Below are positions 1-64,000 of a DNA stretch of 64,000 nucleotides, one piece after another. A program made the translations under genes and the position numbers. The DNA lies in contig NZ_JAUSSF010000002.1 in the NCBI RefSeq assembly GCF_030812195.1, positions 186,001-250,000 on the forward strand. Reading direction: 5' to 3'. The notes beneath the pieces are model-generated. The model ran no database searches and was not told the origin of the DNA. It worked only from the letters and a program-made list of their open reading frames with translations. This DNA is from Chryseobacterium lathyri (GTDB lineage: Bacteria > Bacteroidota > Bacteroidia > Flavobacteriales > Weeksellaceae). The stretch's first letter is position 1; every line of letters begins with the position of its first letter.

Positions 1-210
1 TACTCTGGAAATACCGAACGTTCTCATGTATCCTCTAGGTCTACCTGTTAGTTTACATCTGTTGTGTAATCTTACAGGAGAAGCATTTTTAGGTAATTTC
101 TGAAGTCCTTCATAATCACCAGCTTCTTTTAAAGCTTTTCTTTTGTCAGCGTATTTAGCAACTAGTGCTTCTCTTTTGCGCTCACGCGCTTTCATTGATT
201 CTTTAGCCAT
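1..210 (-). CDS. rpsN: 30S ribosomal protein uS14, 3' end cut by window edge
   Basis: Ribosomal protein of the 30S head. The first 70 residues are present, starting [20 protein letters not shown] and reaching the conserved [17 protein letters not shown] core; the stop lies beyond the left edge. Only one cysteine is visible, so this is the zinc-free form of S14. It follows rplE by 3 bases in the spc part of the operon. Confidence 0.95.
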
Positions 211-213
211 TTC

Positions 214-765
214 TTAGTTCTTTTTAAATGGTAAACCGAAGTGAGTTAATAAAGCTTTCGCTTCTTTATCTGTTTTCGCAGTTGTTACGAAAGTGATGTC
301 CATCCCTTGGATTTTTTTCACTTTGTCAATTACGATTTCAGGGAAGATAATCTGCTCAGTAATACCTAAGTTATAATTACCTCTACCATCGAACCCGTCT
401 GCCTTGATACCAGAGAAATCTCTGATACGTGGTAAAGCAGAAGAAGTAAGTCTGTCTAAGAATTCATACATTTTATGAGCTCTCAATGTTACCTTAGCAC
501 CTACAGGCATACCTTTTCTCAATTTGAAAGCCGCTTCGTCTTTCTTAGAGATAGTACCTACTGCTTTCTGGCCAGTAATCATTGTTAATTCTTCTACAGC
601 ATAATCAATGATTTTCTTGTCTGCAGTTGCATCACCTAATCCTTGAGATAGGATGATTTTTTCCAATCTAGGTACCTGCATTACAGATTTGTACCCAAAT
701 TCTTCCATCATTGCAGGAACAATTTTCTCTCTGTATATATTTTTGGGTCTTGCTATAAATTCCAT
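214..765 (-). CDS. rplE: 50S ribosomal protein uL5
   Basis: Binds 5S rRNA in the central protuberance of the large subunit. At 183 residues it has the normal bacterial length, and it shows family motifs such as [11 protein letters not shown] near residue 35 and PRIRDFSGI near residue 112. It lies between rplX and rpsN, with 13 bases to rplX, which is the standard spc order. The ATG ends at base 765. Confidence 0.97.
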
Positions 766-778
766 GTGTTAATTCAAA

Positions 779-1105
779 TTATAAAGTTTCACCCGTTTTT
801 CTATCGATTCTTACTTTCTTATCTCCGTCGATTTTATAACCGATTTTGATAGCTTTTCCGTCTTTACCAACTAGAGCTACGTTTGAGATATGGATAGAAG
901 CTTCCTTTTCAGTAATTCCACCTTGAGGGTTAGAAGCTGAAGGCTTAACGTGTTTTTTAACGATGTTAAGTCCTGCAACGATTACTCTTGGGTCTTTTCC
1001 TTCTTTTTTGATCACTTCAATAACTTCACCAGTCTTACCTTTGATATCTTTCTTACCTGTAGTAATGATGACGTTATCTCCTCTTTTTATTTTTAACTTT
1101 GACAT
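779..1105 (-). CDS. rplX: 50S ribosomal protein uL24
   Basis: Assembly-initiating large-subunit protein. The 108-residue sequence has the N-terminal KOW motif (KLKIKRGDNVIITTGKKDIK) and the conserved GLNIVKKHVKPS segment near residue 45. It is co-oriented between rplN and rplE with short spacers, so it is part of the same transcript. Confidence 0.97.
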   Translation of the reverse strand: MSKLKIKRGDNVIITTGKKDIKGKTGEVIEVIKKEGKDPRVIVAGLNIVKKHVKPSASNPQGGITEKEASIHISNVALVGKDGKAIKIGYKIDGDKKVRIDRKTGETL

Positions 1106-1128
1106 TTTTCTTTTAAAAATTTTTAAAA

Positions 1129-1497
1129 TTAAAGTACTTCAGGAGCTAATGAAATGATTTTCATATATTCTTTGTCTCTCAACTCACGAGCAACAGGTCC
1201 GAAAACACGTGTTCCTCTCATTTCTCCTGCTGCGTTTAGTAATACACAAGCATTGTCTTCGAATTTGATGTATGAACCATCTTTTCTTCTAACTGCTTTT
1301 TTAGTTCTTACTACTACAGCTTTAGATACCTGACCTTTTTTAGCGTTTCCTGATGGTGTAGAATCCTTGATAGTAACAACGATTTTATCACCAACTGAAG
1401 CATATCTTCTTCTGGTTCCTCCCAGAACTCTGATAACTAGTACTTCTTTTGCACCTGTGTTATCAGCAACTTTTAATCTTGATTCTGTTTGTAACAT
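1129..1497 (-). CDS. rplN: 50S ribosomal protein uL14
   Basis: Large-subunit protein at the subunit interface. The length of 122 residues is standard. The start [20 protein letters not shown] and the motif [18 protein letters not shown] are highly conserved. Its start codon lies 2 bases after the rpsQ stop, consistent with translational coupling. It is the first gene of the spc segment, here continuous with the S10 segment. Confidence 0.97.
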
Positions 1498-1499
1498 TA

Positions 1500-1754
1500 T
1501 TACTTAGCTTTTTCAATGATTCTTACTAATCTCCATCTCTTGCTCTTGCTCAAAGGTCTAGTTTCCTGGATCAGAACTGTATCACCTTCTGTGCATTCGT
1601 TGTTTTCGTCGTGTGCAGTATATTTTTTCGTTTTTAATACGAATTTACCGTACATCGGGTGTTTCACTCTCGTAGTCTCACTTACAACAATGGTCTTTTC
1701 CATTTTATTGCTGGAAACTATTCCGATTCTTTCTTTTCTTAAGTTTCTTTCCAT
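1500..1754 (-). CDS. rpsQ: 30S ribosomal protein uS17
   Basis: Small-subunit OB-fold protein binding 16S rRNA. It has 84 residues with the family signature [20 protein letters not shown] and [19 protein letters not shown]. It lies between rpmC (14 bases upstream) and rplN (2 bases downstream), in canonical order. Confidence 0.97.
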
Positions 1755-1768
1755 AATGTATGAAAATC

Positions 1769-1957
1769 TTATTGTTGTTTAGTGGTTAACTCAGTGTTTA
1801 GTCTAGCGATCGATCTTCTCAAATCTCTGATTTGAATCGGGTTTTCAATTGGACTGATCTTGTGAGCCAATTTCAGTTTTGAATATTGAGTTTTCAATTC
1901 AGCAAGTTTTGCTTGAATATCACCCGCGCTTAAATTTTTAATATCAGCTTGTTTCAT
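1769..1957 (-). CDS. rpmC: 50S ribosomal protein uL29
   Basis: Two-helix protein near the polypeptide exit tunnel. It has 62 residues, typical of the family, with the conserved core [20 protein letters not shown] and a [14 protein letters not shown] helix. It is placed between rplP (11 bases) and rpsQ. Confidence 0.95.
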
Positions 1958-1968
1958 TGTATCAAAGA

Positions 1969-2394
1969 TTATAGAGGTTTAACAAAATCGTTAGCAACTA
2001 CGAATTTAGTAACTACCGGTAATTTCTGAGCAGCAAGTCTTAAAGCTTCCTTAGCGATTTCGTAAGATACTCCTCCGATTTCGAACATAATTTTACCTGG
2101 TTTTACTACAGCTACCCAATATTCCACGGCACCTTTACCTTTACCCATACGTACTTCAGCTGGTTTTTTAGTAATTGGCTTATCCGGGAAGATTTTGATC
2201 CATAGCTGACCTTCTCTCTTCATATATCTAGTCGCAGCGATACGAGCAGCTTCGATTTGTCTTGCAGTGATCCAAGCACCTTCTATAGCTTTGATTCCAA
2301 AAGTTCCGTAAGCCAGTTGATTACCTCTTTGAGCAATCCCCTTCATCTTCATCTTGTGAACTCTACGGAATTTGGTTCTTTTTGGTTGTAACAT
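1969..2394 (-). CDS. rplP: 50S ribosomal protein uL16
   Basis: Large-subunit protein near the A site and 5S rRNA. It has 141 residues, beginning [19 protein letters not shown], with the [19 protein letters not shown] motif near residue 78. The gap to rpsC upstream is unusually long for this operon (98 bases) and carries a tandem repeat. Confidence 0.97.
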
Positions 2395-2403
2395 AATTTC
2401 TAA

Positions 2404-2431
2404 ATTTTAGATTTTAGATTTTAGATTTTAG
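2404..2431. repeat. Tandem repeat, four ATTTTAG units, between rpsC and rplP
   Basis: Four exact 7-base ATTTTAG units stand side by side, flanked by partial copies (TAA before, ATTTTTT after). They occupy the middle of the longest spacer in the S10 operon, just downstream of the low-complexity end of rpsC. A length change here would not disturb any reading frame. Confidence 0.85.
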
Positions 2432-2492
2432 ATTTTTTATATTTTAAAAAAGTAACGGTAATTTAAAATTCAAAATTTCTAACCTAAAATTT

Positions 2493-3239
2493 TTAATTAT
2501 TATTGTTATTATTGTTATTTTTTCTAGGTCTTCTGTTGTCTCTGTCTCCTCTGTTTCCGCCTCCTGAAGGACCTCCTTTTTTCTGTTGTCCCACTAGTGG
2601 AGAAAGATCTCTTTTACCGTAAACCTCTCCTTTCATGATCCAAACTTTCACGCCTAATCTACCGTAAGTAGTGTGAGCTTCAGCCCAGTGATAATCGATA
2701 TCAGCTCTGAAAGTAGACAAAGGAATTCTTCCGTCTTTGAAAGATTCGCTTCTTGCCATTTCAGCACCGTTCAATCTACCAGAGATTTGAACTTTGATAC
2801 CTTCAGCACCCATTCTCATTGTACTAGCCATTGCCATTTTAACAGCTCTTCTGTAAGAAATTCTGTTTTCGATCTGCTTAGAGATGCTGTCTGCCACTAA
2901 TACTGCGTCAAGTTCAGGTCTTTTGATTTCGAAAATGTTGATTTGAATATCCTTACCTGTAAGTTTCTTCAATTCTTCTTTCAATTTATCAACTTCCTGA
3001 CCTCCTTTACCGATGATAAGTCCCGGTCTAGCAGTAGTGATCGTCACTGTTACTAATTTCAGTGTTCTTTCAATATAAATTTTTGAAATACCACCTTTAG
3101 ATAATCTAGCCTCAAGGTATCTTCTGATTTTGTAGTCTTCCGCGATTCTGTCTCCATAATCGTTTCCGCCAAACCAGTTAGAATCCCATCCTCTGATGAT
3201 ACCTAATCTGTTACCAATTGGATTTGTCTTCTGTCCCAT
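2493..3239 (-). CDS. rpsC: 30S ribosomal protein uS3 with Gly/Arg/Asn-rich tail
   Basis: Small-subunit head protein at the mRNA entry channel. It starts [21 protein letters not shown], carries the KH-domain motif [17 protein letters not shown] near residue 70 and the S3 C-terminal domain [21 protein letters not shown]. After about residue 215 it continues as a low-complexity basic tail rich in G, R and N and ends in eight asparagines encoded by AAT/AAC codons. This makes it 248 residues, longer than the roughly 210-235 of many bacterial S3 proteins. The asparagine run is a microsatellite and may vary between strains. Confidence 0.97.
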
Positions 3240-3246
3240 ACCTTGA

Positions 3247-3645
3247 TTAATTTTCTTTATTACCTAAGATTAATGTAACGTGGTTAGATCTTTTTCTGAT
3301 TCTATACCCTCTACCTTGCGGAGCTGGTCTTAGTCTCTTCAATTGTCTTGCACTATCCACGAAGATTTCTTTAATGATAAGGTTTGCTTCTTCAATATCA
3401 GCACCTTCATTTTTAGTCTGCCAGTTTGCCATAGCAGAAAGAAGTAATTTCTCTAATTTGTTAGAGGCTTCTTTTTTAGAATATTTTAGGATATAAAGAG
3501 CTTTATCTACCTGCTCTCCTCTAATGATATCAGCAACTAATCTCATTTTTCTTGGAGATGATGGGCAGTCATTTAATGAAGCTTTTACAACGTCTTTGTT
3601 AGCTTCTTTTCTTGCGATTGAACTATCTTGTTTTCTTGATCCCAT
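3247..3645 (-). CDS. rplV: 50S ribosomal protein uL22
   Basis: Lines the exit tunnel of the large subunit. It has 132 residues. An N-terminal extension of about 20 residues precedes the family core [22 protein letters not shown], and the C-terminal hairpin motif [22 protein letters not shown] is intact. It starts 2 bases after the rpsS stop and ends 7 bases before rpsC. Confidence 0.96.
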
Positions 3646-3647
3646 GA

Positions 3648-3926
3648 TTATCTGCTTCCTTTATTTTTGTTACCACCATGACCTCTGAAAGATCTTGTTG
3701 GAGAAAATTCGCCTAACTTGTGACCTACCATGTTTTCTGTAACATAAACAGGGATAAACGATTTCCCGTTGTGTACTGCAATAGTTTGTCCTACGAAGTC
3801 CGGAGAGATCATCGATGCTCTAGACCAAGTTTTAATAACTGTCTTCTTACCAGACTCTATGTTTGTCTGAACCTTCTTATCTAAAGTATGATGAATGAAT
3901 GGTCCTTTTTTAAGTGATCTTGCCAT
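3648..3926 (-). CDS. rpsS: 30S ribosomal protein uS19
   Basis: Small-subunit head protein contacting the A-site finger. It has 92 residues with the near-invariant start [19 protein letters not shown], the [20 protein letters not shown] motif and the [16 protein letters not shown] end. The gaps to rplB and rplV are 2 bases each. Confidence 0.98.
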
Positions 3927-3928
3927 AA

Positions 3929-4750
3929 TTATTTTCTTTTAGATATGATATGACGGTTAGACGCTTTGTTTTTCTTTCTGGTTTTGTAACCTTTAGCCGG
4001 CATACCGTTTCTAGATCTTGGGTGACCTCCAGAAGAACGTCCTTCACCACCTCCCATTGGGTGATCTACAGGGTTCATTACTACCGGTCTAGTTCTAGGT
4101 CTTCTACCTAACCATCTGCTTCTACCAGCCTTACCTGAAACAGTTAACTGATGATCAGAGTTAGAAACAGATCCAATCATTGCATAACATTCAGTAAGGA
4201 TCATTCTGGATTCTCCTGAAGGCAATTTGATGATTGCATATTTTCCGTCTCTTGAAGTTAATTGAGCTGAAGAACCAGCACTTCTTGCTAAAATAGCACC
4301 TTGTCCAGGCTTCATTTCAACACAAGAAATTACAGTACCCAATGGAATGTTTTTCAATTTCATTGCGTTACCTACATTCGGTTCTACGCTTTCTCCTGAA
4401 ACTACTTTCTGATCTACTTTGATACCGTTTGGAGCGATGATATATCTCTTCTCTCCATCTGCGTACTCTAATAAAGCGATAAATGCAGTTCTGTTTGGAT
4501 CATATTCTACAGTTTTTACCGTTGCTTCAACATCATGCTTGTTTCTTTTGAAGTCGATAATTCTGTATTTCTTTTTGTGTCCACCTCCGGTGTAACGCAT
4601 GGTCATTTTACCAGTTTGGTTACGTCCACCTGACTTACTAATACCAACTGTTAGAGATTTCTCTGGTTTGTTGGTAGTAATTTCCTCAAAATTGTTTACA
4701 ATTCTGAATCTCTGTCCTGGGGTGATAGGTTTTAATTTTCTAACAGACAT
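3929..4750 (-). CDS. rplB: 50S ribosomal protein uL2
   Basis: Core large-subunit protein next to the peptidyl-transferase centre. It has 273 residues and the C-terminal signature [20 protein letters not shown] near residue 223, which includes the conserved histidine involved in subunit association. It is located between rplW (22 bases upstream) and rpsS. Confidence 0.98.
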
Positions 4751-4772
4751 TACTATTATTTATAATTAATAA

Positions 4773-5063
4773 TTAATTTACAGCAAAAATATCGATAACT
4801 TCACCTTCAACAAGCTTGATTACCGCCTTTTTCAATTTGTTTGTCTTTCCTACTTGAAGACCTTTTTTAGTGTATTTTGAAGAAACCTTCGGAGCATAAA
4901 TCATTGTGTTAACGTCTGCTACTTTTACACCGTAAGCTGCTTCAACAGCTTTTTTAATCTGGATCTTATTAGCCTTAGGATCTACTAAGAAAGAATAAGA
5001 ACCTCTTAAATCTGTAAGGTAATTAGCCTTTTCTGAGATAACTGGTTTAATAATAAGTGACAT
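4773..5063 (-). CDS. rplW: 50S ribosomal protein uL23
   Basis: Exit-tunnel-rim protein that docks trigger factor and SRP. It has 96 residues with the start MSLIIKPVISEKANYLTDLR and the conserved KIQIKKAVEAAYGVKVADVNT segment. It lies 3 bases after rplD in standard S10-operon order. Confidence 0.96.
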   Translation of the reverse strand: MSLIIKPVISEKANYLTDLRGSYSFLVDPKANKIQIKKAVEAAYGVKVADVNTMIYAPKVSSKYTKKGLQVGKTNKLKKAVIKLVEGEVIDIFAVN

Positions 5064-5066
5064 GAT

Positions 5067-5696
5067 TTATTTCTTTAAATTTTCCTGGAATTTTTCAACT
5101 GCACCTTCTAAGAATACGATCTCACCTGCATTCATCAAGTCATATGAACTAATTTCGTTGAAGTTCATTACTTTAGTTTTAGGTAAGTTTCTTGAAGATA
5201 AATACACATTCTTGTTAGCTTCAGGAAGAACAAATAGAGATTTCTTATCGTTCAATGCCAATGCATTTAGGATAGTGATGAAATCTTTAGTTTTAGGAGC
5301 GTTTAAGCTCATATCCTCCATTACTCTGATGCTGTTGTCTCTCATTTTCTGAGATAAAACAGATTTTTTAGCTAATCTCTTAAGAGCTTTGTTCAATTTG
5401 AATCTGTAGTCTCTAGGTTTTGGTCCGAATACTCTACCTCCACCTCTGAAAGTTGGAGATTTGATATCACCATATCTAGCAGAACCAGATCCTTTTTGCT
5501 TCTTAAGCTTTTTAGTAGAAGCAGTAATTTCGCTTCTTTCTTTTGATTTATGAGTCCCTTGTCTCTGTGCTGCAAGGTACTGTTTAACTTCTAAGTAAAC
5601 CGCGTGCTGATTTGGCTCAATTCCGAATACTGATTCGTCTAGAGTTACTTTTCTTCCGGTCTCTTTTCCTGATGTATTTAATACTACTAGTTCCAT
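5067..5696 (-). CDS. rplD: 50S ribosomal protein uL4
   Basis: Large-subunit tunnel protein; in enterobacteria it also represses the S10 operon, which is not shown here. It has 209 residues, with the conserved loop [20 protein letters not shown] near residue 72 and [20 protein letters not shown]. Its ATG lies inside the 3' end of rplC (10-base overlap), which implies translational coupling. Confidence 0.97.
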
Positions 5697-6313
5697 TTTC
5701 TGATAATTACATAAGAATTTTTAGCTCCCGGAACAGCACCTTTTACTACTAAAAGATTTTGTTCTTGATCCACTTTTAATACTTGAAGGTTTTGTACAGT
5801 TACCTGCTTACCTCCCATTCTACCCGCCATTCTCATTCCTTTGAATACTCTTGAAGGATCCGATCCAGCACCGATAGAACCTGGAGCTCTAAGTCTGTTG
5901 TGCTGACCATGAGTAGCTTGCATTACACCTCCAAAGCCATGTCTTTTAACAACACCCTGGAAACCTTTACCTTTTGAAGTTCCTGTTACGTCAACATACT
6001 CTCCTTCAGAGAATAAATCAACTTTTACTTCTTCTCCTACTTTTACCTCGTCTACGAATTCTCTGTAGAATTCTACCAACTTAGCTTTTGGAGCAGAACC
6101 AGCCTTTTTGAAATGGCCAGCTAACGCTTTACCTACGTTCTTTTCACTCTTGTCATCGAAACCTAACTGAACTGACTTGTAGCCGTCCTTTTCTATGGTT
6201 CTGACCTGTAAAACCGAGCATGGACCAGCCTGAATAACTGTACAAGGAATATTCTTTCCTTCTTCGTTAAACAAAGACGTCATACCGATTTTTTTACCAA
6301 TAATACCTGACAT
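5687..6313 (-). CDS. rplC: 50S ribosomal protein uL3
   Basis: Early-assembling large-subunit protein. It has 208 residues with the start [20 protein letters not shown] and the signature [20 protein letters not shown] near residue 116. It is the first gene of its transcript: rpsJ, which normally stands directly before it, lies about 11.2 kb away in the str operon. A dedicated promoter and a leader of about 100 bases precede it. Confidence 0.97.
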
Positions 6314-6412
6314 TGTTTATATTAAATAAAATTTATCTTTCTAGTTTCCACATTTTTAGGAGGTCTGAAGCAATTTCTACTTTTGATATAGGCATACTAC
6401 GCCCCTAAAATG
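6314..6412 (-). promoter_or_regulatory. 5' leader of the rplC operon, possible structured leader
   Basis: About 100 transcribed bases precede rplC. Bases 6348-6350 plus 6354-6360 (CCA..TTTTAGG) can pair with 6404-6413 (CCTAAAATGG). The enclosed segment ends in a small GGC/GCC hairpin at 6391-6403. Such a fold would suit ribosomal-protein autoregulation, but that is inference from pairing alone. Confidence 0.35.
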
Positions 6413-6419
6413 GAGTGTG

Positions 6420-6450
6420 CAAATTTATGAATATTTTTAGAACTGACAAA
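6420..6450 (-). promoter_or_regulatory. Promoter of the rplC (S10) operon
   Basis: On the minus strand a -33 box TTTG (6450-6447) is followed after 19 bases by TAAATTTG (6427-6420). This matches the known Bacteroidota consensus TTTG-N17-23-TAnnTTTG. Transcription should start near 6413. It makes the rplC operon independent of the str operon. Confidence 0.8.
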
Positions 6451-6543
6451 TATTTTAAGTAAAATATTTTGATTTTTAATCAATTAGGTGATTTTGAAAA
6501 AACCGGATGGAAATTTTCAGAGAATTATTTTGGTTTTAAAAAA

Positions 6544-6568
6544 TAAAATAAGGAAAAAGCCTATTTTA
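6544..6568 (-). terminator. Terminator of the DeoR/GlpR gene
   Basis: The hairpin TAAAATA(A)GG (6544-6553) pairs with CCTATTTTA (6560-6568). On the minus strand it is followed by a run of T. The stem overlaps the TAG stop codon of the regulator (6561-6563). Confidence 0.65.
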
Positions 6569-7325
6569 TAATAACCGAAACCCCTATTTCTTCTAGTGCT
6601 GCCTTATCTTCGGCACAGATGCCACTATCCGTAATCAGATAATCAACTTTATCCAGAGGAGCAATCTTTCCAAATCCTTTTTTATTCAGCTTTGAAGAAT
6701 CACCAAGAATGACTACTTTTTCGGAGCACTCTATCATAAGCTGATTCAAATGAGCTTCCGCAGCATTGGATGTACTGATTCCGAAATTAATATCAATACC
6801 ATCTACGCCCAGAAAAAGCTTATTACAGGAAAACTGCTTAAGAATGCCTTCAGAAATGGAACCTACTATGGAGGTAGAGCTCTTTCGGACTTCACCACCC
6901 AATTGTATAATATTAATATTAGGATTATTGCACAGTTCAATAGCCACCCTTAAGGAAGAGGTCAAAACCGTAAGAGGACCAAAGTTCATCAACATTCTTG
7001 CAAGATAATGCATCGTAGTCCCCGAAGCCAGAATAATACAGTCATTCTCTTGAATTAACTGCAAGGCTGCCTTAGCAATGTTCTGCTTGGCTTCTACATT
7101 GATGTTTTCTTTTTCATCTACATTCCTTTCGTAGGCATATCGTACATGTTTGCTTGCCCCTCCGTGGTTTCGGAAAAGCAATCCTAGGCTTTCGAGATAA
7201 TTCAGATCCTTTCGGACCGTAACTGACGAAACATTGAACTTCTCACACAGATCCTGTACAAGAACATACCCTTTTTCATCCAGTTCCTTTAATATATCAT
7301 CGTGCCTTGGTATCAACTTTTCCAT
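6561..7325 (-). CDS. glpR: DeoR-family (GlpR-like) transcriptional repressor
   Basis: Probable repressor of the divergent glycerol genes. The N-terminus holds the DeoR winged helix (YVLVQDLCEKFNVSSVTVRKDL, then LNYLESLGLLFRNHGGA), and the rest is the sugar-phosphate-sensing DeoRC domain with GTTMHYLA and FLGVDGIDINFG. I prefer the ATG at 7325 (MEKLIPRHDDIL), which gives 254 residues; an upstream ATG at 7367 would add 14 atypical residues. It is divergent from glpD, with operator-like repeats between them. The inducer is likely glycerol-3-phosphate by family analogy; the symbol rests on context. Confidence 0.85.
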   Translation of the reverse strand: MEKLIPRHDDILKELDEKGYVLVQDLCEKFNVSSVTVRKDLNYLESLGLLFRNHGGASKHVRYAYERNVDEKENINVEAKQNIAKAALQLIQENDCIILASGTTMHYLARMLMNFGPLTVLTSSLRVAIELCNNPNINIIQLGGEVRKSSTSIVGSISEGILKQFSCNKLFLGVDGIDINFGISTSNAAEAHLNQLMIECSEKVVILGDSSKLNKKGFGKIAPLDKVDYLITDSGICAEDKAALEEIGVSVIIK

Positions 7326-7409
7326 TCTGATTCTTTCATCAAAAATACCATTTTTTTTCGAGACCAATAAAATTTCATTTATTTTCTTTTTAGTTTCATT
7401 TTTAATTTA

Positions 7410-7440
7410 TACATTTGAAAACGAAACATAAACGAAACAT
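7410..7440 (+). promoter_or_regulatory. glpD promoter -7 box with two ACGAAACAT operator repeats
   Basis: TACATTTG (7410-7417) fits the -7 consensus TAnnTTTG; no clear -33 box is seen. Directly downstream stand two exact ACGAAACAT copies (7421-7429 and 7432-7440), 11 bases apart, at the expected transcription start. GAAAC recurs at 7446 and 7451. Direct repeats of TTTCGTT type on one face of the helix are typical DeoR-family operators, so this is the likely GlpR site. Confidence 0.65.
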
Positions 7441-7442
7441 TT

Positions 7443-9041
7443 ATGAAACGAAACGAAGAAATTAATAAATTATCCAGTGTTCAGGAATGGGACTTCATCA
7501 TCATCGGAGGTGGAGCCAGTGGTCTGGGCTCAGCATTGGATGCAACCAGCAGAGGATTTAAAACCCTGCTCCTTGAGTCGCACGATTTTGCCAAAGCAAC
7601 ATCCAGCCGAAGCACCAAACTGGTACACGGCGGCGTAAGATATCTTGCACAGGGAGATGTAGGACTTGTAAAAGAAGCCCTGAAAGAAAGAGGACTACTT
7701 GCCCAAAATGCAGCACACGTAGTCAAAAACCAGTCATTTATTATTCCTAACTACACTTGGTGGGGAGGTATTTATTATAAAATAGGATTGTCTATCTATG
7801 ATTTCCTTGCAGGAAAGCTAAGTCTTGGAAAAACAAAATACATCAGCAAAGCCAGAACCATCGAAAAGCTACCAACTATTGAACAGCATAACCTGGCAAG
7901 CGGTGTGGTATATCAGGACGGACAGTTTGATGATGCAAGATTAGCAATCAATTTAACCCAGACTCTTATTGAAAAAGGAGGAAGCGCCGTTAATTATATG
8001 AAAGTAACCGGTCTTCTGAAAAATGATTCCGGAAAAGTAAACGGAGTTAAAGCGGAAGACCAGTTTTCAAACCAGCAATATGAGCTTCGTGCGAAAGCGG
8101 TCATTAATGCCACAGGGGTCTTTACGAATGACATTCTGAATATGAACAATCCTAAGCACGGTAAATTTGTCGTTCCGAGCCAGGGTATTCATTTGGTATT
8201 GGATAAATCTTTCCTGAAAAGTGATGATGCAATTATGATCCCTAAAACATCAGACGGCAGGGTCCTTTTTGTGGTCCCATGGCATGACAGAGCATTAGTG
8301 GGAACTACAGATACACTTCTGGAAAGCCCGAGTTTTGAGCCGCACGCTTTAGAATCAGAAATTAATTTCGTTTTAAATACAGCCAGACAATACTTAGCAA
8401 AGAAACCGACCAGAGAAGATGTAAAATCGATGTTCGCCGGATTAAGACCTCTTGCCGCTCCAAAAGAAGGAGGTAAAAGTACAAAAGAAGTCTCCCGGAG
8501 CCACAAAGTCATTGCTTCAGATACAGGACTGGTTTCCATCATCGGCGGAAAATGGACCACTTACCGTAAAATGGCGGAAGACACTATTGATAAAGCTGTA
8601 GAAATCCTTCATTTACACGGAGGGCCTTCCCAAACGGAAAACATGTCTATTCATGGTAATATGAAAGCGGAACTGGTTGACAGAACCAGCCACCTTTATG
8701 TGTACGGCTCAGATATTCCAGCCATAAAATCATTGCAGAACAGCGACCCTCAATATTCCCAAAAGATCCATCCTGAGCATGCTTTTACTATTGCAGAAGC
8801 CGTTTGGGCCATAAGATATGAAATGGCAGAAACTATTGAAGATATTCTCGCCAGAAGGGTCCGTCTTTTATTTTTAGATGCAAGAGCCGCGATTGACAGT
8901 GCACATACTATTGCACAGCTTATTGCCAAAGAAAAAGGACATTCCCAGGAATGGGCTAATGAACAGGAAAAAGAATTTATTGAATTAGCAAAAGGATACT
9001 TATTAACGCCTTATTCTCCCAAAACTATTACTCATAATTAA
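7443..9041 (+). CDS. glpD: Glycerol-3-phosphate dehydrogenase (FAD, respiratory)
   Basis: Oxidises glycerol-3-phosphate to dihydroxyacetone phosphate and passes electrons to quinone at the inner membrane. The FAD-binding motif [20 protein letters not shown] starts near residue 17, followed by the GlpD signature [16 protein letters not shown] near residue 52 and GLRPLAAP near residue 337. At 532 residues it is close to family length. It is the first gene of the glpD-glpK-glpF-barrel operon, 11 bases before glpK. Confidence 0.95.
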
Positions 9042-9052
9042 AACTTTGCAGT

Positions 9053-10549
9053 ATGAAGGAAAAATTGATTCTCGCTTTAGACCAGGGTACAACTTCATCT
9101 AGAGCCATCTTATTCAATCACAACGGAGCTATAGAATATATCTCCCAGAAAAATTTTGAACAGATCTACCCTACTCCGGGATGGGTAGAACATGATCCCA
9201 ACGAGATATGGTCGTCCCAGATATCCGTTGCCGCAGAAATTATTGCCAAAGCAGGCATTTCCGGATTAGAAGTAGCTGCCATCGGGATTACCAACCAACG
9301 TGAAACGACTGTTGTTTGGGACAAAGAAACAGGTGAACCTATCTATAATGCTATTGTCTGGCAGGACAGAAGGACCTCCAAATACTGTGACGAATTAAAA
9401 GAGCAGGGACATGCTGAAGTCATCAAAGAAAAAACCGGCCTTGTCCTGGATGCTTACTTTTCAGCAACCAAATTGAAATGGATTCTGGACAATGTAGAAG
9501 GAGCAAGAGAAAAAGCGGCAGAAGGGAAATTATGTTTTGGAACGGTTGACACATGGCTGGTATGGAAACTTACCCGTGGAAAAATGTTCATCACCGATGT
9601 TTCCAATGCCAGCAGAACAATGCTTCTGAATATTCATACTTTAGAATGGGATCAGGACCTTCTCGATTTATTTGATATTCCAAGATCTGTTCTTCCTGAA
9701 GTAAAACAGAGCAGTGAGATCTACGGAGAAACTGCAACCACTTTATTTTCTACAAAAATCCCGATTGCAGGAATTGCGGGGGATCAGCAGGCCGCTTTAT
9801 TCGGACAGATGTGCATCACTCCCGGAATGGTAAAGAATACCTACGGAACAGGATGCTTCTTATTAATGAATACAGGCACAGAGGCTGTTTCTTCTAAAAA
9901 CAACCTGTTAACAACTGTTGCCTGGAAAATCAATGGAGAAGTAAATTATGCACTGGAAGGAAGTGTATTCGTAGGCGGTGCAGCCATACAGTGGCTGAGA
10001 GACGGCCTTAAGCTCATCCATTCATCAGAAGAAGTGAACGATCTGGCAGCCAGTGTTGAAGATAACGGGGGAGTTTACTTCGTTCCTGCACTTACCGGAT
10101 TGGGAGCACCATATTGGGACCAGTATGCAAGAGGAACTATTGTGGGGGTAACCCGCGGAACGACTAACGGACATATTGCAAGGGCAACTTTGGAAGGAAT
10201 AGCATTCCAGGTATATGATATTGTAAAATCTATGGAGGCAGACTCAGGAAGACCGAGCCTTGAACTTAGAGTAGACGGAGGCGCTTCTGCAAGCGATCTT
10301 CTGATGCAAATACAGTCTGACCTTTTCGGCTTTAAGATTACAAGACCAAAAACACTTGAAACAACGGCTTTAGGAGCGGCCTATCTGGCAGGTTTAGCGG
10401 TAGGTTACTGGAAAGACATCAACGAGATACAGTCCCAATGGGTTGTGGATGAGCATTTCCATCCTAAAGTGGACAAAGAAAAAGCAGATAATATGATTCA
10501 CTTCTGGAACAAAGCTATAAAGCGTTCCCAAAGCTGGATCGAAGATTAA
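9053..10549 (+). CDS. glpK: Glycerol kinase
   Basis: Phosphorylates glycerol to glycerol-3-phosphate with ATP, trapping it in the cytoplasm. It shows the FGGY-family N-terminus [21 protein letters not shown], the substrate-site segment [12 protein letters not shown] near residue 81, and the C-terminal signature [19 protein letters not shown] near residue 408. The 498-residue length is normal. It lies between glpD and glpF (22 bases). Confidence 0.97.
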
Positions 10550-10571
10550 TCCTTAATATAAAAAACTACTC

Positions 10572-11303
10572 ATGACCCCATTTACAGCAGAACTTGTAGG
10601 AACAATGCTTCTTATATTATTAGGCAACGGCGTTGTAGCCAATGTTGTCTTAAAGGATACTAAAGGAAATAATTCAGGATGGATCGTCATTACGACAGCC
10701 TGGGCACTGGCAGTTTTTGTGGGCGTTACCGTTGCAGGACCTGCAAGCGGTGCCCATCTGAACCCGGCCGTAACAATAGGGCTAGCTGTTGCAGGAAAAT
10801 TCTCCTGGGACCTGGTTCCGTCTTATATTGCAGCACAGATGCTTGGCGGAATGCTTGGCGCTTTCCTTGTTTGGCTTTTTAACAAAGATCACTTCGCTAT
10901 TACCGAAGATGAGGGTGCTAAGCTGGCATGTTTCAGTACCGGGCCGGCCATCAGGAATACTTTTTCAAATCTCATCAGTGAGGTTATCGGAACTTTTGTA
11001 CTGGTATTTGTCATCTTTCATTTTTCAGACCCCAGTATTTCTCTGAATGCAGATCCAAGCGCTAAAGTAGGACTCGGTTCTGTAGGAGCACTTCCTGTTA
11101 CCTTGCTGGTTTGGGCCATAGGCTTGTCGTTAGGCGGAACAACCGGTTATGCCATCAATCCTGCAAGAGATTTAGCGCCAAGGATTATGCATGCTGTACT
11201 TCCCGTAAAAGGCAGCAGTGACTGGGGATATGCCTGGATTCCGGTTGCAGGTCCCATCCTGGGCGCCGTTATCGCAGCCGTTCTTTTTGGAATAATACAT
11301 TAA
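10572..11303 (+). CDS. glpF: Glycerol facilitator (aquaglyceroporin)
   Basis: Inner-membrane channel for glycerol diffusion. It is a 243-residue MIP protein with the two half-helix motifs NPA (64-66, in HLNPAVT) and NPARD (196-200). The aspartate after the second NPAR is the classical mark of glycerol-conducting members rather than strict water channels. It is co-transcribed with glpK and followed after 9 bases by an outer-membrane protein gene. Confidence 0.95.
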   Translation: MTPFTAELVGTMLLILLGNGVVANVVLKDTKGNNSGWIVITTAWALAVFVGVTVAGPASGAHLNPAVTIGLAVAGKFSWDLVPSYIAAQMLGGMLGAFLVWLFNKDHFAITEDEGAKLACFSTGPAIRNTFSNLISEVIGTFVLVFVIFHFSDPSISLNADPSAKVGLGSVGALPVTLLVWAIGLSLGGTTGYAINPARDLAPRIMHAVLPVKGSSDWGYAWIPVAGPILGAVIAAVLFGIIH

Positions 11304-11312
11304 AAATACCCG

Positions 11313-12113
11313 ATGAAAATTTTAAAAATTGCATGCCTGATTATTTTAGGCACAGGAAAACTCTTCTCTCAAGAGAACGAAGAAGCAATCAAAAGCAACA
11401 GGCTGGATTTTACTGCCAATATTCAAAACAACCATTTGTGGAGAGGATTGATTATTACAGACAAACCTGTTGTGATGGGAAATCTCTCTTATGCCTTAGA
11501 TTCAGAAAAAAAATGGAAGATTGGTATTTGGGGTGCCTCGGCATTAGCTGATGATAAAGACGGTACTCATTACAAGGAGATCAATTATTACATCCAATAC
11601 TCACATAACCGTTTTTATATTGGATTGTGGGATTTGTATAATTCCAGAAACATTAATACTGCTGTAGCTGCAGACGACATTTTCAGTTACTCACAGAGAA
11701 GAACTGCCCACATCATTGACCTTAGAACCAATTATACTTTCGGACCTTCATTCCCACTGAATATTGAAGCGGACATTATGCTGTACGGAGGAGCCAATGC
11801 GGGCGAAGTGGTTCTAGAATCAGATGGAAACTATAAAAAGAATAAATACTCTACCTACATTCAGGCGAGCTATCCGGTCATCGCCGGAGAGAAGGTAAAT
11901 CTGGATGCTTTTGTTGGTGCCGGGTTTGCCCTCAACGACAAGCATTTCCTTTATGGCAATGGCAAAAATAGTTTTGATGTTGTTAATGTAGGAGTAAAAG
12001 CAGGCAAGACCATTAAAATTACGGAACATTACAGTCTTCCGGTTTCTATGATGGCTATGTGGAATCCTTCCAATAAATATGCAAGAATACAACTGGCAGC
12101 CACTGTTTTCTAA
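11313..12113 (+). CDS. Outer-membrane beta-barrel protein of the glycerol operon
   Basis: The 266-residue protein has a signal peptide (MKILKIACLIILGTGKLFSQ) and about ten to twelve alternating amphipathic strands. It ends LAATVF, an aromatic C-terminus like an outer-membrane beta-signal. The region NIQNNHLWRGL near residue 37 resembles small 'WRG' barrel proteins of unknown function. Its position 9 bases after glpF, before the terminator, suggests a role in moving glycerol or a related solute across the outer membrane; that is inference from context. Confidence 0.75.
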   Translation: MKILKIACLIILGTGKLFSQENEEAIKSNRLDFTANIQNNHLWRGLIITDKPVVMGNLSYALDSEKKWKIGIWGASALADDKDGTHYKEINYYIQYSHNRFYIGLWDLYNSRNINTAVAADDIFSYSQRRTAHIIDLRTNYTFGPSFPLNIEADIMLYGGANAGEVVLESDGNYKKNKYSTYIQASYPVIAGEKVNLDAFVGAGFALNDKHFLYGNGKNSFDVVNVGVKAGKTIKITEHYSLPVSMMAMWNPSNKYARIQLAATVF

Positions 12114-12134
12114 TTTGAGTTTTAACTTCATTAT

Positions 12135-12166
12135 AAAGGCCATTCCTATTTGGAGTGGCTTTTTTT
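12135..12166 (+). terminator. Terminator of the glp operon
   Basis: AAAGGCCATTCC (12135-12146) and GGAGTGGCTTT (12152-12162) form a stem of about 12 pairs, with two G-T wobbles and a 5-base loop, followed by a T run. It lies about 20 bases after the barrel gene. Confidence 0.85.
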
Positions 12167-12442
12167 ATATTGATGAAAAATTAAACTAAAAAAATCAAAG
12201 GCTTTTGGTACATTTAAACACTTAAGGACACTTTAGTTTAAAAGTCTTATTATATTGAAAACAGTCAGAGCTCATAAGTAGAAATCTTAGATTTTCACAG
12301 AACTTAAGTGTACTTTATATGTACAATGTATGTAGCTTTAGCTAAGTGTTAAAAAAAACTTCATAACTACCTCCACCAAGCAATCACCGGGTTTTTACGG
12401 TTTCATTTTTGCTTAAATATTTTTACTTTTGAAAAAAAATAT
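12167..12442. other. AT-rich intergenic stretch with TTAAG-type repeats and a downstream -7 box
   Basis: No coding signal is seen. ACACTTAAG (12218-12226) and CTTAAGTGT (12303-12311) form a distant 9-base inverted repeat, and similar CACTT/ACTTTA words recur between them. TACTTTTG (12424-12431) fits the TAnnTTTG box and is the probable promoter of the next gene. Confidence 0.5.
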
Positions 12443-12862
12443 ATGAAAAAGATTTTCAGCTTAGTGATCTTATGCATCAGCATTTTATCTTTCGCGCAGA
12501 CAAAAGCACCATTTGTAGGCTACAGAAGTTTTAATATCATTGAAGGGTTCAGCGGATCGGGAACGCCCACTTATTATCTGGATGTAAAGAAAAACGGAGA
12601 TGTCTATTTCGGATTTGTTCAGGTCAATCAGGCGGATGGAACTGAAACCACGGAAGAAGTCAATGCCGGAAAATACAATCCAAAGGTAATGAAGGTAGAT
12701 TTCAAAACATACGGGGAAAACTTCTATGTGAAATTTGATAAGGATAATATCTACCTGACAGACCAAGACGGAAACATTAAGAAATCTGAAGACTGCTGCT
12801 CCAGCATGGAAAGCAGAACACAGGATATCTGCACCTGCGAAAGCAAACTGTATAAGCGATGA
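12443..12862 (+). CDS. Exported protein of unknown function
   Basis: I do not recognise the 139-residue sequence. It begins with a signal peptide (MKKIFSLVILCISILSFAQ) and is otherwise a small, probably beta-rich domain (YYLDVKKNGDVYFGFVQ). Near the C-terminus it carries several cysteines (EDCCSSMESRTQDICTCES), so disulphides or metal binding are possible. Its stop overlaps the next start by 4 bases, so the two are probably translated together. A TACTTTTG box lies 12 bases upstream of the ATG. Confidence 0.8.
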   Translation: MKKIFSLVILCISILSFAQTKAPFVGYRSFNIIEGFSGSGTPTYYLDVKKNGDVYFGFVQVNQADGTETTEEVNAGKYNPKVMKVDFKTYGENFYVKFDKDNIYLTDQDGNIKKSEDCCSSMESRTQDICTCESKLYKR

Positions 12863-13830
12863 AAGCATTAAAGGCACTGTTTGTCCTTCTTCTCATTGTA
12901 TCATGTAGTGGGAAAAAGAACCATCCTTATACTTTTTATTACTGGAAGACCCATCTTAAGCTTGATCAGGAAGAGAAAAGAGTTTTGGACAAGGCTTCGG
13001 TTCCTTATATATACACCCGTTTTTTTGACATTGACAAAGCCCGTGGAAAATTCATGCCGGTGGCTGTAGTCACCAAAGACAATAGTTTTCGGACAGATAA
13101 ACAAATCGTGTCGACTGTTTTTATCACAAATCAATCCATGTATCATATCTCGGCAGAAGAAATCAGGTTTCTGGCAAAAAACATTCATGATCTGATTCAG
13201 AAAAAAGCCAAAGAATATGATTTAAAAATTAATAATGAAATTCAGATCGACTGTGACTGGACAGCCGGAACCAGGAATGATTATTTTAAATTTTTAAAAG
13301 AGCTGAAAAGAATTTCCGGAAAAGAAATCACCTGTACACTGCGCCTTCATCAGGTAAAAGATAAAAGCCAGACCGGAGTTCCACCGGTAGAAAAAGTATA
13401 TCTGATGTGCTACTCTACTTCCTCCCCGCTTGAAAACTCCAATAAGAATTCTATTCTGGATGTGACGGTTTTAAAAAGCTATCTTTCCAAGCTGGAAGAT
13501 TATCCTGTTAAAAAAATTGAAGTCGCGCTGCCGATCTACTCCTGGGGAATCGTTACCAATCACCTTGAAAAGCATAAATTAATTAATGCCTTATCCAGAA
13601 AAGATCTTGAAAACCCTGCATTTAAAAAGATATCGGATCATGAAGTTGAAATCATCAAAGACGGTTTCTATTTCGGAAGCTTCCTAAATAAAGGATTTAG
13701 GATAAAGGTTGAAGAAATATCAGATGATCAGCTGCAGGATGTCACCCGTTTTCTGGAGAAAAAAATACATGATTTTAATATAATTTATTATCAATTAGAT
13801 AGTAAATTTGTAAGTAACAGGGGTTTTTAA
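12859..13830 (+). CDS. Lipoprotein of unknown function
   Basis: The 323-residue protein has a lipobox (LLIVSCSGKK, Cys16), so it is likely anchored to a membrane. The body has alternating strands and helices, with IQIDCDWTAGTRNDYFKFLK near residue 130 and KKIEVALPIYSWG near residue 216. This is reminiscent of a TIM-barrel hydrolase fold in which an acidic residue ends a strand, but no family can be named. It overlaps the preceding secreted protein by 4 bases and is followed by the large helical-repeat protein. Confidence 0.8.
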   Translation: MKALKALFVLLLIVSCSGKKNHPYTFYYWKTHLKLDQEEKRVLDKASVPYIYTRFFDIDKARGKFMPVAVVTKDNSFRTDKQIVSTVFITNQSMYHISAEEIRFLAKNIHDLIQKKAKEYDLKINNEIQIDCDWTAGTRNDYFKFLKELKRISGKEITCTLRLHQVKDKSQTGVPPVEKVYLMCYSTSSPLENSNKNSILDVTVLKSYLSKLEDYPVKKIEVALPIYSWGIVTNHLEKHKLINALSRKDLENPAFKKISDHEVEIIKDGFYFGSFLNKGFRIKVEEISDDQLQDVTRFLEKKIHDFNIIYYQLDSKFVSNRGF

Positions 13831-13915
13831 ATTTTATGCCCTGCTGTTGAGCAGATCATGAAGAGTTAAATCCTGTTGAAACTGAGTTACAAAAATAAAA
13901 ACACCCATCAACTAT

Positions 13916-16642
13916 ATGAAAAAGTATATTCTTTCGCTGGCGGTCCTATCGCTTTTCTATACGAAATCTGATGCCTGCGCGTGGTCAGACCCCGATTATG
14001 AATACTTTAACCTTTTTACACAAAGCATCATTAAGGATAAATCTTATTTGCCTTTCCTGCTTACTTATTCCAATAGGTTTTACGGAGACTATAAGGGCAA
14101 CCCGATTCCTGATGACAATATTGAAACATGGAAAAAGTTTTTCAATAACCAGCTGAACTACTCAGAAACAGAAAATCTGGTATACAAGATCAGCATGAAC
14201 GACCTTAATGCTTTGAAAAACGGAACACCAACCAATCCGTTGCTGCAGAAACTGGGTACAGGATTCTATCAAAAGTATAAAGAAGGTATCGATTATTTAA
14301 TTGAAGCCAAGTATCTGGAACCATATATGAGCATCAATTATGTTGAAAGTCCGGACTCATTTTACAGTAATGGCCCTTCAAAGGAGCAAAATGCCACTTC
14401 TATTGATTATGCTAAAACAGTCAACGCACTCACTTCTTTATACAATGCGACAAGAAATCCGGAGATCAAGCAGCGTTACGGATATCAGCTGGTGCGTTTC
14501 AACCATTATACACGAAATTATGATGCCGCATTGGAGGCTTTCAAAACTTATATAGAACCGATCAAGCAGAAAGGCACCGTATATTTTATGGCCCTTGACC
14601 AGCTTGCCGGTGCTCAGAGAGGAAAGGAAATGAACGCTGATGCGAACTGGAACTTCTTCCAGGTTTTCATGAACAGCAAAGACCGCAAGGAATCTGCCTT
14701 CATTTCAATGAAACTTTCGGATACCGCTTCTTTCAGTAACATTATGAAAAGAGCAGGTACGAGCGATGAAAAGAATATGGCTTATTTTCTGTTGGGCTAT
14801 GAGGGCTTCACAGACCCCATTCCTCTTATGGAAAAAATGTATGAGATTAATCCGGATTCCGAGATCCTGAAAGTAATGGCCGTGAGAAGCATCAATGAGC
14901 TGGAAAGAAGCTATCTTCCGATTTATTACTATACCTCCGATACTTCAGACAATGTCTATATACAAAAGGGAAATACAGATGATCACAACGAAACTTCCAC
15001 AAATACAAAAGCTAAACCTGCAGAAGTAAAAAAAGAAGAGAAACTTTCATTTTGGCAAAAGATAGTAAGGTTCTTCAAAAATCTTTTTGGAGGATCAAAA
15101 TCTGGTAGTGCAAACGGAGATAAAAATGATCAGAGTGATGATGAGCTACTGAACAATCCGGACAGGATTCCTTTCTATACTAAATCCGGCTACGGCTATG
15201 ATGAAAAAACAAAAGATTACCTGAATGAGCTGGAAAAATTCACGGAGAAAACCAAGAAAGTATCCAAGGATGAATACTGGCAGATTGCAGATGCTTATCT
15301 TAAGTTTTTGAAGAAAGATTACAAAGGAAGTTCTGAGATTCTGGAGGATATCAAAACAGCAAATCCCGAATATCTTGAAGAAATAAAAAGAATGAAGGTC
15401 CTTAATGATATCGTTTCGCATCCTAAGATCGATTCGGAATTCGAAGACCACCTGATGAAAGACTACGCTGAATATTTTGTAAAAAAAGAAGCAAAGAAAG
15501 ACAGCACAGCTGTTGCAGACTACGATTATTATGGGGAAACCCCGTCTACAGCAGATTTCCTTAAAGATGTTCTTGCCAACCGCTATTTCCTGCAGGGGGA
15601 AGACGGAAAATCGTTCCTGATGAATAATAAGCTTTCGGATCTTCAGTATAACCCGAATTCCAGTCTCGTAAAAAGTGTTGAAGATTTTTATAAAAAACCG
15701 AATAAAACGCAGTTTGAACAGCAGATCATTGCCAAGAATATGGATAACGTAGGAAATATTGATGCTTTCTTCAGCATGATCTACGGCGACAGAGCCATGA
15801 AACTGGCAGATTTTGAAAAGGCTAAATCTTATTATGAAAAAGCCCAGGGATTTGCAGGAATTCCAAGGATGAATTACGACTGGACGGATAAAGGTGAAAA
15901 AATCACTCCGAAGCAGTATGCAGCCGGCGAATATAACGGATTCAGAGACATTTCGAATCTTGTTTTCGGTCACAATGTATGGGAAAGTTTCGGCAGTCCT
16001 GAAACTGAAAGTATGGAAGCCGAAGATTATTCTGCGTTTCCTTTCATTAAAGCCAGCATGAATAAACTGGAACTTGCAGATGCACTGATCCAGCTTAAAA
16101 AGATAGGTAACGGGACAGATGAAAAGGCCGCAAAAGCGAACCAGCTTATCGGAAACCTACTGTACAATACTTCCAGCTTAGGATATTACCGCCAGCTTTT
16201 TGTGATGGATATCGACAACACCAACGGCGGAAAGTACGATTTCTGGAATACGGACAGAAAGAATCCTTATAAGTATTATTATAAGAATTTCCTTTATACC
16301 ACCTATGTGGAACCGGATAATTTTGATCTCGCAATCAATTATTACCAAAAGACCCTGAAGCTGTCAAAAGACAAGGAACAAAGAGCGAGAGCCCTTTTCC
16401 AGATGGCTAGTGCAGAACAAGGAAAGTATTATCAGTATGAGGCAAAAAATGCTGTGAATATCAGCTATTCGGATCCTCAGTATTCTGAAAAAGAGCAGGC
16501 ACACCAGACTGAGCTAGATAATATCAGGAACCAGAAATACAGAACATATTTTGCGCAGCTGAAGTCCCAGTATGCAGATTCGGAAACCATGAAAGGACTT
16601 GCAGGAAGCTGCAGCTATTTCGGATATTTCCTGAAAAGATAA
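13916..16642 (+). CDS. Large exported helical-repeat protein of unknown function
   Basis: The 908-residue protein has a signal peptide (MKKYILSLAVLSLFYTKSDA) and a mature start CAWSDPDYEYFNLF. Most of the sequence is helical, with repeats resembling TPR/SEL pairs (for example YAKTVNALTSLYNATRNPEI, AMKLADFEKAKSYYEKAQGF, AINYYQKTLKLSKDKEQRA). A low-complexity charged linker follows a hydrophobic patch (FWQKIVRFFKNLFGG) at about residues 380-415. It probably acts as a periplasmic scaffold. It follows the lipoprotein after 85 bases and may share its transcript. Confidence 0.8.
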   Translation: MKKYILSLAVLSLFYTKSDACAWSDPDYEYFNLFTQSIIKDKSYLPFLLTYSNRFYGDYKGNPIPDDNIETWKKFFNNQLNYSETENLVYKISMNDLNALKNGTPTNPLLQKLGTGFYQKYKEGIDYLIEAKYLEPYMSINYVESPDSFYSNGPSKEQNATSIDYAKTVNALTSLYNATRNPEIKQRYGYQLVRFNHYTRNYDAALEAFKTYIEPIKQKGTVYFMALDQLAGAQRGKEMNADANWNFFQVFMNSKDRKESAFISMKLSDTASFSNIMKRAGTSDEKNMAYFLLGYEGFTDPIPLMEKMYEINPDSEILKVMAVRSINELERSYLPIYYYTSDTSDNVYIQKGNTDDHNETSTNTKAKPAEVKKEEKLSFWQKIVRFFKNLFGGSKSGSANGDKNDQSDDELLNNPDRIPFYTKSGYGYDEKTKDYLNELEKFTEKTKKVSKDEYWQIADAYLKFLKKDYKGSSEILEDIKTANPEYLEEIKRMKVLNDIVSHPKIDSEFEDHLMKDYAEYFVKKEAKKDSTAVADYDYYGETPSTADFLKDVLANRYFLQGEDGKSFLMNNKLSDLQYNPNSSLVKSVEDFYKKPNKTQFEQQIIAKNMDNVGNIDAFFSMIYGDRAMKLADFEKAKSYYEKAQGFAGIPRMNYDWTDKGEKITPKQYAAGEYNGFRDISNLVFGHNVWESFGSPETESMEAEDYSAFPFIKASMNKLELADALIQLKKIGNGTDEKAAKANQLIGNLLYNTSSLGYYRQLFVMDIDNTNGGKYDFWNTDRKNPYKYYYKNFLYTTYVEPDNFDLAINYYQKTLKLSKDKEQRARALFQMASAEQGKYYQYEAKNAVNISYSDPQYSEKEQAHQTELDNIRNQKYRTYFAQLKSQYADSETMKGLAGSCSYFGYFLKR

Positions 16643-16662
16643 TTTTTTAATTTACAGAAAAG

Positions 16663-16691
16663 AAAAGGAATCAATCATAATGATTCCTTTT
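16663..16691. terminator. Bidirectional terminator between convergent genes
   Basis: AAAAGGAATCA (16663-16673) and TGATTCCTTTT (16681-16691) form a perfect 11-pair stem with a 7-base loop and T runs on both sides. The TGA stop of the minus-strand gene (16675-16677) lies in the loop. Confidence 0.85.
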
Positions 16692-17175
16692 TTTCTTGCT
16701 GTTTCTGAAGCCATTCTGCATGTTTATGTTTAAAGAATTCATACTTGTAATCCTGGTTTCTGTGAGCTGCATCTATAGAATGTGAGGTGTGGATATCCGC
16801 ATCCTTTTTCGCAAACTTGGCAAGTTCCTCATAATAGCAGTGAAGCTGGTCAAGCTCATTCTCTGTCAGATCTTCAATATCTACAATTCTGTTGCTGGCT
16901 TTTTCGTGAGCAGCAATAAGCTCATTCAGTTTGATCTGTATTGCCTTTGAATCTTTGTTCTGAGCTTTCTGAATTAAAAAGACCATTAAGAAAGTAATAA
17001 TGGTAGTTCCGGTATTAATGACCAGCTGCCATGTTTCAGAATAATCAAAAACAGGTCCTGAAGCCGCCCATACTACAACGACAAGTACAGCTCCGATAAA
17101 TGCATATGAACTTCCTGTAAATTTGGTTGCCCAGTCCGAAAACTTCTCAAAGAGATTATTGTTCTTATGGCTCAT
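16675..17175 (-). CDS. Low-affinity iron permease family membrane protein
   Basis: The 166-residue protein has two transmembrane segments (SSYAFIGAVLVVVVWAASGP and LVINTGTTIITFLMVFLIQ), followed by the family signature QKAQNKDSKAIQIKLNELIA and a charged C-terminal helix. This is the layout of the bacterial low-affinity iron permease family; iron transport has not been shown for most bacterial members. It is convergent with the helical-repeat gene and shares its terminator. Confidence 0.8.
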   Translation of the reverse strand: MSHKNNNLFEKFSDWATKFTGSSYAFIGAVLVVVVWAASGPVFDYSETWQLVINTGTTIITFLMVFLIQKAQNKDSKAIQIKLNELIAAHEKASNRIVDIEDLTENELDQLHCYYEELAKFAKKDADIHTSHSIDAAHRNQDYKYEFFKHKHAEWLQKQQEKKESL

Positions 17176-17345
17176 GATATCAATTCTTTTAAATAATAAA
17201 TTTATAGAATTAACTTGAATCGGAAGTAATAAAATCGGAAAACGGAGAAAAGAGAAAAAAACAAGATCCCAATGGTGTTAAAATCAAAAACATTAAGACA
17301 GAAGGACTGCTTTAATATTTTCTATTTAAAATTTGATATGAATGA

Positions 17346-17456
17346 ATGTTTATTATTTTCCCGGATTATCTCTACAAGGAGCACAATGATGGAAAGATGA
17401 ATTTTAATGACCTGAACGTAGAAGCATACGATTTTATATTCAGTTCTTTCAAATAA
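17346..17456 (+). CDS. Possible small ORF or gene remnant, 36 residues
   Basis: This open frame starts ATG at 17346 and ends TAA at 17456. The peptide (MFIIFPDYLYKEHND..., ending AYDFIFSSFK) has protein-like composition, so the frame may be a small gene or the 3' end of a decayed one. No promoter is evident. It sits in the 336-base gap (17176-17511) between the iron-permease-like gene and rpsJ, which otherwise holds only the rpsJ terminator. Confidence 0.25.
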   Translation: MFIIFPDYLYKEHNDGKMNFNDLNVEAYDFIFSSFK

Positions 17457-17458
17457 AA

Positions 17459-17484
17459 AATCCGTCCCTAAAAAGGAACGGATT
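17459..17484 (-). terminator. Terminator of the str operon (after rpsJ)
   Basis: AATCCGTCCC (17459-17468) pairs with GGAACGGATT (17475-17484), with one mismatch and a 6-base loop. On the minus strand it is followed by TTTTTATTT. It ends the str transcript just after rpsJ, so transcription does not continue towards rplC. Confidence 0.8.
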
Positions 17485-17511
17485 CTATAATCATTGCAAA
17501 GTATGCAATTA

Positions 17512-17817
17512 TCACACTTTAATTTCAACGTCTACACCGCTTGGTAACTCTAATTTCATTAGAGCATCAACAGTTTTAGAAGAAGAAGAGTAGATATCCA
17601 TCAGTCTCTTGTGAGCTGATAATTGGAATTGTTCTCTAGCTTTCTTGTTTACGTGTGGAGATCTCAACACCGTGAAGATTCTCTTATTTGTTGGCAATGG
17701 AATTGGTCCGTTTACAACAGCACCAGTAGCCTTTACCGTTTTTACGATTTTCTCAGCAGACTTGTCTACCAAGTTGTAATCGTAAGATTTTAGTTTTATT
17801 CTGATTCTTTGTGACAT
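17512..17817 (-). CDS. rpsJ: 30S ribosomal protein uS10
   Basis: Small-subunit head protein, also the NusE antitermination factor. It has 101 residues, starting [20 protein letters not shown], with the motifs [20 protein letters not shown] and [15 protein letters not shown]. It closes the str operon 17 bases after fusA, followed by a terminator. In most related genomes rplC follows directly; here it does not. Confidence 0.97.
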
Positions 17818-17834
17818 TTCTTTAGTTTAAAAAA

Positions 17835-19952
17835 TTAACCTTTTGCTTTAGCAATGATTTCTTCAGCAACGTTTTGTGGAGTAGCCTGGTATTTCTCTAA
17901 TTCCATAGAAGAAGTAGCTCTTCCTGATGAAAGTGTTCTTAGAGTGGTTACATATCCAAACATTTCAGAAAGTGGAACAGAACCTTTGATTACAACAGCT
18001 CCGTTTTTCTCTTCCTGACCACTGATGGTACCTCTTCTCTTGTTAAGGTCACCAATGATATTACCCATATATTCTTCCGGAGTTACAACCTCCAGTTTCA
18101 TAATAGGCTCCATAATTACTGGCTTAGCAGCACGTCCCGCTTCTTTAAATCCTAATTTAGCAGCCATTTCAAAAGAAAGTGCATCAGAATCCACTGCGTG
18201 GAAAGATCCGTCTTTAAGAACTACTTTAATACCTTCAACTTCGAAACCAGCCAAAGGACCGTTTTTCATTGCAGCTTTAAAGCCTTTTTCAATTGCAGGA
18301 ACAAATTCTCTAGGAACGTTACCACCTTTGATCTCGTTAATAAATTCTAAACCTATTTTACCTTCGTCAGCTGGTCCTAATTCAAATACGATATCAGCAA
18401 ATTTACCTTTACCACCAGATTGTTTTTTGTAAACTTCTCTGTGCTGAGCAACTTTTGTAAGATTTTCTTTGTATTCTACCTGTGGCTGACCTTGGTTCAC
18501 TTCTACTTTGAACTCTCTTCTCATACGATCTACGATGATATCAAGGTGAAGCTCACCCATACCAGAGATAATCGTTTGTCCTGAAGCCTCATCTGTTCTA
18601 ACCGTAAATGTTGGATCTTCTTCAGCTAATTTAGCTAGAGCGTTACCCATTTTATCCTGGTCAGCTTTAGTTTTAGGCTCAACAGCGATACCAATTACCG
18701 GATCAGGGAAAACCATCGATTCAAGAACGATTGGGTTTTTCTCGTCACACATTGTATCACCTGTTTTGATAGATTTGAAACCTACCGCTGCACCAATATC
18801 TCCTGCTTCAATATATTCTACAGGATTTTGCTTGTTAGCGTGCATCTGATAGATTCTTGAGATTCTTTCTTTATCTCCTGAACGGGTGTTCAAGATATAA
18901 GAACCTGCATCCAGTCTTCCAGAGTATGCTCTGAAGAATGCCAATCTTCCCACGAACGGGTCAGTAGCAATCTTAAATGCTAAAGCCGAGAACGGCTCGT
19001 TTACGTCTGGTTTTCTTGTAATCTCAGCGTCAGTTCTAGGGTCAGTACCTTTGATATCATCTTTATCCAATGGTGAAGGCAAGTATTTACATACTGCATC
19101 CAACATAAACTGTACTCCTTTATTTTTGAATGAAGAACCACAAGTCATTGGGATAATCGATAAATCGATAGTAGCTTTTCTTAGAGCTTCGTTGATTTCG
19201 TCTTCAGAGATTGAATCCGGATCTTCGAAGAATTTCTCCATCAAAGTCTCATCGTAGTCAGCTACAGCTTCTACTAATTTCTCTCTGTATTCAAGAACTT
19301 CATCTTTCATGTCTTCCGGAATTGGAACTACCTCGAAAGTAGCACCTTGTCCAGCTTCATCCCAGATGATCGCTCTGTTTTTAATTAAGTCTACAACACC
19401 TTTGAAATCTTCTTCAGCACCGATTGGTAAAACGATTGGAACTGCATTAGATCCTAACATTTCTTTTACTTGTTTTACAACGTTCAAGAAGTCAGCACCC
19501 TGTCTGTCCATTTTGTTTACGAATCCCATTCTCGCTACTTTGTAATTGTCAGCAAGTCTCCAGTTTGTTTCAGACTGAGGCTCTACTCCATCTACTGCAG
19601 AGAATAAGAATACCAATCCATCCAATACTCTCAAAGATCTGTTTACTTCTACAGTGAAGTCAACGTGTCCCGGTGTATCGATGATGTTGAAGTGGTAAGG
19701 TTTAGTTTCAGCTACAGGCTTTCCTTGATCAGTTGGAAAGTTCCAAGAACAAGTAGTTGCAGCAGAAGTAATGGTAATACCTCTTTCTGCTTCCTGCTCC
19801 ATCCAGTCCATTGTAGAAGCACCATCGTGAACTTCACCAATTTTGTGGTTTACCCCTGTATAGAATAAAATCCTTTCTGTAGTGGTAGTTTTACCAGCAT
19901 CAATGTGTGCGGCAATACCAATATTTCTTGTAAATTTAAGATCTCTACTCAT
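17835..19952 (-). CDS. fusA: Elongation factor G
   Basis: Translocation GTPase. It has 705 residues with G1 [15 protein letters not shown] (15-29), the switch-2 region [17 protein letters not shown], and [10 protein letters not shown] as the nucleotide-specificity motif. Domain IV shows the [21 protein letters not shown] region. It lies between rpsG (6 bases) and rpsJ as in a classical str operon, which supports the canonical translocase. Confidence 0.98.
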
Positions 19953-19958
19953 TTCTAA

Positions 19959-20435
19959 TTAGAATTTAAAGTGTGAGAAAGCCTTGTTAGCTTCCGCCAT
20001 TTTGTGAGTATCAGATTTCTTTTTGTAAGCAGCACCTTCTTCTCTAGAAGCAGCTACCACTTCATTAGCCAATTTCAAAGCCATAGACTTATCATTTCTA
20101 GCTTTTGAATATTTGATTAACCATTTCATTGCCATAGAAATTTTTCTATCAGCTCTGATTGGCATAGGGATTTGGAAGTTAGCTCCACCTACTCTTCTAG
20201 AACGTACTTCTACGTGAGGCATTACATTAGTAAGTGCATCTTTCCAGATTTCAAGTGCAGTTTTTTCGTTATCTCCTTTTTTAGTTTCTACGATATCTAA
20301 TGCATCATAGAAAATTTTGAATGCGATTGACTTCTTACCGTCAAGCATTAGGTTATTTACGAATCTAGTTACCAATTGATCATTAAACTTCGGATCTGGT
20401 AACAACGGTCTTTTTTTCGCTTTTGTCTTTCTCAT
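19959..20435 (-). CDS. rpsG: 30S ribosomal protein uS7
   Basis: Primary assembly protein of the 30S head. It has 158 residues with the start [20 protein letters not shown] and the conserved motif [20 protein letters not shown] near residue 72. It is second in the str operon, 23 bases after rpsL. Confidence 0.98.
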
Positions 20436-20458
20436 TGCTTTTGTACCTTATTTAATGA

Positions 20459-20872
20459 TTATTTTTTCTTTCCTTTTGCTGGTGCAGCAGCTGCCTGACC
20501 TGGCTTAGGTCTCTTAGCTCCATACTTCGATCTTCTCTGTGTTCTTCCATTTACACCTGCAGTGTCTAAAGCACCTCTTACGATGTGGTAACGTACTCCC
20601 GGTAGGTCTTTCACCCTTCCGCCTCTTACCAATACTATCGAGTGCTCTTGAAGATTATGTCCTTCGCCCGGGATGTAGGCGTTGACTTCTTTCCCGTTAG
20701 AAAGTCTTACCCTTGCTACTTTTCTAAGTGCAGAGTTAGGTTTCTTAGGAGTGGTAGTATATACTCTCGTACATACACCTCGTCTTTGTGGACAAGAATC
20801 AAGGGCAGCCGATTTGCTCTTCTTGGCAAGCGTGGCTCTTCCTTTTCTTACTAATTGTTGAATAGTAGGCAT
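20459..20872 (-). CDS. rpsL: 30S ribosomal protein uS12
   Basis: Decoding-centre protein of 137 residues, starting [20 protein letters not shown]. Both lysines whose mutation gives streptomycin resistance in other bacteria are wild type ([12 protein letters not shown] and [13 protein letters not shown]). The C-terminus has a short Ala/Lys tail. It is first in the str operon and has a good promoter 25 bases upstream. Confidence 0.98.
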
Positions 20873-20896
20873 TTAATTGCTTTTTATTTTAGGGTG

Positions 20897-20927
20897 CAAA
20901 AATAGGAATATTTTTTTAATCTACAAA
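20897..20927 (-). promoter_or_regulatory. Promoter of the str operon
   Basis: On the minus strand TTTG (20927-20924), a 19-base spacer and TATTTTTG (20904-20897) fit the Bacteroidota promoter consensus. The spacing equals that of the rplC promoter. The leader to rpsL would be only about 18 bases. Confidence 0.8.
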
Positions 20928-21073
20928 AACTTATATGAAAATTAAAATCAAACACTTACACGAAAAAGGAGTCGCCTCTGAACAACCCAATAACAGACTG
21001 TTGATTTACATTGAGAAATATGAAATTAGAAGAGAGGTCTTATCTTACAGGCTATATATTAATAATTGTAAAA

Positions 21074-22660
21074 TTATTCTGTTATTTTTACGGCAACATT
21101 TTTATTCCAGTCAAATTTTTTCACATTCTGCTTCAAAGAATTATGGATATTGGGGTTTATAGAATAAATGGACACTTTAGTATCTCCAAGCACTGCATTC
21201 AGCCCTTCAATTTCCAGTATTGCAACTTTTTCCCAACTTTTAGGAACATACCCATCCAGCCAGCTTTCATATATAATAGCCAATTGGTAATCATTCTGTA
21301 TAGAATACTGTGTCAAAAAATTTTCGAACTCCTTATCTGTTTCATTTTTTTTAACCTTAAAAGGAATTACTTCTGCTGACCCTAATCCCGCAGTATCCAG
21401 CAAATGAATATCTGTAAAGTAACATATGGCACCAATATCATTGGCAACTACTTTAGAACTTTTATAGTATTTTTTCAGAAATCTTGCCGTCTGAATCTGC
21501 TGTTCGTAGATATTCCGACTTCCGTATATAATCAGTAGATGTACAAGGCCTATTTTAAGAACTAGCACCATACCTGTAAATAATACAAAAAGTACGGCAC
21601 TTCTATTTTGTTTTAATAAATAAGCTCTGCTCACAAAAATAGTTTTCAGCCTGGGTATAATAATCATAGCAAAAGCTGCCAGCAAATAGGCCTCGTAACG
21701 GTAAAAGTTGGTGAACTGACCAAAAGCACCCTGAACAAATAAGTTGATGACCAATACAATTAGCAGAAAGTTATGAACAACTATTTCTCTAAAGCTTAAT
21801 TTATTTTTATAATCTTTAAAAATTAAGAGGACAGCTGTACAAAGCGGAAACAGTCCCGCTAAATAAAAATAAGGCTTCAATATTATTTTATACAAAAATA
21901 TATTTTTAATCTGCACAACATAATGTCCAGAGAAATCTAGTTTCGTTCCCTTTACCATCACAGAATTAGGAAAGAAATATCCGGTTTTCTGATAGGTGAA
22001 ACAACCAAATATCAAAATAGGAATAAAACCGAACAATAGTACAATGACACTCTGTTTACCTTTTCTCAGCAAAAGAAAAACAAAAGCAAGTGCAAGGAAA
22101 TAGAACATACTTTCAAACCTTATCAGCCCCAATAAAGCAATGGTAATATAAAACCAGCCGGAATAAGGAGATTTTTCAAAATCAGTAGCTCTCCACTTTT
22201 CAAAGCAATAAACATTAATGGTTATCAACACTACCTGAAGCCCATGTTCCATGCCCGAAAAAATAAGCAAATGAACGGAAGCAAAAAGAAGAGTAAAAAT
22301 CCCTGCGAAAACAATTGACTTATTTTCTTTAAACAAGTCCGAATAATATTTGTTGAGAAAGTAAACTATCAGAAAACCACAGCCCAGATTAAAAATCAAT
22401 GGAAACAGTTGGTAATTTCCAAAACAATAGATAAGTCCCGCTAAAATAAACGTAAAAAGAGGGGACGAAGAAGAAGATGAAAAAGAATATTCTGTAACGC
22501 CCCAGACCCCATGAAGCGCAAAATTCTTAGCCATTGCCAGATGAATATATGCATCATCTAATATATAGGTGAAATTATTCTCCGTTTCAGAAAGCATGAG
22601 TAGGATATATATAAAACACATCCCAAAAAATACCGCTGCTATTGTTAGTAAACTTTTCAT
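21074..22660 (-). CDS. Polytopic membrane protein, probable GT-C-type glycosyltransferase
   Basis: The 528-residue protein has about ten to eleven transmembrane helices. The first loop after helix 1 holds DDAYIHLAMAKNFALHG near residue 35. An acidic pair at this place is the hallmark of GT-C glycosyltransferases of the PMT/ArnT type that use lipid-linked sugars. The C-terminal part (about 400-528) is soluble and probably periplasmic. A serine run (FSSSSSSPL) follows the acidic loop. Substrate and pathway cannot be read from the sequence. It is a single gene between rpsL and dps. Confidence 0.65.
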   Translation of the reverse strand: MKSLLTIAAVFFGMCFIYILLMLSETENNFTYILDDAYIHLAMAKNFALHGVWGVTEYSFSSSSSSPLFTFILAGLIYCFGNYQLFPLIFNLGCGFLIVYFLNKYYSDLFKENKSIVFAGIFTLLFASVHLLIFSGMEHGLQVVLITINVYCFEKWRATDFEKSPYSGWFYITIALLGLIRFESMFYFLALAFVFLLLRKGKQSVIVLLFGFIPILIFGCFTYQKTGYFFPNSVMVKGTKLDFSGHYVVQIKNIFLYKIILKPYFYLAGLFPLCTAVLLIFKDYKNKLSFREIVVHNFLLIVLVINLFVQGAFGQFTNFYRYEAYLLAAFAMIIIPRLKTIFVSRAYLLKQNRSAVLFVLFTGMVLVLKIGLVHLLIIYGSRNIYEQQIQTARFLKKYYKSSKVVANDIGAICYFTDIHLLDTAGLGSAEVIPFKVKKNETDKEFENFLTQYSIQNDYQLAIIYESWLDGYVPKSWEKVAILEIEGLNAVLGDTKVSIYSINPNIHNSLKQNVKKFDWNKNVAVKITE

Positions 22661-22781
22661 TTACCTGCAATATTAGTACTTCCAAACTATTTTTAAAAAT
22701 TTTCATATAGTTATCTTCTATTGAGATTGAAAGCTTTTCGGCATAATATTTTCTAAATTTGTTAACATAAAAAATAAACAT

Positions 22782-23258
22782 ATGAAAAATGCAAGCATTA
22801 TCGGCCTGAAAGAAGCTGACTGTAAGAACATTTCAGAAAAATTAAATAATCTTTTAGCCAATTATTCAATATTTTATCAAAATACAAGAGGTTCACACTG
22901 GAATATAAAGGGAGAGCAGTTCTTTACCCTCCATCCTAAGTTCGAGGAACTGTACAACAGTCTTGTATTAAAAATCGATGAGATCGCAGAAAGAATCCTT
23001 ACATTAGGCGCCACCCCTGCCCATAACTATTCAGACTATTTAAAAGTAGCAACCATTAAAGAAAGCAAAGAAGTAACGGATGCCACTAAAAGTGTTGAGC
23101 TTATTTTAAATTCTTTCAAAGTAGTAATCGATCTACAGAGAGAGCTTCTGGAGATCACAGATGCTGCAGGAGATGAAGGAACCAATTCCCAGATGAGCGA
23201 CTACATTACTGAACAAGAAAAAGAAGTATGGATGTACAATTCCTATTTAGGGAAGTAA
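22782..23258 (+). CDS. dps: Dps-family DNA-protection ferritin
   Basis: Mini-ferritin that oxidises and stores iron and protects DNA under oxidative stress. The 158-residue protein keeps the inter-subunit ferroxidase residues His39, His51, Glu55, Asp66 and Glu70 (GSHWNIKG, LHPKFEELY, IDEIAERI). A TAAATTTG box (22754-22761) lies about 20 bases before the ATG. It is monocistronic: a terminator follows within 60 bases. Confidence 0.93.
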   Translation: MKNASIIGLKEADCKNISEKLNNLLANYSIFYQNTRGSHWNIKGEQFFTLHPKFEELYNSLVLKIDEIAERILTLGATPAHNYSDYLKVATIKESKEVTDATKSVELILNSFKVVIDLQRELLEITDAAGDEGTNSQMSDYITEQEKEVWMYNSYLGK

Positions 23259-23283
23259 CCTACAAAAATCACCTGATTAATAA

Positions 23284-23312
23284 AAAAATCGTCTTACATT
23301 TAGGCGATTTTT
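23284..23312 (+). terminator. Terminator of dps
   Basis: AAAAATCGTC (23284-23293) pairs with GGCGATTTTT (23303-23312), with one G-T wobble and a 9-base loop, ending in a T run. A TATATTTG box (23325-23332) for pncB follows at once. Confidence 0.8.
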
Positions 23313-23351
23313 ATTTTAAATGACTATATTTGCGTTAAAATTACACATATT

Positions 23352-24530
23352 ATGCACGACGTTCGATTAAACTCTATACTGGATAACGATTTCTATAAAA
23401 TAACGATGCAAAATGCAGTGGTAAAGCTATTTCCAAGCTCCATTGTAAAATATGAATTCATCAACAGGGGCAAACATCAATTTCCGGCAGGTTTTGATGC
23501 AGCTTTAAAGGAAGCCGTCAACAAAATGGCAGAATTAAAACTTACCAAGGACGAAAAAAAATTCATGGCAAGAACCTGTCCTTATATAGACCTTCCCTAT
23601 CTGGATTTTTTAGAAGGCTATCATTACGATCCGTCTGAAGTAAAGATACACCAGGAAGGCAGTGAGCTTTCCGTAACTGTTGAGGGGCTTTGGTACAGAA
23701 CTATCCTTTGGGAAGTTCCCCTTCTTGCTTTGATCAGTGAACTTCATTACGAAATGAATCATATGGAAAGAGATTCCAATGAGATCGTTATGAACAGAAC
23801 ACTGGAAAAAGCGGCTTCGCTGGCGAGATTAGGTGTAAATTTCGCAGAATTCGGAACCAGAAGAAGACATTCTTATAAAGTACAGAATCTGGTAATGGAA
23901 GCTTTAACGCATAGTAAAGAATCAACTTTTATCGGGAGCTCCAATGTTCATTTTGCCATGAAATATGGCGTAAAACCTATTGGTACCCACGCACACGAAT
24001 GGTTTATGTTTCACGCTGCTGAATACGGATTCAAAATGGCCAATGAGCTGGCTCTGGAGCACTGGGTAGATGTTTACAGAGGCGATCTTGGAGTTGCACT
24101 TTCAGATACCTATACTACCGATGTTTTCTTCCAGCAGTTCGATAAGAAATTTGCCAAACTGTTTGACGGTGTGCGCCATGACAGTGGTGATCCATTGGAA
24201 TTTGCAGATAAAACAATAGCCCACTACACCAATAACGGGATTAATCCTTTATTTAAATATATCATTTTCTCTGATGCCTTGAACCTTGAAAAAGTAGAAG
24301 AAATTACCAATTACTGCAAAGGAAAGATCGGCGTATCATTCGGGATCGGGACCAATCTTACCAACGATGTCGGTTTAAAACCAATGAATATCGTCATGAA
24401 ACTGATCGGAGTACAGGCACCGAATAAGGAATGGATTGCCACAGTAAAGCTTTCCGACGAGCACGGAAAATATACCGGTGACCCTAAAATGATTGAGCTC
24501 GCTAAGGAATTTTTAAGAATAAAAGATTAA
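23352..24530 (+). CDS. pncB: Nicotinate phosphoribosyltransferase
   Basis: Converts nicotinate and PRPP to nicotinate mononucleotide in NAD salvage (Preiss-Handler pathway). The 392-residue protein is of PncB size and shows NDFYKITMQNAV (12-23), EFGTRRRHSYKVQNLVMEAL near residue 170 with the active-site region, GTHAHEWFMFH near 214 and RHDSGDP near 278. The TATATTTG box 19 bases upstream is the likely promoter. A perfect palindrome begins at the base after its stop codon. Confidence 0.95.
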   Translation: MHDVRLNSILDNDFYKITMQNAVVKLFPSSIVKYEFINRGKHQFPAGFDAALKEAVNKMAELKLTKDEKKFMARTCPYIDLPYLDFLEGYHYDPSEVKIHQEGSELSVTVEGLWYRTILWEVPLLALISELHYEMNHMERDSNEIVMNRTLEKAASLARLGVNFAEFGTRRRHSYKVQNLVMEALTHSKESTFIGSSNVHFAMKYGVKPIGTHAHEWFMFHAAEYGFKMANELALEHWVDVYRGDLGVALSDTYTTDVFFQQFDKKFAKLFDGVRHDSGDPLEFADKTIAHYTNNGINPLFKYIIFSDALNLEKVEEITNYCKGKIGVSFGIGTNLTNDVGLKPMNIVMKLIGVQAPNKEWIATVKLSDEHGKYTGDPKMIELAKEFLRIKD

Positions 24531-24567
24531 ATTTAAATATCTGATGTCTGACATCAGATATTTAAAT
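24531..24567. repeat. Perfect 37-base palindrome after pncB
   Basis: Two 18-base arms (ATTTAAATATCTGATGTC and its exact complement) flank a single T at 24549. The palindrome begins directly after the pncB stop. It is not followed by a T run, so it is not a standard terminator; it could be an mRNA 3' end hairpin, a protein-binding site or a cruciform. Confidence 0.85.
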
Positions 24568-24590
24568 ACTTACTTTATAATGCAATTACT

Positions 24591-25061
24591 ATGAAATTAA
24601 AAATTTATTTATCCCTCACTCTTTTAGTGGCAACTTTATCTTTTGCCCAAGAAAAGAAAGCAGAAAAACCAAAATTCAACCAGGAGCTGGCAACATCTCT
24701 CGGCGCTGATAAATACGGAATGAAGCCTTACACGATCGTGATGCTCACTAAAGGCAATACAAAAGTTGATGATAAAGCCCAAATGGGAGAGCTAATGAAA
24801 GGCCATATGGCAAACATCGGGAAGCTGGCTGATGAAGGAAAAATTGTGGTGGCCGGTCCTTTCCTGGAACAAAACAAAGAAAATTACCGCGGCATGTTTA
24901 TCTTCAACACAAAATCCAAAGAGGAAGCTGAACAATGGGTAAAAACTGACCCTGCCGTACGGGCCGGGATCTTCGGGTATGAAATCTTCCCTTGGTATGG
25001 ATCTGCTGCATTGCCTTTGTATTTAAAACATCATGGAGAAATATCTAAGGAAAATCCATAG
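24591..25061 (+). CDS. Exported YCII-domain protein
   Basis: A 156-residue protein with a signal peptide (MKLKIYLSLTLLVATLSFAQ) and one YCII-like ferredoxin-fold domain. The features are YTIVMLTKGN, a GHMANIGKLADEGKIVVAGPF segment and EEAEQWVKTDPAVRAGIF, which includes the family's conserved His and Asp. Most YCII proteins are cytoplasmic and their activities are poorly known; export is unusual but recurs in Flavobacteriia. The next gene starts 2 bases after its stop. Confidence 0.8.
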   Translation: MKLKIYLSLTLLVATLSFAQEKKAEKPKFNQELATSLGADKYGMKPYTIVMLTKGNTKVDDKAQMGELMKGHMANIGKLADEGKIVVAGPFLEQNKENYRGMFIFNTKSKEEAEQWVKTDPAVRAGIFGYEIFPWYGSAALPLYLKHHGEISKENP

Positions 25062-25063
25062 AA

Positions 25064-25651
25064 ATGGGATTTTACAGTAATTTTTCAGAAAAAGACCTGA
25101 TCGAATCTTATACCAATCAAATAGATTACCAAGGTAAGGCTGATCAAGAAATTTTAGAAGAAATTTTAAGCAGGAGTTCTTTGGATGATTTCCTTTTTAA
25201 AATTAAAACTCAAAAATTATTGCTGGATGAGCAAAATAGAATTATCAGAGAAATTCATGGACATTACATGAGTAAATTATCAAAACAGGAATGTTTATCG
25301 TTATTAAGCTCTGATTTATTATCTGATAAAACCATTAGAATCCTTGTAGATATAAAATACAAACAGATTCATCAGAATGTTGAGAATTTAAAAGTTGATT
25401 CAGATACTTTGATGTACAGCTTTATCGGAACTATAGTAGCCTCGGTCGTCAGTACCATTATTATTCTGACCATTTTATACAAATTTACATTTTTATCAGT
25501 TTTCAATTTCGGTTTACTTATACCTGCTTACATTATTAATTATTGGATCATAAGATTATTTACAGGAAAAACACGTGATAATTTGGCAGTATTCATTGCT
25601 TCATTTATAGCGACTGTACTTAACTGTGTGTATTTTGTTCTCTTTATTTAA
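25064..25651 (+). CDS. Membrane protein of unknown function
   Basis: The 195-residue protein is not recognised. Residues 1-115 are soluble, charged and helical (DQEILEEILSRSSLDDFLFKI), followed by four hydrophobic segments between about residues 115 and 195. It starts 2 bases after the YCII gene, so the two are likely co-translated. Base composition is more AT-rich than in the neighbours. Confidence 0.75.
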   Translation: MGFYSNFSEKDLIESYTNQIDYQGKADQEILEEILSRSSLDDFLFKIKTQKLLLDEQNRIIREIHGHYMSKLSKQECLSLLSSDLLSDKTIRILVDIKYKQIHQNVENLKVDSDTLMYSFIGTIVASVVSTIIILTILYKFTFLSVFNFGLLIPAYIINYWIIRLFTGKTRDNLAVFIASFIATVLNCVYFVLFI

Positions 25652-25790
25652 CAACTGTAACACCTATTAAAACATTAGCAAAAAAAATTAAACAAATCAA
25701 TATATAACTCCATAGTGATTTATTTTTTTCATTATCTTAGAGGTTCATTTCCAGATTTATAGAAATAAAAACCATCAAAAAATTAATTCC

Positions 25791-26045
25791 ATGAAAAAAA
25801 TGAACGTATCAAAAATTTCAAGAAAAGAATTGAAAAATGTATTTGGGGGAACTTTGTATCCTGCCTTGGAATGTTACTCCGACAGAGAATGCAGCCGCTA
25901 TGGTGAAGCAATGATTATGTGTCCCGACGGAACCTCTTCCATGACGGGACATATTTGCATGGGAGGTAAATGCATGCTGGCTACAGGATTCTGTGAACCT
26001 CTTGTCATTGGGCCTATCAATCCCGGACCAGTACCCGTTCCGTAA
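25791..26045 (+). CDS. Bacteriocin-like peptide with double-glycine leader
   Basis: The 84-residue precursor begins with MKKMNVSKISRKELKNVFGG, a double-glycine leader of the kind cleaved by C39-peptidase ABC exporters. The predicted mature 64 residues hold six cysteines (EC, EC, MC, IC, KC, FC), suggesting three disulphides, and end in a proline-rich tail (INPGPVPVP). Such orphan peptides are widespread in Chryseobacterium and are usually called bacteriocin-like; antimicrobial activity is unproven. No exporter or immunity gene is obvious nearby, unless the adjacent four-helix membrane protein plays such a role. Confidence 0.75.
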   Translation: MKKMNVSKISRKELKNVFGGTLYPALECYSDRECSRYGEAMIMCPDGTSSMTGHICMGGKCMLATGFCEPLVIGPINPGPVPVP

Positions 26046-26125
26046 ATACCCAAATAATTTATAGTGAGTCTTCCGGGCTCACTTTTTTATCATACTTAAT
26101 AAGCAGAACCATTATATCTCCCAAA

Positions 26126-26803
26126 ATGAAAAGGAACCTTAGCATCTTGTTTTTATTGTATCTAAGCATTTTTTGTGCAGCTCAAAATAAAAAGTATCCT
26201 GAAATTATTAATTCAGGGTATAAGGGAAAAATACGTTCAATTACAATCAAAATATATAGTGATTCAATAAAAGATAAATCTGCTGATTCTTTAATCTCTG
26301 TGAAAACCCGTTATTATAATGAAGACGGAAATGCTACAAAAGAATCATATCAAAGTGATAAAAACCAGCAAGTAACTGAGTATGAATTTAAAAACGGGTT
26401 AAGAACAGGATATTCCCTCAGCAGACATGGAGAAGTCAGGCTCAGAGCGAAAATTATTCAGCAAAAGGGCGGATATATTATTAACCTCTATGATTTACAA
26501 AACAGGCAGGTATCAAAAGATAAATATAAGTATAATGAGCTTCTAAGAATAAAAAGCAATGAACGCATGATTTATGATAATCGGAACGGCCAACTTAAAA
26601 GCCATTCATTTGTCGGTTACTATTACAGCGAAGAAGGATTTATTTCAGGATATGATGTGAAAGATTTATTGACTGCCCAAACCGTCACTTACAGATTTCA
26701 GATATCTCATAAAGACGATCACAAAAATCCGGACAAATTAATTCTATTAAAAAATAACCGCCCCTTTCAAAGTCATTCAATAGATATTGAGTATTATAAA
26801 TAA
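26126..26803 (+). CDS. Exported protein of unknown function
   Basis: A 225-residue protein with signal peptide MKRNLSILFLLYLSIFCAAQ. The mature part is a series of short beta-hairpin repeats (KTRYYNEDGNATKESYQSDK, QVTEYEFKNGLRTGY, INLYDLQNRQVSKDKYKYN), resembling YD/MORN-like hairpins found in many Bacteroidota exported proteins. The function is unknown. It lies alone between the double-glycine peptide and rmuC. Confidence 0.75.
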   Translation: MKRNLSILFLLYLSIFCAAQNKKYPEIINSGYKGKIRSITIKIYSDSIKDKSADSLISVKTRYYNEDGNATKESYQSDKNQQVTEYEFKNGLRTGYSLSRHGEVRLRAKIIQQKGGYIINLYDLQNRQVSKDKYKYNELLRIKSNERMIYDNRNGQLKSHSFVGYYYSEEGFISGYDVKDLLTAQTVTYRFQISHKDDHKNPDKLILLKNNRPFQSHSIDIEYYK

Positions 26804-26882
26804 ATCTCCATGCTTGTCATTCTATAAAATTTTGATGGTTTCCCATAAAAGAAATCAATTTTTCTTTTTGTAATTTTGAAAC

Positions 26883-28385
26883 ATGGAGATGACATATTTA
26901 ATTATTGGATTTATTGCCGGCGGAATTCTGGGAGCCGTTATTTTGTATTTCGCACTAAAATCGTCTATGGTTTCAAGAAATTCTTATGACGATCTGAATA
27001 ATCTGCATATCAAAAACAATTCTGATCTGGAAAATCTTAATCTGAAAGTCCAGGAACTGAGCCAAAATATCAGTAAAGAAAAAGAACTGAACCAACAGCA
27101 GACCGATCTCTTAAATGATTTGAAAAATGAATATGCAAAAATTTCGGCAGAACATGCTTCTTTAAATTCTCAGTTTTTAGAACAAAAACAACTCAACTCA
27201 AAACAAACCTCCCAAATAGAGAATCTTATCTCTGAGAAGCAACATATTTTTGCTAAAAACTCTGAACTTACTGCTAAAAACGACAGCCTACAGCAATCTC
27301 TTGATAACCAAAAGGAAGAAATCATTAAGATTCAGGAAGAATCAAAGCTGCAGTTTGAAAACCTTGCCAATAAAATTTTAGAGGAAAAAACAGAAAAGTT
27401 TACGACTTTAAATCAAAATAATTTAAAAAATATTCTTGAACCTTTCCAGGAAAAAATCACCGACCTTAAAAACAGGGTAAACGAAGCTTATGAAAAGGAA
27501 AACAAGGAGCGTTTCTCTCTGGCAGAAAAGGTAAAAGAGCTTGCTGAACTGAATCAGCAGATATCAGAAGACGCAAAAAAGCTGACAAGAGCTTTAAAAG
27601 GGGAAAGCAAAACCCAGGGGAACTGGGGCGAAATGATCCTTGAAAGCATCCTTGAAAAATCCGGACTTGTAAAAGGAAGGGAATATTTCCTCGAACATGA
27701 GCTTCGTGATGAAGACAACAAAGCCCTGTTCTCTGAATTTTCGGGAAAGAAAATGCGGCCTGATGCTGTTATAAAATACCCGGATGAAAGAAATGTGATT
27801 ATTGATTCCAAAGTATCTCTTACTGCCTTCACAGAATTGGTAGATGAGAATGACCAGGATATTTATGCGATGAAGCTTAACCAACATTTGGGGTCTATCA
27901 AAAATCATATTCTTCAGCTAAGCCAAAAAGCTTATGATGATTATGGAAAATCTTTGGATTTTGTCATGATGTTTATCCCGAGTGAACCGGCTTATATTGC
28001 TGCCATGCAGGCGGACCAGAACCTTTGGAACTTTGCTTACGAAAGAAGGATCCTTCTGCTTAACCCAAGCAACCTGATCACTTCTCTGAAACTTATTGCC
28101 GATCTATGGAAGCGTGAGTATCAGAACAGGAACTCTATGGAGATCGCCGATCGCGGGGCAAAACTATACGATAAGTTTGTAGGTTTTGTGGAAAACCTGG
28201 AGAAAGTCGGGAAAAATCTTGATCAGGCTAAAAATGTATATAACGATGCTTACAAGCAGCTGTCTACAGGAAATGACAACCTTGTCATCCAGACGCAGAA
28301 ACTGAAATCCTTAGGAATCAAAAATAAGAAAGACCTGCCGCAAAGCCTTATTGATAATGGTAACTTTCTGGAAACAGAAAACTGA
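26883..28385 (+). CDS. rmuC: DNA recombination protein RmuC
   Basis: Restricts inversions between short inverted repeats; the exact activity is unresolved. The 500-residue protein has an N-terminal membrane anchor (LIIGFIAGGILGAVILYFAL), a long coiled coil (about 30-200) and the RmuC nuclease-like domain with GNWGEMILESILEKSGL near residue 245, PDAVIKYPDERNVIIDSKVS near 288 and FVMMFIPSEPAY near 360. A TAATTTTG box (26871-26878) ends 4 bases before the ATG, so the transcript may be nearly leaderless. Confidence 0.93.
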   Translation: MEMTYLIIGFIAGGILGAVILYFALKSSMVSRNSYDDLNNLHIKNNSDLENLNLKVQELSQNISKEKELNQQQTDLLNDLKNEYAKISAEHASLNSQFLEQKQLNSKQTSQIENLISEKQHIFAKNSELTAKNDSLQQSLDNQKEEIIKIQEESKLQFENLANKILEEKTEKFTTLNQNNLKNILEPFQEKITDLKNRVNEAYEKENKERFSLAEKVKELAELNQQISEDAKKLTRALKGESKTQGNWGEMILESILEKSGLVKGREYFLEHELRDEDNKALFSEFSGKKMRPDAVIKYPDERNVIIDSKVSLTAFTELVDENDQDIYAMKLNQHLGSIKNHILQLSQKAYDDYGKSLDFVMMFIPSEPAYIAAMQADQNLWNFAYERRILLLNPSNLITSLKLIADLWKREYQNRNSMEIADRGAKLYDKFVGFVENLEKVGKNLDQAKNVYNDAYKQLSTGNDNLVIQTQKLKSLGIKNKKDLPQSLIDNGNFLETEN

Positions 28386-28472
28386 TGACATACGCTGTCC
28401 AAAGTTTTCCCCAAAAGCCGTGAATGCCAATTGCTCAGTAACTTTAAAAATTAAATTCCAAAGATTGATTAT

Positions 28473-29321
28473 ATGTTTTCCTTTGCAGCATATTCTTATC
28501 CAAAGTCTGAATCTTATAAAGAGATTCTGCTTTCATCGATTGCTGCCGGCCTTTTAACCTATCTGTTCCTGATTGTTTTTCAACCTTTTGGAACAGAAAA
28601 CTTCCGGCATCAGTATAAATATCTGTTGCTTTTCCCTTATTCCGTTATCTTCGGATCTGTTTTTTTTGCTGCAAACCTTAGTATTATTCATTTCAGAAAC
28701 TGGAACATCGGTTCCGAATTACTGAAGGTGGCAGGTATTCTTTTTTCAGCCTCTATCCTATCCTATTTTTACAATTCTCTGTTTATAAGTCATGTTACGC
28801 TGAGCTTCGGCAACTATCTTTATATGTTTCTGTATTGCCTGGCGTTGGGAATCCCTATTTCTACTATTTATATATTGTCGAGGTATATCTACTTGAAAAA
28901 AACTCACGAAAAAACAGCTAACGAGATCTCCCGGCAGCTGGCTGATCATGATAATCCAATCGTTGCCACATTCAATAAAATCTTGAATATATCTGCAAAT
29001 AATATGGATTTGCAGATTCATGAAGAGAACTTCATCTGTGCACAGTCTATGGAAAACTACTGTTCCATATATTTTTTGGAAAACGGTCAGGTGAGAAAAC
29101 TTGTGGTCAGGATAAGCCTCTTAAATCTTTTGGAACAGGTTCAGACAGATTCTATAAAAAAATGCCACCGTTCCTATATTGTTAATTTGAATCAGGTTAA
29201 AAATCTTAAAGGAAATGCACAGGGCTATAGACTTTTCCTTTCTGAGATTGATTTTGAGATCCCCGTTTCAAGAAGTTTTATTTCTTTGATTATTCCAAAA
29301 TTAAGATCTTCAAAAATCTGA
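28473..29321 (+). CDS. Membrane-anchored LytTR-domain regulator
   Basis: The 282-residue protein has four predicted transmembrane helices (about 20-135), a short linker and a C-terminal LytTR DNA-binding domain (about 175-280). The domain shows FICAQSMENYCSIYFLENGQ, LLEQVQTDSIKKCHRSYIVN and the usual ending VSRSFISLIIPKL. It has no receiver domain, so it may sense a signal in the membrane directly. No partner kinase is adjacent. Confidence 0.88.
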   Translation: MFSFAAYSYPKSESYKEILLSSIAAGLLTYLFLIVFQPFGTENFRHQYKYLLLFPYSVIFGSVFFAANLSIIHFRNWNIGSELLKVAGILFSASILSYFYNSLFISHVTLSFGNYLYMFLYCLALGIPISTIYILSRYIYLKKTHEKTANEISRQLADHDNPIVATFNKILNISANNMDLQIHEENFICAQSMENYCSIYFLENGQVRKLVVRISLLNLLEQVQTDSIKKCHRSYIVNLNQVKNLKGNAQGYRLFLSEIDFEIPVSRSFISLIIPKLRSSKI

Positions 29322-29411
29322 TATTTGTTGCTCGTCACATTCTTTTGTCATTCATCACTTTCATTTGACCAGCCTTATTGTAATCTTCATTTTTGTTCAA
29401 AATTATAAATA

Positions 29412-30197
29412 ATGAACAAAACTATTTCTTTCTTCTTCTTTTTCATTCTGGGATTTTCTGTCTACTATTTTGTTGATCTCTTTTATTTTAAAAGTATTCA
29501 AAGCTTTGTTAAGCAATTATCCGGGAGTAAAGCTGTCGCCCATATTTCAGCATACTGTATCACAATGCTCCCCCTTGTTATTACTTTAAAAATCCTATTT
29601 CCGGAGAAAAATATTACCAACCTTTTTTCAATCAACAAACCTGTTCTGAAAGGTCTTTCCATAGCTTTTATGGGCACGCTTCCTATGCTTGCCGGCTATT
29701 TTACGTATTTTAAGCTGGTACAAAGTATTAATTTTCAATCGCTCTTCATTAACAGCATTTCATCTCCATTTTTTGAAGAACTTATTTTCAGGGCGTTCCT
29801 CATAGGGATTCTATACAGATTTACCCGGATGGGATTTATTACTTCTGCTTTATTCGGATCATTATTGTTTGCTCAGGTGCATTTATACCAGGGCAGCAGC
29901 TTCGCAGAGCTTACTGAAATATTTCTCATTACCTTTTTAGGTTCAGTGTTTTTTTCATGGGCTTATTTTGAAACTGATTTCAATCTTTGGACAGCAATCT
30001 CCCTTCATCTTTTCATGAATCTGTACTGGGAGATATTTAATGTTTCGGACAATGTTTCAGGCAATATGTATGGAAATTTATTTAAAGTTTTATCCATTTT
30101 ACTTATTACAGCCTTAGTTATCTATAATAAACGCAGGAATAAAATACCGTTTCAAATTACCGGAAAAAACCTTTTCATCAAAACCAAGGAGATGTAA
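29412..30197 (+). CDS. CPBP-family intramembrane metalloprotease
   Basis: The 261-residue protein has about seven or eight transmembrane helices. It carries the three CPBP/Abi motifs: EELIFR (Glu122, Glu123, Arg127), a His in FAQVHL (His157) and HxxxN in HLFMN (His199, Asn203). Members cleave prenylated or membrane substrates, or act in bacteriocin immunity. The target is unknown here; a bacteriocin-like peptide gene is 3.4 kb upstream, which is too far to infer a link. Confidence 0.88.
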   Translation: MNKTISFFFFFILGFSVYYFVDLFYFKSIQSFVKQLSGSKAVAHISAYCITMLPLVITLKILFPEKNITNLFSINKPVLKGLSIAFMGTLPMLAGYFTYFKLVQSINFQSLFINSISSPFFEELIFRAFLIGILYRFTRMGFITSALFGSLLFAQVHLYQGSSFAELTEIFLITFLGSVFFSWAYFETDFNLWTAISLHLFMNLYWEIFNVSDNVSGNMYGNLFKVLSILLITALVIYNKRRNKIPFQITGKNLFIKTKEM

Positions 30198-30223
30198 TCA
30201 CAAATTTTGCATAATTTTGCAGC

Positions 30224-30991
30224 ATGTTGATAGAAAGTTTTCAAAACGATAAAATAAAAAATGTCACCAAACTTTTGGCAGACAACAGGTTCCGTAAAAA
30301 ATCAAAAGTTTTTGTAGTTGAAGGACAACAGGAAAATGAAAGAGCTTTACAGTATGATTTCGAATCTACCGAATTTTTTATCTGCGAAAACATCTTTAAA
30401 GGAAAACTTCCCGAAGGTAAAATCTATTTTGTAAGTGAAAAAGTATACGAAAAAATAGCCTATAGAGGGAGCTCTGAAGGAATTATTGGAATTTATAAAA
30501 CTAAAGAAAATCTCCTGTCATCATTTATTCCCAAAGAAAATTCTACCATCATTATTGTAGAAGGTGTAGAAAAGCCCGGTAACCTTGGTGCTATCCTCCG
30601 AAGCTGCGAGGCTTTCGGAATTGATGCCCTGATCGTTGCAGAAGGAAAAGCTGATTTTTACAACCCTAATGTGATACGCTCAAGTGTCGGTTGCCTCTTC
30701 GGAATGGAAGTTTATGATGCTGAAAATGAAGAAACCCTTGAATTTCTACAGAAAAATAATTTCAATATTTATATCACCCTTATGGATGAGACCGCTGAAG
30801 ATCTTTATAAAAGAGATTTCAGACAGCGTTCTGCCGTTTTATTCGGAACGGAACATTCCGGATTAAGTGAGTTCTGGATTGGAAAAGGAAAAAATACGCT
30901 GATTCCTATGGCGGGAAGTATTGATTCTTTGAATCTGAGCAATGCAGTAGCTATTACCTGCTATGAGTCTTTAAGACAAAAGAAGGGATAA
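30224..30991 (+). CDS. TrmH/SpoU-family RNA 2'-O-methyltransferase
   Basis: The 255-residue protein has an N-terminal RNA-binding domain (KVFVVEGQQENERAL) and a SPOUT knot domain. Motif 1 is EKPGNLGAILRSCEAFG (Asn120, Arg126), motif 2 is LFGTEHSGLSEFW and motif 3 is IPMAGSIDSLNLSNAVAI. It probably methylates ribose in rRNA or tRNA; the target is not inferable. A TAATTTTG box (30212-30219) ends 4 bases before the ATG, so the mRNA may be leaderless. A bidirectional terminator follows. Confidence 0.9.
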   Translation: MLIESFQNDKIKNVTKLLADNRFRKKSKVFVVEGQQENERALQYDFESTEFFICENIFKGKLPEGKIYFVSEKVYEKIAYRGSSEGIIGIYKTKENLLSSFIPKENSTIIIVEGVEKPGNLGAILRSCEAFGIDALIVAEGKADFYNPNVIRSSVGCLFGMEVYDAENEETLEFLQKNNFNIYITLMDETAEDLYKRDFRQRSAVLFGTEHSGLSEFWIGKGKNTLIPMAGSIDSLNLSNAVAITCYESLRQKKG

Positions 30992-31053
30992 GAATGTAGA
31001 CTTTTCCATCACTCGATGAGATGCCCAGGTAAGGTTATGGTTTTTTAAAGCAT

Positions 31054-31090
31054 AAAAAAACCGTCTCACTGTGTGAAACGGTTCTTTTAT
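31054..31090. terminator. Bidirectional terminator between convergent genes
   Basis: AACCGT (31059-31064) pairs with ACGGTT (31078-31083), and an inner TCAC/GTGA extends the stem. A run of A precedes it and T residues follow, so it can serve both the methyltransferase gene and the minus-strand lipoprotein. Confidence 0.85.
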
Positions 31091-31109
31091 TGTTAAGCTT
31101 ATGCTAGAA

Positions 31110-31451
31110 TTATTTCTTAGCAGCGTCTTTAACTTCTTTTGCAGCATCTTTTGCAGCACCTTTAGCAGCATCAGCAGCACCTTTAGCAGCGTCAGCAGCA
31201 GCTTCAGTTGTAGCTTTAGCAGCATCAGCACCAGCAGCAGTTGTAGCAGCAGCAGCATCTTTAGTAGCATCAACAGCAACGTTAGCAGCTGAATCAATTA
31301 CTTTAGCAGCAGAATCAGAAACTACAGCAGCAGAATCAGCTACGTTAGCAGCAGCAGAATCAGTTGCTCCTTCAGTAGAAGTAGCTTCAGTTTTTTTACA
31401 AGCAACTAGAGAGATTGCAGCGATAGCAGCTACGAATAATGACTTTTTCAT
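31110..31451 (-). CDS. Alanine-rich LEA-like lipoprotein
   Basis: The 113-residue protein has a lipobox (ISLVACKKTE, Cys18). After it comes a low-complexity region built of Ala, Lys, Asp and Thr, with repeated DSAA, DAAK and GAADAAKGAAKDAAKEV units. It resembles group-3 late-embryogenesis-abundant proteins, which are disordered, fold as amphipathic helices on drying and protect other proteins. That role is inferred from composition. A TACCTTTG box on the minus strand (31528-31521) probably drives it. Confidence 0.85.
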   Translation of the reverse strand: MKKSLFVAAIAAISLVACKKTEATSTEGATDSAAANVADSAAVVSDSAAKVIDSAANVAVDATKDAAAATTAAGADAAKATTEAAADAAKGAADAAKGAAKDAAKEVKDAAKK

Positions 31452-31633
31452 AATAAATTAAATTTAATTTTGTTAATATTGTTTTTATAAATTTTCTTCT
31501 GTTCTGTTATTTGAACAAGACAAAGGTAGAGCAGATACAAAAGTTGTTTATGAAAAATAATTGTAATACATTTGTAAAATTGTTTTACAAAAAAACAATA
31601 CTGATAATCAACAATTTAATTATTTTATAAAAA

Positions 31634-32815
31634 TTGACAGATTTAGATCTATTGCACTTTGAACAGCTAAAAAAAGACGTTCAGACAGAATATTTAAAAA
31701 AATCCACCCCTTCCCATGATGAAATTTCAAAATGGAAGGGGATAGATATTATATATTTTCAGGAAGACCTTCGAAAAAAAGCGAAAGGTAACATCAGTGA
31801 AAAATCATTTTACACCTATTTTAAAACTTCGCCGGTTACCAAATTACCCAGAATCGATATGCTCAATTTATTGAGTATTTATGCAGGATATGAATCATGG
31901 TACGATTTCAAGAAACAACATCTTTTTGCAGGAGAATTGCTGCAGGAAAATGAAGATCTTGAACAAGAAGAAATTCATGAATTAGAAAAAACGGTTTCTT
32001 CGGCTCCTGAATTACCAAAAACTGAAATTCAACTTCAAAAAATAGAATATCAGCCACAGGAAAACACCGATTTACAAAAATCAAATACTGACAATCAGTC
32101 AATTACAAAAAATCCAACGACTATCACTCCAACAGAAATACAACCTCCTGTTGTGAGGAAAAATTTTCTCAAAAAAAACGCCTGGGCTATCGTTACCTCT
32201 GTTTTAGTTGCGATTACTGGAGTTCTTGGATTTAAAGACCAGATATTTTCGAAAACCTATAAATATTGCTTTACCGATAAAGACCGTGGTGTTTCTGTAA
32301 TTAATACTCTAGAAATAAGAGTGATTAAAGAAAATGAATCTCCGCTTCTTTATAAATTAAAGCCGGGTGAATGTTTTTATTATTCAACCAAAGACAAAAA
32401 TATTAAAATGCAGATCAGTGCTCCTTTCTATGAGTACCTGGAAGTCAACAGGAACCTTGAAAATGCTCCCGATGAGGAAATGATCGAACTTAAACCTGAT
32501 GACTACAAGATGGCAGCTTATTACTTCTCAATTAAAGATGTAAAAGGAGGTAATCCGGAAGAGCAGGTAGCCCTGATTAAACAGAAGAGAAACCAACTGG
32601 AAAACCTGATCAGCAACAGTGCGGTTATTTATCAGGTGTACGACAATAAAACGTATGGTATAGAAAGGCTTGACAAGCAAAAATACATTACGCTGGTAAC
32701 TACGCCTACCACATCTCTAAAAAATCTTAATGTTATAGAGATGAAAAAGGACAGTAAAGGAAAAATAATATCTATTAAATTTAAAATCGCATCCACAGAT
32801 GAAGAAAATAAATAA
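31634..32815 (+). CDS. Membrane-spanning protein with N-terminal conserved helical domain
   Basis: A 393-residue protein read from a TTG at 31634; a stop codon lies 6 bases upstream and the next Met comes only after the conserved N-terminal domain, so TTG is the best start. Residues 1-100 hold a helical domain with ISEKSFYTYFKTSP and LPRIDMLNLLSIYAGYESWYDFKK, seen in other Flavobacteriia and possibly DNA-binding. A linker, one membrane helix near residue 185 (AWAIVTSVLVAITGVLGF) and an exported domain follow. It overlaps the next lipoprotein gene by 17 bases. Confidence 0.75.
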   Translation: MTDLDLLHFEQLKKDVQTEYLKKSTPSHDEISKWKGIDIIYFQEDLRKKAKGNISEKSFYTYFKTSPVTKLPRIDMLNLLSIYAGYESWYDFKKQHLFAGELLQENEDLEQEEIHELEKTVSSAPELPKTEIQLQKIEYQPQENTDLQKSNTDNQSITKNPTTITPTEIQPPVVRKNFLKKNAWAIVTSVLVAITGVLGFKDQIFSKTYKYCFTDKDRGVSVINTLEIRVIKENESPLLYKLKPGECFYYSTKDKNIKMQISAPFYEYLEVNRNLENAPDEEMIELKPDDYKMAAYYFSIKDVKGGNPEEQVALIKQKRNQLENLISNSAVIYQVYDNKTYGIERLDKQKYITLVTTPTTSLKNLNVIEMKKDSKGKIISIKFKIASTDEENK

Positions 32816-33380
32816 ATTTTTAATCTTCGCAGTACTTTTTTTGGCATTTATTTCCTGTAATAATAAAAAGACGGAAGTAAGTGATCTGGATAAATTAAGA
32901 AACAGCACCAACATAAAAAGCTATCCTGCCGTACAGATGGACAGTATGCAGGCCATTAATTCCATCACCAAACAAAAAGTGCAGGAACTTCTTGACCTTT
33001 CAACCCTTTACCTTTCCGGAAACAGAAATACAGAGATTGACACGGTAATCTTTTCACAAATGGAAAGCTACTTCCATAAACCAGATTCTTTAACGTTCAA
33101 AAAGCTGTTAAAAGAGCTGGACAGCCTTAAAGTAAAATCGGTAAAGGTAAATAGCCTGAATGTTTATAAAGAGTTCTATAAAAAGGATACGCTGGATTAT
33201 GCTAAATTCAATCTGGAATATTTTGATTCAAAAAATAAATCCCTGGGAACTTTTGAGAAAAACGCCCAGTATATTTTGCTTTCTACCCCAATGATTAAAA
33301 AAGAATTTAAATTTTATTTCTTAGATTTTTACTCTGACCCGTTAAAGAAAGACAGCACATCAGTAGGTGTCACCAAATAG
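32799..33380 (+). CDS. Lipoprotein of unknown function
   Basis: A 193-residue protein with lipobox FLAFISCNNKK (Cys20). The body is helical and charged, with no recognised domain. Its start overlaps the preceding membrane protein by 17 bases, so they form a unit: a cytoplasmic helical domain and membrane anchor plus an envelope lipoprotein. Its last 52 bases also encode the C-terminus of the convergent cyclo-ligase on the other strand. Confidence 0.78.
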   Translation: MKKINKFLIFAVLFLAFISCNNKKTEVSDLDKLRNSTNIKSYPAVQMDSMQAINSITKQKVQELLDLSTLYLSGNRNTEIDTVIFSQMESYFHKPDSLTFKKLLKELDSLKVKSVKVNSLNVYKEFYKKDTLDYAKFNLEYFDSKNKSLGTFEKNAQYILLSTPMIKKEFKFYFLDFYSDPLKKDSTSVGVTK

Positions 33381-33904
33381 TCCAGCGGAACATCGTTTTC
33401 CCAGACATCATCGATATTTTCATCGGGGTTAAAGTAATTAACTCCGATTTTTTTTGTCTCAGGAGGAATTATTTCAAAAAAAGCATCGTAAAATCCTTTT
33501 CCGTAGCCTACTCTATTTCCTTTTTTATCACAATACAGTAAAGGCGTGATAACATAATTAAAATCTAAAAAACCAGAATCTTCATTAGAAACAGGCTCTG
33601 AAATACCCCAATTATTCGTTTCAAATTTCGTATCATTAAAAATTTCTACGGAAATTAATTTTGTATCAACAATTTTAGGCACAAAAACTTTGACATTCCG
33701 GCTTAAAAAATAGCTAATGAATATTTGAGTATCAATTTCCTTAAACCTTTCGATCGGAATGAAAATGTGGACTTTCTGACCTGGGACAGGTTTAAAATAG
33801 TCAACGAAATTTTCAAAAATCTTTTCAGATAACAAGAAAGCCCTATCAGTTGACAAGGCTTTTCTTAGTTGCATATATTTTTTTCTAAGTTCTGCTTTTA
33901 ACAT
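33329..33904 (-). CDS. 5-formyltetrahydrofolate cyclo-ligase
   Basis: Converts 5-formyl-THF to 5,10-methenyl-THF with ATP, salvaging folate. The 191-residue protein has the family's basic N-terminus LKAELRKKYMQLRKALS, the signature GNRVGYGKGFYDAFF near residue 128 and the ending DVPLDYLVTPTDVLSF. It overlaps the convergent lipoprotein gene by 52 bases. It follows trhO by 20 bases and is probably co-transcribed with it. Confidence 0.93.
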   Translation of the reverse strand: MLKAELRKKYMQLRKALSTDRAFLLSEKIFENFVDYFKPVPGQKVHIFIPIERFKEIDTQIFISYFLSRNVKVFVPKIVDTKLISVEIFNDTKFETNNWGISEPVSNEDSGFLDFNYVITPLLYCDKKGNRVGYGKGFYDAFFEIIPPETKKIGVNYFNPDENIDDVWENDVPLDYLVTPTDVLSFFNGSE

Positions 33905-33924
33905 CTGATCAGGCGTTTTAAAGC

Positions 33925-35277
33925 TTAAAGAATTTTATAAATTTTATCTGATAAACGAACTCTGAAAGGAAGTTCAAAAGTGATCTGATCTCCTGTTTTT
34001 GCTGTTTCACAAGGTCCTCCGTTTGCAAAAAGTTCAGTAATGGTCAATTCCTGCTCGCCGGTGGTAGGGCCTGAAATCAATACTTTATCACCTACTGAAA
34101 GTTCTTTGTTTTCAATTAAAAACTGTCCGATTTTTGATTTTGTATAATAATGTTCTGCTTTACCGACCAATACTTTTTTGACCGCTATTTTTTGACGAAT
34201 ATTTTTTGTTTCTGCTTTTGCTAAAGGCTTATTAGGCAGATCGCCGGAATTTTTAAATTTCAACGCATCAGATTTTCCTTTTCTAAAGACTTTATTTCCA
34301 ACCTGCAATCCTTTTCTTAATTTCAACTGTTCTTCTAAGGGTAAATGTATGGTTTCCAAACACTCTGTAGAACAGCAGTTTTCCATCACAGCTTTACATT
34401 CGTCACATTGAATAAATAATAAATGACAGGCATCGTTAGCACAGTTCGTATGGTTGTCGCAAGGTTTTCCACATTGGTGGCACTGGGCAATAATATCATC
34501 TGTAATTCTTTCACCTAAACGGTGGTCAAATACAAAGTTTTTTCCAATAAATTTACTTTTTATTCCTTCTTCCTTGATCTGGCGGGTATATTCAATAATG
34601 CCTCCTTCTAATTGAAAAACATTTTTAAAACCCTGATGTTTGAAATAGGCACTGGCTTTTTCACAACGGATTCCTCCTGTACAGTACATTAACAGGTTTT
34701 TATCTTCTTTAAAATCCTGTAACTGTTCGTTGATAATTGGTAGACTTTCTCTGAAATTTTCCACGTCAGGAGTAATAGCACCTTCAAAGTGACCTATTTC
34801 ACTTTCGTAATGATTCCTAAAATCCACTACAATGGTATTTGGATCTTCAAGTAAATTATTAAATTCCTGAGCTTTTAAATGAATCCCTTTATTGGTAACA
34901 TCAAAAGTATCATCGTTCAAACCATCAGCGACAATTTTATGCCTTACTTTTATGGTCAGTTTTAAAAAAGAATAATCATCCTGCTCAACCGCTACATTTA
35001 AACGGATCCCTTTCATAAAGTCGTAAGCCTCCAGTGTATTGCGAAAAGCCTCAAACTGATCCGCAGGAACACTCATCTGAGCATTAATACCTTCGTGGGC
35101 AACATAGATACGGCCAAGGGCATCAAGCGCATTCCAGGCTATAAATAATTCGTCGCGAAATTTTTGGGGATCTTCAATTTTGGCATACGCATAGAAAGAC
35201 AACGTAAGGCGTTCCTTACCAGCTTCATCAATAAGTTGAGCTCTTTCTTCTGCGCTTAAGGTGTTATACAGTTGCAT
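33925..35277 (-). CDS. trhO: tRNA U34 hydroxylase TrhO with an extra C-terminal U32-like domain
   Basis: TrhO makes 5-hydroxyuridine at the tRNA wobble position with oxygen. Residues 1-120 are the N-terminal acylphosphatase-like domain. The rhodanese domain holds the active-site loop CTGGIRC (Cys199), and a cysteine-rich region (CHQCGKPC to CCSTEC, about 265-310) resembles the family's zinc site. Typical TrhO proteins are about 310-350 residues; this one has 450. The extra part (about 358-450; HYYTKSKIGQFL, LSVGDKVLISGPTTG, VRLSDKIYKI) resembles the C-terminal beta-barrel of U32 peptidase-like proteins such as TrhP. That similarity is by eye. Confidence 0.85.
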   Translation of the reverse strand: MQLYNTLSAEERAQLIDEAGKERLTLSFYAYAKIEDPQKFRDELFIAWNALDALGRIYVAHEGINAQMSVPADQFEAFRNTLEAYDFMKGIRLNVAVEQDDYSFLKLTIKVRHKIVADGLNDDTFDVTNKGIHLKAQEFNNLLEDPNTIVVDFRNHYESEIGHFEGAITPDVENFRESLPIINEQLQDFKEDKNLLMYCTGGIRCEKASAYFKHQGFKNVFQLEGGIIEYTRQIKEEGIKSKFIGKNFVFDHRLGERITDDIIAQCHQCGKPCDNHTNCANDACHLLFIQCDECKAVMENCCSTECLETIHLPLEEQLKLRKGLQVGNKVFRKGKSDALKFKNSGDLPNKPLAKAETKNIRQKIAVKKVLVGKAEHYYTKSKIGQFLIENKELSVGDKVLISGPTTGEQELTITELFANGGPCETAKTGDQITFELPFRVRLSDKIYKIL

Positions 35278-35652
35278 GCTATAAACGTTTTAAGTGAGAA
35301 AAATATTTTTGCAAATATAATCATTTTTCAATTGAATAGATTGGCGCGTATGGAGTACAGTAATGAAAAAAATCCGGAATTAATCAATGAAGAACTTTTG
35401 GATTAATTATTGTACCTTAAACATAAAATTTCATTTTTCTCTGTAGCTTACTAAACGTGACATTTTTTCTTTAATAATTTTTTAAGTTTTGTTAATGCAC
35501 CTTTTAAAATTATGACATAATGTATAAAATGACACAATAGCCGTTAAATTTTAGTTAAAATTGAAACATAGCATGTTAATTGCTTACTCATTTAGCATTA
35601 AATTTGTTTGCGAGAAAACAAAAATCAATAAATAAAAAAAGAAAGATATACA
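35278..35652. other. Intergenic region between trhO and degP
   Basis: A divergent control region of 375 bases. On the minus strand TATATTTG (35319-35312) is a likely trhO -7 box. On the plus strand TTG (35580-35582) and TAAATTTG (35599-35606), 16 bases apart, form the likely protease promoter. TGACAtAAT (35513) and TGACAcAAT (35530) are direct repeats 17 bases apart. A short coding-like stretch (ATG 35350 to TAA 35406, 18 residues, MEYSNEKNPELINEELLD) may be a remnant. Nothing else is seen. Confidence 0.5.
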
Positions 35653-37179
35653 ATGAAGAGTACTTTAAAAAAACTATTACCATTTGCAGTAGTGGGAGTT
35701 GTCTCAGGAGCTACTACCGTTGGGACACTACAATATTTCGGTCAGCATTCAGATAACGGTGACCAGTCTTACTTCACAGCAGCAGCCCCTAATGCCTCAT
35801 TTGTAGGGATGAATACCGGAGCTGTAGGCGATGATTTTGTAAAGGCTTCAAAAACTACAGTTCCGGCTGTTGTTACCATCAAAAATTACCAGAGCAGATC
35901 AACAAGCAGGGCTTCAGAGCAGGATCTGTTTGACTTTTTCTTCGGAGATCCTTTCGGAGGAAGAGGCCAGCAGAGACAGAAGCAGCAGGTTCCGGACAAT
36001 ATGCCATCAGGAATGGGGTCCGGGGTGATCATTTCCCCAGACGGGTATATCATATCCAACAATCACGTTGTTGCTGGAGCAAATAAACTGGAAGTTGTTT
36101 TAAGTAACAAGAAATCTTACATTGCTACTCTCGTAGGAACAGACCCAAACACAGACATTTCTTTACTTAAGATTGAAGAAAAAGGCCTTCCTTATTTAAA
36201 TTTTGCAAATTCAGACAATATCGAAGTCGGACAATGGGTACTTGCAGTAGGAAACCCACTTGGATTAAATTCTACAGTAACAGCTGGTATTGTTTCTGCT
36301 AAAGGTAGAGGAATTGGTATCCTGGGAAGTCAGGGCAAAGCTGCCAATCCTATTGAAAGCTTTATCCAAACTGATGCAGCGATTAACCCGGGTAACTCAG
36401 GAGGAGCACTGGTTAATGTAAATGGTGATTTAATCGGGATTAACTCTGCAATCCAATCTACCACAGGATACTATCAGGGATACGGATTTGCTGTTCCGGC
36501 TAATTTGGCAAGAAAAATTGTTGAAGATATCAAGAAATTCGGAATTGTACAGAGAGGATTCTTAGGTGTTTCGTCATTAGACCTTTCTAATGATCAGCAG
36601 GTAACGGCATACAATAAGCAGTTTAAAACTGATATCAAAGCAGGTTCTGGGGTATACGTAACCGGATTTGGAGATAACAGCGGCGCAGAAGATGCAGGTC
36701 TGAAAAAAGGTGACGTCATTACTAAAATAGATGCTTATGATATCACAGATTTCGCAGATCTTTCCATGTCTATCGGAAGCAAACGCCCTGGTGATAAAGT
36801 TCAGGTGACTTATTTAAGAAACGGTAAGATAAACACCACTACAGTAACGCTGAAAGATCAGAAAGGAGGAACTTCCACAAGAACCAAAGCTGATTTGAGT
36901 GTCACTGAAAAAATAGGAGCTGATTTTGATCCGCTTAATGAAAGATTCAAAACAGAATATGGATTAAACAGTGGCGTTGTTGCTAAAAACGTAAGTGAGG
37001 GAAGCGAGATGGCCAAAATCGGAATCGTGGACAATTATATCATTATAGAGATCAACGGTAAGCCTGTCAATTCACAGAAAGACGTAGAAAAGATCCTGGA
37101 TAAATACCAGGGCAATGTGCAGGTGAAATTTGTGGATGACTACGGAAGAATCTATACCAAAGGATTCAAGATGCCTTAA
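35653..37179 (+). CDS. degP: DegP/HtrA-type periplasmic serine protease
   Basis: Envelope quality-control protease and chaperone. The 508-residue protein has an N-terminal signal anchor (LLPFAVVGVVSGATTVGTL), a trypsin-like domain with the triad His138 (NNHVV), Asp168 (NTDISLL) and Ser249 (GNSGGAL), and two PDZ domains (about 300-400 and 415-505). A Gln/Arg-rich loop (GGRGQQRQKQQ) precedes the catalytic core. It is a single gene with its own promoter and a bidirectional terminator behind it. DegP and DegQ cannot be told apart from sequence alone. Confidence 0.93.
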   Translation: MKSTLKKLLPFAVVGVVSGATTVGTLQYFGQHSDNGDQSYFTAAAPNASFVGMNTGAVGDDFVKASKTTVPAVVTIKNYQSRSTSRASEQDLFDFFFGDPFGGRGQQRQKQQVPDNMPSGMGSGVIISPDGYIISNNHVVAGANKLEVVLSNKKSYIATLVGTDPNTDISLLKIEEKGLPYLNFANSDNIEVGQWVLAVGNPLGLNSTVTAGIVSAKGRGIGILGSQGKAANPIESFIQTDAAINPGNSGGALVNVNGDLIGINSAIQSTTGYYQGYGFAVPANLARKIVEDIKKFGIVQRGFLGVSSLDLSNDQQVTAYNKQFKTDIKAGSGVYVTGFGDNSGAEDAGLKKGDVITKIDAYDITDFADLSMSIGSKRPGDKVQVTYLRNGKINTTTVTLKDQKGGTSTRTKADLSVTEKIGADFDPLNERFKTEYGLNSGVVAKNVSEGSEMAKIGIVDNYIIIEINGKPVNSQKDVEKILDKYQGNVQVKFVDDYGRIYTKGFKMP

Positions 37180-37209
37180 ACACAAGACAATAGTCTTTTT
37201 ATATCAACA

Positions 37210-37235
37210 AAAACGCTGCAGATTTGCAGCGTTTT
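37210..37235. terminator. Bidirectional terminator
   Basis: AAAACGCTGCA (37210-37220) and TGCAGCGTTTT (37225-37235) form a perfect 11-pair stem with a 4-base loop and T runs on both strands. It serves degP and the convergent membrane protein gene, whose stop begins at the next base. Confidence 0.92.
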
Positions 37236-37691
37236 TTATTTGGTTTTGTTCATTTTATCAGCGATCTTCTTTTTCTTATTCCGTTCATAAATAATCTCTA
37301 CAATCTTTCCCCCAATCCACGAAAACGGGAAAAATGTAAGGAAAATAGAGATCTTATAAAATGTAGGATGGTATGGAAATACAATAACATCCAGCATGGC
37401 TATGAACAGCATAATAAAACCAATAAGAATAGCATACGCCACCTTGGCATACTTTACAATAAGTGCAGTAGCAACCCCTCCTATCGTTGTTCCCAGCCCT
37501 GAAATAAACAGCAGAAATCCGAAAAACGCATTATCGCCTCTCATGCTGTAAAGAAATCTCTGCCAATGCTCAAAAGGGGCAAAAGCTTCGAAAGTGATCC
37601 ATTGCGGAAAAACCCTTATACCAAGAGTAATAATAAGCCCGGCTATTCCAAGGCCTACAAGAACCGCAATTGTATTTCTTATAAAATTCAT
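37236..37691 (-). CDS. Four-helix membrane protein of unknown function
   Basis: A 151-residue protein with four predicted membrane helices (IRNTIAVLVGLGIAGLIITL, FFGFLLFISGLGTTIGGVAT, VAYAILIGFIMLFIAMLDVI and ISIFLTFFPFSWIGGKIVE) and a lysine-rich C-terminus. No family is recognised. It begins where ridA ends (shared base 37691), so the two are translationally coupled. Confidence 0.78.
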   Translation of the reverse strand: MNFIRNTIAVLVGLGIAGLIITLGIRVFPQWITFEAFAPFEHWQRFLYSMRGDNAFFGFLLFISGLGTTIGGVATALIVKYAKVAYAILIGFIMLFIAMLDVIVFPYHPTFYKISIFLTFFPFSWIGGKIVEIIYERNKKKKIADKMNKTK

Positions 37692-38071
37692 TAATCCTGA
37701 TGTGCAATCATAGAAATTTCAATATCAACATTCTTAGGCAGGCAAGAAACCTGTACAGTTTCACGAGCCGGATAGCTTTCTGCGTCAAGATATGAAGCAT
37801 AAATGTCATTCATTACTGCAAAATCGTCCATACTTTTAAGGAAGATGGTAGCCTTCACTACATTTTTAAAAGTCATTCCCGCTTCAGTAAGAATTGCCTC
37901 AAGGTTTTTCATTACCTGATGCGTTTCCTTCTCAATTCCCTCTACCAGTTTACCAGTTGCAGGATCTACAGGGATCTGTCCGGAAATATATAAAACTCCG
38001 TTTGCCATATTAGCTTGTGAGTAAGGACCGATTGCTGCAGGTGCATTAACTGTGTTGATTATTTGTTTCAT
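37691..38071 (-). CDS. ridA: RidA-family enamine/imine deaminase
   Basis: Hydrolyses reactive 2-aminoacrylate and related enamines released by PLP enzymes, giving 2-ketoacids and ammonia. The 126-residue protein carries APAAIGPYSQANMANGVLYISGQIP, ATIFLKSMDDF and SYPARETVQVSCLPKNVDIEI, with the catalytic arginine (PARETV) present. It is first in a two-gene unit with the downstream membrane protein. Confidence 0.93.
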   Translation of the reverse strand: MKQIINTVNAPAAIGPYSQANMANGVLYISGQIPVDPATGKLVEGIEKETHQVMKNLEAILTEAGMTFKNVVKATIFLKSMDDFAVMNDIYASYLDAESYPARETVQVSCLPKNVDIEISMIAHQD

Positions 38072-38209
38072 ATATGGATATTTATTTTTTCAAAGGTCAT
38101 CATGTAATCACCATCTCGTGTATTCGTTTGCCAACAAATTTCGTTAACAGTGATTAGAATTTATTTTGGTTGCAAATATAAAATTATATTTACAATTGTC
38201 AATCTGATA

Positions 38210-40795
38210 TTAGAAAGGTGCATCAGGCTGCGTAAAACTTCTGTCTTTGTACTTTAATGCATCGCTTAAGATATTAGCTTTGATACCGATAAAGAAGTCG
38301 TATACCTTATACTGGCCGAAAGGAACCCAGTTGAAGTTAATTGTGAAACTTCGCTGATCTCTGGTAAACCCGATTCTTGTATAAGCAAGATCTTTCGTCA
38401 CAAGATCAAAGTGTGTACTTCCGTTGATATTCCAGTACGGAGTAAGCTTGATGCTGCCGTCCAGACCTACAGAAGCAATCTTGGTACCAAGCGCCGACAG
38501 TCCTTTTGAATAAGCATAGTTGGCATTGATATTCAAAGTCCATGCCTGGTCGAAATGAGCATAATTATCATCATCAAAATAATAATTTTCATTTCTGACT
38601 TCACCTTTTGCCGGATATTTTTTAGCATAATCCGTTTTTTCACCAAAGAGCTCACTACTTAAAGGATATGATAACTGCACGTTGAAACCCTGTACGCTGA
38701 AATGTCCAAACTGTTCCGTTCTTACTCCCTGCGTTGCACCCGGAGCAAAGACAATCTTATAAGGATCCAGTGAAAGACTGGTATTTACATTTAATTTATT
38801 ATTGAAGAAAGAAGACTGCCCGTTGATGCTGAATACAGACCATGGATGATCTTTCGCTGCAAAATTGTAATTTCCGGAAAGGTTAAGGGATTCAAAGATT
38901 TTTACTTTCTTTACACCGGTAGAATCAGTTTTAGACTTTACTTTCATTTCAATATTGTTTCCAATATTAAAACCTAAGGCTCCTACCACTCCACTTGACG
39001 GGCTTCCTACAATTCCTTTTTCAAAAATAGAATAAGGGGTCAAAGCTCCTTCTGCATTGTAATAGTTTTTATAATATCCGAAACCGGGACTCGAGAAATC
39101 CGGTGAATAAGTAAAGCTAAGACTTGGTGTCATCATATGTCTTACTGCTTCTACAGCAGAACCTTTTTTAAATTTCAGCATTCCATAAAGAGTGGTCTGA
39201 AGACTGGCAGATGAAGAGAACGTGGAATATCCGGCAATATTTTTCTGTATTTCATCCACATCCGCATTCTTTACAGGATCATAATATTTTTTAAGTGTTT
39301 TCGTCGTTAAAGCGTTATCAATGTTCGCACTTAAGCTGAACGTAAAATATTTCGCTACCGTTGTGTTGGTTCCTAATGCAATATTGTTTTTCAGTCCCGT
39401 CTGCATCTTATCCCACATTGCTTTTGTAAACAGCTCATTTTCCTGTGTATTTACAAAGTTGGTCAGGTTAAAACCTGTGTTTACTGTAATATTTTCAAGA
39501 AGTCCCTGTCTCACTCCTGTTTTCGAACCAAACAGATAAAACTGATTGATCGCCACATTCATCTGAGGGAGACGAAGATCTGCTAACCCGGTCGCAAAGT
39601 TTTGAGAATATGATGCTGTCCCGGTGATGGTTGCAGGCAGCTTTAAAAATCTTTTTGTGACTGTTACCGCTGAACTCTGCTGTGTATTCAGGACGTTCTG
39701 GTTGAAAATATAGTTGTTATTAAGCGGATTGTTGTAAAACTTGGTACTTACAATATCCACAGAAGCACTGAAAGTCAGGAAAGGATTCGCCTTTGTGTCC
39801 TGAGTGTGTGTCCATGCGATTCTGTACGTGCTGTTCCTGGTATAATCATCCAAACCTTTAATTCCTCTCACCATGGTCCCTACATCCGCTGTAAAAGTTC
39901 CGGAATACCGGTATTTCTTCAGATAATTCATCTGTGGTCTTAAGTTCCAGCTTCCTTTGGTGTAGATATCAGCAAGCACTTTAAGGTCAAAATGCTCCCC
40001 TATCGGCTGGTAATACCCCAATCCGTTAAGGAAAAAGCCTACATCTTCCCTTTCTCCAAAACTTGGAATCAGGATGCCGGCTGCCCTTTTGTCTGAAAAC
40101 GGAAGAATGGCAAACGGAAGAATAAGAGGTGTTGGCACCCTTTCTATATACATCTGTATAGGACCTGTAACAATCTGTGATTTATTTTTAGTTTTGATCA
40201 GCTTGATGTTGGATGCCCGCATAAAGTAATCCGAGGCTGTATCTTTTTTCTTGATATAATATTCATCCGTTGTATAATCTGCATTTCTCATGGCAAAAAC
40301 AGAATCATTATATTTTTTGGTTTTCTGTGCTGTGATCACCCCCTCGCTTTCTTCTGTTCTTGCATTAAAAGCAATGGCTTGCTTGGTTTTGGTATTGTAG
40401 CTGAACTCATTGGTCTCATACTTCTTACCAGCCTGAGTGGTAATTACAGGTTCTATGATCTTCCCTAAAGAATCCTGTTTTCCTCGTGCATAGATCAGGT
40501 TTTTGTTATCATCAATAGAGATATAATCTGCATCGATCTGCATGTCCTGGTATTTTACCTGGGCATTTTTATTCAGAAATGTCATCTTTTTCGGGACATC
40601 TCTACGCTGATCATCTGCCTTTGTATGAAGAACATCATCTAAAGCTTCTTTTTTTACAACAATGGTATCCTTTTTGGAAATAGTATCATTAACCACATTT
40701 TTAGGCAATTTTTCAGGGGTTTTCTGTGCTAAAAAATTGTTAAAAATTAGGATAATTAAAATTTGTAATATATTTTTGAGGACGGTTTTGGCCAA
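38210..40795 (-). CDS. lptD: LPS-assembly outer-membrane protein LptD
   Basis: Translocon that inserts lipopolysaccharide into the outer leaflet. The 861-residue protein has a signal peptide (LKNILQILIILIFNNFLAQ), an OstA-like beta-jellyroll (about 80-210; YQDMQIDADYISIDDNKNLIYARG) and a large beta-barrel, with PLILPFAILPFSDKRAAGIL near residue 224 as the plug-barrel junction motif. The start codon is TTG at 40795: no in-frame ATG lies between the upstream stop and residue 70. A TAATTTTG box lies at 40824-40817. It is divergent from the amidase gene. Confidence 0.9.
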   Translation of the reverse strand: MAKTVLKNILQILIILIFNNFLAQKTPEKLPKNVVNDTISKKDTIVVKKEALDDVLHTKADDQRRDVPKKMTFLNKNAQVKYQDMQIDADYISIDDNKNLIYARGKQDSLGKIIEPVITTQAGKKYETNEFSYNTKTKQAIAFNARTEESEGVITAQKTKKYNDSVFAMRNADYTTDEYYIKKKDTASDYFMRASNIKLIKTKNKSQIVTGPIQMYIERVPTPLILPFAILPFSDKRAAGILIPSFGEREDVGFFLNGLGYYQPIGEHFDLKVLADIYTKGSWNLRPQMNYLKKYRYSGTFTADVGTMVRGIKGLDDYTRNSTYRIAWTHTQDTKANPFLTFSASVDIVSTKFYNNPLNNNYIFNQNVLNTQQSSAVTVTKRFLKLPATITGTASYSQNFATGLADLRLPQMNVAINQFYLFGSKTGVRQGLLENITVNTGFNLTNFVNTQENELFTKAMWDKMQTGLKNNIALGTNTTVAKYFTFSLSANIDNALTTKTLKKYYDPVKNADVDEIQKNIAGYSTFSSSASLQTTLYGMLKFKKGSAVEAVRHMMTPSLSFTYSPDFSSPGFGYYKNYYNAEGALTPYSIFEKGIVGSPSSGVVGALGFNIGNNIEMKVKSKTDSTGVKKVKIFESLNLSGNYNFAAKDHPWSVFSINGQSSFFNNKLNVNTSLSLDPYKIVFAPGATQGVRTEQFGHFSVQGFNVQLSYPLSSELFGEKTDYAKKYPAKGEVRNENYYFDDDNYAHFDQAWTLNINANYAYSKGLSALGTKIASVGLDGSIKLTPYWNINGSTHFDLVTKDLAYTRIGFTRDQRSFTINFNWVPFGQYKVYDFFIGIKANILSDALKYKDRSFTQPDAPF

Positions 40796-40846
40796 TTTTA
40801 TTCTTTAATTAAGGCTCAAAATTAGTATAATTTTTAAAACTGTAAG

Positions 40847-42136
40847 ATGTACAAACAAAAATTTAAAATAATTTTATCATTTCTCCTCCTTCTTTCCGGT
40901 ATTTTAATTTTTTCACAAAAGAAATTTACGATCGTTTTAGATGCTGGTCATGGGGGAAGCGATCATGGTGCGAACAGGACTTATGCGGATATCGGAAGGG
41001 TTGCAGAAAAAGACGTTACACTTGCCGTTACTCTAAAGATTGGAGCAATGTTGGAAAAAAACAGAGACTTCAAAGTTATATACACCCGTAAATTCGACGA
41101 ATACCCTTCCCTTTCAGACAGAACCAACCTGGCCAACAGAAGTAAAGCTGATCTTTTTGTCTCGATCCACTGTAATTCTTCACAGAGACCTACAGCCTAC
41201 GGAACTGAAACTTATGTGCAGGGACCTAACCAGAATGATGAAAACCTGGAGGTTGCAAAAAGAGAGAACGATGTGATCTTTCTTGATGAAAAAGACAGAC
41301 AAACCTTCGGATCTTACAACCCAAGTTCCCCGGAATCTCTTATTGCCCTGAAACTTCAGCAAAATAAATACCTTGAGTCAAGCTTGCTGCTTGGCGGACT
41401 GGTGGAAGGTAATTTTGTAAATAAGGATAAAAGATTTTCAAGAGGTGTTTTCCAGAAAAACCTTCACGTCCTGCGTATGAATGCAATGCCTTCTGTATTG
41501 ATAGAAACCGGTTTCATCAACCACCCAGAAGAAAGCCACTATTTGGCTTCTGAAAAGGGACAGAACGAAATTTCTGAAAGTATCTATAACGCGATCATCG
41601 ATTATAAAAAAGCAATTGACAGAAAAACAGGTGGATCTTCTATTGCTACCAGAAAACCGGAACCTGAAAAGCCTGCCGAAACTCCTTTAAAAAATGATTT
41701 CAGAATTTTACTGTTGAGCTCCCCGGTTAAATACAATGACGGAGATCCTGCTTTAAAGGGCTTAAATTATATTCTCCCTATCAAAGACAATGGGCAATAC
41801 AAATATTACTATGGAGTTACTAATATGGCTTCGATAAAAGATATCAACCTCAAAACGGCCAAGGATGCGGGATTCAGAAATGCTTATGCAGTAGGATTTA
41901 TGCCTAATCAAAAACTTCTGACGGGCTATTATACCATTGAGGTTTATACAGGCGATAAACTGAATGGCAATTCGTTTATTCTCCAGACATTGAAAGATGT
42001 GGAGAGAAATAAAGACAATGGAGTGTTTTACTACACTTATGGTAAAGTATTTACTTTAGAGGATGCTGTAAAGCTCCAAAAAGACCTTGAATCCAAGGGA
42101 ATCAAGAATACTATTATTCAAAAAGTTTTTAAATAA
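40847..42136 (+). CDS. N-acetylmuramoyl-L-alanine amidase, AmiC type, with C-terminal SPOR-like region
   Basis: Cleaves peptide stems from peptidoglycan, usually at division. The 429-residue protein has signal peptide LSFLLLLSGILIFSQ and an amidase_3 domain whose zinc and catalytic residues are visible: His35 (DAGHGG), Glu54 (RVAEKDVTL), His108 (VSIHCNSS) and Glu220 (VLIETGFI). The C-terminal 150 residues hold two repeats (about 280-350 and 365-429; YTYGKVFTLEDAVKLQKDLESKG) like SPOR or related glycan-binding modules. It is divergent from lptD, 51 bases apart. Confidence 0.92.
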   Translation: MYKQKFKIILSFLLLLSGILIFSQKKFTIVLDAGHGGSDHGANRTYADIGRVAEKDVTLAVTLKIGAMLEKNRDFKVIYTRKFDEYPSLSDRTNLANRSKADLFVSIHCNSSQRPTAYGTETYVQGPNQNDENLEVAKRENDVIFLDEKDRQTFGSYNPSSPESLIALKLQQNKYLESSLLLGGLVEGNFVNKDKRFSRGVFQKNLHVLRMNAMPSVLIETGFINHPEESHYLASEKGQNEISESIYNAIIDYKKAIDRKTGGSSIATRKPEPEKPAETPLKNDFRILLLSSPVKYNDGDPALKGLNYILPIKDNGQYKYYYGVTNMASIKDINLKTAKDAGFRNAYAVGFMPNQKLLTGYYTIEVYTGDKLNGNSFILQTLKDVERNKDNGVFYYTYGKVFTLEDAVKLQKDLESKGIKNTIIQKVFK

Positions 42137-42149
42137 CGTAAAAAATAAT

Positions 42150-42180
42150 TTTGAAGTTAAAAAGTTAATCATTACTTTTG
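42150..42180 (+). promoter_or_regulatory. Promoter of the first tRNA-Glu
   Basis: TTTG (42150-42153), a 19-base spacer and TACTTTTG (42173-42180) match the Bacteroidota consensus. The tRNA begins 15 bases downstream. Confidence 0.8.
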
Positions 42181-42194
42181 CAACCTCAAAATTT

Positions 42195-42269
42195 GGCCTA
42201 TTCGTCTAGTGGTTAGGACTCAAGATTTTCATTCTTGCAACAGGGGTTCGATTCCCCTATAGGCTACCA
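42195..42269 (+). tRNA. tRNA-Glu (anticodon UUC), CCA encoded
   Basis: Acceptor arms GGCCTAT and ATAGGCT pair with one G-U, the anticodon stem is CAAGA/TCTTG around loop TTTTCAT (anticodon TTC), and the T arm is GGGGTTCGATTCCCC. The CCA end is encoded (42267-42269). Its acceptor and anticodon stems differ from those of the two downstream copies. Confidence 0.95.
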
Positions 42270-42280
42270 AATTTGATATC

Positions 42281-42601
42281 ATGCCGGATTTAAAAATACA
42301 GGAAGCAAAACTTCTTTTTAAGAAAATCCACTCTAACCCAAAAAGTTATGATTTACAAATCAATGAAGAGGGGATTACAGGCAGGGATGATAAGATAAGT
42401 TTCAGACTTTACAGGACAGGAGAAAGGGTTGCCTTTGAAGTAACAATTGACGGACTTTCCTTTACCAATACCACTGGAGAATGGAACAATGCGATGATCA
42501 TGCTAAGCAGTACGATCAAGAAAATAGAACGAGAACAAGAGAATTTAAAAATAGAACAAGCAATAGATAAACTAAGAAAATACCTGTCAGAAGAAAATTG
42601 A
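42281..42601 (+). CDS. Small protein of unknown function
   Basis: A 106-residue cytoplasmic protein. It appears to be a beta-rich domain (YDLQINEEGITGRDDKISFR, RVAFEVTIDGLSFTNTTGEW) followed by a charged helix (KKIEREQENLKIEQAIDKLR). I do not recognise a family. The ATG is 12 bases after the tRNA-Glu CCA end, so it may be transcribed together with that tRNA. Confidence 0.7.
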   Translation: MPDLKIQEAKLLFKKIHSNPKSYDLQINEEGITGRDDKISFRLYRTGERVAFEVTIDGLSFTNTTGEWNNAMIMLSSTIKKIEREQENLKIEQAIDKLRKYLSEEN

Positions 42602-42618
42602 AAAATTTTAAAAAATAA

Positions 42619-42650
42619 TTTGGCAGATTAAAAAAAAGTTTATAGTTTTG
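42619..42650 (+). promoter_or_regulatory. Promoter of rpsT
   Basis: TTTG (42619-42622), a 20-base spacer and TAGTTTTG (42643-42650) match the consensus. The start of transcription near 42657 leaves about 12 bases before the rpsT ATG and lies beyond the upstream alternative start at 42648. Confidence 0.75.
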
Positions 42651-42668
42651 CACTCACATTTGAACGAT

Positions 42669-42923
42669 ATGGCAAATCATAAATCAGCATTAAAAAGAAT
42701 CAGACAAAACGAAGTTAGAAAAGTTCGTAACAGATATTATCACAAGACTGCTAGAACTGCTCTTAAAGTCTTAAGAAATGAAGAGAACAAAGCTGCTGCT
42801 ACAGAGCAACTGCCAAAAGTTATTGCTTTATTGGATAAATTAGCTAAGAGAAATATTATCCACAAAAACAAAGCGGCTAACTTGAAAAGCAAATTAACAA
42901 AACACGTTAATAAATTAGCGTAA
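42669..42923 (+). CDS. rpsT: 30S ribosomal protein bS20
   Basis: Small-subunit body protein binding 16S rRNA. It has 84 residues and starts [20 protein letters not shown], the typical S20 beginning. I place the start at 42669 and not at 42648, because the longer frame adds seven residues overlapping the promoter. Basic helices and the ending [17 protein letters not shown] are as in the family. It lies between tRNA-Glu copies. Confidence 0.96.
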
Positions 42924-42933
42924 AAGTATAGTT

Positions 42934-43005
42934 GGCCCGTTCGTCTATCGGTTAGGACCTCAGATTTTCATTCTGGTAAGAGGGGTTCGATTCCCCTACG
43001 GGCTA
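42934..43005 (+). tRNA. tRNA-Glu (anticodon UUC), copy 2
   Basis: Acceptor GGCCCGT/ACGGGCT, anticodon stem CAGA/TCTG around TTTTCAT (TTC), T arm GGGGTTCGATTCCCC. No CCA is encoded (CAA follows the discriminator). It begins 11 bases after rpsT and is identical to copy 3. Confidence 0.95.
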
Positions 43006-43098
43006 CAAATTTAATCACTACTAACCGGGTGGTTAATAAGAGTTGAAACTTATAAAAACAAAAAATCTAACCCACTAATTTATTAGTGCTAGATAGAT

Positions 43099-43170
43099 GG
43101 CCCGTTCGTCTATCGGTTAGGACCTCAGATTTTCATTCTGGTAAGAGGGGTTCGATTCCCCTACGGGCTA
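43099..43170 (+). tRNA. tRNA-Glu (anticodon UUC), copy 3
   Basis: Identical over all 72 bases to the copy at 42934. No CCA is encoded. The 93 bases between the copies hold a short palindrome (CACTAAT/ATTAGTG, 43073-43088), probably part of the precursor spacer. Confidence 0.95.
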
Positions 43171-43173
43171 CTT

Positions 43174-43206
43174 AAAGAGAGATTCTTAATACTAGGATCT
43201 CTCTTT
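43174..43206 (+). terminator. Terminator of the rpsT-tRNA-Glu unit
   Basis: AAAGAGAGAT (43174-43183) and ATCTCTCTTT (43197-43206) pair perfectly over 10 bases with a 13-base loop, followed by TTAT. It starts 4 bases after the last tRNA. Confidence 0.88.
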
Positions 43207-43304
43207 TTATGTTTTAAAATATTTTGCAAACCACCTTATTATCAAAAAACTCATCCTTTGACAATAAAATAGTACAGGCTTATGTATTTTTTAACTACCT
43301 TTGT

Positions 43305-43317
43305 ATTCATCAGATGA
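43305..43317 (+). promoter_or_regulatory. Operator-like site ATTCATCAGATGA before the FadR-type gene
   Basis: The near-palindrome TCATC-A-GATGA lies just after the -7 box TACCTTTG (43296-43303), about where transcription should start. The same 13 bases occur before the neighbouring transporter gene, so this is a probable autoregulatory site of the FadR-type regulator. Confidence 0.6.
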
Positions 43318-43321
43318 TAAG

Positions 43322-43984
43322 ATGTATATGCAAATTCAAAGGAAAACATTAGCTCAGGAAGTCGCAGAAAGGTTAATACAAGGGATTACCAATGAAGAAT
43401 ATGCAGTAGGTGATAAACTTCCTATTGAACCGGAATTGATGAAAATATATGGTGTAGGACGATCGAGCATCCGTGAAGCAATAAAAATTTTATCGATAAA
43501 AGGAGTCCTGAATGTACAGCAAGGTGTGGGTACATTTGTTATTTCGAAGAATATTCAAGAATCACTGGAAGCTCGGATCAATAACGCTGAATTCAATGAA
43601 GTATATGAGGTACGTTCTCTATTAGATTCAAAAATAGCAGCAAGAGCAGCAGTTCACCGCAGTGAAAAGGAATTAAAGACTATTAAAATGTATCTGGATC
43701 TTAGAGAGAAGTTTGCAGAAGAAAATCAGGCTTTGGAATGCTATCAGGCTGATATCAACTTTCACATATCTATTGCTGAAGCATGTGGCAATAACCTTTT
43801 GAAAGAAATTTACAAAATCGCCAGTAAACATATCCTCAGTACTTTTGAAAGCAGTCATAATAACAATACAGACTCTTTTAAGTTTTCTCAAAAAATACAT
43901 ACGGATCTCTATAGCTGTATTGAAAATAAAGATCCTGAAAATGCAGCTCATATTGCACAGCTCATCGTCGACAGGGTATATTAA
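43322..43984 (+). CDS. FadR/GntR-family transcriptional regulator
   Basis: About 220 residues. The N-terminal winged helix shows LAQEVAERLIQGITNEEYAVGDKLP, ELMKIYGVGRSSIREAIKIL and GVLNVQQGVGTFV. The C-terminal FCD domain (about 85-220) keeps the metal-binding pattern with Asp and His (DINFHISIAEACGN, HTDLYSCIE). The frame could open at a TTG at 43301, but that codon lies in the -7 box, so the ATG at 43322 (or 43328) is preferred. The ligand is unknown. It probably controls the MFS gene 57 bases downstream. Confidence 0.88.
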   Translation: MYMQIQRKTLAQEVAERLIQGITNEEYAVGDKLPIEPELMKIYGVGRSSIREAIKILSIKGVLNVQQGVGTFVISKNIQESLEARINNAEFNEVYEVRSLLDSKIAARAAVHRSEKELKTIKMYLDLREKFAEENQALECYQADINFHISIAEACGNNLLKEIYKIASKHILSTFESSHNNNTDSFKFSQKIHTDLYSCIENKDPENAAHIAQLIVDRVY

Positions 43985-44001
43985 AAATATTTTTTTAACA
44001 A

Positions 44002-44026
44002 AATTCATCAGATGACATGATGAATT
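44002..44026 (+). promoter_or_regulatory. Operator-like inverted repeat before the MFS gene
   Basis: AATTCATCA (44002-44010) and TGATGAATT (44018-44026) are perfect 9-base inverted repeats 7 bases apart. The left part, ATTCATCAGATGA, is identical to the site before the regulator gene. It lies 15 bases before the transporter ATG. Confidence 0.65.
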
Positions 44027-44040
44027 GAAACTTATAATTC

Positions 44041-45246
44041 ATGAAAAATCTACAGACCCAGACAATTGATACTAATAAAATTGTTTATCCGATCTTATTT
44101 ATGATCAGCTTTTCTCACTTTTTAAATGACCTGATACAATCTACTATTCCATCATTATACCCTATTCTAAAAGGTGAATTTAGCTTATCATTTGCACAGA
44201 TTGGTATCATTACATTGGTGTTTCAGCTTACGGCATCTATATTACAGCCGTTTGTGGGGATTTATACAGATAAAAAGCCCAATCCAAGATCTTTAGCTGT
44301 AGGAATGGGATTATCAATGGCCGGATTGTTACTTTTGGCGGCAGCCCATCAATATTATATGATCCTTGTTTCAGTCGCTTTAATAGGGATGGGATCTTCA
44401 ATTTTTCATCCTGAGGCTTCCAGAGTTGCGCAATTGGCTTCGGGCGGACAAAAAGGACTTGCTCAATCCATCTTTCAGGTAGGAGGAAATTCAGGAAGTG
44501 CTATTGGCCCTCTATTGGTTGCTTTAATTGTACTTCCTTTAGGACAAGGGTACGTCAGCCTTTTTGCCATTGCCGCTTTTATAGGAATTATAGTATTATG
44601 GAGGATCGGGAATTGGTATGCAGAACGATTGTCTCTGAAAAAAACGACTCAGCATTCCAGTAATATTATAGCCGTAGAACTATCCCGCAAAAAAGTTATA
44701 TTTTCTATTACAGTTCTGCTGGCACTGGTATTTTCTAAATATATTTATTTAGCATCAATGACTAATTATTTTACGTTCTTTCTTATTGATAAATTTCATA
44801 TCTCTGTAAAAGATTCTCAGCTATATTTGTTTATGTTCCTTGCGGCGGTTGCTATCGGAACAATTTTAGGAGGAAGGCTGGGTGATAAATACGGAAGAAA
44901 GAAAATCATATGGGTTTCCATACTTGGGGCAGCTCCTTTCACTCTTTGTCTTCCGTATCTTCCCTTATTATGGACCGTGGTATTTGCTGTTTTAATCGGC
45001 CTAATTATCGCTTCAGCATTTTCTGCTATTTTAGTATATGCTACTGACCTTTTGCCCAATAAAATTGGATTGGTAGCAGGATTGTTTTTTGGTTTTATGT
45101 TTGGGATGGGCGGAATTGGTTCTGCGGTATTGGGTGCTTTAGCAGATGATACCAGCATTGAATATGTATTTAAAATCTGTGCATTCCTACCTCTTATGGG
45201 TATAATAACCGCTTTTCTGCCTAATATTAAAGGTCGGAAAAAATAA
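44041..45246 (+). CDS. MFS exporter, fosmidomycin-resistance (Fsr) type
   Basis: A 401-residue protein with 12 predicted membrane helices. The N-terminal segment SFSHFLNDLIQSTIPSLYPILK and the motif GIYTDKKPNPRSLAVGM (loop 2-3), then IGMGSSIFHPEASRVAQLAS and QSIFQVGGNSGSAIGPLL, are characteristic of Fsr-like transporters. The family includes fosmidomycin exporters; the natural substrate here is unknown. It is paired with a FadR-type regulator through shared operator-like sites. Confidence 0.88.
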   Translation: MKNLQTQTIDTNKIVYPILFMISFSHFLNDLIQSTIPSLYPILKGEFSLSFAQIGIITLVFQLTASILQPFVGIYTDKKPNPRSLAVGMGLSMAGLLLLAAAHQYYMILVSVALIGMGSSIFHPEASRVAQLASGGQKGLAQSIFQVGGNSGSAIGPLLVALIVLPLGQGYVSLFAIAAFIGIIVLWRIGNWYAERLSLKKTTQHSSNIIAVELSRKKVIFSITVLLALVFSKYIYLASMTNYFTFFLIDKFHISVKDSQLYLFMFLAAVAIGTILGGRLGDKYGRKKIIWVSILGAAPFTLCLPYLPLLWTVVFAVLIGLIIASAFSAILVYATDLLPNKIGLVAGLFFGFMFGMGGIGSAVLGALADDTSIEYVFKICAFLPLMGIITAFLPNIKGRKK

Positions 45247-45320
45247 ATTCTTTGAAAGTAAACTACATTATTTTAAATATTACAAAAATATTTTTTAATT
45301 CACATTAAATAGAAATAATA

Positions 45321-45351
45321 TTGCTCATATACACTTTTATGCTTAAATTTG
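45321..45351 (+). promoter_or_regulatory. Promoter of the T9SS-sorted protein gene
   Basis: TTG (45321-45323), a 20-base spacer and TAAATTTG (45344-45351) fit the consensus, 30 bases before the ATG at 45382. Confidence 0.65.
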
Positions 45352-45381
45352 GATTAAACGTTAACCAAAAAACTCTATAGC

Positions 45382-46155
45382 ATGAAATCTATTCTATTTT
45401 CAAAGAATCGCCTTTTTCAGGCCGCACTATTTTTAACCTTTTTATTCCAATCCGGCCATACGCAGGCGCAAAACAGGATCTATGCCCATGATCAGCTCTC
45501 CAATGTGTATGGAGTATGCCTGGGCTGTGCCGTACAGAATCCTTTAAATGCCCTTGGAGACAACGAAGACAACTATTCTACCATGGTTATGGGTACGGTT
45601 TTACTGGGAGGCGTTGAACAGACCCTGAGATTCCCTGAAGTGAGGCTCAACACTAAATTGGTTATCGGTATCGGTACTAATAACATTCCTCTGACTGTTC
45701 AGCTCTTAAGCGGCGTATATATAGAAACACTAAGCGGAACAACAGCCAATAACGACAGTCAAATGGTAACCGGGAACTTGCTGAAGCTTTCAGACAATCC
45801 TGCCAGAGCAACTATTGAATTTGTTCCTGTCAGCTCATATGACGCAGTTAAAATAAGACTGAGTGGTGGTGTACTGAGTCTGGGTGGCGGATTCAGAGTG
45901 TATTATGCATACCAGGATCCTCTGGCCACCATTATGGCTTACAGCAAAGCCGGACAGATTACTCTGGATGGTACTGTGCCATTAGAAGGGTCTGAAGTTA
46001 TCCTAAGAAATACTTCCGGGAAAGAAGTACACCGGTCTACCCTTCGCTCCAAAACCTTTGAATTGTCTTCTCCACAGCCTGAAGGAATCTATATTCTGAC
46101 CATAGAGACGAAAGACAAGAAGACTTATTCGCGTAAGATCAGAATCAATAATTAA
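45382..46155 (+). CDS. Secreted protein with T9SS C-terminal sorting domain
   Basis: A 257-residue protein with signal peptide (FLTFLFQSGHTQAQ), then a beta-rich domain (about 30-180; IYAHDQLSNVYGVCLGCAVQNPLNALGDNEDNYS), similar to adhesion-like domains repeated in large flavobacterial surface proteins. The last 75 residues (GQITLDGTVPLEGSEVILRN to TYSRKIRINN) form a type A T9SS sorting domain. It is likely released or attached to the cell surface. It is monocistronic, with a promoter and a strong terminator. Confidence 0.85.
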   Translation: MKSILFSKNRLFQAALFLTFLFQSGHTQAQNRIYAHDQLSNVYGVCLGCAVQNPLNALGDNEDNYSTMVMGTVLLGGVEQTLRFPEVRLNTKLVIGIGTNNIPLTVQLLSGVYIETLSGTTANNDSQMVTGNLLKLSDNPARATIEFVPVSSYDAVKIRLSGGVLSLGGGFRVYYAYQDPLATIMAYSKAGQITLDGTVPLEGSEVILRNTSGKEVHRSTLRSKTFELSSPQPEGIYILTIETKDKKTYSRKIRINN

Positions 46156-46167
46156 ATAATAAGACAT

Positions 46168-46210
46168 AAAAGAGATTTGGGCAGGCTAAAAGCCTGCCCA
46201 AATCTCTTTT
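46168..46210 (+). terminator. Strong terminator, 19-pair stem
   Basis: AAAAGAGATTTGGGCAGGC (46168-46186) and its exact complement (46192-46210) form a 19-pair stem with a 5-base loop. It ends the T9SS-sorted protein gene and is nearly symmetrical. Confidence 0.92.
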
Positions 46211-46230
46211 ACTACTGTTTTAAAACTAAA

Positions 46231-46260
46231 AACCCGGCGGCCCAAGTGGGCCGCCGGGTT
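46231..46260 (-). terminator. GC-rich terminator of the cobalamin operon
   Basis: AACCCGGCGGCCC (46231-46243) and GGGCCGCCGGGTT (46248-46260) pair perfectly over 13 bases with a 4-base loop. On the minus strand the stem is followed by TTTTTAGTTTT. It ends the convergent btuB operon 25 bases after the last stop. Confidence 0.92.
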
Positions 46261-46285
46261 CATTGAAATATATAGACTGTGATGG

Positions 46286-48574
46286 TTATTTTTTGATCAG
46301 CTTTTGCTGGTATACTGCTTTATCGGTTACAGCCTTTAGAATATATACTCCGTTTGGAAGCATGCTTACATTAATCTGACCGTTGTTAACTTGTGTATTC
46401 ACCAGTTTTCCCGAAGCATCATAAACAGAAACCTCTAGGATTTTCTCCTGAGTTTTGATAATCAAAATATCTGTTACCGGATTCGGATAAATACTAAATT
46501 CAATTTTCTTCACTTCTGTCGTAGCCAAAGTAGAAGTTGTACTGTTGACAGTAAGCACTTTTTCTACTACTTTTCCATTTGAATTAAAACTGATCTTAAT
46601 ATCCGCCGTTCCTGGAGCAACCGGAGTTAGAACCAATTCGTCATTAGCATTAATCACTGCAGAAACTGCGGCAGGATTTGAGTTTGACTTAATTGATTTT
46701 ACAATAGCAGCTGAAAGATTATCTTCATCAGAAACAATCGTTTTCAGGTCAATTACAGATGTATTGTTTACATTAACCTGTGACGGGAGAGTACTGCTTA
46801 TAGCAGGAAGTGTATTGTCAGGGAATACTGCCATAGCCGGGAACCAATAATAGTCATTAAGTGTCTTTGTATTGGTAATGGCTCCGTTAACATTAATAGT
46901 ATGGATCCAGTTTTTCTGGTAATGCGCGCCAAAACCACTTTCAGTGGTATTCAGAATCAATTCATCAGTGGTTGGATTCACACGAAGCCCAGCTCCATAA
47001 GGTATCTGTTTATAAGTACCTGTCTGACCGGGAATCGTTGCAAAATTTTCATTGAATGTCTTTGTCGTAACATCAAACTTTACAATCTGTGTTCCTGAAA
47101 CGAAACTGTTAACTGAATTGATCCAGTATAAAACATTCTGCTTACTGCTCGCTGAAAAGCTTCCTGCGTTCCATGCCCCCCAAGATCCTAAATACTTAGT
47201 GGTAGGAATAGTATATGAAGTGGTAACAAAAGTAGTGGGATGAATATTCACCACTTTCTGATCCTGGATCGCCCAGATACTTCCGTCTTTCGCCTGAACA
47301 ATAGAATGGAAAGATCCCGGGATCGTATGGATCAGGGTATCCGTTGCAGGGTCAATGACTAAAATCCCTGCAGACTGCTTCACGGCAAATACATATTTAG
47401 AAGAACGGATCATGTTTCCGATCTGACCTGCATATTGCCCTCCACCGCCTGTCCCGGCTATTGCGCTTCCAACTTGCAAATTGGCAATATCAAATACATA
47501 AACTCCGTTAGATGCTCCGATGTATCCTTTATTTTCGTTTACCCCAACAAATGATCTTCCGTCACCGCCTCCGATATTGTTAAATCCTGCAATTTTCTGC
47601 ATTGTATGTGCATTGGCTACCACAAGCCTTCCTCCTGGAGTATACTGAGTATCACCACCGTCTGCAGCCTGTTTTGAGATAAAATAGAATTTATCTCCGT
47701 AGATTGTTCCGTATTGCGTTGTAGCGCCAAAGGCTTGGTTATTATTCGCATTGCTGTAGACACGGTAATTGACCTGCCCATTATTGTCAATGAAATTCAC
47801 AGAACCGTTGGTATGTCCAAACCATTCTTCATTCACTATAAAGAAGCCGTCAGTAAAATTGGTAGAAGCAACAGAAGCAGCATAAGCAGATACCGGCGTC
47901 AACGTTGAAGAAATAGGAAAATAAGCCAGCCCAGGATTAAAATTCCATACATCCCATGATCCGTTCTGAAGCACACGGGACGAAGCACCTACCCCTGAAT
48001 ATCCGAAATCAGCATCCGCAGGATCTTTTACCCAATAGGACCAGTAGCTGTTGTACCATCCCGATCCCCAATGATCCCCGGCATCTGCAGCAGTAAAATC
48101 ATCGAAATCATACGCACCTGTATTTACAATACCATTTACAGGGTAAAGAGGATAGGTTGTATTCCCGTTTTTATAAAGTGCATTGGTATTTTGTCCGTTA
48201 AGGTCAAAACCCATTCCTCCGATGGCTGTCCCGAATTGTGTTCCCGGATAAAACAATGTGAAAAATCTGTGATCAGCCTTTGCAATGGCTTTCATCATAT
48301 CTTCTCCGGTAGCGCTTCCGTTCCATCTGAATCCCCATACCAAAGCATCAGGGTTTTTGCTGTCATTCCACTGTACCACGAAAGCGGCTTGATTTGTACC
48401 GCTACCTACCCAATACTGAATATCAGAAAAACTAATATTCGTGGTTACTGTAGCATTCAGCTGAGCACTGCCTGCCCCCTGAATGTCATTTCTAGGTACA
48501 CCCTGTACTTTTATCTGTGCATTCGTAAAGAACGCCAACAGAAACAGTACGGTAAAAAGGTAAAACTTTTTCAT
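46286..48574 (-). CDS. Surface beta-propeller protein with T9SS sorting domain, cobalamin locus
   Basis: A 762-residue protein with a signal peptide. Residues about 45-200 contain YWVGSGTNQAAFVVQWND and ALVWGFRWNGSATGEDMMKA, a domain recurring in surface proteins of B12 loci. Residues 220-590 form a DUF5074-like beta-propeller with short DxxT/VxD repeats (GILVIDPATDTLIHTIPGS). A bacterial Ig-like region (about 595-680) and a type A T9SS sorting domain (ending VYQQKLIKK) follow. It probably helps capture corrinoids at the surface; that comes from the operon, not from biochemistry. Confidence 0.8.
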   Translation of the reverse strand: MKKFYLFTVLFLLAFFTNAQIKVQGVPRNDIQGAGSAQLNATVTTNISFSDIQYWVGSGTNQAAFVVQWNDSKNPDALVWGFRWNGSATGEDMMKAIAKADHRFFTLFYPGTQFGTAIGGMGFDLNGQNTNALYKNGNTTYPLYPVNGIVNTGAYDFDDFTAADAGDHWGSGWYNSYWSYWVKDPADADFGYSGVGASSRVLQNGSWDVWNFNPGLAYFPISSTLTPVSAYAASVASTNFTDGFFIVNEEWFGHTNGSVNFIDNNGQVNYRVYSNANNNQAFGATTQYGTIYGDKFYFISKQAADGGDTQYTPGGRLVVANAHTMQKIAGFNNIGGGDGRSFVGVNENKGYIGASNGVYVFDIANLQVGSAIAGTGGGGQYAGQIGNMIRSSKYVFAVKQSAGILVIDPATDTLIHTIPGSFHSIVQAKDGSIWAIQDQKVVNIHPTTFVTTSYTIPTTKYLGSWGAWNAGSFSASSKQNVLYWINSVNSFVSGTQIVKFDVTTKTFNENFATIPGQTGTYKQIPYGAGLRVNPTTDELILNTTESGFGAHYQKNWIHTINVNGAITNTKTLNDYYWFPAMAVFPDNTLPAISSTLPSQVNVNNTSVIDLKTIVSDEDNLSAAIVKSIKSNSNPAAVSAVINANDELVLTPVAPGTADIKISFNSNGKVVEKVLTVNSTTSTLATTEVKKIEFSIYPNPVTDILIIKTQEKILEVSVYDASGKLVNTQVNNGQINVSMLPNGVYILKAVTDKAVYQQKLIKK

Positions 48575-48616
48575 TTTTAAATTATTATATGTATTAAATT
48601 CTATAGTCTATAATTA

Positions 48617-49825
48617 TTAATTAAGATGCAGATCATAGGCCCCTGCTACTTCTGTGGATACTTCCCCGAGCCATCCGGCCTCCTGATTGATTCCCGTATA
48701 GACCTTAATAAAATCTATACCCGGGAGTTTTACATACTTCCCGTTTTTATCTACTGCCCAGGAAATGTCTATGTTTGAAGCTTCATCATTATTCGGAGCA
48801 TTGTCTGCATACCCGTACTCATAAGATGTTCCTACCCAATATGCCCCCGTTCCGCTCTGGTCGTAAAAATTATCCTTAAGTCTGGTTCCAGCCAAGCTGT
48901 AAGAGGCATTCGTAAGCCATAAAGGATAATAGCTTTGGGTATGGAAGGTATTTTTAGTTTTAAATCCTGAATTCCCATTAATATCCTGCCATTTGATGTA
49001 CTCCACATCAGTCTGCCAAAACTCACTTCCCGGAACGGGGGACTTATTTTCATTGGGTTTGAAATATGTTATACTGTAATTTTTAATGGTTGAATTTTTA
49101 AAATATTCACTGCCGGCAATTTCGTACCATTCATCTTCATCGGGTTTGCCATTTTTATTTTTGTCATAGCCAACCATTATAATTCCGGGTTCACAAGATC
49201 CCGATCTGGTTGTGCTGGCATTATTTCCCCAAAATGCATTGCCCAAAACTTTGAAATCCTTTCCCTCAAGATTGGGAACTGTATGATCAAAGCCGAAAGC
49301 AACATAGCCTCCAAAGCCACCAAGCGTGATCATGGCAGAATTTCCGCCTATCAGTGATTCCTTTGCTCTCTGGAGCATATCTGCTTCTGTATTTCCGGTA
49401 ACATATTCCGGGACCTCATTCGTAAACTGGCCAACAGCAGGACGGAACTCAAAAACATCTGAAATGTATTTGCTGTAAGGGGTAAGTTCTTTATTGACAA
49501 TGATCGTTGACTTATAGGTCTTCACCGCTCCTTTTACCTCTACTTTCAAGGTCAAAGGATACGTTTTTACAAGAGGACTTACAAAATCCAGCTGCGGATG
49601 GTCTGAAATAATGGAATCGCCGATACTCCAGGTCAGCTTCCCTTCAATTTTGGGATCTATGTTCAAGAGCTTAAGTCTGTCTATGGTATAGGATTCTTTA
49701 AGAGCTTCCGCAGGAAAAGTCACTTCCTCCAATACTTCTTCCCTGTCATTTTTACAGGCTGCCGTTCCCAAAAGAACAGAAGATAGAAGCATGGTCTTTA
49801 AAATATGTTTAGTTTTTCTTTCCAT
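48617..49825 (-). CDS. Surface lipoprotein of the cobalamin locus
   Basis: A 402-residue protein with lipobox VLLGTAACKNDREE (Cys24). The D/E residues soon after the Cys resemble the surface-export signal of Bacteroidota lipoproteins. An N-terminal PKD/Ig-like region (about 35-120) precedes a domain containing GGNSAMITLGGFGGYVAFGFDH and GNAFWGNNASTTRSGSCEPGIIMVGYDKNKNGKPDEDEWYEI, split here only by wording. It has a calcium-like acidic loop (DKNKNGKPDEDE). It lies between the propeller lipoprotein (11 bases) and the T9SS protein (42 bases). B12 binding is plausible but unproven. Confidence 0.78.
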   Translation of the reverse strand: MERKTKHILKTMLLSSVLLGTAACKNDREEVLEEVTFPAEALKESYTIDRLKLLNIDPKIEGKLTWSIGDSIISDHPQLDFVSPLVKTYPLTLKVEVKGAVKTYKSTIIVNKELTPYSKYISDVFEFRPAVGQFTNEVPEYVTGNTEADMLQRAKESLIGGNSAMITLGGFGGYVAFGFDHTVPNLEGKDFKVLGNAFWGNNASTTRSGSCEPGIIMVGYDKNKNGKPDEDEWYEIAGSEYFKNSTIKNYSITYFKPNENKSPVPGSEFWQTDVEYIKWQDINGNSGFKTKNTFHTQSYYPLWLTNASYSLAGTRLKDNFYDQSGTGAYWVGTSYEYGYADNAPNNDEASNIDISWAVDKNGKYVKLPGIDFIKVYTGINQEAGWLGEVSTEVAGAYDLHLN

Positions 49826-49836
49826 TTTTTATCTGA

Positions 49837-50970
49837 TTATTTATATAAAAAAGCAAAATGAGCAGGGATATTCCCGCCTTCTGTTTTCCACTTGAATTTT
49901 CCGCCCTTATCGAAACAGTATACATATCCGGTAGTCACGTAGTTTTTCGCATCCGTTAAATAGATATCTTCCGTATAAGGATTTACTGCAATTCCGTAAG
50001 GAGCTTTGATCTCATCCACATACTGCTGGTCAATAATTTTATTAGCAATAATCTGTTCCGTCTTTACATCGATAATCCCAAAGGTCTTGACATAGGTATG
50101 CGTATTGTAATTAAATTCATTTCCATAATAGTACAGCTTGTCATTCACAATCGTCATTCCGCTGACAGCGACGTGAAAGTTTTTTTTCACTGTTCCGGTA
50201 GTGGCATCTACAAGGAAAAGGCTGGATGGAATGTTGTAGTAATCCCCTCTGGAGCTCACATATAAATCTCCGTAATTGTCTTTTTTAATACGATGAAGAT
50301 TAATAGCTACGTCAATTTTCTTGGTTTGAGTAAAGCTATTCAGATCAATGACGGAAACAGTTTTGTCATAATCCGGGAACCTATATCCCCCGGAATTGGC
50401 CACAAAAAGCTGATCGCCCATAATTTCTATTTCTTCCGGCTGATACCCTACTACAACCTGTCTTTCGATGCTCAGTGATGTCGTATCAATTTCAACTACT
50501 TTTCCCGGTGGAGAGTTCGGATTCAGTTCAACAGGACCTGCGTAGCTGCTGGCATAAACTTTATTGCCTTTAAATGCCAGATAACGGCAGTTCTGCAGCT
50601 GTATGGTTTTGATCCGTTTGGCTGTTTTCGCTTCCAGTACTTCAATTTTATTGGAAACATTCACCACCACATACATTTTGTTCCCGTAAATCATGATATG
50701 ATTTCCTACATCGCCCAGCTCTTTTACCACAGAAGGATTGGTTTCTCCGTAAATATTTTTGCGGTACGTTCCTGTAGCATAATCGAAATAATCGAGCGTA
50801 CATTTATTGCTCCCCATATTTCCTTCGTTCAGAAGATAAAAACCTTTAATAGGCAGATCTTCCCCGGTACTTACCTCTTTTGTCTCCGAAGGGACCACAT
50901 TGTCATCTGTCCGGCACGAGAACAGAAATAAAAGAGTAAAAGCCAGCAGGCAAAAGTTTAGTTTTTTCAT
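49837..50970 (-). CDS. BtuG-like beta-propeller lipoprotein
   Basis: A 377-residue protein with lipobox LLFLFSCRTDDN (Cys19). The mature part is a seven-bladed YncE/DUF5074-type propeller (GFYLLNEGNMGSNKCTLDYF, MYGNKMYVVVNVSNKIEVLE, EIEIMGDQLFVANSGGYRF). In Bacteroides the lipoprotein BtuG has this architecture, binds B12 with very high affinity and sits on BtuB. The gene here overlaps btuB by 4 bases and lies behind a B12 riboswitch, so the same role is likely. Confidence 0.82.
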   Translation of the reverse strand: MKKLNFCLLAFTLLFLFSCRTDDNVVPSETKEVSTGEDLPIKGFYLLNEGNMGSNKCTLDYFDYATGTYRKNIYGETNPSVVKELGDVGNHIMIYGNKMYVVVNVSNKIEVLEAKTAKRIKTIQLQNCRYLAFKGNKVYASSYAGPVELNPNSPPGKVVEIDTTSLSIERQVVVGYQPEEIEIMGDQLFVANSGGYRFPDYDKTVSVIDLNSFTQTKKIDVAINLHRIKKDNYGDLYVSSRGDYYNIPSSLFLVDATTGTVKKNFHVAVSGMTIVNDKLYYYGNEFNYNTHTYVKTFGIIDVKTEQIIANKIIDQQYVDEIKAPYGIAVNPYTEDIYLTDAKNYVTTGYVYCFDKGGKFKWKTEGGNIPAHFAFLYK

Positions 50971-52997
50971 AAGGTAAAGCTTACAATAAGTTTAAAGTTT
51001 CTTCCGGGCATCGGATAGTTCCTTACCACGTCATAGTATTGATTAAGGACGTTATTGACCTCAAAACCGGCTTTAATCTGATGAGAATGCCAGTTGAATT
51101 TTTTCTGAACGGATAAATCATGCGTGTACCATGGCTGAAGATAATTGGCTTTGATATTATTCAGCTGGGCATCATAACGCTCTCCCGTGTACATAAAACT
51201 GTAATTGAAACTCCAGTCTTTATAGTCTGTCATCATGGTAAAAGTCGCGGTATGCCATGGCACATAGGAGATCTGGTCTCCGTAATAGTCGTCACTTTTA
51301 TCAGTATAGTCTCCGGCACGCTGATAGGTATAGCTTACCAAAGGTTTCAGTTTCACTTTATGAATGTCAAATTCAGCCTGAACATTCACGTCTGCCCCGA
51401 TGATTTTTACTTCTCCCAAATTCACCATCATCCACCTGAAGAGATTGGTGGTAGGAACAGCGATAATTTTGTTTTCTACTTCATTATAATAGCCATCCAC
51501 TTTCACATAGATTCCTTTAAAAACTTTATGATCATAGAGTTTCTGGTAGGTAAAACCTGCATCGTACTGATTCGTGTATTCGGGTTTCAACATGATATTC
51601 CCGATCATAGTGTAATACAGATCATTGAAAGTAGGCATTCTGAACACTCTTTTGTAGAAAGCCCTTACGGTAAGATCTTTGGATTCAAAGGGTTGATAAC
51701 TAAGAAAAGCAGAAGGTGTCCATTCGGTTTTATCGGGAGACTTTGCATTCATTTTCACTTCTTCATGCACAAAAGTTCCCAGAATGCTTCCTAAAAATTT
51801 GAACCGGTTCCACTGATAGGTCGTAGCAAAAGAAACGAGCGAAGTATATCGGGTAGGATATGAAAAATCCCTCAGGCTGGCATCCAGATTATTATACTGA
51901 AAGTCAAAGCTTGCACTTATATCCCAGTTCTGATTAACAGAATACATATTGGAATTCGAAAAATAGAGTTCTCTCTGAACATAAGAATTATCTATCGGAA
52001 GAACGGTTGTAGCTACATTTACTGTATCTAAAAACCGGGTGTAGTCATAAGCAAATTTAGCTTTGAACTGCGTTTCGAATTTTGGAAACAGCTTTTTACG
52101 GAAACTGGCCTGAACAAAATAGTTTTCATCCAGCATCTGCTGCCCCTTAGGCTTGAAATTATTGTTAACAATGGCCGTAGGAACTCCACGATCGGAAATA
52201 TAGCCATAACCGCGTACGCTCCAGCTTCCATCATTAATGGTCCCATTTAAAGCAGTTTCAAAACGTTTCGCACGGATATAGGAATCATATCTTCTGGCAA
52301 TGGTATCATTGGCAACAGATCCGTCAGAATTTTTCTTTTCGTATTTAAATTTATACAAGCCGTCACTCTGCACAAATTCCGAGCTGAAACTTGCCGAAAC
52401 TCTGTCTGAAAGCTTCTGCTCCAGACGGAAGGAAGGGTTAAACAAACTGATAGAGCCTAATTTCAGCTTCAGCATTAAGTTGGTCTTCTGATTTCCTTTA
52501 AAAACAGGTGTTTTAGGCTGAAGGTAAATCGACCCGGAAGATCCGAAATCCTTTGCCGGCTGAAAAATTTCACTTTTCTGCCCGTTATATAAAGAAATGG
52601 CTTCAAGATCATCCAGTGAAAACTTTCCGAGATCCACGATTCCGTTCTGAACATTTCCCAGCTGGATACCGTCATAGAAAACACCTACATGCTGGCTTCC
52701 CATACTCCGGATATTTACCGTTTTCAGACCGCCCATCCCGCCATAGTCTTTGATCTGAACTCCTGAAAAATACCGTAAAGCATCAGCCACCGACTGACTG
52801 TTCAGCCTTTCAAGCTGTTCCCCGGAAAGTACCTGTGCGGGAAGAATTTCTTTAAAATCTTTTTTGTAAAGCTGGATAGGAAGAATGGTTTTCTCCCTGA
52901 TGGTGTCTCCGGATTGTGAGAATATAAGTTGAGATGCTGCCACAAATAATATGATAACACCTTTTTTAAACTGTGAAGCAGTACATTTTCTGACCAT
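50967..52997 (-). CDS. btuB: TonB-dependent cobalamin receptor
   Basis: Outer-membrane receptor importing vitamin B12 with TonB energy. The 676-residue protein has a signal peptide (FVAASQLIFS), a plug domain (about 45-165; LNSQSVADALRYFSGVQIKDYGGMGGLKTVNIRSMGSQ) and a 22-strand barrel ending with an aromatic-hydrophobic tail (LIVSFTL). It lacks the carboxypeptidase-like domain of SusC-type receptors. A cobalamin riboswitch directly upstream supports the B12 assignment. First gene of the four-gene operon. Confidence 0.9.
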   Translation of the reverse strand: MVRKCTASQFKKGVIILFVAASQLIFSQSGDTIREKTILPIQLYKKDFKEILPAQVLSGEQLERLNSQSVADALRYFSGVQIKDYGGMGGLKTVNIRSMGSQHVGVFYDGIQLGNVQNGIVDLGKFSLDDLEAISLYNGQKSEIFQPAKDFGSSGSIYLQPKTPVFKGNQKTNLMLKLKLGSISLFNPSFRLEQKLSDRVSASFSSEFVQSDGLYKFKYEKKNSDGSVANDTIARRYDSYIRAKRFETALNGTINDGSWSVRGYGYISDRGVPTAIVNNNFKPKGQQMLDENYFVQASFRKKLFPKFETQFKAKFAYDYTRFLDTVNVATTVLPIDNSYVQRELYFSNSNMYSVNQNWDISASFDFQYNNLDASLRDFSYPTRYTSLVSFATTYQWNRFKFLGSILGTFVHEEVKMNAKSPDKTEWTPSAFLSYQPFESKDLTVRAFYKRVFRMPTFNDLYYTMIGNIMLKPEYTNQYDAGFTYQKLYDHKVFKGIYVKVDGYYNEVENKIIAVPTTNLFRWMMVNLGEVKIIGADVNVQAEFDIHKVKLKPLVSYTYQRAGDYTDKSDDYYGDQISYVPWHTATFTMMTDYKDWSFNYSFMYTGERYDAQLNNIKANYLQPWYTHDLSVQKKFNWHSHQIKAGFEVNNVLNQYYDVVRNYPMPGRNFKLIVSFTL

Positions 52998-53121
52998 TAG
53001 CTCATTGAGAATAATGCTGACGCTAATGGATATAAGATAGCAAAGATAAAGCGCAGCTGTTACTGCACAGAATCATTGTTGTCCTAAGCTTTATTCCACG
53101 AAAGCATCAAACGTTTATCTT

Positions 53122-53284
53122 CTGGCAGGTCTTCTGACTTACTCCGTTTTTGAAATCCTTCCCATTAAAAAACAGTGGATATACTCTTCAAAAACTTTGA
53201 TGTGGAGCTTACAGCAGCGGGTCTGTCCCGGATTTTCACCGGATTCCCTTTTAAGTGCTTTTTACAGCGCACCAGATTGCGGCA
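53122..53284 (-). ncRNA. Cobalamin riboswitch
   Basis: On the minus strand the element opens near 53284 (CCGCAATCTGGTGCGC). It holds GGGAATCCGGTGAAAATCC and GACAGACCCGCTGCTGTAAGC-like core segments (split at about 53205-53250) and ends with the B12 box AGTCAGAAGACCTGCC (53139-53124). These are the diagnostic conserved parts of the class. It lies about 125 bases before btuB and should switch the operon off when adenosyl- or methylcobalamin is present. Confidence 0.95.
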
Positions 53285-53316
53285 AAGATAGAAAATAATT
53301 AATATATGCAATACAA
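53283..53316 (-). promoter_or_regulatory. Promoter of the riboswitch-btuB operon
   Basis: On the minus strand TTG (53316-53314), a 23-base spacer and TATCTTTG (53290-53283) fit the consensus at its long limit. Transcription would begin almost at the first base of the riboswitch. The 432-base gap between btuB and the next gene holds only this and the aptamer. Confidence 0.6.
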
Positions 53317-53429
53317 GACATAATAAATTAATTCTCAGCACTATGAAAAACAACAGATAGATTAAGAAAATGTATTAAAAACCGATGGCTGCGAAAATCG
53401 CAGCCACCAAGATTTCGGTCACCATAAGA

Positions 53430-54380
53430 TTAAATTCCAAAATTGATAAATACACTGAATCTGGATTTCGCTTCAATGTCGCCGCCCGCAAGATTGGAAT
53501 AGGCAGGCAGCATGACTTCACCTCCTAAACTGAACTTTTTATACGAAGCCTCGAACCCGAGTTTTCCATATAAAGCACTTCCGGCTGTTTTAGGCAATAC
53601 CTCGTCAAACTGTTTGTTTTTATCATAGACTTCACCCTGAACTCCGGCTTTGGCAGAGAAAATGGTCTTTCCGTTTTCTGCAAGCTGATAAAACCCTGTT
53701 GCAGCATAATTCCACTGGTTCCCGAAACGGTAATTCTTTTTATTTTCGGTTTTTACGGTATAATCTGTATTAATCAGTACAGCCAGCTTATTCTTTTGAA
53801 ACTTATAGTTCAAAGCGGCCTGATAATCCCAGCTTCCCGTTCCCAGTTGAAAACTTGGATTGACGCCGGAAGCTCCTTTTTCATCAAATTTCCCCAAAGG
53901 AATCTTCACACCCAAACCTCCGTTAAGCTGATGAAAATTATCCTTGGAACTGATGATCCGGTAAATTCCCATCAGGTTCACGTCTCCGATTCCATCGATT
54001 TTAATATCGCCCTGCATTGTTCTCTTCTCATGAAAATGAAATGGCAGGCTGGCGTATACACTCAGATTTTGTGTCAATGGAATTTTACCCCAAACCTGCA
54101 GGGTATTGAAGTACTGGTCCTGCGTGAGGTCTTTCACAAAAAGGTTTTCTTTGGCTTTATAATGCTGGGCAAAATATTTGATCCCGACAAACTGCGGATT
54201 CAGCAAAGACTCAAAACCGGAAGATCCGTTTCCTGCTGCACAACCGCACGCATCACAGTCATCCAGTACAATTCTGCTAACATCATCTGCAATGTAAATA
54301 CTGTCGTTAATTGTTTCAGCATGGCATGCAAATGATAGTGCCAAGCTGAGGATAAAGATTATTTTATTCATGTTCATCAT
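53430..54380 (-). CDS. Outer-membrane barrel protein linked to mbnP-mbnH
   Basis: About 316 residues with a signal peptide (NKIIFILSLALSFACHAE). A short cysteine-rich segment (LDDCDACGCAAGNGSSG) follows near residue 40, perhaps metal-binding. The rest is a transporter-like beta-barrel (FVGIKYFAQHYKAKENLFV, LTQNLSVYASLPFHF, GIGDVNLMGIYRI). The frame could start at a GTG at 54386 overlapping mbnH by 4 bases; ATG codons at 54380, 54377 and 54371 are more likely. It is third in the mbnP-mbnH operon. Confidence 0.8.
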   Translation of the reverse strand: MMNMNKIIFILSLALSFACHAETINDSIYIADDVSRIVLDDCDACGCAAGNGSSGFESLLNPQFVGIKYFAQHYKAKENLFVKDLTQDQYFNTLQVWGKIPLTQNLSVYASLPFHFHEKRTMQGDIKIDGIGDVNLMGIYRIISSKDNFHQLNGGLGVKIPLGKFDEKGASGVNPSFQLGTGSWDYQAALNYKFQKNKLAVLINTDYTVKTENKKNYRFGNQWNYAATGFYQLAENGKTIFSAKAGVQGEVYDKNKQFDEVLPKTAGSALYGKLGFEASYKKFSLGGEVMLPAYSNLAGGDIEAKSRFSVFINFGI

Positions 54381-54382
54381 GA

Positions 54383-55429
54383 TCACTCTGCAAATTTTGG
54401 ATTAGAAATAAAGTTTTTATCAGATAAGGTTTTCAAAAAGGCGATAATCAGCTGCTTTTCTTGAGTGTTCATCGCTATTCCGACATGTCCGTTTTGTTTC
54501 AGCTGTGAATCAAGATTGGGGTTATCCTCCACATTATCTGAATAGAAATTAAGGACTGCTTCCAGTGTGTAAAATCTCCCATCATGCATATAAGGTGCGG
54601 TATGTTCTACATTTCTCAGGCTAGGCACACGGAATTTCATCCAGTCATTCTGATCAAGGGTCACGCGATGACGCCCCGCATCTTTGAACTGGGTATTGTA
54701 ATACATTCCTGTATTCCTGAAACTCTCATCGGTAAATAATTCTCCACTGTGGCAGGAAGCACATTTCTGATCAAAAAGAGCTAATCCCTGAGATTCCTCG
54801 GAAGTGAAGTTTTCTTTTTCCTGTTTAACCCTGTCATATTTCGAATCTGCGGAAATCATGCTTACCATAAACTGCGACAGAGCCTTCAATATCCTTTCAC
54901 CAGTTATATTTTCATCACCATAAGCTGCCATGAAGAGTTTTTTATACCTCTGATCATTCTTTAATTTAGAGATCACCTCGGGCATGGAACTGTCCATTTC
55001 ATTGGCATCCGTGATCGGTATGATCGGCTGTTCGTTCAGATTATGGATCACACCGTCCCACATGTATCTTTTCAGGAATGCCATGTTTTGAATGGATGGT
55101 GCATTACGGATTCCTATTCTGTCGTCCACTCCATGGCTCACGGTATGGCCATGGTGCGTAAAAGCATTTTCCTGAATATGGCAGAAACCACATGATATGG
55201 TGTTATTTCGGGAAAGCCTGCCCTCATAAAATAAATTTCTTCCCAGCTCTACTCCGTTTTTTGTCACCGGATTACCGGATGCATCAAAAGTCATTTCAGG
55301 AAAGTACGATGGGAACCGTAAAGAATAAGCCTCATCTTTTTCCAATGGCTGCATTACCTCATCTGAACAGGAAGAACAGCTCAGAAAAGTAATGACCAGC
55401 AGCATTGTTTTTAATAAAATCCTAATCAT
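54383..55429 (-). CDS. mbnH: Di-heme cytochrome c peroxidase of the MbnH/MauG type
   Basis: A 348-residue exported protein (N-terminal lipobox-like CSSCSDE) with two haem c motifs, CGFCH (80-84) and CASCH (223-227). Conserved segments GRNLFYEGRLS, RNAPSIQNMAF and FRVPSLRNVEHTAPYMHDGR identify the bacterial di-haem peroxidase/MauG superfamily. MbnH in methanotrophs oxidises a tryptophan of MbnP to kynurenine, forming a copper site. The gene overlaps mbnP by 8 bases, so that pairing is the best assignment; an ordinary peroxidase cannot be excluded. Confidence 0.85.
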   Translation of the reverse strand: MIRILLKTMLLVITFLSCSSCSDEVMQPLEKDEAYSLRFPSYFPEMTFDASGNPVTKNGVELGRNLFYEGRLSRNNTISCGFCHIQENAFTHHGHTVSHGVDDRIGIRNAPSIQNMAFLKRYMWDGVIHNLNEQPIIPITDANEMDSSMPEVISKLKNDQRYKKLFMAAYGDENITGERILKALSQFMVSMISADSKYDRVKQEKENFTSEESQGLALFDQKCASCHSGELFTDESFRNTGMYYNTQFKDAGRHRVTLDQNDWMKFRVPSLRNVEHTAPYMHDGRFYTLEAVLNFYSDNVEDNPNLDSQLKQNGHVGIAMNTQEKQLIIAFLKTLSDKNFISNPKFAE

Positions 55430-56249
55430 TGTGAACGTGATCTACTTTAAACATCGCAGTAAGGTTATCCGTAACATCCACCAAATGCTGGCTTGAGCCC
55501 ATCATCATATTGTTTTCTGTAGTAAGGGAAAGCGTTTTGCTGCCACTTAGAAACTGATTAAGATCTGCAAGAATGTGGATGGAAGGTCTTATCTGAGCCG
55601 TTACTCTGGCGGTTGTCGGAAGATTCAACGTAATTTCCCGGTAAAGATCCGGAGTATTATTAGCCGTTACATTCCCCATGTTTCCCGTGTGATTCATGAA
55701 TTGCGTATCTGCTGCACTGCCCCCGTACTTCCCTTCCAGTTTTATAAAGACATAACCGGCTGCCCATGACCACGACATTCCTTTCTGTTTGGCTTTCGTC
55801 CAGAATTCTGCCTGCCCGTTTTGCCCCAACAGATAAGCCTTCTGACTGATTCCAAGTCCAAATCTTACTTTCTTGTAATTGTTTTTCGGAATTCCGTTCA
55901 GATCGAGATAAACAACTCCTGCAACGGCATCTGCCTGATCTACAATGAAAGCGCCTTTATCAGGATTATTTTCATTGTATTTAAATTCATTTCCGCTTTC
56001 GTCAATCAGTGTGATATTGCTGATGACATATTTTAAAGCGGAGAAATTATGTTTCTGTCCGGAAGCAGAAGTCTGTACAGTTTGATTCAGCACAATATTC
56101 CCCAGATTATTGAATCCGTTTTCAAATTTTATCTGAAGATTTCCGGTTGAAGTGTCCTGCGAATCGGTATCATCGCTGTTTCGGCATGATGATAAAGTGA
56201 GCACATTAAAGACAATAAAGAATAATGATAAAAATTTATAAATTTTCAT
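55422..56249 (-). CDS. mbnP: MbnP-family copper-binding lipoprotein
   Basis: A 275-residue protein with lipobox VLTLSSCRNSDDTDS (Cys22). The family pattern is visible: FSALKYVISNITLIDESGN near residue 69, LDLNGIPKNNYKKVRFGLGI near 115, and GMSWSWAAGYVFIKLEG (157-173), whose tryptophans include the one modified in characterised MbnP. Histidines cluster at the C-terminus (HVHND). It is the first gene of a three-gene overlapping operon with mbnH and a barrel protein. Copper binding is from family knowledge. Confidence 0.82.
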   Translation of the reverse strand: MKIYKFLSLFFIVFNVLTLSSCRNSDDTDSQDTSTGNLQIKFENGFNNLGNIVLNQTVQTSASGQKHNFSALKYVISNITLIDESGNEFKYNENNPDKGAFIVDQADAVAGVVYLDLNGIPKNNYKKVRFGLGISQKAYLLGQNGQAEFWTKAKQKGMSWSWAAGYVFIKLEGKYGGSAADTQFMNHTGNMGNVTANNTPDLYREITLNLPTTARVTAQIRPSIHILADLNQFLSGSKTLSLTTENNMMMGSSQHLVDVTDNLTAMFKVDHVHND

Positions 56250-56444
56250 GTTGATTTTTTAAGTTGAATTTTATGAATAGAAATGTTTTTGAATGGGTGA
56301 TCATTCATTTATTTAACTACAAAAGGCACAAAAGTTTTTTGACACTTCAGTTATTTAAAGTGTATGGAAAAACTATATAAAAGAACACTGAATTTCAGCG
56401 AACCTTATATACGTTCTGTAGTTTTGTAATGATTAAAATTGAAC

Positions 56445-56813
56445 TTAAAAAACCGGTGGTTTGAAAATAGATCTGAGAAACAGAAAAGAATAGGCTGTTT
56501 CATAGAGAAAATTGAAATTTGCAGAAAGGAATTTTTCTACATTTTGAACAGAAGTAATTTCAGGAAGTGTACAGATATCAAGAATTTTCTGTCCAGAATT
56601 TTTAGTTTTGTTTAAAGGCGAAGAATCAGAGTTATTCGTCTTTGCAAGTTCTTTGCTCAAGTAACATTTTCCATTACAGTGAAGCTCCGGTTTGCTTTTA
56701 TTGATACAGAGGACAGTGGAAATGTAATCATAATTTACAGCATATTCCATCAGTGGGATCAGAGGCCTGAACACCATATATAAAGTGAGGGATATGCTGC
56801 AAATTAAGTTCAT
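56445..56813 (-). CDS. Small exported/membrane protein with C-x9-C-x3-C motif, copy A
   Basis: A 122-residue protein with a hydrophobic N-terminus (LICSISLTLYMVF), then RPLIPLMEYAVNYDYI, and cysteines at 36, 46 and 50 inside LCINK...HCNGKCYLSKELAKT. The C-terminal third is hydrophobic and ends FKPPVF. The first 59 residues align without gaps to the protein at 58786-59148, with all three cysteines in the same places. Function is unknown; metal binding is suggested by the motif and by copper/redox neighbours. It begins 3 bases after the superoxide dismutase gene. Confidence 0.75.
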   Translation of the reverse strand: MNLICSISLTLYMVFRPLIPLMEYAVNYDYISTVLCINKSKPELHCNGKCYLSKELAKTNNSDSSPLNKTKNSGQKILDICTLPEITSVQNVEKFLSANFNFLYETAYSFLFLRSIFKPPVF

Positions 56814-56816
56814 TTG

Positions 56817-57491
56817 TTATTTCTTGCTTAGGGCTTCATCATATCTTTTGCTTACCTCTTTCCAGTTCAGCACATTCCAGATTGCAGTAAGATAATCCGC
56901 TCTTTTGTTCTGGTATTTCAGATAATAAGCATGTTCCCAAACATCAATTCCTAGAATCGGAGTTCCTTTTTCTTCCACGACATCCATCAAAGGATTATCC
57001 TGGTTTGCCGTAGAAGAAACGAATAACTTTCCATTTTTATCCACCGAAAGCCATGCCCATCCTGAACCGAAACGGTCTGCACCTGCTTTACTGATCTTTT
57101 CTTTGAATGCATCCATGCTTCCGAAAGTTTCCGTAATTGCTTTAGCTAGTTTTTCAGAAGGCTGTGTGTTTTTTACAGGTGTAAGAACGGTCCAGAAAAG
57201 TTCGTGGTTGTAATGTCCTCCTGCATTGTTTCTTACTGCCGGCGTAAGTTTAGAAACTCCCGAAAGGATTTGGAAAAGCGTTTGTTTTTCCTGTGGTGTT
57301 CCGGCAATCGCTTTATTCAAATTGGCAACATAAGCTGCAGCATGCTTTGAATAATGAATTTCCATTGTCTGTGCATCTACCGAACCTTCCAGTGCATTGT
57401 ATGCATACGGAAGCGGCGTCTGCTTAAACTGCGCAAAAGCGAACTGTGCAGCAAATACGGCACTTAAAGCTGCTATTTTCAAAATCTTCAT
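56817..57491 (-). CDS. Exported Mn-type superoxide dismutase
   Basis: Disproportionates superoxide. With the start at 57491 (MKILKIAALSAVFAAQFAFA) it has 224 residues and a clear signal peptide; a longer frame from 57518 would bury it. Metal ligands are His46, His96, Asp183 and His187. The GGH before the second ligand and ANQDNPL near residue 162 follow the Mn-SOD pattern, but metal choice is not certain from sequence. Export of this family is unusual and points to defence in the periplasm. It is coupled to the C-x9-C-x3-C protein. Confidence 0.9.
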   Translation of the reverse strand: MKILKIAALSAVFAAQFAFAQFKQTPLPYAYNALEGSVDAQTMEIHYSKHAAAYVANLNKAIAGTPQEKQTLFQILSGVSKLTPAVRNNAGGHYNHELFWTVLTPVKNTQPSEKLAKAITETFGSMDAFKEKISKAGADRFGSGWAWLSVDKNGKLFVSSTANQDNPLMDVVEEKGTPILGIDVWEHAYYLKYQNKRADYLTAIWNVLNWKEVSKRYDEALSKK

Positions 57492-57685
57492 AAACGTTTT
57501 GTTTTTATGGTTTAACAATATTTTTATTACTTATAAAAGGGAAGAGGCACGATGGAAATCATTTCTGTCTGAAGATGGCTATACTTCATCTATACTTTTT
57601 CATCTTATCTTTTTAACCATCTGCATCCATGAATTCATTAATCATTAACTTTCAGCTTCATTCTTCCATCTTCCTTCCCTAAACT

Positions 57686-58369
57686 TTATTTCAATAATTT
57701 CTTAATATCCTCGATCAATATTTCCCGGTCAGGATGATATTTCCCCGTAAGTTTCGGAGTTTTTCCTTCCGGATCTTCATAATTCAGTCCGGAGTAATAC
57801 AGGATGGGCATTTTATCTTTATTGTATCTGCAACGGATATTCCCCTCTTTATCCACTAAGGCGATCATTCCGCTGTGGTTAAGGCTTTCGCTGTCGTCTT
57901 CCTTATCTCCCACGTAGATATTGAGCTGGTCTGCCAGTTTTCCGATATAATCTCTGTTTCCGGTAAGAAAATGCCAGTCCGGAGATTTGGCTCCTACACT
58001 TTTAGCATGTTCTTTCAATGCTGCAGGTGTATCATTTTCCGGATCTATACTTATTGAAATGATCCCGAATTCAGGACTGTTCACCTCATCTTCAATAAAT
58101 CTCATATTACGGTTCATTACAGGACAAATCGTAGGACATCTGCTAAAGAAGAACTCTACCAGATAGACTTTACCCAGCATATCTTTATTGGTGATTTTTT
58201 TATTATTCTGGTCGGTGAGCTCAAAATCTGGAACCTTCATTACGGTATATAGGTTCTTCTTGAAATATCCCATTCCTACCCCTATTCCCAGAAACAGCAG
58301 GGCAAAAATCGCGATCGGAATAATCACCTTTCTCTTTGCTCCGGTCTTGGTCTTATTATTTTTGGGCAT
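57686..58369 (-). CDS. SCO1/SenC-family copper chaperone
   Basis: Delivers copper to, or reduces, the CuA site of cytochrome oxidase. The 227-residue protein has an N-terminal membrane anchor (VIIPIAIFALLFLGIGVGMGY) and a thioredoxin fold with the copper-binding CPTIC (Cys78, Cys82) and His165 (LNHSGMIALVD). Segments VYLVEFFFSRCP and ISIDPENDTPAALKEHAKS are typical. It overlaps the YHS gene by 14 bases. Confidence 0.92.
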   Translation of the reverse strand: MPKNNKTKTGAKRKVIIPIAIFALLFLGIGVGMGYFKKNLYTVMKVPDFELTDQNNKKITNKDMLGKVYLVEFFFSRCPTICPVMNRNMRFIEDEVNSPEFGIISISIDPENDTPAALKEHAKSVGAKSPDWHFLTGNRDYIGKLADQLNIYVGDKEDDSESLNHSGMIALVDKEGNIRCRYNKDKMPILYYSGLNYEDPEGKTPKLTGKYHPDREILIEDIKKLLK

Positions 58370-58631
58370 ATTTCTCAGGATTTTTTTTGAATTCGTCCTT
58401 ACAGTAACTACTGCAAAAACCGTACGTTTTATTTTTATAGACTGCTGTATCTTTCATATCATCTTCCGTTTTCATGTGGCAGATGGGATCTTCTGCATTG
58501 ACAAATTTTACTTTCTTAGCCGTCGATTTTGAAGGGGTAGCGCTCTTCTTATGCTTTACTTTAGGGGTTTCCTGGGCACATGCAAATAATGAAACTGACA
58601 ATAATGCAGTTAAAATAATTTTTGATTTCAT
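58356..58631 (-). CDS. YHS-domain lipoprotein
   Basis: A 91-residue protein with lipobox SVSLFACAQE (Cys18), a lysine-rich linker and a C-terminal YHS domain: DPICHMKTEDDMKDTAVYKN, then YGFCSSYCKDEFKKNPEKY. YHS domains bind metals and occur in copper ATPases and TRASH-like regulators. Overlap with the SCO gene suggests a joint role in copper supply to the respiratory chain. Confidence 0.88.
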   Translation of the reverse strand: MKSKIILTALLSVSLFACAQETPKVKHKKSATPSKSTAKKVKFVNAEDPICHMKTEDDMKDTAVYKNKTYGFCSSYCKDEFKKNPEKYAQK

Positions 58632-58785
58632 TTTAATTGTAAATTGAAATTAATAGTATGATGAATGTGTAAATTAATTTTTAACACAGAGATAATCATC
58701 GTTTTTACTATTTATTGCTTTTAAAACAATATCAAACCATAAAAACGAAGTTACTTTGATAAAAAAACTAAAAGAATAGTTGAAA

Positions 58786-59148
58786 TTAAGCTAAAGGAGG
58801 ATGGAATATCCTTGAAAAATATTCCGAAGTTTGATCCACAGCATAATGTGAATGTATGGCCGCATCTTCAGCATCAAACTCTTTCTGTCCTAAAAATGAA
58901 AGGGTATCGTGGGAAACAAAAACATCCAGAACGGATATTTTAATGACCTGGGAATTATTGGACTGCTTTTCTGTTTTCGCCAGTTCTTTGCTGACGTAGC
59001 ACTTCCCTTTACACGTTGACTGAGGAATATTTCTGTTCTCACAGAGATTTTTCACAATATAATCATAGTTCACAGCATAGTTTACCAATGGCAAAACAGG
59101 GCGTAATGCAATGGTAAAAATGATGAATATGGAAATAAAAAATCTCAA
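58786..59148 (-). CDS. Small exported/membrane protein with C-x9-C-x3-C motif, copy B
   Basis: A 120-residue paralogue of the protein at 56445-56813. It has a hydrophobic N-terminus (FFISIFIIFTIAL), RPVLPLVNYAVNYDYI, cysteines at 36, 46 and 50 (LCENR...TCKGKCYVSKELAKT) and a C-terminal end FHPPLA that mirrors FKPPVF in copy A. The middle region is not conserved. It lies upstream of the YHS-SCO pair on the same strand (154 bases away). Its role is unknown. Confidence 0.75.
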   Translation of the reverse strand: MRFFISIFIIFTIALRPVLPLVNYAVNYDYIVKNLCENRNIPQSTCKGKCYVSKELAKTEKQSNNSQVIKISVLDVFVSHDTLSFLGQKEFDAEDAAIHSHYAVDQTSEYFSRIFHPPLA

Positions 59149-59536
59149 TGATCAGTTCTGTTCTACAAATATACTACTCAAATTGGGTTTATGTATTATT
59201 TATGATGAATGTCATTGATTATTTTTGGTGGGGAGGGTTTCGGGTTACGGGGTTTTGAGTTATTCTTTCTCTCGCGGATTGTGGTGATTTTGCAGATTCT
59301 TTTTTGTGTATGAAAAACCCTTATAGATTTTGGAAATCTATAAGGGTTTGGGTGTTTTTATTTTTAAACGGATGATGTCGTGTTTTTTATCGCAAAGGCG
59401 CAAAGAATATTACAAAAGGATGCTTGAAGGCGCAAGGATTTTATCTCTGATAAAATTTTATACCGCTAATAATGGGTCGCTTCATCCTAGAAGCTATTGT
59501 TTGGCACCTGCTACCTGCAACCCTGCAACCTACTCC
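59149..59536. other. Intergenic region with CGCAAAG-type repeat
   Basis: This 388-base gap has no gene. CGCAAAG words occur at about 59390-59405 (CGCAAAGGCGCAAAG) and again as AAGGCGCAAGG near 59428, resembling a dispersed intergenic element seen in flavobacterial genomes (from memory). CTGCAACC is repeated at about 59514 and 59522. A long hairpin lies at 59316-59350. Confidence 0.5.
59316..59350 (-). terminator. Long hairpin, probable terminator of the P-type ATPase unit
   Basis: AAACCCTTATAGATTT (59316-59331) and its exact complement (59335-59350) form a 16-pair stem with a 3-base loop. On the minus strand TTC-rich sequence with T runs follows. It lies 187 bases beyond the ATPase stop, an unusually long distance. 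Confidence 0.6.
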
Positions 59537-61501
59537 CTAATTAAACTTCATCCTCTGAATCCTCACTGCATTTAATATCGCCAGCATCGCTACTCCCACA
59601 TCAGCAAACACAGCTTCCCACATTGTGGCTAAACCTCCGGCTCCAAGGGCTAAGACAACTGCTTTTACCGCGAAGGCTAAAACAATATTCTGCCATACAA
59701 TCTTCTTGGTTTGCTTACCTATATTGATGGCCATTGGGATTTTGCTCGGTTTATCATCCTGGATAACGACATCTGCGGTTTCAATCGTGGCATCGCTTCC
59801 GAGTCCTCCCATGGCAATTCCTACATCGCTGAGCGCAACAACAGGAGCATCATTCACACCATCACCAACAAAGGCTACGGTTTGATTTTTTGCTTTAATC
59901 TCTTTTACTTTATTCACTTTGTCTTCCGGTAAGAGATCTCCAAATGCATTGTCGATACCGAGCTGGTCTGCCACATATTTGACAACGGTACTTTTATCAC
60001 CACTGAGCATGGTGGCTTTTATGCCCATTCTATGCAGGCTGTCAACAGTTTCTTGGGCATCACTTTTTATACTGTCTGCAATGGTAATGTAGCCTGCAAA
60101 CTTTTTATCATAAGCTATGGCAATAAGTGTGTACACAATATTGGCATGGCTGGTATCGTAGCTGATATTGAATTTATCCATCAGCTTAAAATTACCTACC
60201 AGCAATTCTTTTCCATTGACTGACGCTTTTAAGCCATGCCCTGCAATTTCTTCCACATTCTCCAGTGGGATAGAATGGTCGATTTCGCCAGCATAGTTGT
60301 GGATCGCTGTAGCTACAGGGTGTGTACTTTTACTTTCCAGTACATTGACCAGTTTAAGGATCTCATCTTTATTGAGTTCTGGCTGAATGCTTGCTTTCTG
60401 TACTTTGAATACGCCTTCCGTCATGGTCCCGGTTTTATCCATCACTACATTCTGGATTTCTGCGATACTGTCTAAGAAATTACTTCCTTTAAATAAGATT
60501 CCGTTTCTGCTTGCCGCTCCGATTCCGCCGAAATATCCCAGCGGAATGGAGATCACCAATGCACACGGACATGAGATTACAAGAAAGATCAAGGCTCTGT
60601 ACAGCCACTCTCTGAACTGATAGTCATCCACAAATAAATATGGCAGAAGGCAGATTCCTATGGCAAGAAATACGACAATCGGTGTGTATACTTTTGCAAA
60701 TTTTCTGATGAATAATTCGGTCGGTGCTTTCTGCGCGGTCGCGTTTTGAACCAGTTCCAGAATTTTACTCAGCTTGCTGTCTTCGTAGGCGGTATTCACT
60801 TTTACAAGAGCAATGCTGTTCATATTGATCATCCCGGCCAGTACAGCTTCACCTTTTGTTTTTGTATCCGGTTTACTTTCACCTGTGAGCGCTGCGGTAT
60901 TGAATGAAGCTGATTCAGACATCAGTTCACCGTCAAGAGCCAGTTTTTCTCCGGGCTTCAACTGGATAATATCTCCTATTTTGGCTTCTTTGGCTTTAAT
61001 GGTCTTTGGCTGGCTGGCTTCAATGATCGTTACCTCATCAGGACGCTGATCCAGCAAGGCTTTGATGTTTCCTTTGGCTCTTGAAACGGCCATTCCCTGG
61101 AATACTTCCCCTACGGAATAGAAAAGCATTACAGCAACACCTTCGGGATATTCCCCGATTGCAAATGCTCCTACTGTGGCAATTCCCATCAGGAAAAATT
61201 CAGAAAAGACATCTCCGTGAACAATACTCTCGTAGGCTTCCTTTAAGACGGGAAATCCTACAGGAATATAGGCCACCAGATACCAGGCCAAACGCACCCA
61301 GCCTGTAAACCATTCTGTTTTTATATAATTGTCCAATGCTATTCCTATCAGCAACAGCAGGAAAGAGATGATGGCAGGAAGAAACATCTGAAAAGGTGTT
61401 TTGTCTCCTGTATCGTGAGAGTGATCATGCCCATCCCCTTCGGAGTGATTGTGTGTATGCTGTTCTTTATTTTTTGGTTTTGTACTGCAACATTCTTCCA
61501 T
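59537..61501 (-). CDS. Zinc/cadmium-type P1B ATPase
   Basis: Exports heavy-metal ions across the inner membrane. The 654-residue protein has no N-terminal HMA domain; instead it starts MEECCSTKP and has a His-rich stretch (HTHNHSEGDGHDHSHD). It shows the phosphatase loop TGES (207-210), the membrane CPC motif (311-313), DKTGT (Asp355) and GDGVNDAP. The last helices hold AVKAVVLALG and FADVGVAML, the Lys and Asp typical of the Zn/Cd/Pb subgroup (ZntA-like). It follows a Fur-family gene by 44 bases. Confidence 0.92.
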   Translation of the reverse strand: MEECCSTKPKNKEQHTHNHSEGDGHDHSHDTGDKTPFQMFLPAIISFLLLLIGIALDNYIKTEWFTGWVRLAWYLVAYIPVGFPVLKEAYESIVHGDVFSEFFLMGIATVGAFAIGEYPEGVAVMLFYSVGEVFQGMAVSRAKGNIKALLDQRPDEVTIIEASQPKTIKAKEAKIGDIIQLKPGEKLALDGELMSESASFNTAALTGESKPDTKTKGEAVLAGMINMNSIALVKVNTAYEDSKLSKILELVQNATAQKAPTELFIRKFAKVYTPIVVFLAIGICLLPYLFVDDYQFREWLYRALIFLVISCPCALVISIPLGYFGGIGAASRNGILFKGSNFLDSIAEIQNVVMDKTGTMTEGVFKVQKASIQPELNKDEILKLVNVLESKSTHPVATAIHNYAGEIDHSIPLENVEEIAGHGLKASVNGKELLVGNFKLMDKFNISYDTSHANIVYTLIAIAYDKKFAGYITIADSIKSDAQETVDSLHRMGIKATMLSGDKSTVVKYVADQLGIDNAFGDLLPEDKVNKVKEIKAKNQTVAFVGDGVNDAPVVALSDVGIAMGGLGSDATIETADVVIQDDKPSKIPMAINIGKQTKKIVWQNIVLAFAVKAVVLALGAGGLATMWEAVFADVGVAMLAILNAVRIQRMKFN

Positions 61502-61545
61502 AAATACTATTTTGATGTAAAATTAAGGTTATCCTCAATGCAATA

Positions 61546-61965
61546 CTATTGCAAACTTTCAAGACAGTTCTCACAAATTCCTTTGGCAAAAAGTCTTATT
61601 TCATCGATTCTGAAATTGGCCTGAACATTTTGAGGAAATGAAATATCTTCTCTGCAGGTCGTCTGCTTGCATATTTTGCAGTAAAAATGCAGATGCCAGT
61701 CTTTGTGGGTTTTCTCATCGCAGCCGTCATCACATAATTTATATTTTGTAGTGGTATTTTCCTGTATGCTGTGAACAATTCCTTTTTCTTCAAACGTTTT
61801 CAGTGTCCGGTAAATAGTGGTCCTGTCTGCATTATCGAAATGATTTTCGACTTCAGAAAGTGACAGTGCAGCTTCCTGCGTGCTCAAAAAATCATACACC
61901 AGAATTCGCATGCTGGTGGGCTTGGTGTTTTTATCAATGAGTTTGGTTTCTATATCTTTTTTCAT
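61546..61965 (-). CDS. Fur-family metal-responsive repressor
   Basis: The 139-residue protein has a winged helix (SLSEVENHFDNADRTTIYRTLKTF) and a dimerisation domain with HFYCKICKQTTCRED (structural CxxC) and the C-terminal CENCLES pair. His/Cys residues (CDDGCDEKTHKDWHLHF) form the regulatory site. Among Fur, Zur and PerR the Zur/Fur type is likely; position before a zinc-type exporter suggests zinc control, though activating efflux would be unusual for Zur. Confidence 0.85.
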   Translation of the reverse strand: MKKDIETKLIDKNTKPTSMRILVYDFLSTQEAALSLSEVENHFDNADRTTIYRTLKTFEEKGIVHSIQENTTTKYKLCDDGCDEKTHKDWHLHFYCKICKQTTCREDISFPQNVQANFRIDEIRLFAKGICENCLESLQ

Positions 61966-61973
61966 TTCTACGA

Positions 61974-62078
61974 TTAATTTTTATAGATGTACTTTCTTTT
62001 CCTTAATAGCAAGACATAAATCAGATTCTTTTTATGACGGCTGGCCGGTAAACCTGTCTGTGTTTTTGTTTCTTCCAT
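61974..62078 (-). CDS. Possible small ORF between bestrophin and Fur genes
   Basis: A 34-residue frame (MEETKTQTGLPASRHKKN to RKRKYIYKN) fills this gap: 22 bases after the bestrophin stop and 8 bases before the Fur start. It is strongly basic with a short hydrophobic stretch (LIYVLLL). Tight spacing on the same strand is the only support. Confidence 0.25.
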   Translation of the reverse strand: MEETKTQTGLPASRHKKNLIYVLLLRKRKYIYKN

Positions 62079-62100
62079 GTTTTTCTGAAATTTTAGTTAA

Positions 62101-62982
62101 TCACATTTCGTAATACAAAGAATTATCTTTTTTGGCAGGAACGCTCTGCTCTCCTATCATCTGTTTAATATTTATTTCGATGGTTTGTGCCAATGAGGTC
62201 ACAGGCGTATCTACAGGTCCATTTTCAAAAGGATCCTGCATGATAATGGATGTTTTCTCGATCGCAAGAAACATGACCGGAATAAGGAACGTAATGATAA
62301 TTTCAACAGCTAACTGTGCATCATCCAGTCCAAAAGGAAGGATGGCAGCAAAAACATAGATTAAGGTATGCAGCAAAATACTGTAAGACCTTGGAAAAAC
62401 TGTATTCTTCAGCCTTTCACATTTTCCCATACTGTCGCAGAGCCTGGTGATGATATCATTCAGCTGCATCTGCTGAAAGTCTGTTAAACCTTTCGAAGAA
62501 GCAATATCTCTGAGCTGCTGGGAATGTGCATCCAGAAGTGCATTCGGAATATTGGCAGCTTTGATCTGATGTTTATCCAGATAGTTCTGAACTCTGTCTG
62601 AAAAAGGCTGTCTTCTCAAAGATTCGCCAAGTGCATAGGTCCAGATGATCTGTCTTTCTGCAAATTCTTTTATGATCTTATCTTCTCCTGCCGGGAAAAA
62701 CTGAATGATCAACCTCATCAGCGTTCTTGAATCATTCACTATGGCACCCCAGACTGTTCTGGCTTCCCACCATCTTTCGTAGGATTGGGAAGTCCGGAAC
62801 GCCAGCAGCAATGACACAGCCGTTCCTAAAAGAGCCGGAATATTAAGGGGAAGTGAAATTTTCCGGAACCATGGGAGAAGGTCTAATAATCCTATGGACA
62901 CAGCAAATATTCCCATATACAGGATCTGGGATTTTATTTCACGGATGAAATACCAGATGGATATTTTCTTGTTTAGCAGCAT
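62101..62982 (-). CDS. Bestrophin-family channel protein
   Basis: The 293-residue protein has the bestrophin/YneE pattern: two N-terminal helices, then LLAFRTSQSYERWWEARTVWG near residue 60, DSRTLMRLIIQF, and SILLHTLIYVFAAILPFG near residue 205. Bacterial members form pentameric channels; the characterised Klebsiella homologue conducts cations. The ending DPFENGPVDTPVTSLAQTIEINIKQ is typical. It lies between the RND adaptor and the Fur gene on the same strand. Confidence 0.9.
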   Translation of the reverse strand: MLLNKKISIWYFIREIKSQILYMGIFAVSIGLLDLLPWFRKISLPLNIPALLGTAVSLLLAFRTSQSYERWWEARTVWGAIVNDSRTLMRLIIQFFPAGEDKIIKEFAERQIIWTYALGESLRRQPFSDRVQNYLDKHQIKAANIPNALLDAHSQQLRDIASSKGLTDFQQMQLNDIITRLCDSMGKCERLKNTVFPRSYSILLHTLIYVFAAILPFGLDDAQLAVEIIITFLIPVMFLAIEKTSIIMQDPFENGPVDTPVTSLAQTIEINIKQMIGEQSVPAKKDNSLYYEM

Positions 62983-63113
62983 AACTGAATGATGTATTAG
63001 AATGTTTCTTATATTCTGACCCCTGAAAATGTACCGTAAACACCTCTAATTTAGGCATAAAAATCGGTAGTTCTTCCGGCCTGTTTCTATAAATCGATTA
63101 TCATTTCATTATT

Positions 63114-64000
63114 TTAATGCTCATGTCCGCCGGAATTGGAAAGTTTAGCATTAACAAAAAAGGCTCCCTTCACTACAATTCTCGCATCAGCAGGAATTCC
63201 TTTAACGGGCGTAATTGCTGTATAGCCCATATCTGATGTACCCTTTATCACTTCTACTTTTTCAAAATTCAAGGTTTTTTGATGTTGTGCAGGTTTTTCT
63301 TTTTCTTCTTTGTGATCATCTCCGGATTCTTTTTCATGTTCCTCCGGTTTTTTATCTGTACGGATGAAAACATAGTATTTTCCGTCTGCTTCCACGATGG
63401 CTTCATTAGGAACGGCTGGAGTTGTATTTTTATCAAGACTTACAATTCCGGTGATATTCATCCCATCGATGAGGCCTGCTTTATTTCCGGTTACTGTGCC
63501 ATGTACAGAAACGGTTTTGCTTTCGTTTTCGAAAGAAGATCCTACACTGTAAACCACGGCATCATATTCGGTTTCAGGATTATTGGTCAGCTTGAAATGC
63601 ACAATCTGCCCTACTTTCATTTTAGGAAGATCTTTTTCAAAGACCTGCAGGTCAAGATGGATAGAATTGTTATCAATGATCTCTGCCACAGGTGACGAAA
63701 CATCTACATAGCTTCCGATTTGTGCCGAAATACTGCTCACCGTTCCACTGATAGGTGCTGTAATGAACAACCCGGATCTCATATTACCATTGTTCACTTT
63801 TCCCGGGCTTATTCCCATCATCTGAAGCTGCCTCAGAAGGGAAGCTTTTTTCGTTCTCAGGGTTTTAAGCTCGGCATCTGAACTCTGCAGGTTTTTCTTT
63901 GCGCCTGCGTCATTGTCAAAAAGCTCACGCTGTCTTCTGTATTCCTGCTCTGCATAGGTTATTCTGCTGTTCGTTGTCAGATATTCTTCCTGTAACCGGA
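63114..64000 (-). CDS. RND efflux periplasmic adaptor (CzcB/CusB-like), 5' end outside window
   Basis: Periplasmic membrane-fusion subunit of a heavy-metal efflux pump. The frame stays open to the window edge, so it is partial. The edge region is a coiled-coil hairpin (RRQRELFDNDAGAKKNLQSS), followed by the lipoyl half FITAPISGTVSSISAQIGSYVD, a beta-barrel (DLPKMKVGQIVHFKLTNNPE) and a C-terminal membrane-proximal domain. A His/Glu-rich insert (EEHEKESGDDHKEEKEK) and the ending GGHEH suggest zinc, nickel or cobalt. The CzcA and CzcC partners would lie to the right or elsewhere. Confidence 0.88.
   Translation of the reverse strand, partial: RLQEEYLTTNSRITYAEQEYRRQRELFDNDAGAKKNLQSSDAELKTLRTKKASLLRQLQMMGISPGKVNNGNMRSGLFITAPISGTVSSISAQIGSYVDVSSPVAEIIDNNSIHLDLQVFEKDLPKMKVGQIVHFKLTNNPETEYDAVVYSVGSSFENESKTVSVHGTVTGNKAGLIDGMNITGIVSLDKNTTPAVPNEAIVEADGKYYVFIRTDKKPEEHEKESGDDHKEEKEKPAQHQKTLNFEKVEVIKGTSDMGYTAITPVKGIPADARIVVKGAFFVNAKLSNSGGHEH

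Follow-up and report, generated by a model that had tools for sequence, protein, structure and literature searches.

Studies of gut Bacteroides have established how B12 is captured at the cell surface of Bacteroidota, there with lipoproteins only. The closest described systems are corrinoid loci 1 and 2 of Bacteroides thetaiotaomicron, riboswitch-led operons whose known components are BtuB, BtuG, BtuH, BtuJ, BtuK and BtuL (PMC6143338, PMC10404256, PMC8941943, PMC12751083). BtuK1 binds cobalamin, perhaps with picomolar affinity, but BtuK2, a close relative, failed to do so, and the fold by itself is therefore no proof of binding (PMC12751083).

We analysed a window of 64,000 nucleotides from Chryseobacterium lathyri (contig NZ_JAUSSF010000002.1, positions 186,001 to 250,000), in which a riboswitch, btuB, btuG, btuH and a btuK-like gene follow one another, all on the minus strand, in the order and at the coordinates that a preliminary description of this DNA had given correctly, with a terminator at the end. 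C. lathyri is a soil-type bacterium. The capture operon proposed in that description stands, but the identities of its third and fourth proteins had to be corrected and the N-terminal domain of the fourth (ND) had been missed. With a probability of roughly 0.85, we read the locus as a corrinoid-scavenging operon under riboswitch control, in which BtuH and a T9SS-exported fourth protein would capture corrinoids and hand them over to a BtuB/BtuG transporter, with ND as a second module. Homology, conserved gene order and conserved contact residues lend good support to the prediction that this operon is controlled by a riboswitch, serves corrinoid capture and includes a propeller delivered by T9SS.

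The cobalamin aptamer recognized earlier is matched by the Rfam covariance model RF00174 at 53107..53291 over its full length (1-189), with 97.3 bits (E 4.9e-23) against a gathering score of 31.5. Directly before it lies a -7 promoter element, TATCTTTG (53283..53290; sequence and an alignment of 28 loci), which we take to be of the Bacteroidota TAnnTTTG promoter type. A scan for sigma-70 promoters found sites no commoner than in shuffled sequence (17 vs 18.7), as is expected of Bacteroidota promoters. On the 3' side of the aptamer, an alignment of 23 loci reveals a kept hairpin, GCTTT-CGTGGAAT-AAAGC (53088..53105), followed by a candidate intrinsic terminator with a 7-bp stem and TTTATCTTTG (53041..53068; hairpin at 53068-53051), which is likely the output of the riboswitch. 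When B12 is scarce, the riboswitch would allow transcription into btuB-btuG-btuH-btuK, and when B12 is bound, transcription would most likely be halted at this hairpin. A strong terminator, consisting of a 14-bp G+C-rich hairpin and a T tail (46230..46261), closes the operon.

The first two genes were named correctly in the preliminary description. The product of btuB (50967..52997), a TonB-dependent cobalamin transporter with the Pfam plug and barrel, matches BtuB1 (PDB 8blw_A) at E 5e-128, and scores under the NCBIfam BtuB equivalog cut-offs, which is expected of such a distant clade. Overlapping it by 4 nt, btuG (49837..50970) encodes a DUF5074 beta-propeller surface lipoprotein (lipobox LFSC; 8blw_B, E 9.5e-39), and together the two would form a lidded outer-membrane transporter. 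The third gene (48617..49825) had been described as encoding a further surface lipoprotein; a lipoprotein it is, but its C-terminal corrinoid-binding domain, matching BtuH2 (7biz, E 5e-43) and the H-domain of BtuG1 (8blw_B, E 2.5e-68), identifies it by homology as BtuH, a known B12 binder. All eight residues by which BtuH2 contacts B12 (Q333, N399, F401, H476, Y510, W511, W577, and L578; PMC8941943) are kept, as Q133, N196, F198, H295, Y329, W330, W385, and L386, each of them conserved in 77-81 of 81 sequences.

The fourth gene (46286..48574) encodes, between a signal peptide and a T9SS sorting domain, ND, a BtuK-type propeller and an Ig-like domain, in this order. The propeller (residues 242-585; 46820..47851; PF16819, E 6.7e-123) had been described as a second propeller with a T9SS domain, and both features are confirmed. 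As a second BtuG it was rejected, BtuK1 being the better match by sequence and fold: BtuK1 (9s6c) ranks first in both phmmer (3e-14) and Foldseek (2.1e-16), at ~23% identity. Judged by these matches, the fourth protein is a BtuK relative. A single-sequence search with BtuK1 in Bacteroidales-type genomes returned distant matches only. It is conceivable, though unlikely, that the exported propeller does not bind corrinoids, as in BtuK2, and serves instead as a scaffold or adaptor or in vesicles, with capture left to BtuH. BtuK2 lacks cobalamin binding though near BtuK1, BtuL of the B. thetaiotaomicron loci is likewise non-binding and promotes vesicle release (PMC12751083), and a DUF5074 protein, a YncE family protein and a cell surface protein belong to a single network cluster in the vesicles of Elizabethkingia (PMC9431301). 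However, the binder BtuK1 is the best match to our propeller, with BtuK2 (4r5o) at rank 20, and no part of the protein is better conserved than the propeller (75% in Flavobacterium, vs 71% for ND), both of which favor a corrinoid-binding propeller.

The N-terminus is a hydrophobic signal ending in NAQ, without a lipobox, and the C-terminus is a type A T9SS sorting domain (residues 695-762; 46289..46492; TIGR04183, E 7.4e-15; PF18962). T9SS substrates may be either attached to lipopolysaccharide or released, and the fourth protein could accordingly be imagined as an unanchored, diffusible corrinoid carrier; we consider this quite improbable, since the type A class is usually tied to surface attachment and the cell would lose a released carrier to its neighbours. 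Anchored at the surface, as we infer, the fourth protein would capture corrinoids outside the cell alongside the lipid-anchored BtuH, and both would pass them to BtuG/BtuB, as in the B. thetaiotaomicron model. T9SS export and B12 use are both plausible in C. lathyri because its genome holds 72 T9SS sorting domains and the SprA translocon, and a B12-binding domain is present in three of its proteins. In searches of the same genome, FecCD (BtuC-type) permeases were found in two copies on contig 1 and none in the window, which belongs to contig 2, in agreement with the earlier remark that the window lacks the BtuCDF genes. Among the papers searched, none deals with BtuG in flavobacteria or links a propeller that binds corrinoids to T9SS, and the delivery of a BtuK propeller by T9SS in place of a lipid anchor is new. 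The wider claim that T9SS-delivered corrinoid capture would be wholly new does not hold, since 229 of 824 proteins of the BtuJ family (DUF4465) carry a sorting domain of the same class (PMC12751083).

Between signal peptide and propeller lies ND, ~180 residues (about 48-228; 47891..48433) with no Pfam match up to E 10, no counterpart in Pfam or NCBIfam and no significant PDB sequence match; from sequence, it is a new, undescribed domain. It was considered and rejected as DUF4465/BtuJ, as neither ND nor its relatives match PF14717 in a library that does recover DUF4465 at another locus (L137), and as DUF4430 by sequence, with no match in Pfam or in a PDB profile search. In a full-length model of the fourth protein, the N-terminal part was unusable (pLDDT about 30), and ND was modelled separately from 51 sequences, not including a standalone copy (L133, below), giving a pLDDT of 79. 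The top 13 Foldseek matches of this model comprise only transcobalamin, intrinsic factor and the DUF4430-like 3u7z, the best at a weak E of 0.068. Against the isolated domains 5no0, 5np4 and 3u7z, the TM-score is 0.57-0.64 normalised to those domains; by ND length, it is 0.30-0.37, and identity is about 10%.

Most probably, ND serves as a second module for handling corrinoids. It also occurs outside the four-gene operon, where ND proteins follow Rfam-confirmed cobalamin riboswitches (L158, L159, L160, L161, and L164), either as single copies or doubled with a T9SS tail. We tentatively suggest, at less than even odds, that ND represents a hitherto undescribed domain with which bacteria bind corrinoids, that its fold resembles the transcobalamin beta domain, and that it acts as a movable building block under B12 riboswitches, which may stand alone, be doubled and exported by T9SS, form a lipoprotein or, in fusion with a BtuK propeller, make up a two-site T9SS-delivered corrinoid trap. 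Somewhat unlikely, in our view, is a structural, docking or catalytic part in B12 uptake, for instance in corrinoid release or remodelling. The fold match is below significance and comes with no DUF4430 sequence match, and the many invariant charged residues of ND (D, H, R, and K) would also suit an enzyme or a docking face. However, single and tandem ND under riboswitches of their own, apart from BtuB and BtuH, are what one would anticipate for an independent binder and not for a fixed subunit.

A search for the same gene order in relatives had been proposed as a check, and the B-G-H-K order is indeed identical in 80/80 relative loci (Chryseobacterium, Epilithonimonas, Soonwooa, and Flavobacterium) recruited via the fourth protein itself, with the riboswitch present in 78 of the 79 that have upstream DNA; it also occurs in three more loci (L136, L162, and L163). 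The operon arrangement is common to many Chryseobacterium, Epilithonimonas and Flavobacterium species. In Flavobacterium, H (70%) and K (68%) are better conserved than B (53%) and G (56%). At L133, in a genome without T9SS sorting domains, the order is riboswitch-BtuB-BtuG-BtuH-ND lipoprotein-DUF5074 lipoprotein, in which the fusion seen in the fourth protein is evidently split into two adjacent lipoproteins. The fourth protein is most likely a BtuK-type propeller that acquired ND and an Ig-like spacer and exchanged a lipid anchor for a T9SS sorting domain. The delivery route is not strictly tied to the presence of T9SS, as a BtuK-type lipoprotein stands alone after a riboswitch at L134, in a genome that does have T9SS, with 14 sorting domains.

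A toolkit similar to that of gut Bacteroides is conserved in Flavobacteriales (e.g., Chryseobacterium and Flavobacterium), with one component on a different export route and bearing an undescribed domain that tracks B12 riboswitches across loci. If ND binds corrinoids, it would constitute a new B12-binder class, and its fold might be the bacterial equivalent of the one found in animal transcobalamin. The homologous lipoprotein and T9SS systems also form a pair for asking what the delivery route alters.

Compared with the B12-binding beta domain of transcobalamin/intrinsic factor (DUF4430), which provides the best PDB fold matches, below significance, ND is about twice as long and lacks an alpha domain partner. 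The BtuJ/DUF4465 family is a corrinoid binder family that is partly T9SS-delivered, like the fourth protein, but it has a jelly-roll fold unrelated to the BtuK propeller, and ND has no DUF4465 match. The btuH product shares the domain and the identical eight contact residues of BtuH2 (7biz) and the BtuG1 H-domain (8blw), with a shorter N-terminal part that gives only a weak PKD_3 match. BtuK1 (BT_1486; PDB 9s6c) has the DUF5074 propeller in common with the fourth protein, its best match by sequence and fold, but is a lipoprotein, whereas the fourth protein has ND and an Ig-like domain in addition and ends in a T9SS tail. In the B. thetaiotaomicron loci, the accessory binders are all lipoproteins and ND does not occur, and the Chryseobacterium operon differs from them in lacking BtuJ and in gene order. 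Riboswitch-led organization, BtuB, the BtuG lid and the BtuH and BtuK binders are common to both; the capture set is of a known kind, in another clade.

The cobalamin riboswitch (53291-53107, minus strand, 97.3 bits) begins directly behind the promoter element TATCTTTG (53290-53283, minus strand) and is followed by four minus-strand genes (52997-50967, 50970-49837, 49825-48617 and 48574-46286), the operon ending with a 14-bp hairpin and T tail (46261-46230, minus strand). The first product is BtuB (PDB match 8blw_A, E 5e-128) and the second a BtuG-type propeller lipoprotein (8blw_B, E 9.5e-39). The third was left nameless in the preliminary description; its PDB matches (BtuG1 H-domain, E 2.5e-68; BtuH2, E 5e-43) and contact residues identify it as BtuH. 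The B12-touching residues of BtuH2 have been listed (PMC8941943), and all eight occur in this protein, each kept in 77-81 of 81 sequences. The fourth product comprises a signal peptide, an N-terminal domain (ND), a DUF5074 propeller, an Ig-like domain and a type A sorting domain of the type IX secretion system (T9SS). Its propeller is best matched, by sequence (3e-14) and by fold (2.1e-16), by 9s6c, titled 'B12 Binding protein - BtuK1' in the fold library; cobalamin is bound by BtuK1, not by BtuK2 (PMC12751083). The second and fourth genes encode the only DUF5074 proteins found in this genome. Corrinoid binding by the operon proteins, their surface location and riboswitch function are predictions.

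The four-gene order was sought in relatives, as had been proposed, and recurs with identical orientation in all 80 loci recruited through the fourth gene from a species-representative collection. Because of this recruitment, the count indicates that the operon is accompanied by gene 4 and does not measure how common the operon is. The riboswitch was found by exact motif in 71 of these loci, by Rfam in 6 more and by alignment in L051; L027 has no upstream sequence, and L057, in which btuB is broken or misread, was not counted as positive. The same gene order and riboswitch occur in three more distant loci (L136, L162 and L163; fourth protein 51-71% identical). The nearest relatives of the fourth product (C. 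elymi, 93%; C. lathyri, 92%; C. luteum, 91%) indicate a Chryseobacterium-type genome, and between Flavobacterium and the window BtuH and the BtuK-like protein are more conserved than BtuB and BtuG. The literature searched contained no work on this operon in flavobacteria. In F. psychrophilum a cobalamin riboswitch precedes an unknown TonB-dependent transporter (PMC9723704), and in Elizabethkingia vesicles a DUF5074 protein, a YncE family protein and a cell surface protein form a cluster (PMC9431301); both observations are compatible with the operon, although neither was matched to it.

Pfam has no match for the ND (about 180 residues), and no PDB sequence matches it significantly. It is highly conserved, with about 50 positions invariant across 51 sequences, and rich in W, G and D. 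Independent sampling found it in 49 of the 197 genomes taken from the family, spread over 6 of 33 genera, and in 8 of the 395 taken from the phylum. Related forms are tandem pairs in T9SS proteins of roughly 370 residues from other Chryseobacterium, for which clear likeness is limited to the first part of the domain (profile comparison E 9.6e-8, 60 columns), a standalone secreted protein of 311 aa (L160), and a lipoprotein (L133). In each of the loci inspected (L158, L159, L160, L161, L164 and L133) an Rfam-confirmed cobalamin riboswitch lies directly before the ND gene or heads its operon, an association far beyond chance since our genome has four such riboswitches in all. L158 and L164, from other Chryseobacterium, also carry a second riboswitch heading a T9SS-sorted DUF5074/BtuG-like propeller (L158:8024-9301; L164:6503-7783), followed by another tandem-ND gene. 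Directly 3' of the riboswitch-led ND gene in L160 is a 605-residue T9SS protein of unknown family (L160:6699-8516), possibly a further corrinoid protein. The standalone ND proteins (L160:5652-6587, E 0.014; L133:10373-11161, E 0.17) both match NCBIfam family SCO2322 weakly and in the same region, and may be distantly related to it.

The 13 top-ranked PDB fold matches of a structure model of the ND (pLDDT 79, pTM 0.78) are all transcobalamin or intrinsic factor structures or 3u7z, which we take to be DUF4430-like. Animal B12 binders contain DUF4430 (PMC4350170). These matches represent one fold family and are thus counted once, and with a best E of 0.068 and TM by query length of 0.30-0.37 the modelled likeness is a lead rather than a finding. 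Because no functional prior led to it, the coincidence is noteworthy.

Two hairpins separate the aptamer from btuB: a conserved one (53105-53088, minus strand) and a second with a T-rich tail (53068-53051, minus strand). Pairing in the latter is kept despite sequence change among relatives (for example GTGCAG/CTGCGC in the window, GTACAA/TTGTAC in L051, CCTGTTAT/ATAACGGG in Flavobacterium L047), and premature termination there is therefore the likely riboswitch output, as also proposed for B. thetaiotaomicron (PMC12751083). Neighboring features include a convergent gene for a short T9SS-sorting-domain protein (45382-46155, plus strand), separated from the operon by a 20-bp inverted repeat (46167-46211), and a gene set encoding an MbnP-like copper-binding protein, an MbnH-like di-haem enzyme and an outer-membrane protein (53430-56249, minus strand). 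Three of the genome's cobalamin riboswitches lie outside the operon. One precedes metE (L089), and another (contig C3, 302442-302615) belongs to a locus (L088:1148-4064) in which it precedes a second BtuB-like receptor with a propeller lipoprotein that is BtuG-like but recognised by no Pfam family. The third (L087:1454-1748; C3:144453-144631; 110.7 bits) is directly 5' of a gene for a 4HBT hotdog thioesterase, which is unusual as a target. BtuC/BtuF candidates lie elsewhere in the genome, which likely belongs to a B12 user given its three B12-binding-domain proteins.

The L133 genome, from another family of the class, has no T9SS sorting domain, and its operon comprises a riboswitch, BtuB, BtuG, a BtuH that carries three PKD domains, a lipoprotein made up of the ND (profile match E 3.8e-54) and a DUF5074 lipoprotein. 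The two halves of gene 4 thus exist there as adjacent lipoproteins, and in Flavobacteriales they are fused and bear a T9SS tail; two genomes with the fused form have 72 and 136 sorting domains. T9SS presence does not strictly entail T9SS delivery, as in L134 (14 sorting domains in the genome) a lone BtuK-type lipoprotein, which carries a PKD domain, follows a riboswitch. A riboswitch-led operon from another family of the class (L137:3578-12195) encodes a DUF4465 (BtuJ-type) protein, BtuH, a lipoprotein matching Recep_L_domain, BtuG and BtuB. Corrinoid capture by a T9SS-delivered propeller had been put forward as new, but T9SS tails are already noted on 229 of 824 BtuJ family members (PMC12751083), so the export route itself has precedent; the novelty is the T9SS-delivered propeller and its fusion to the ND.
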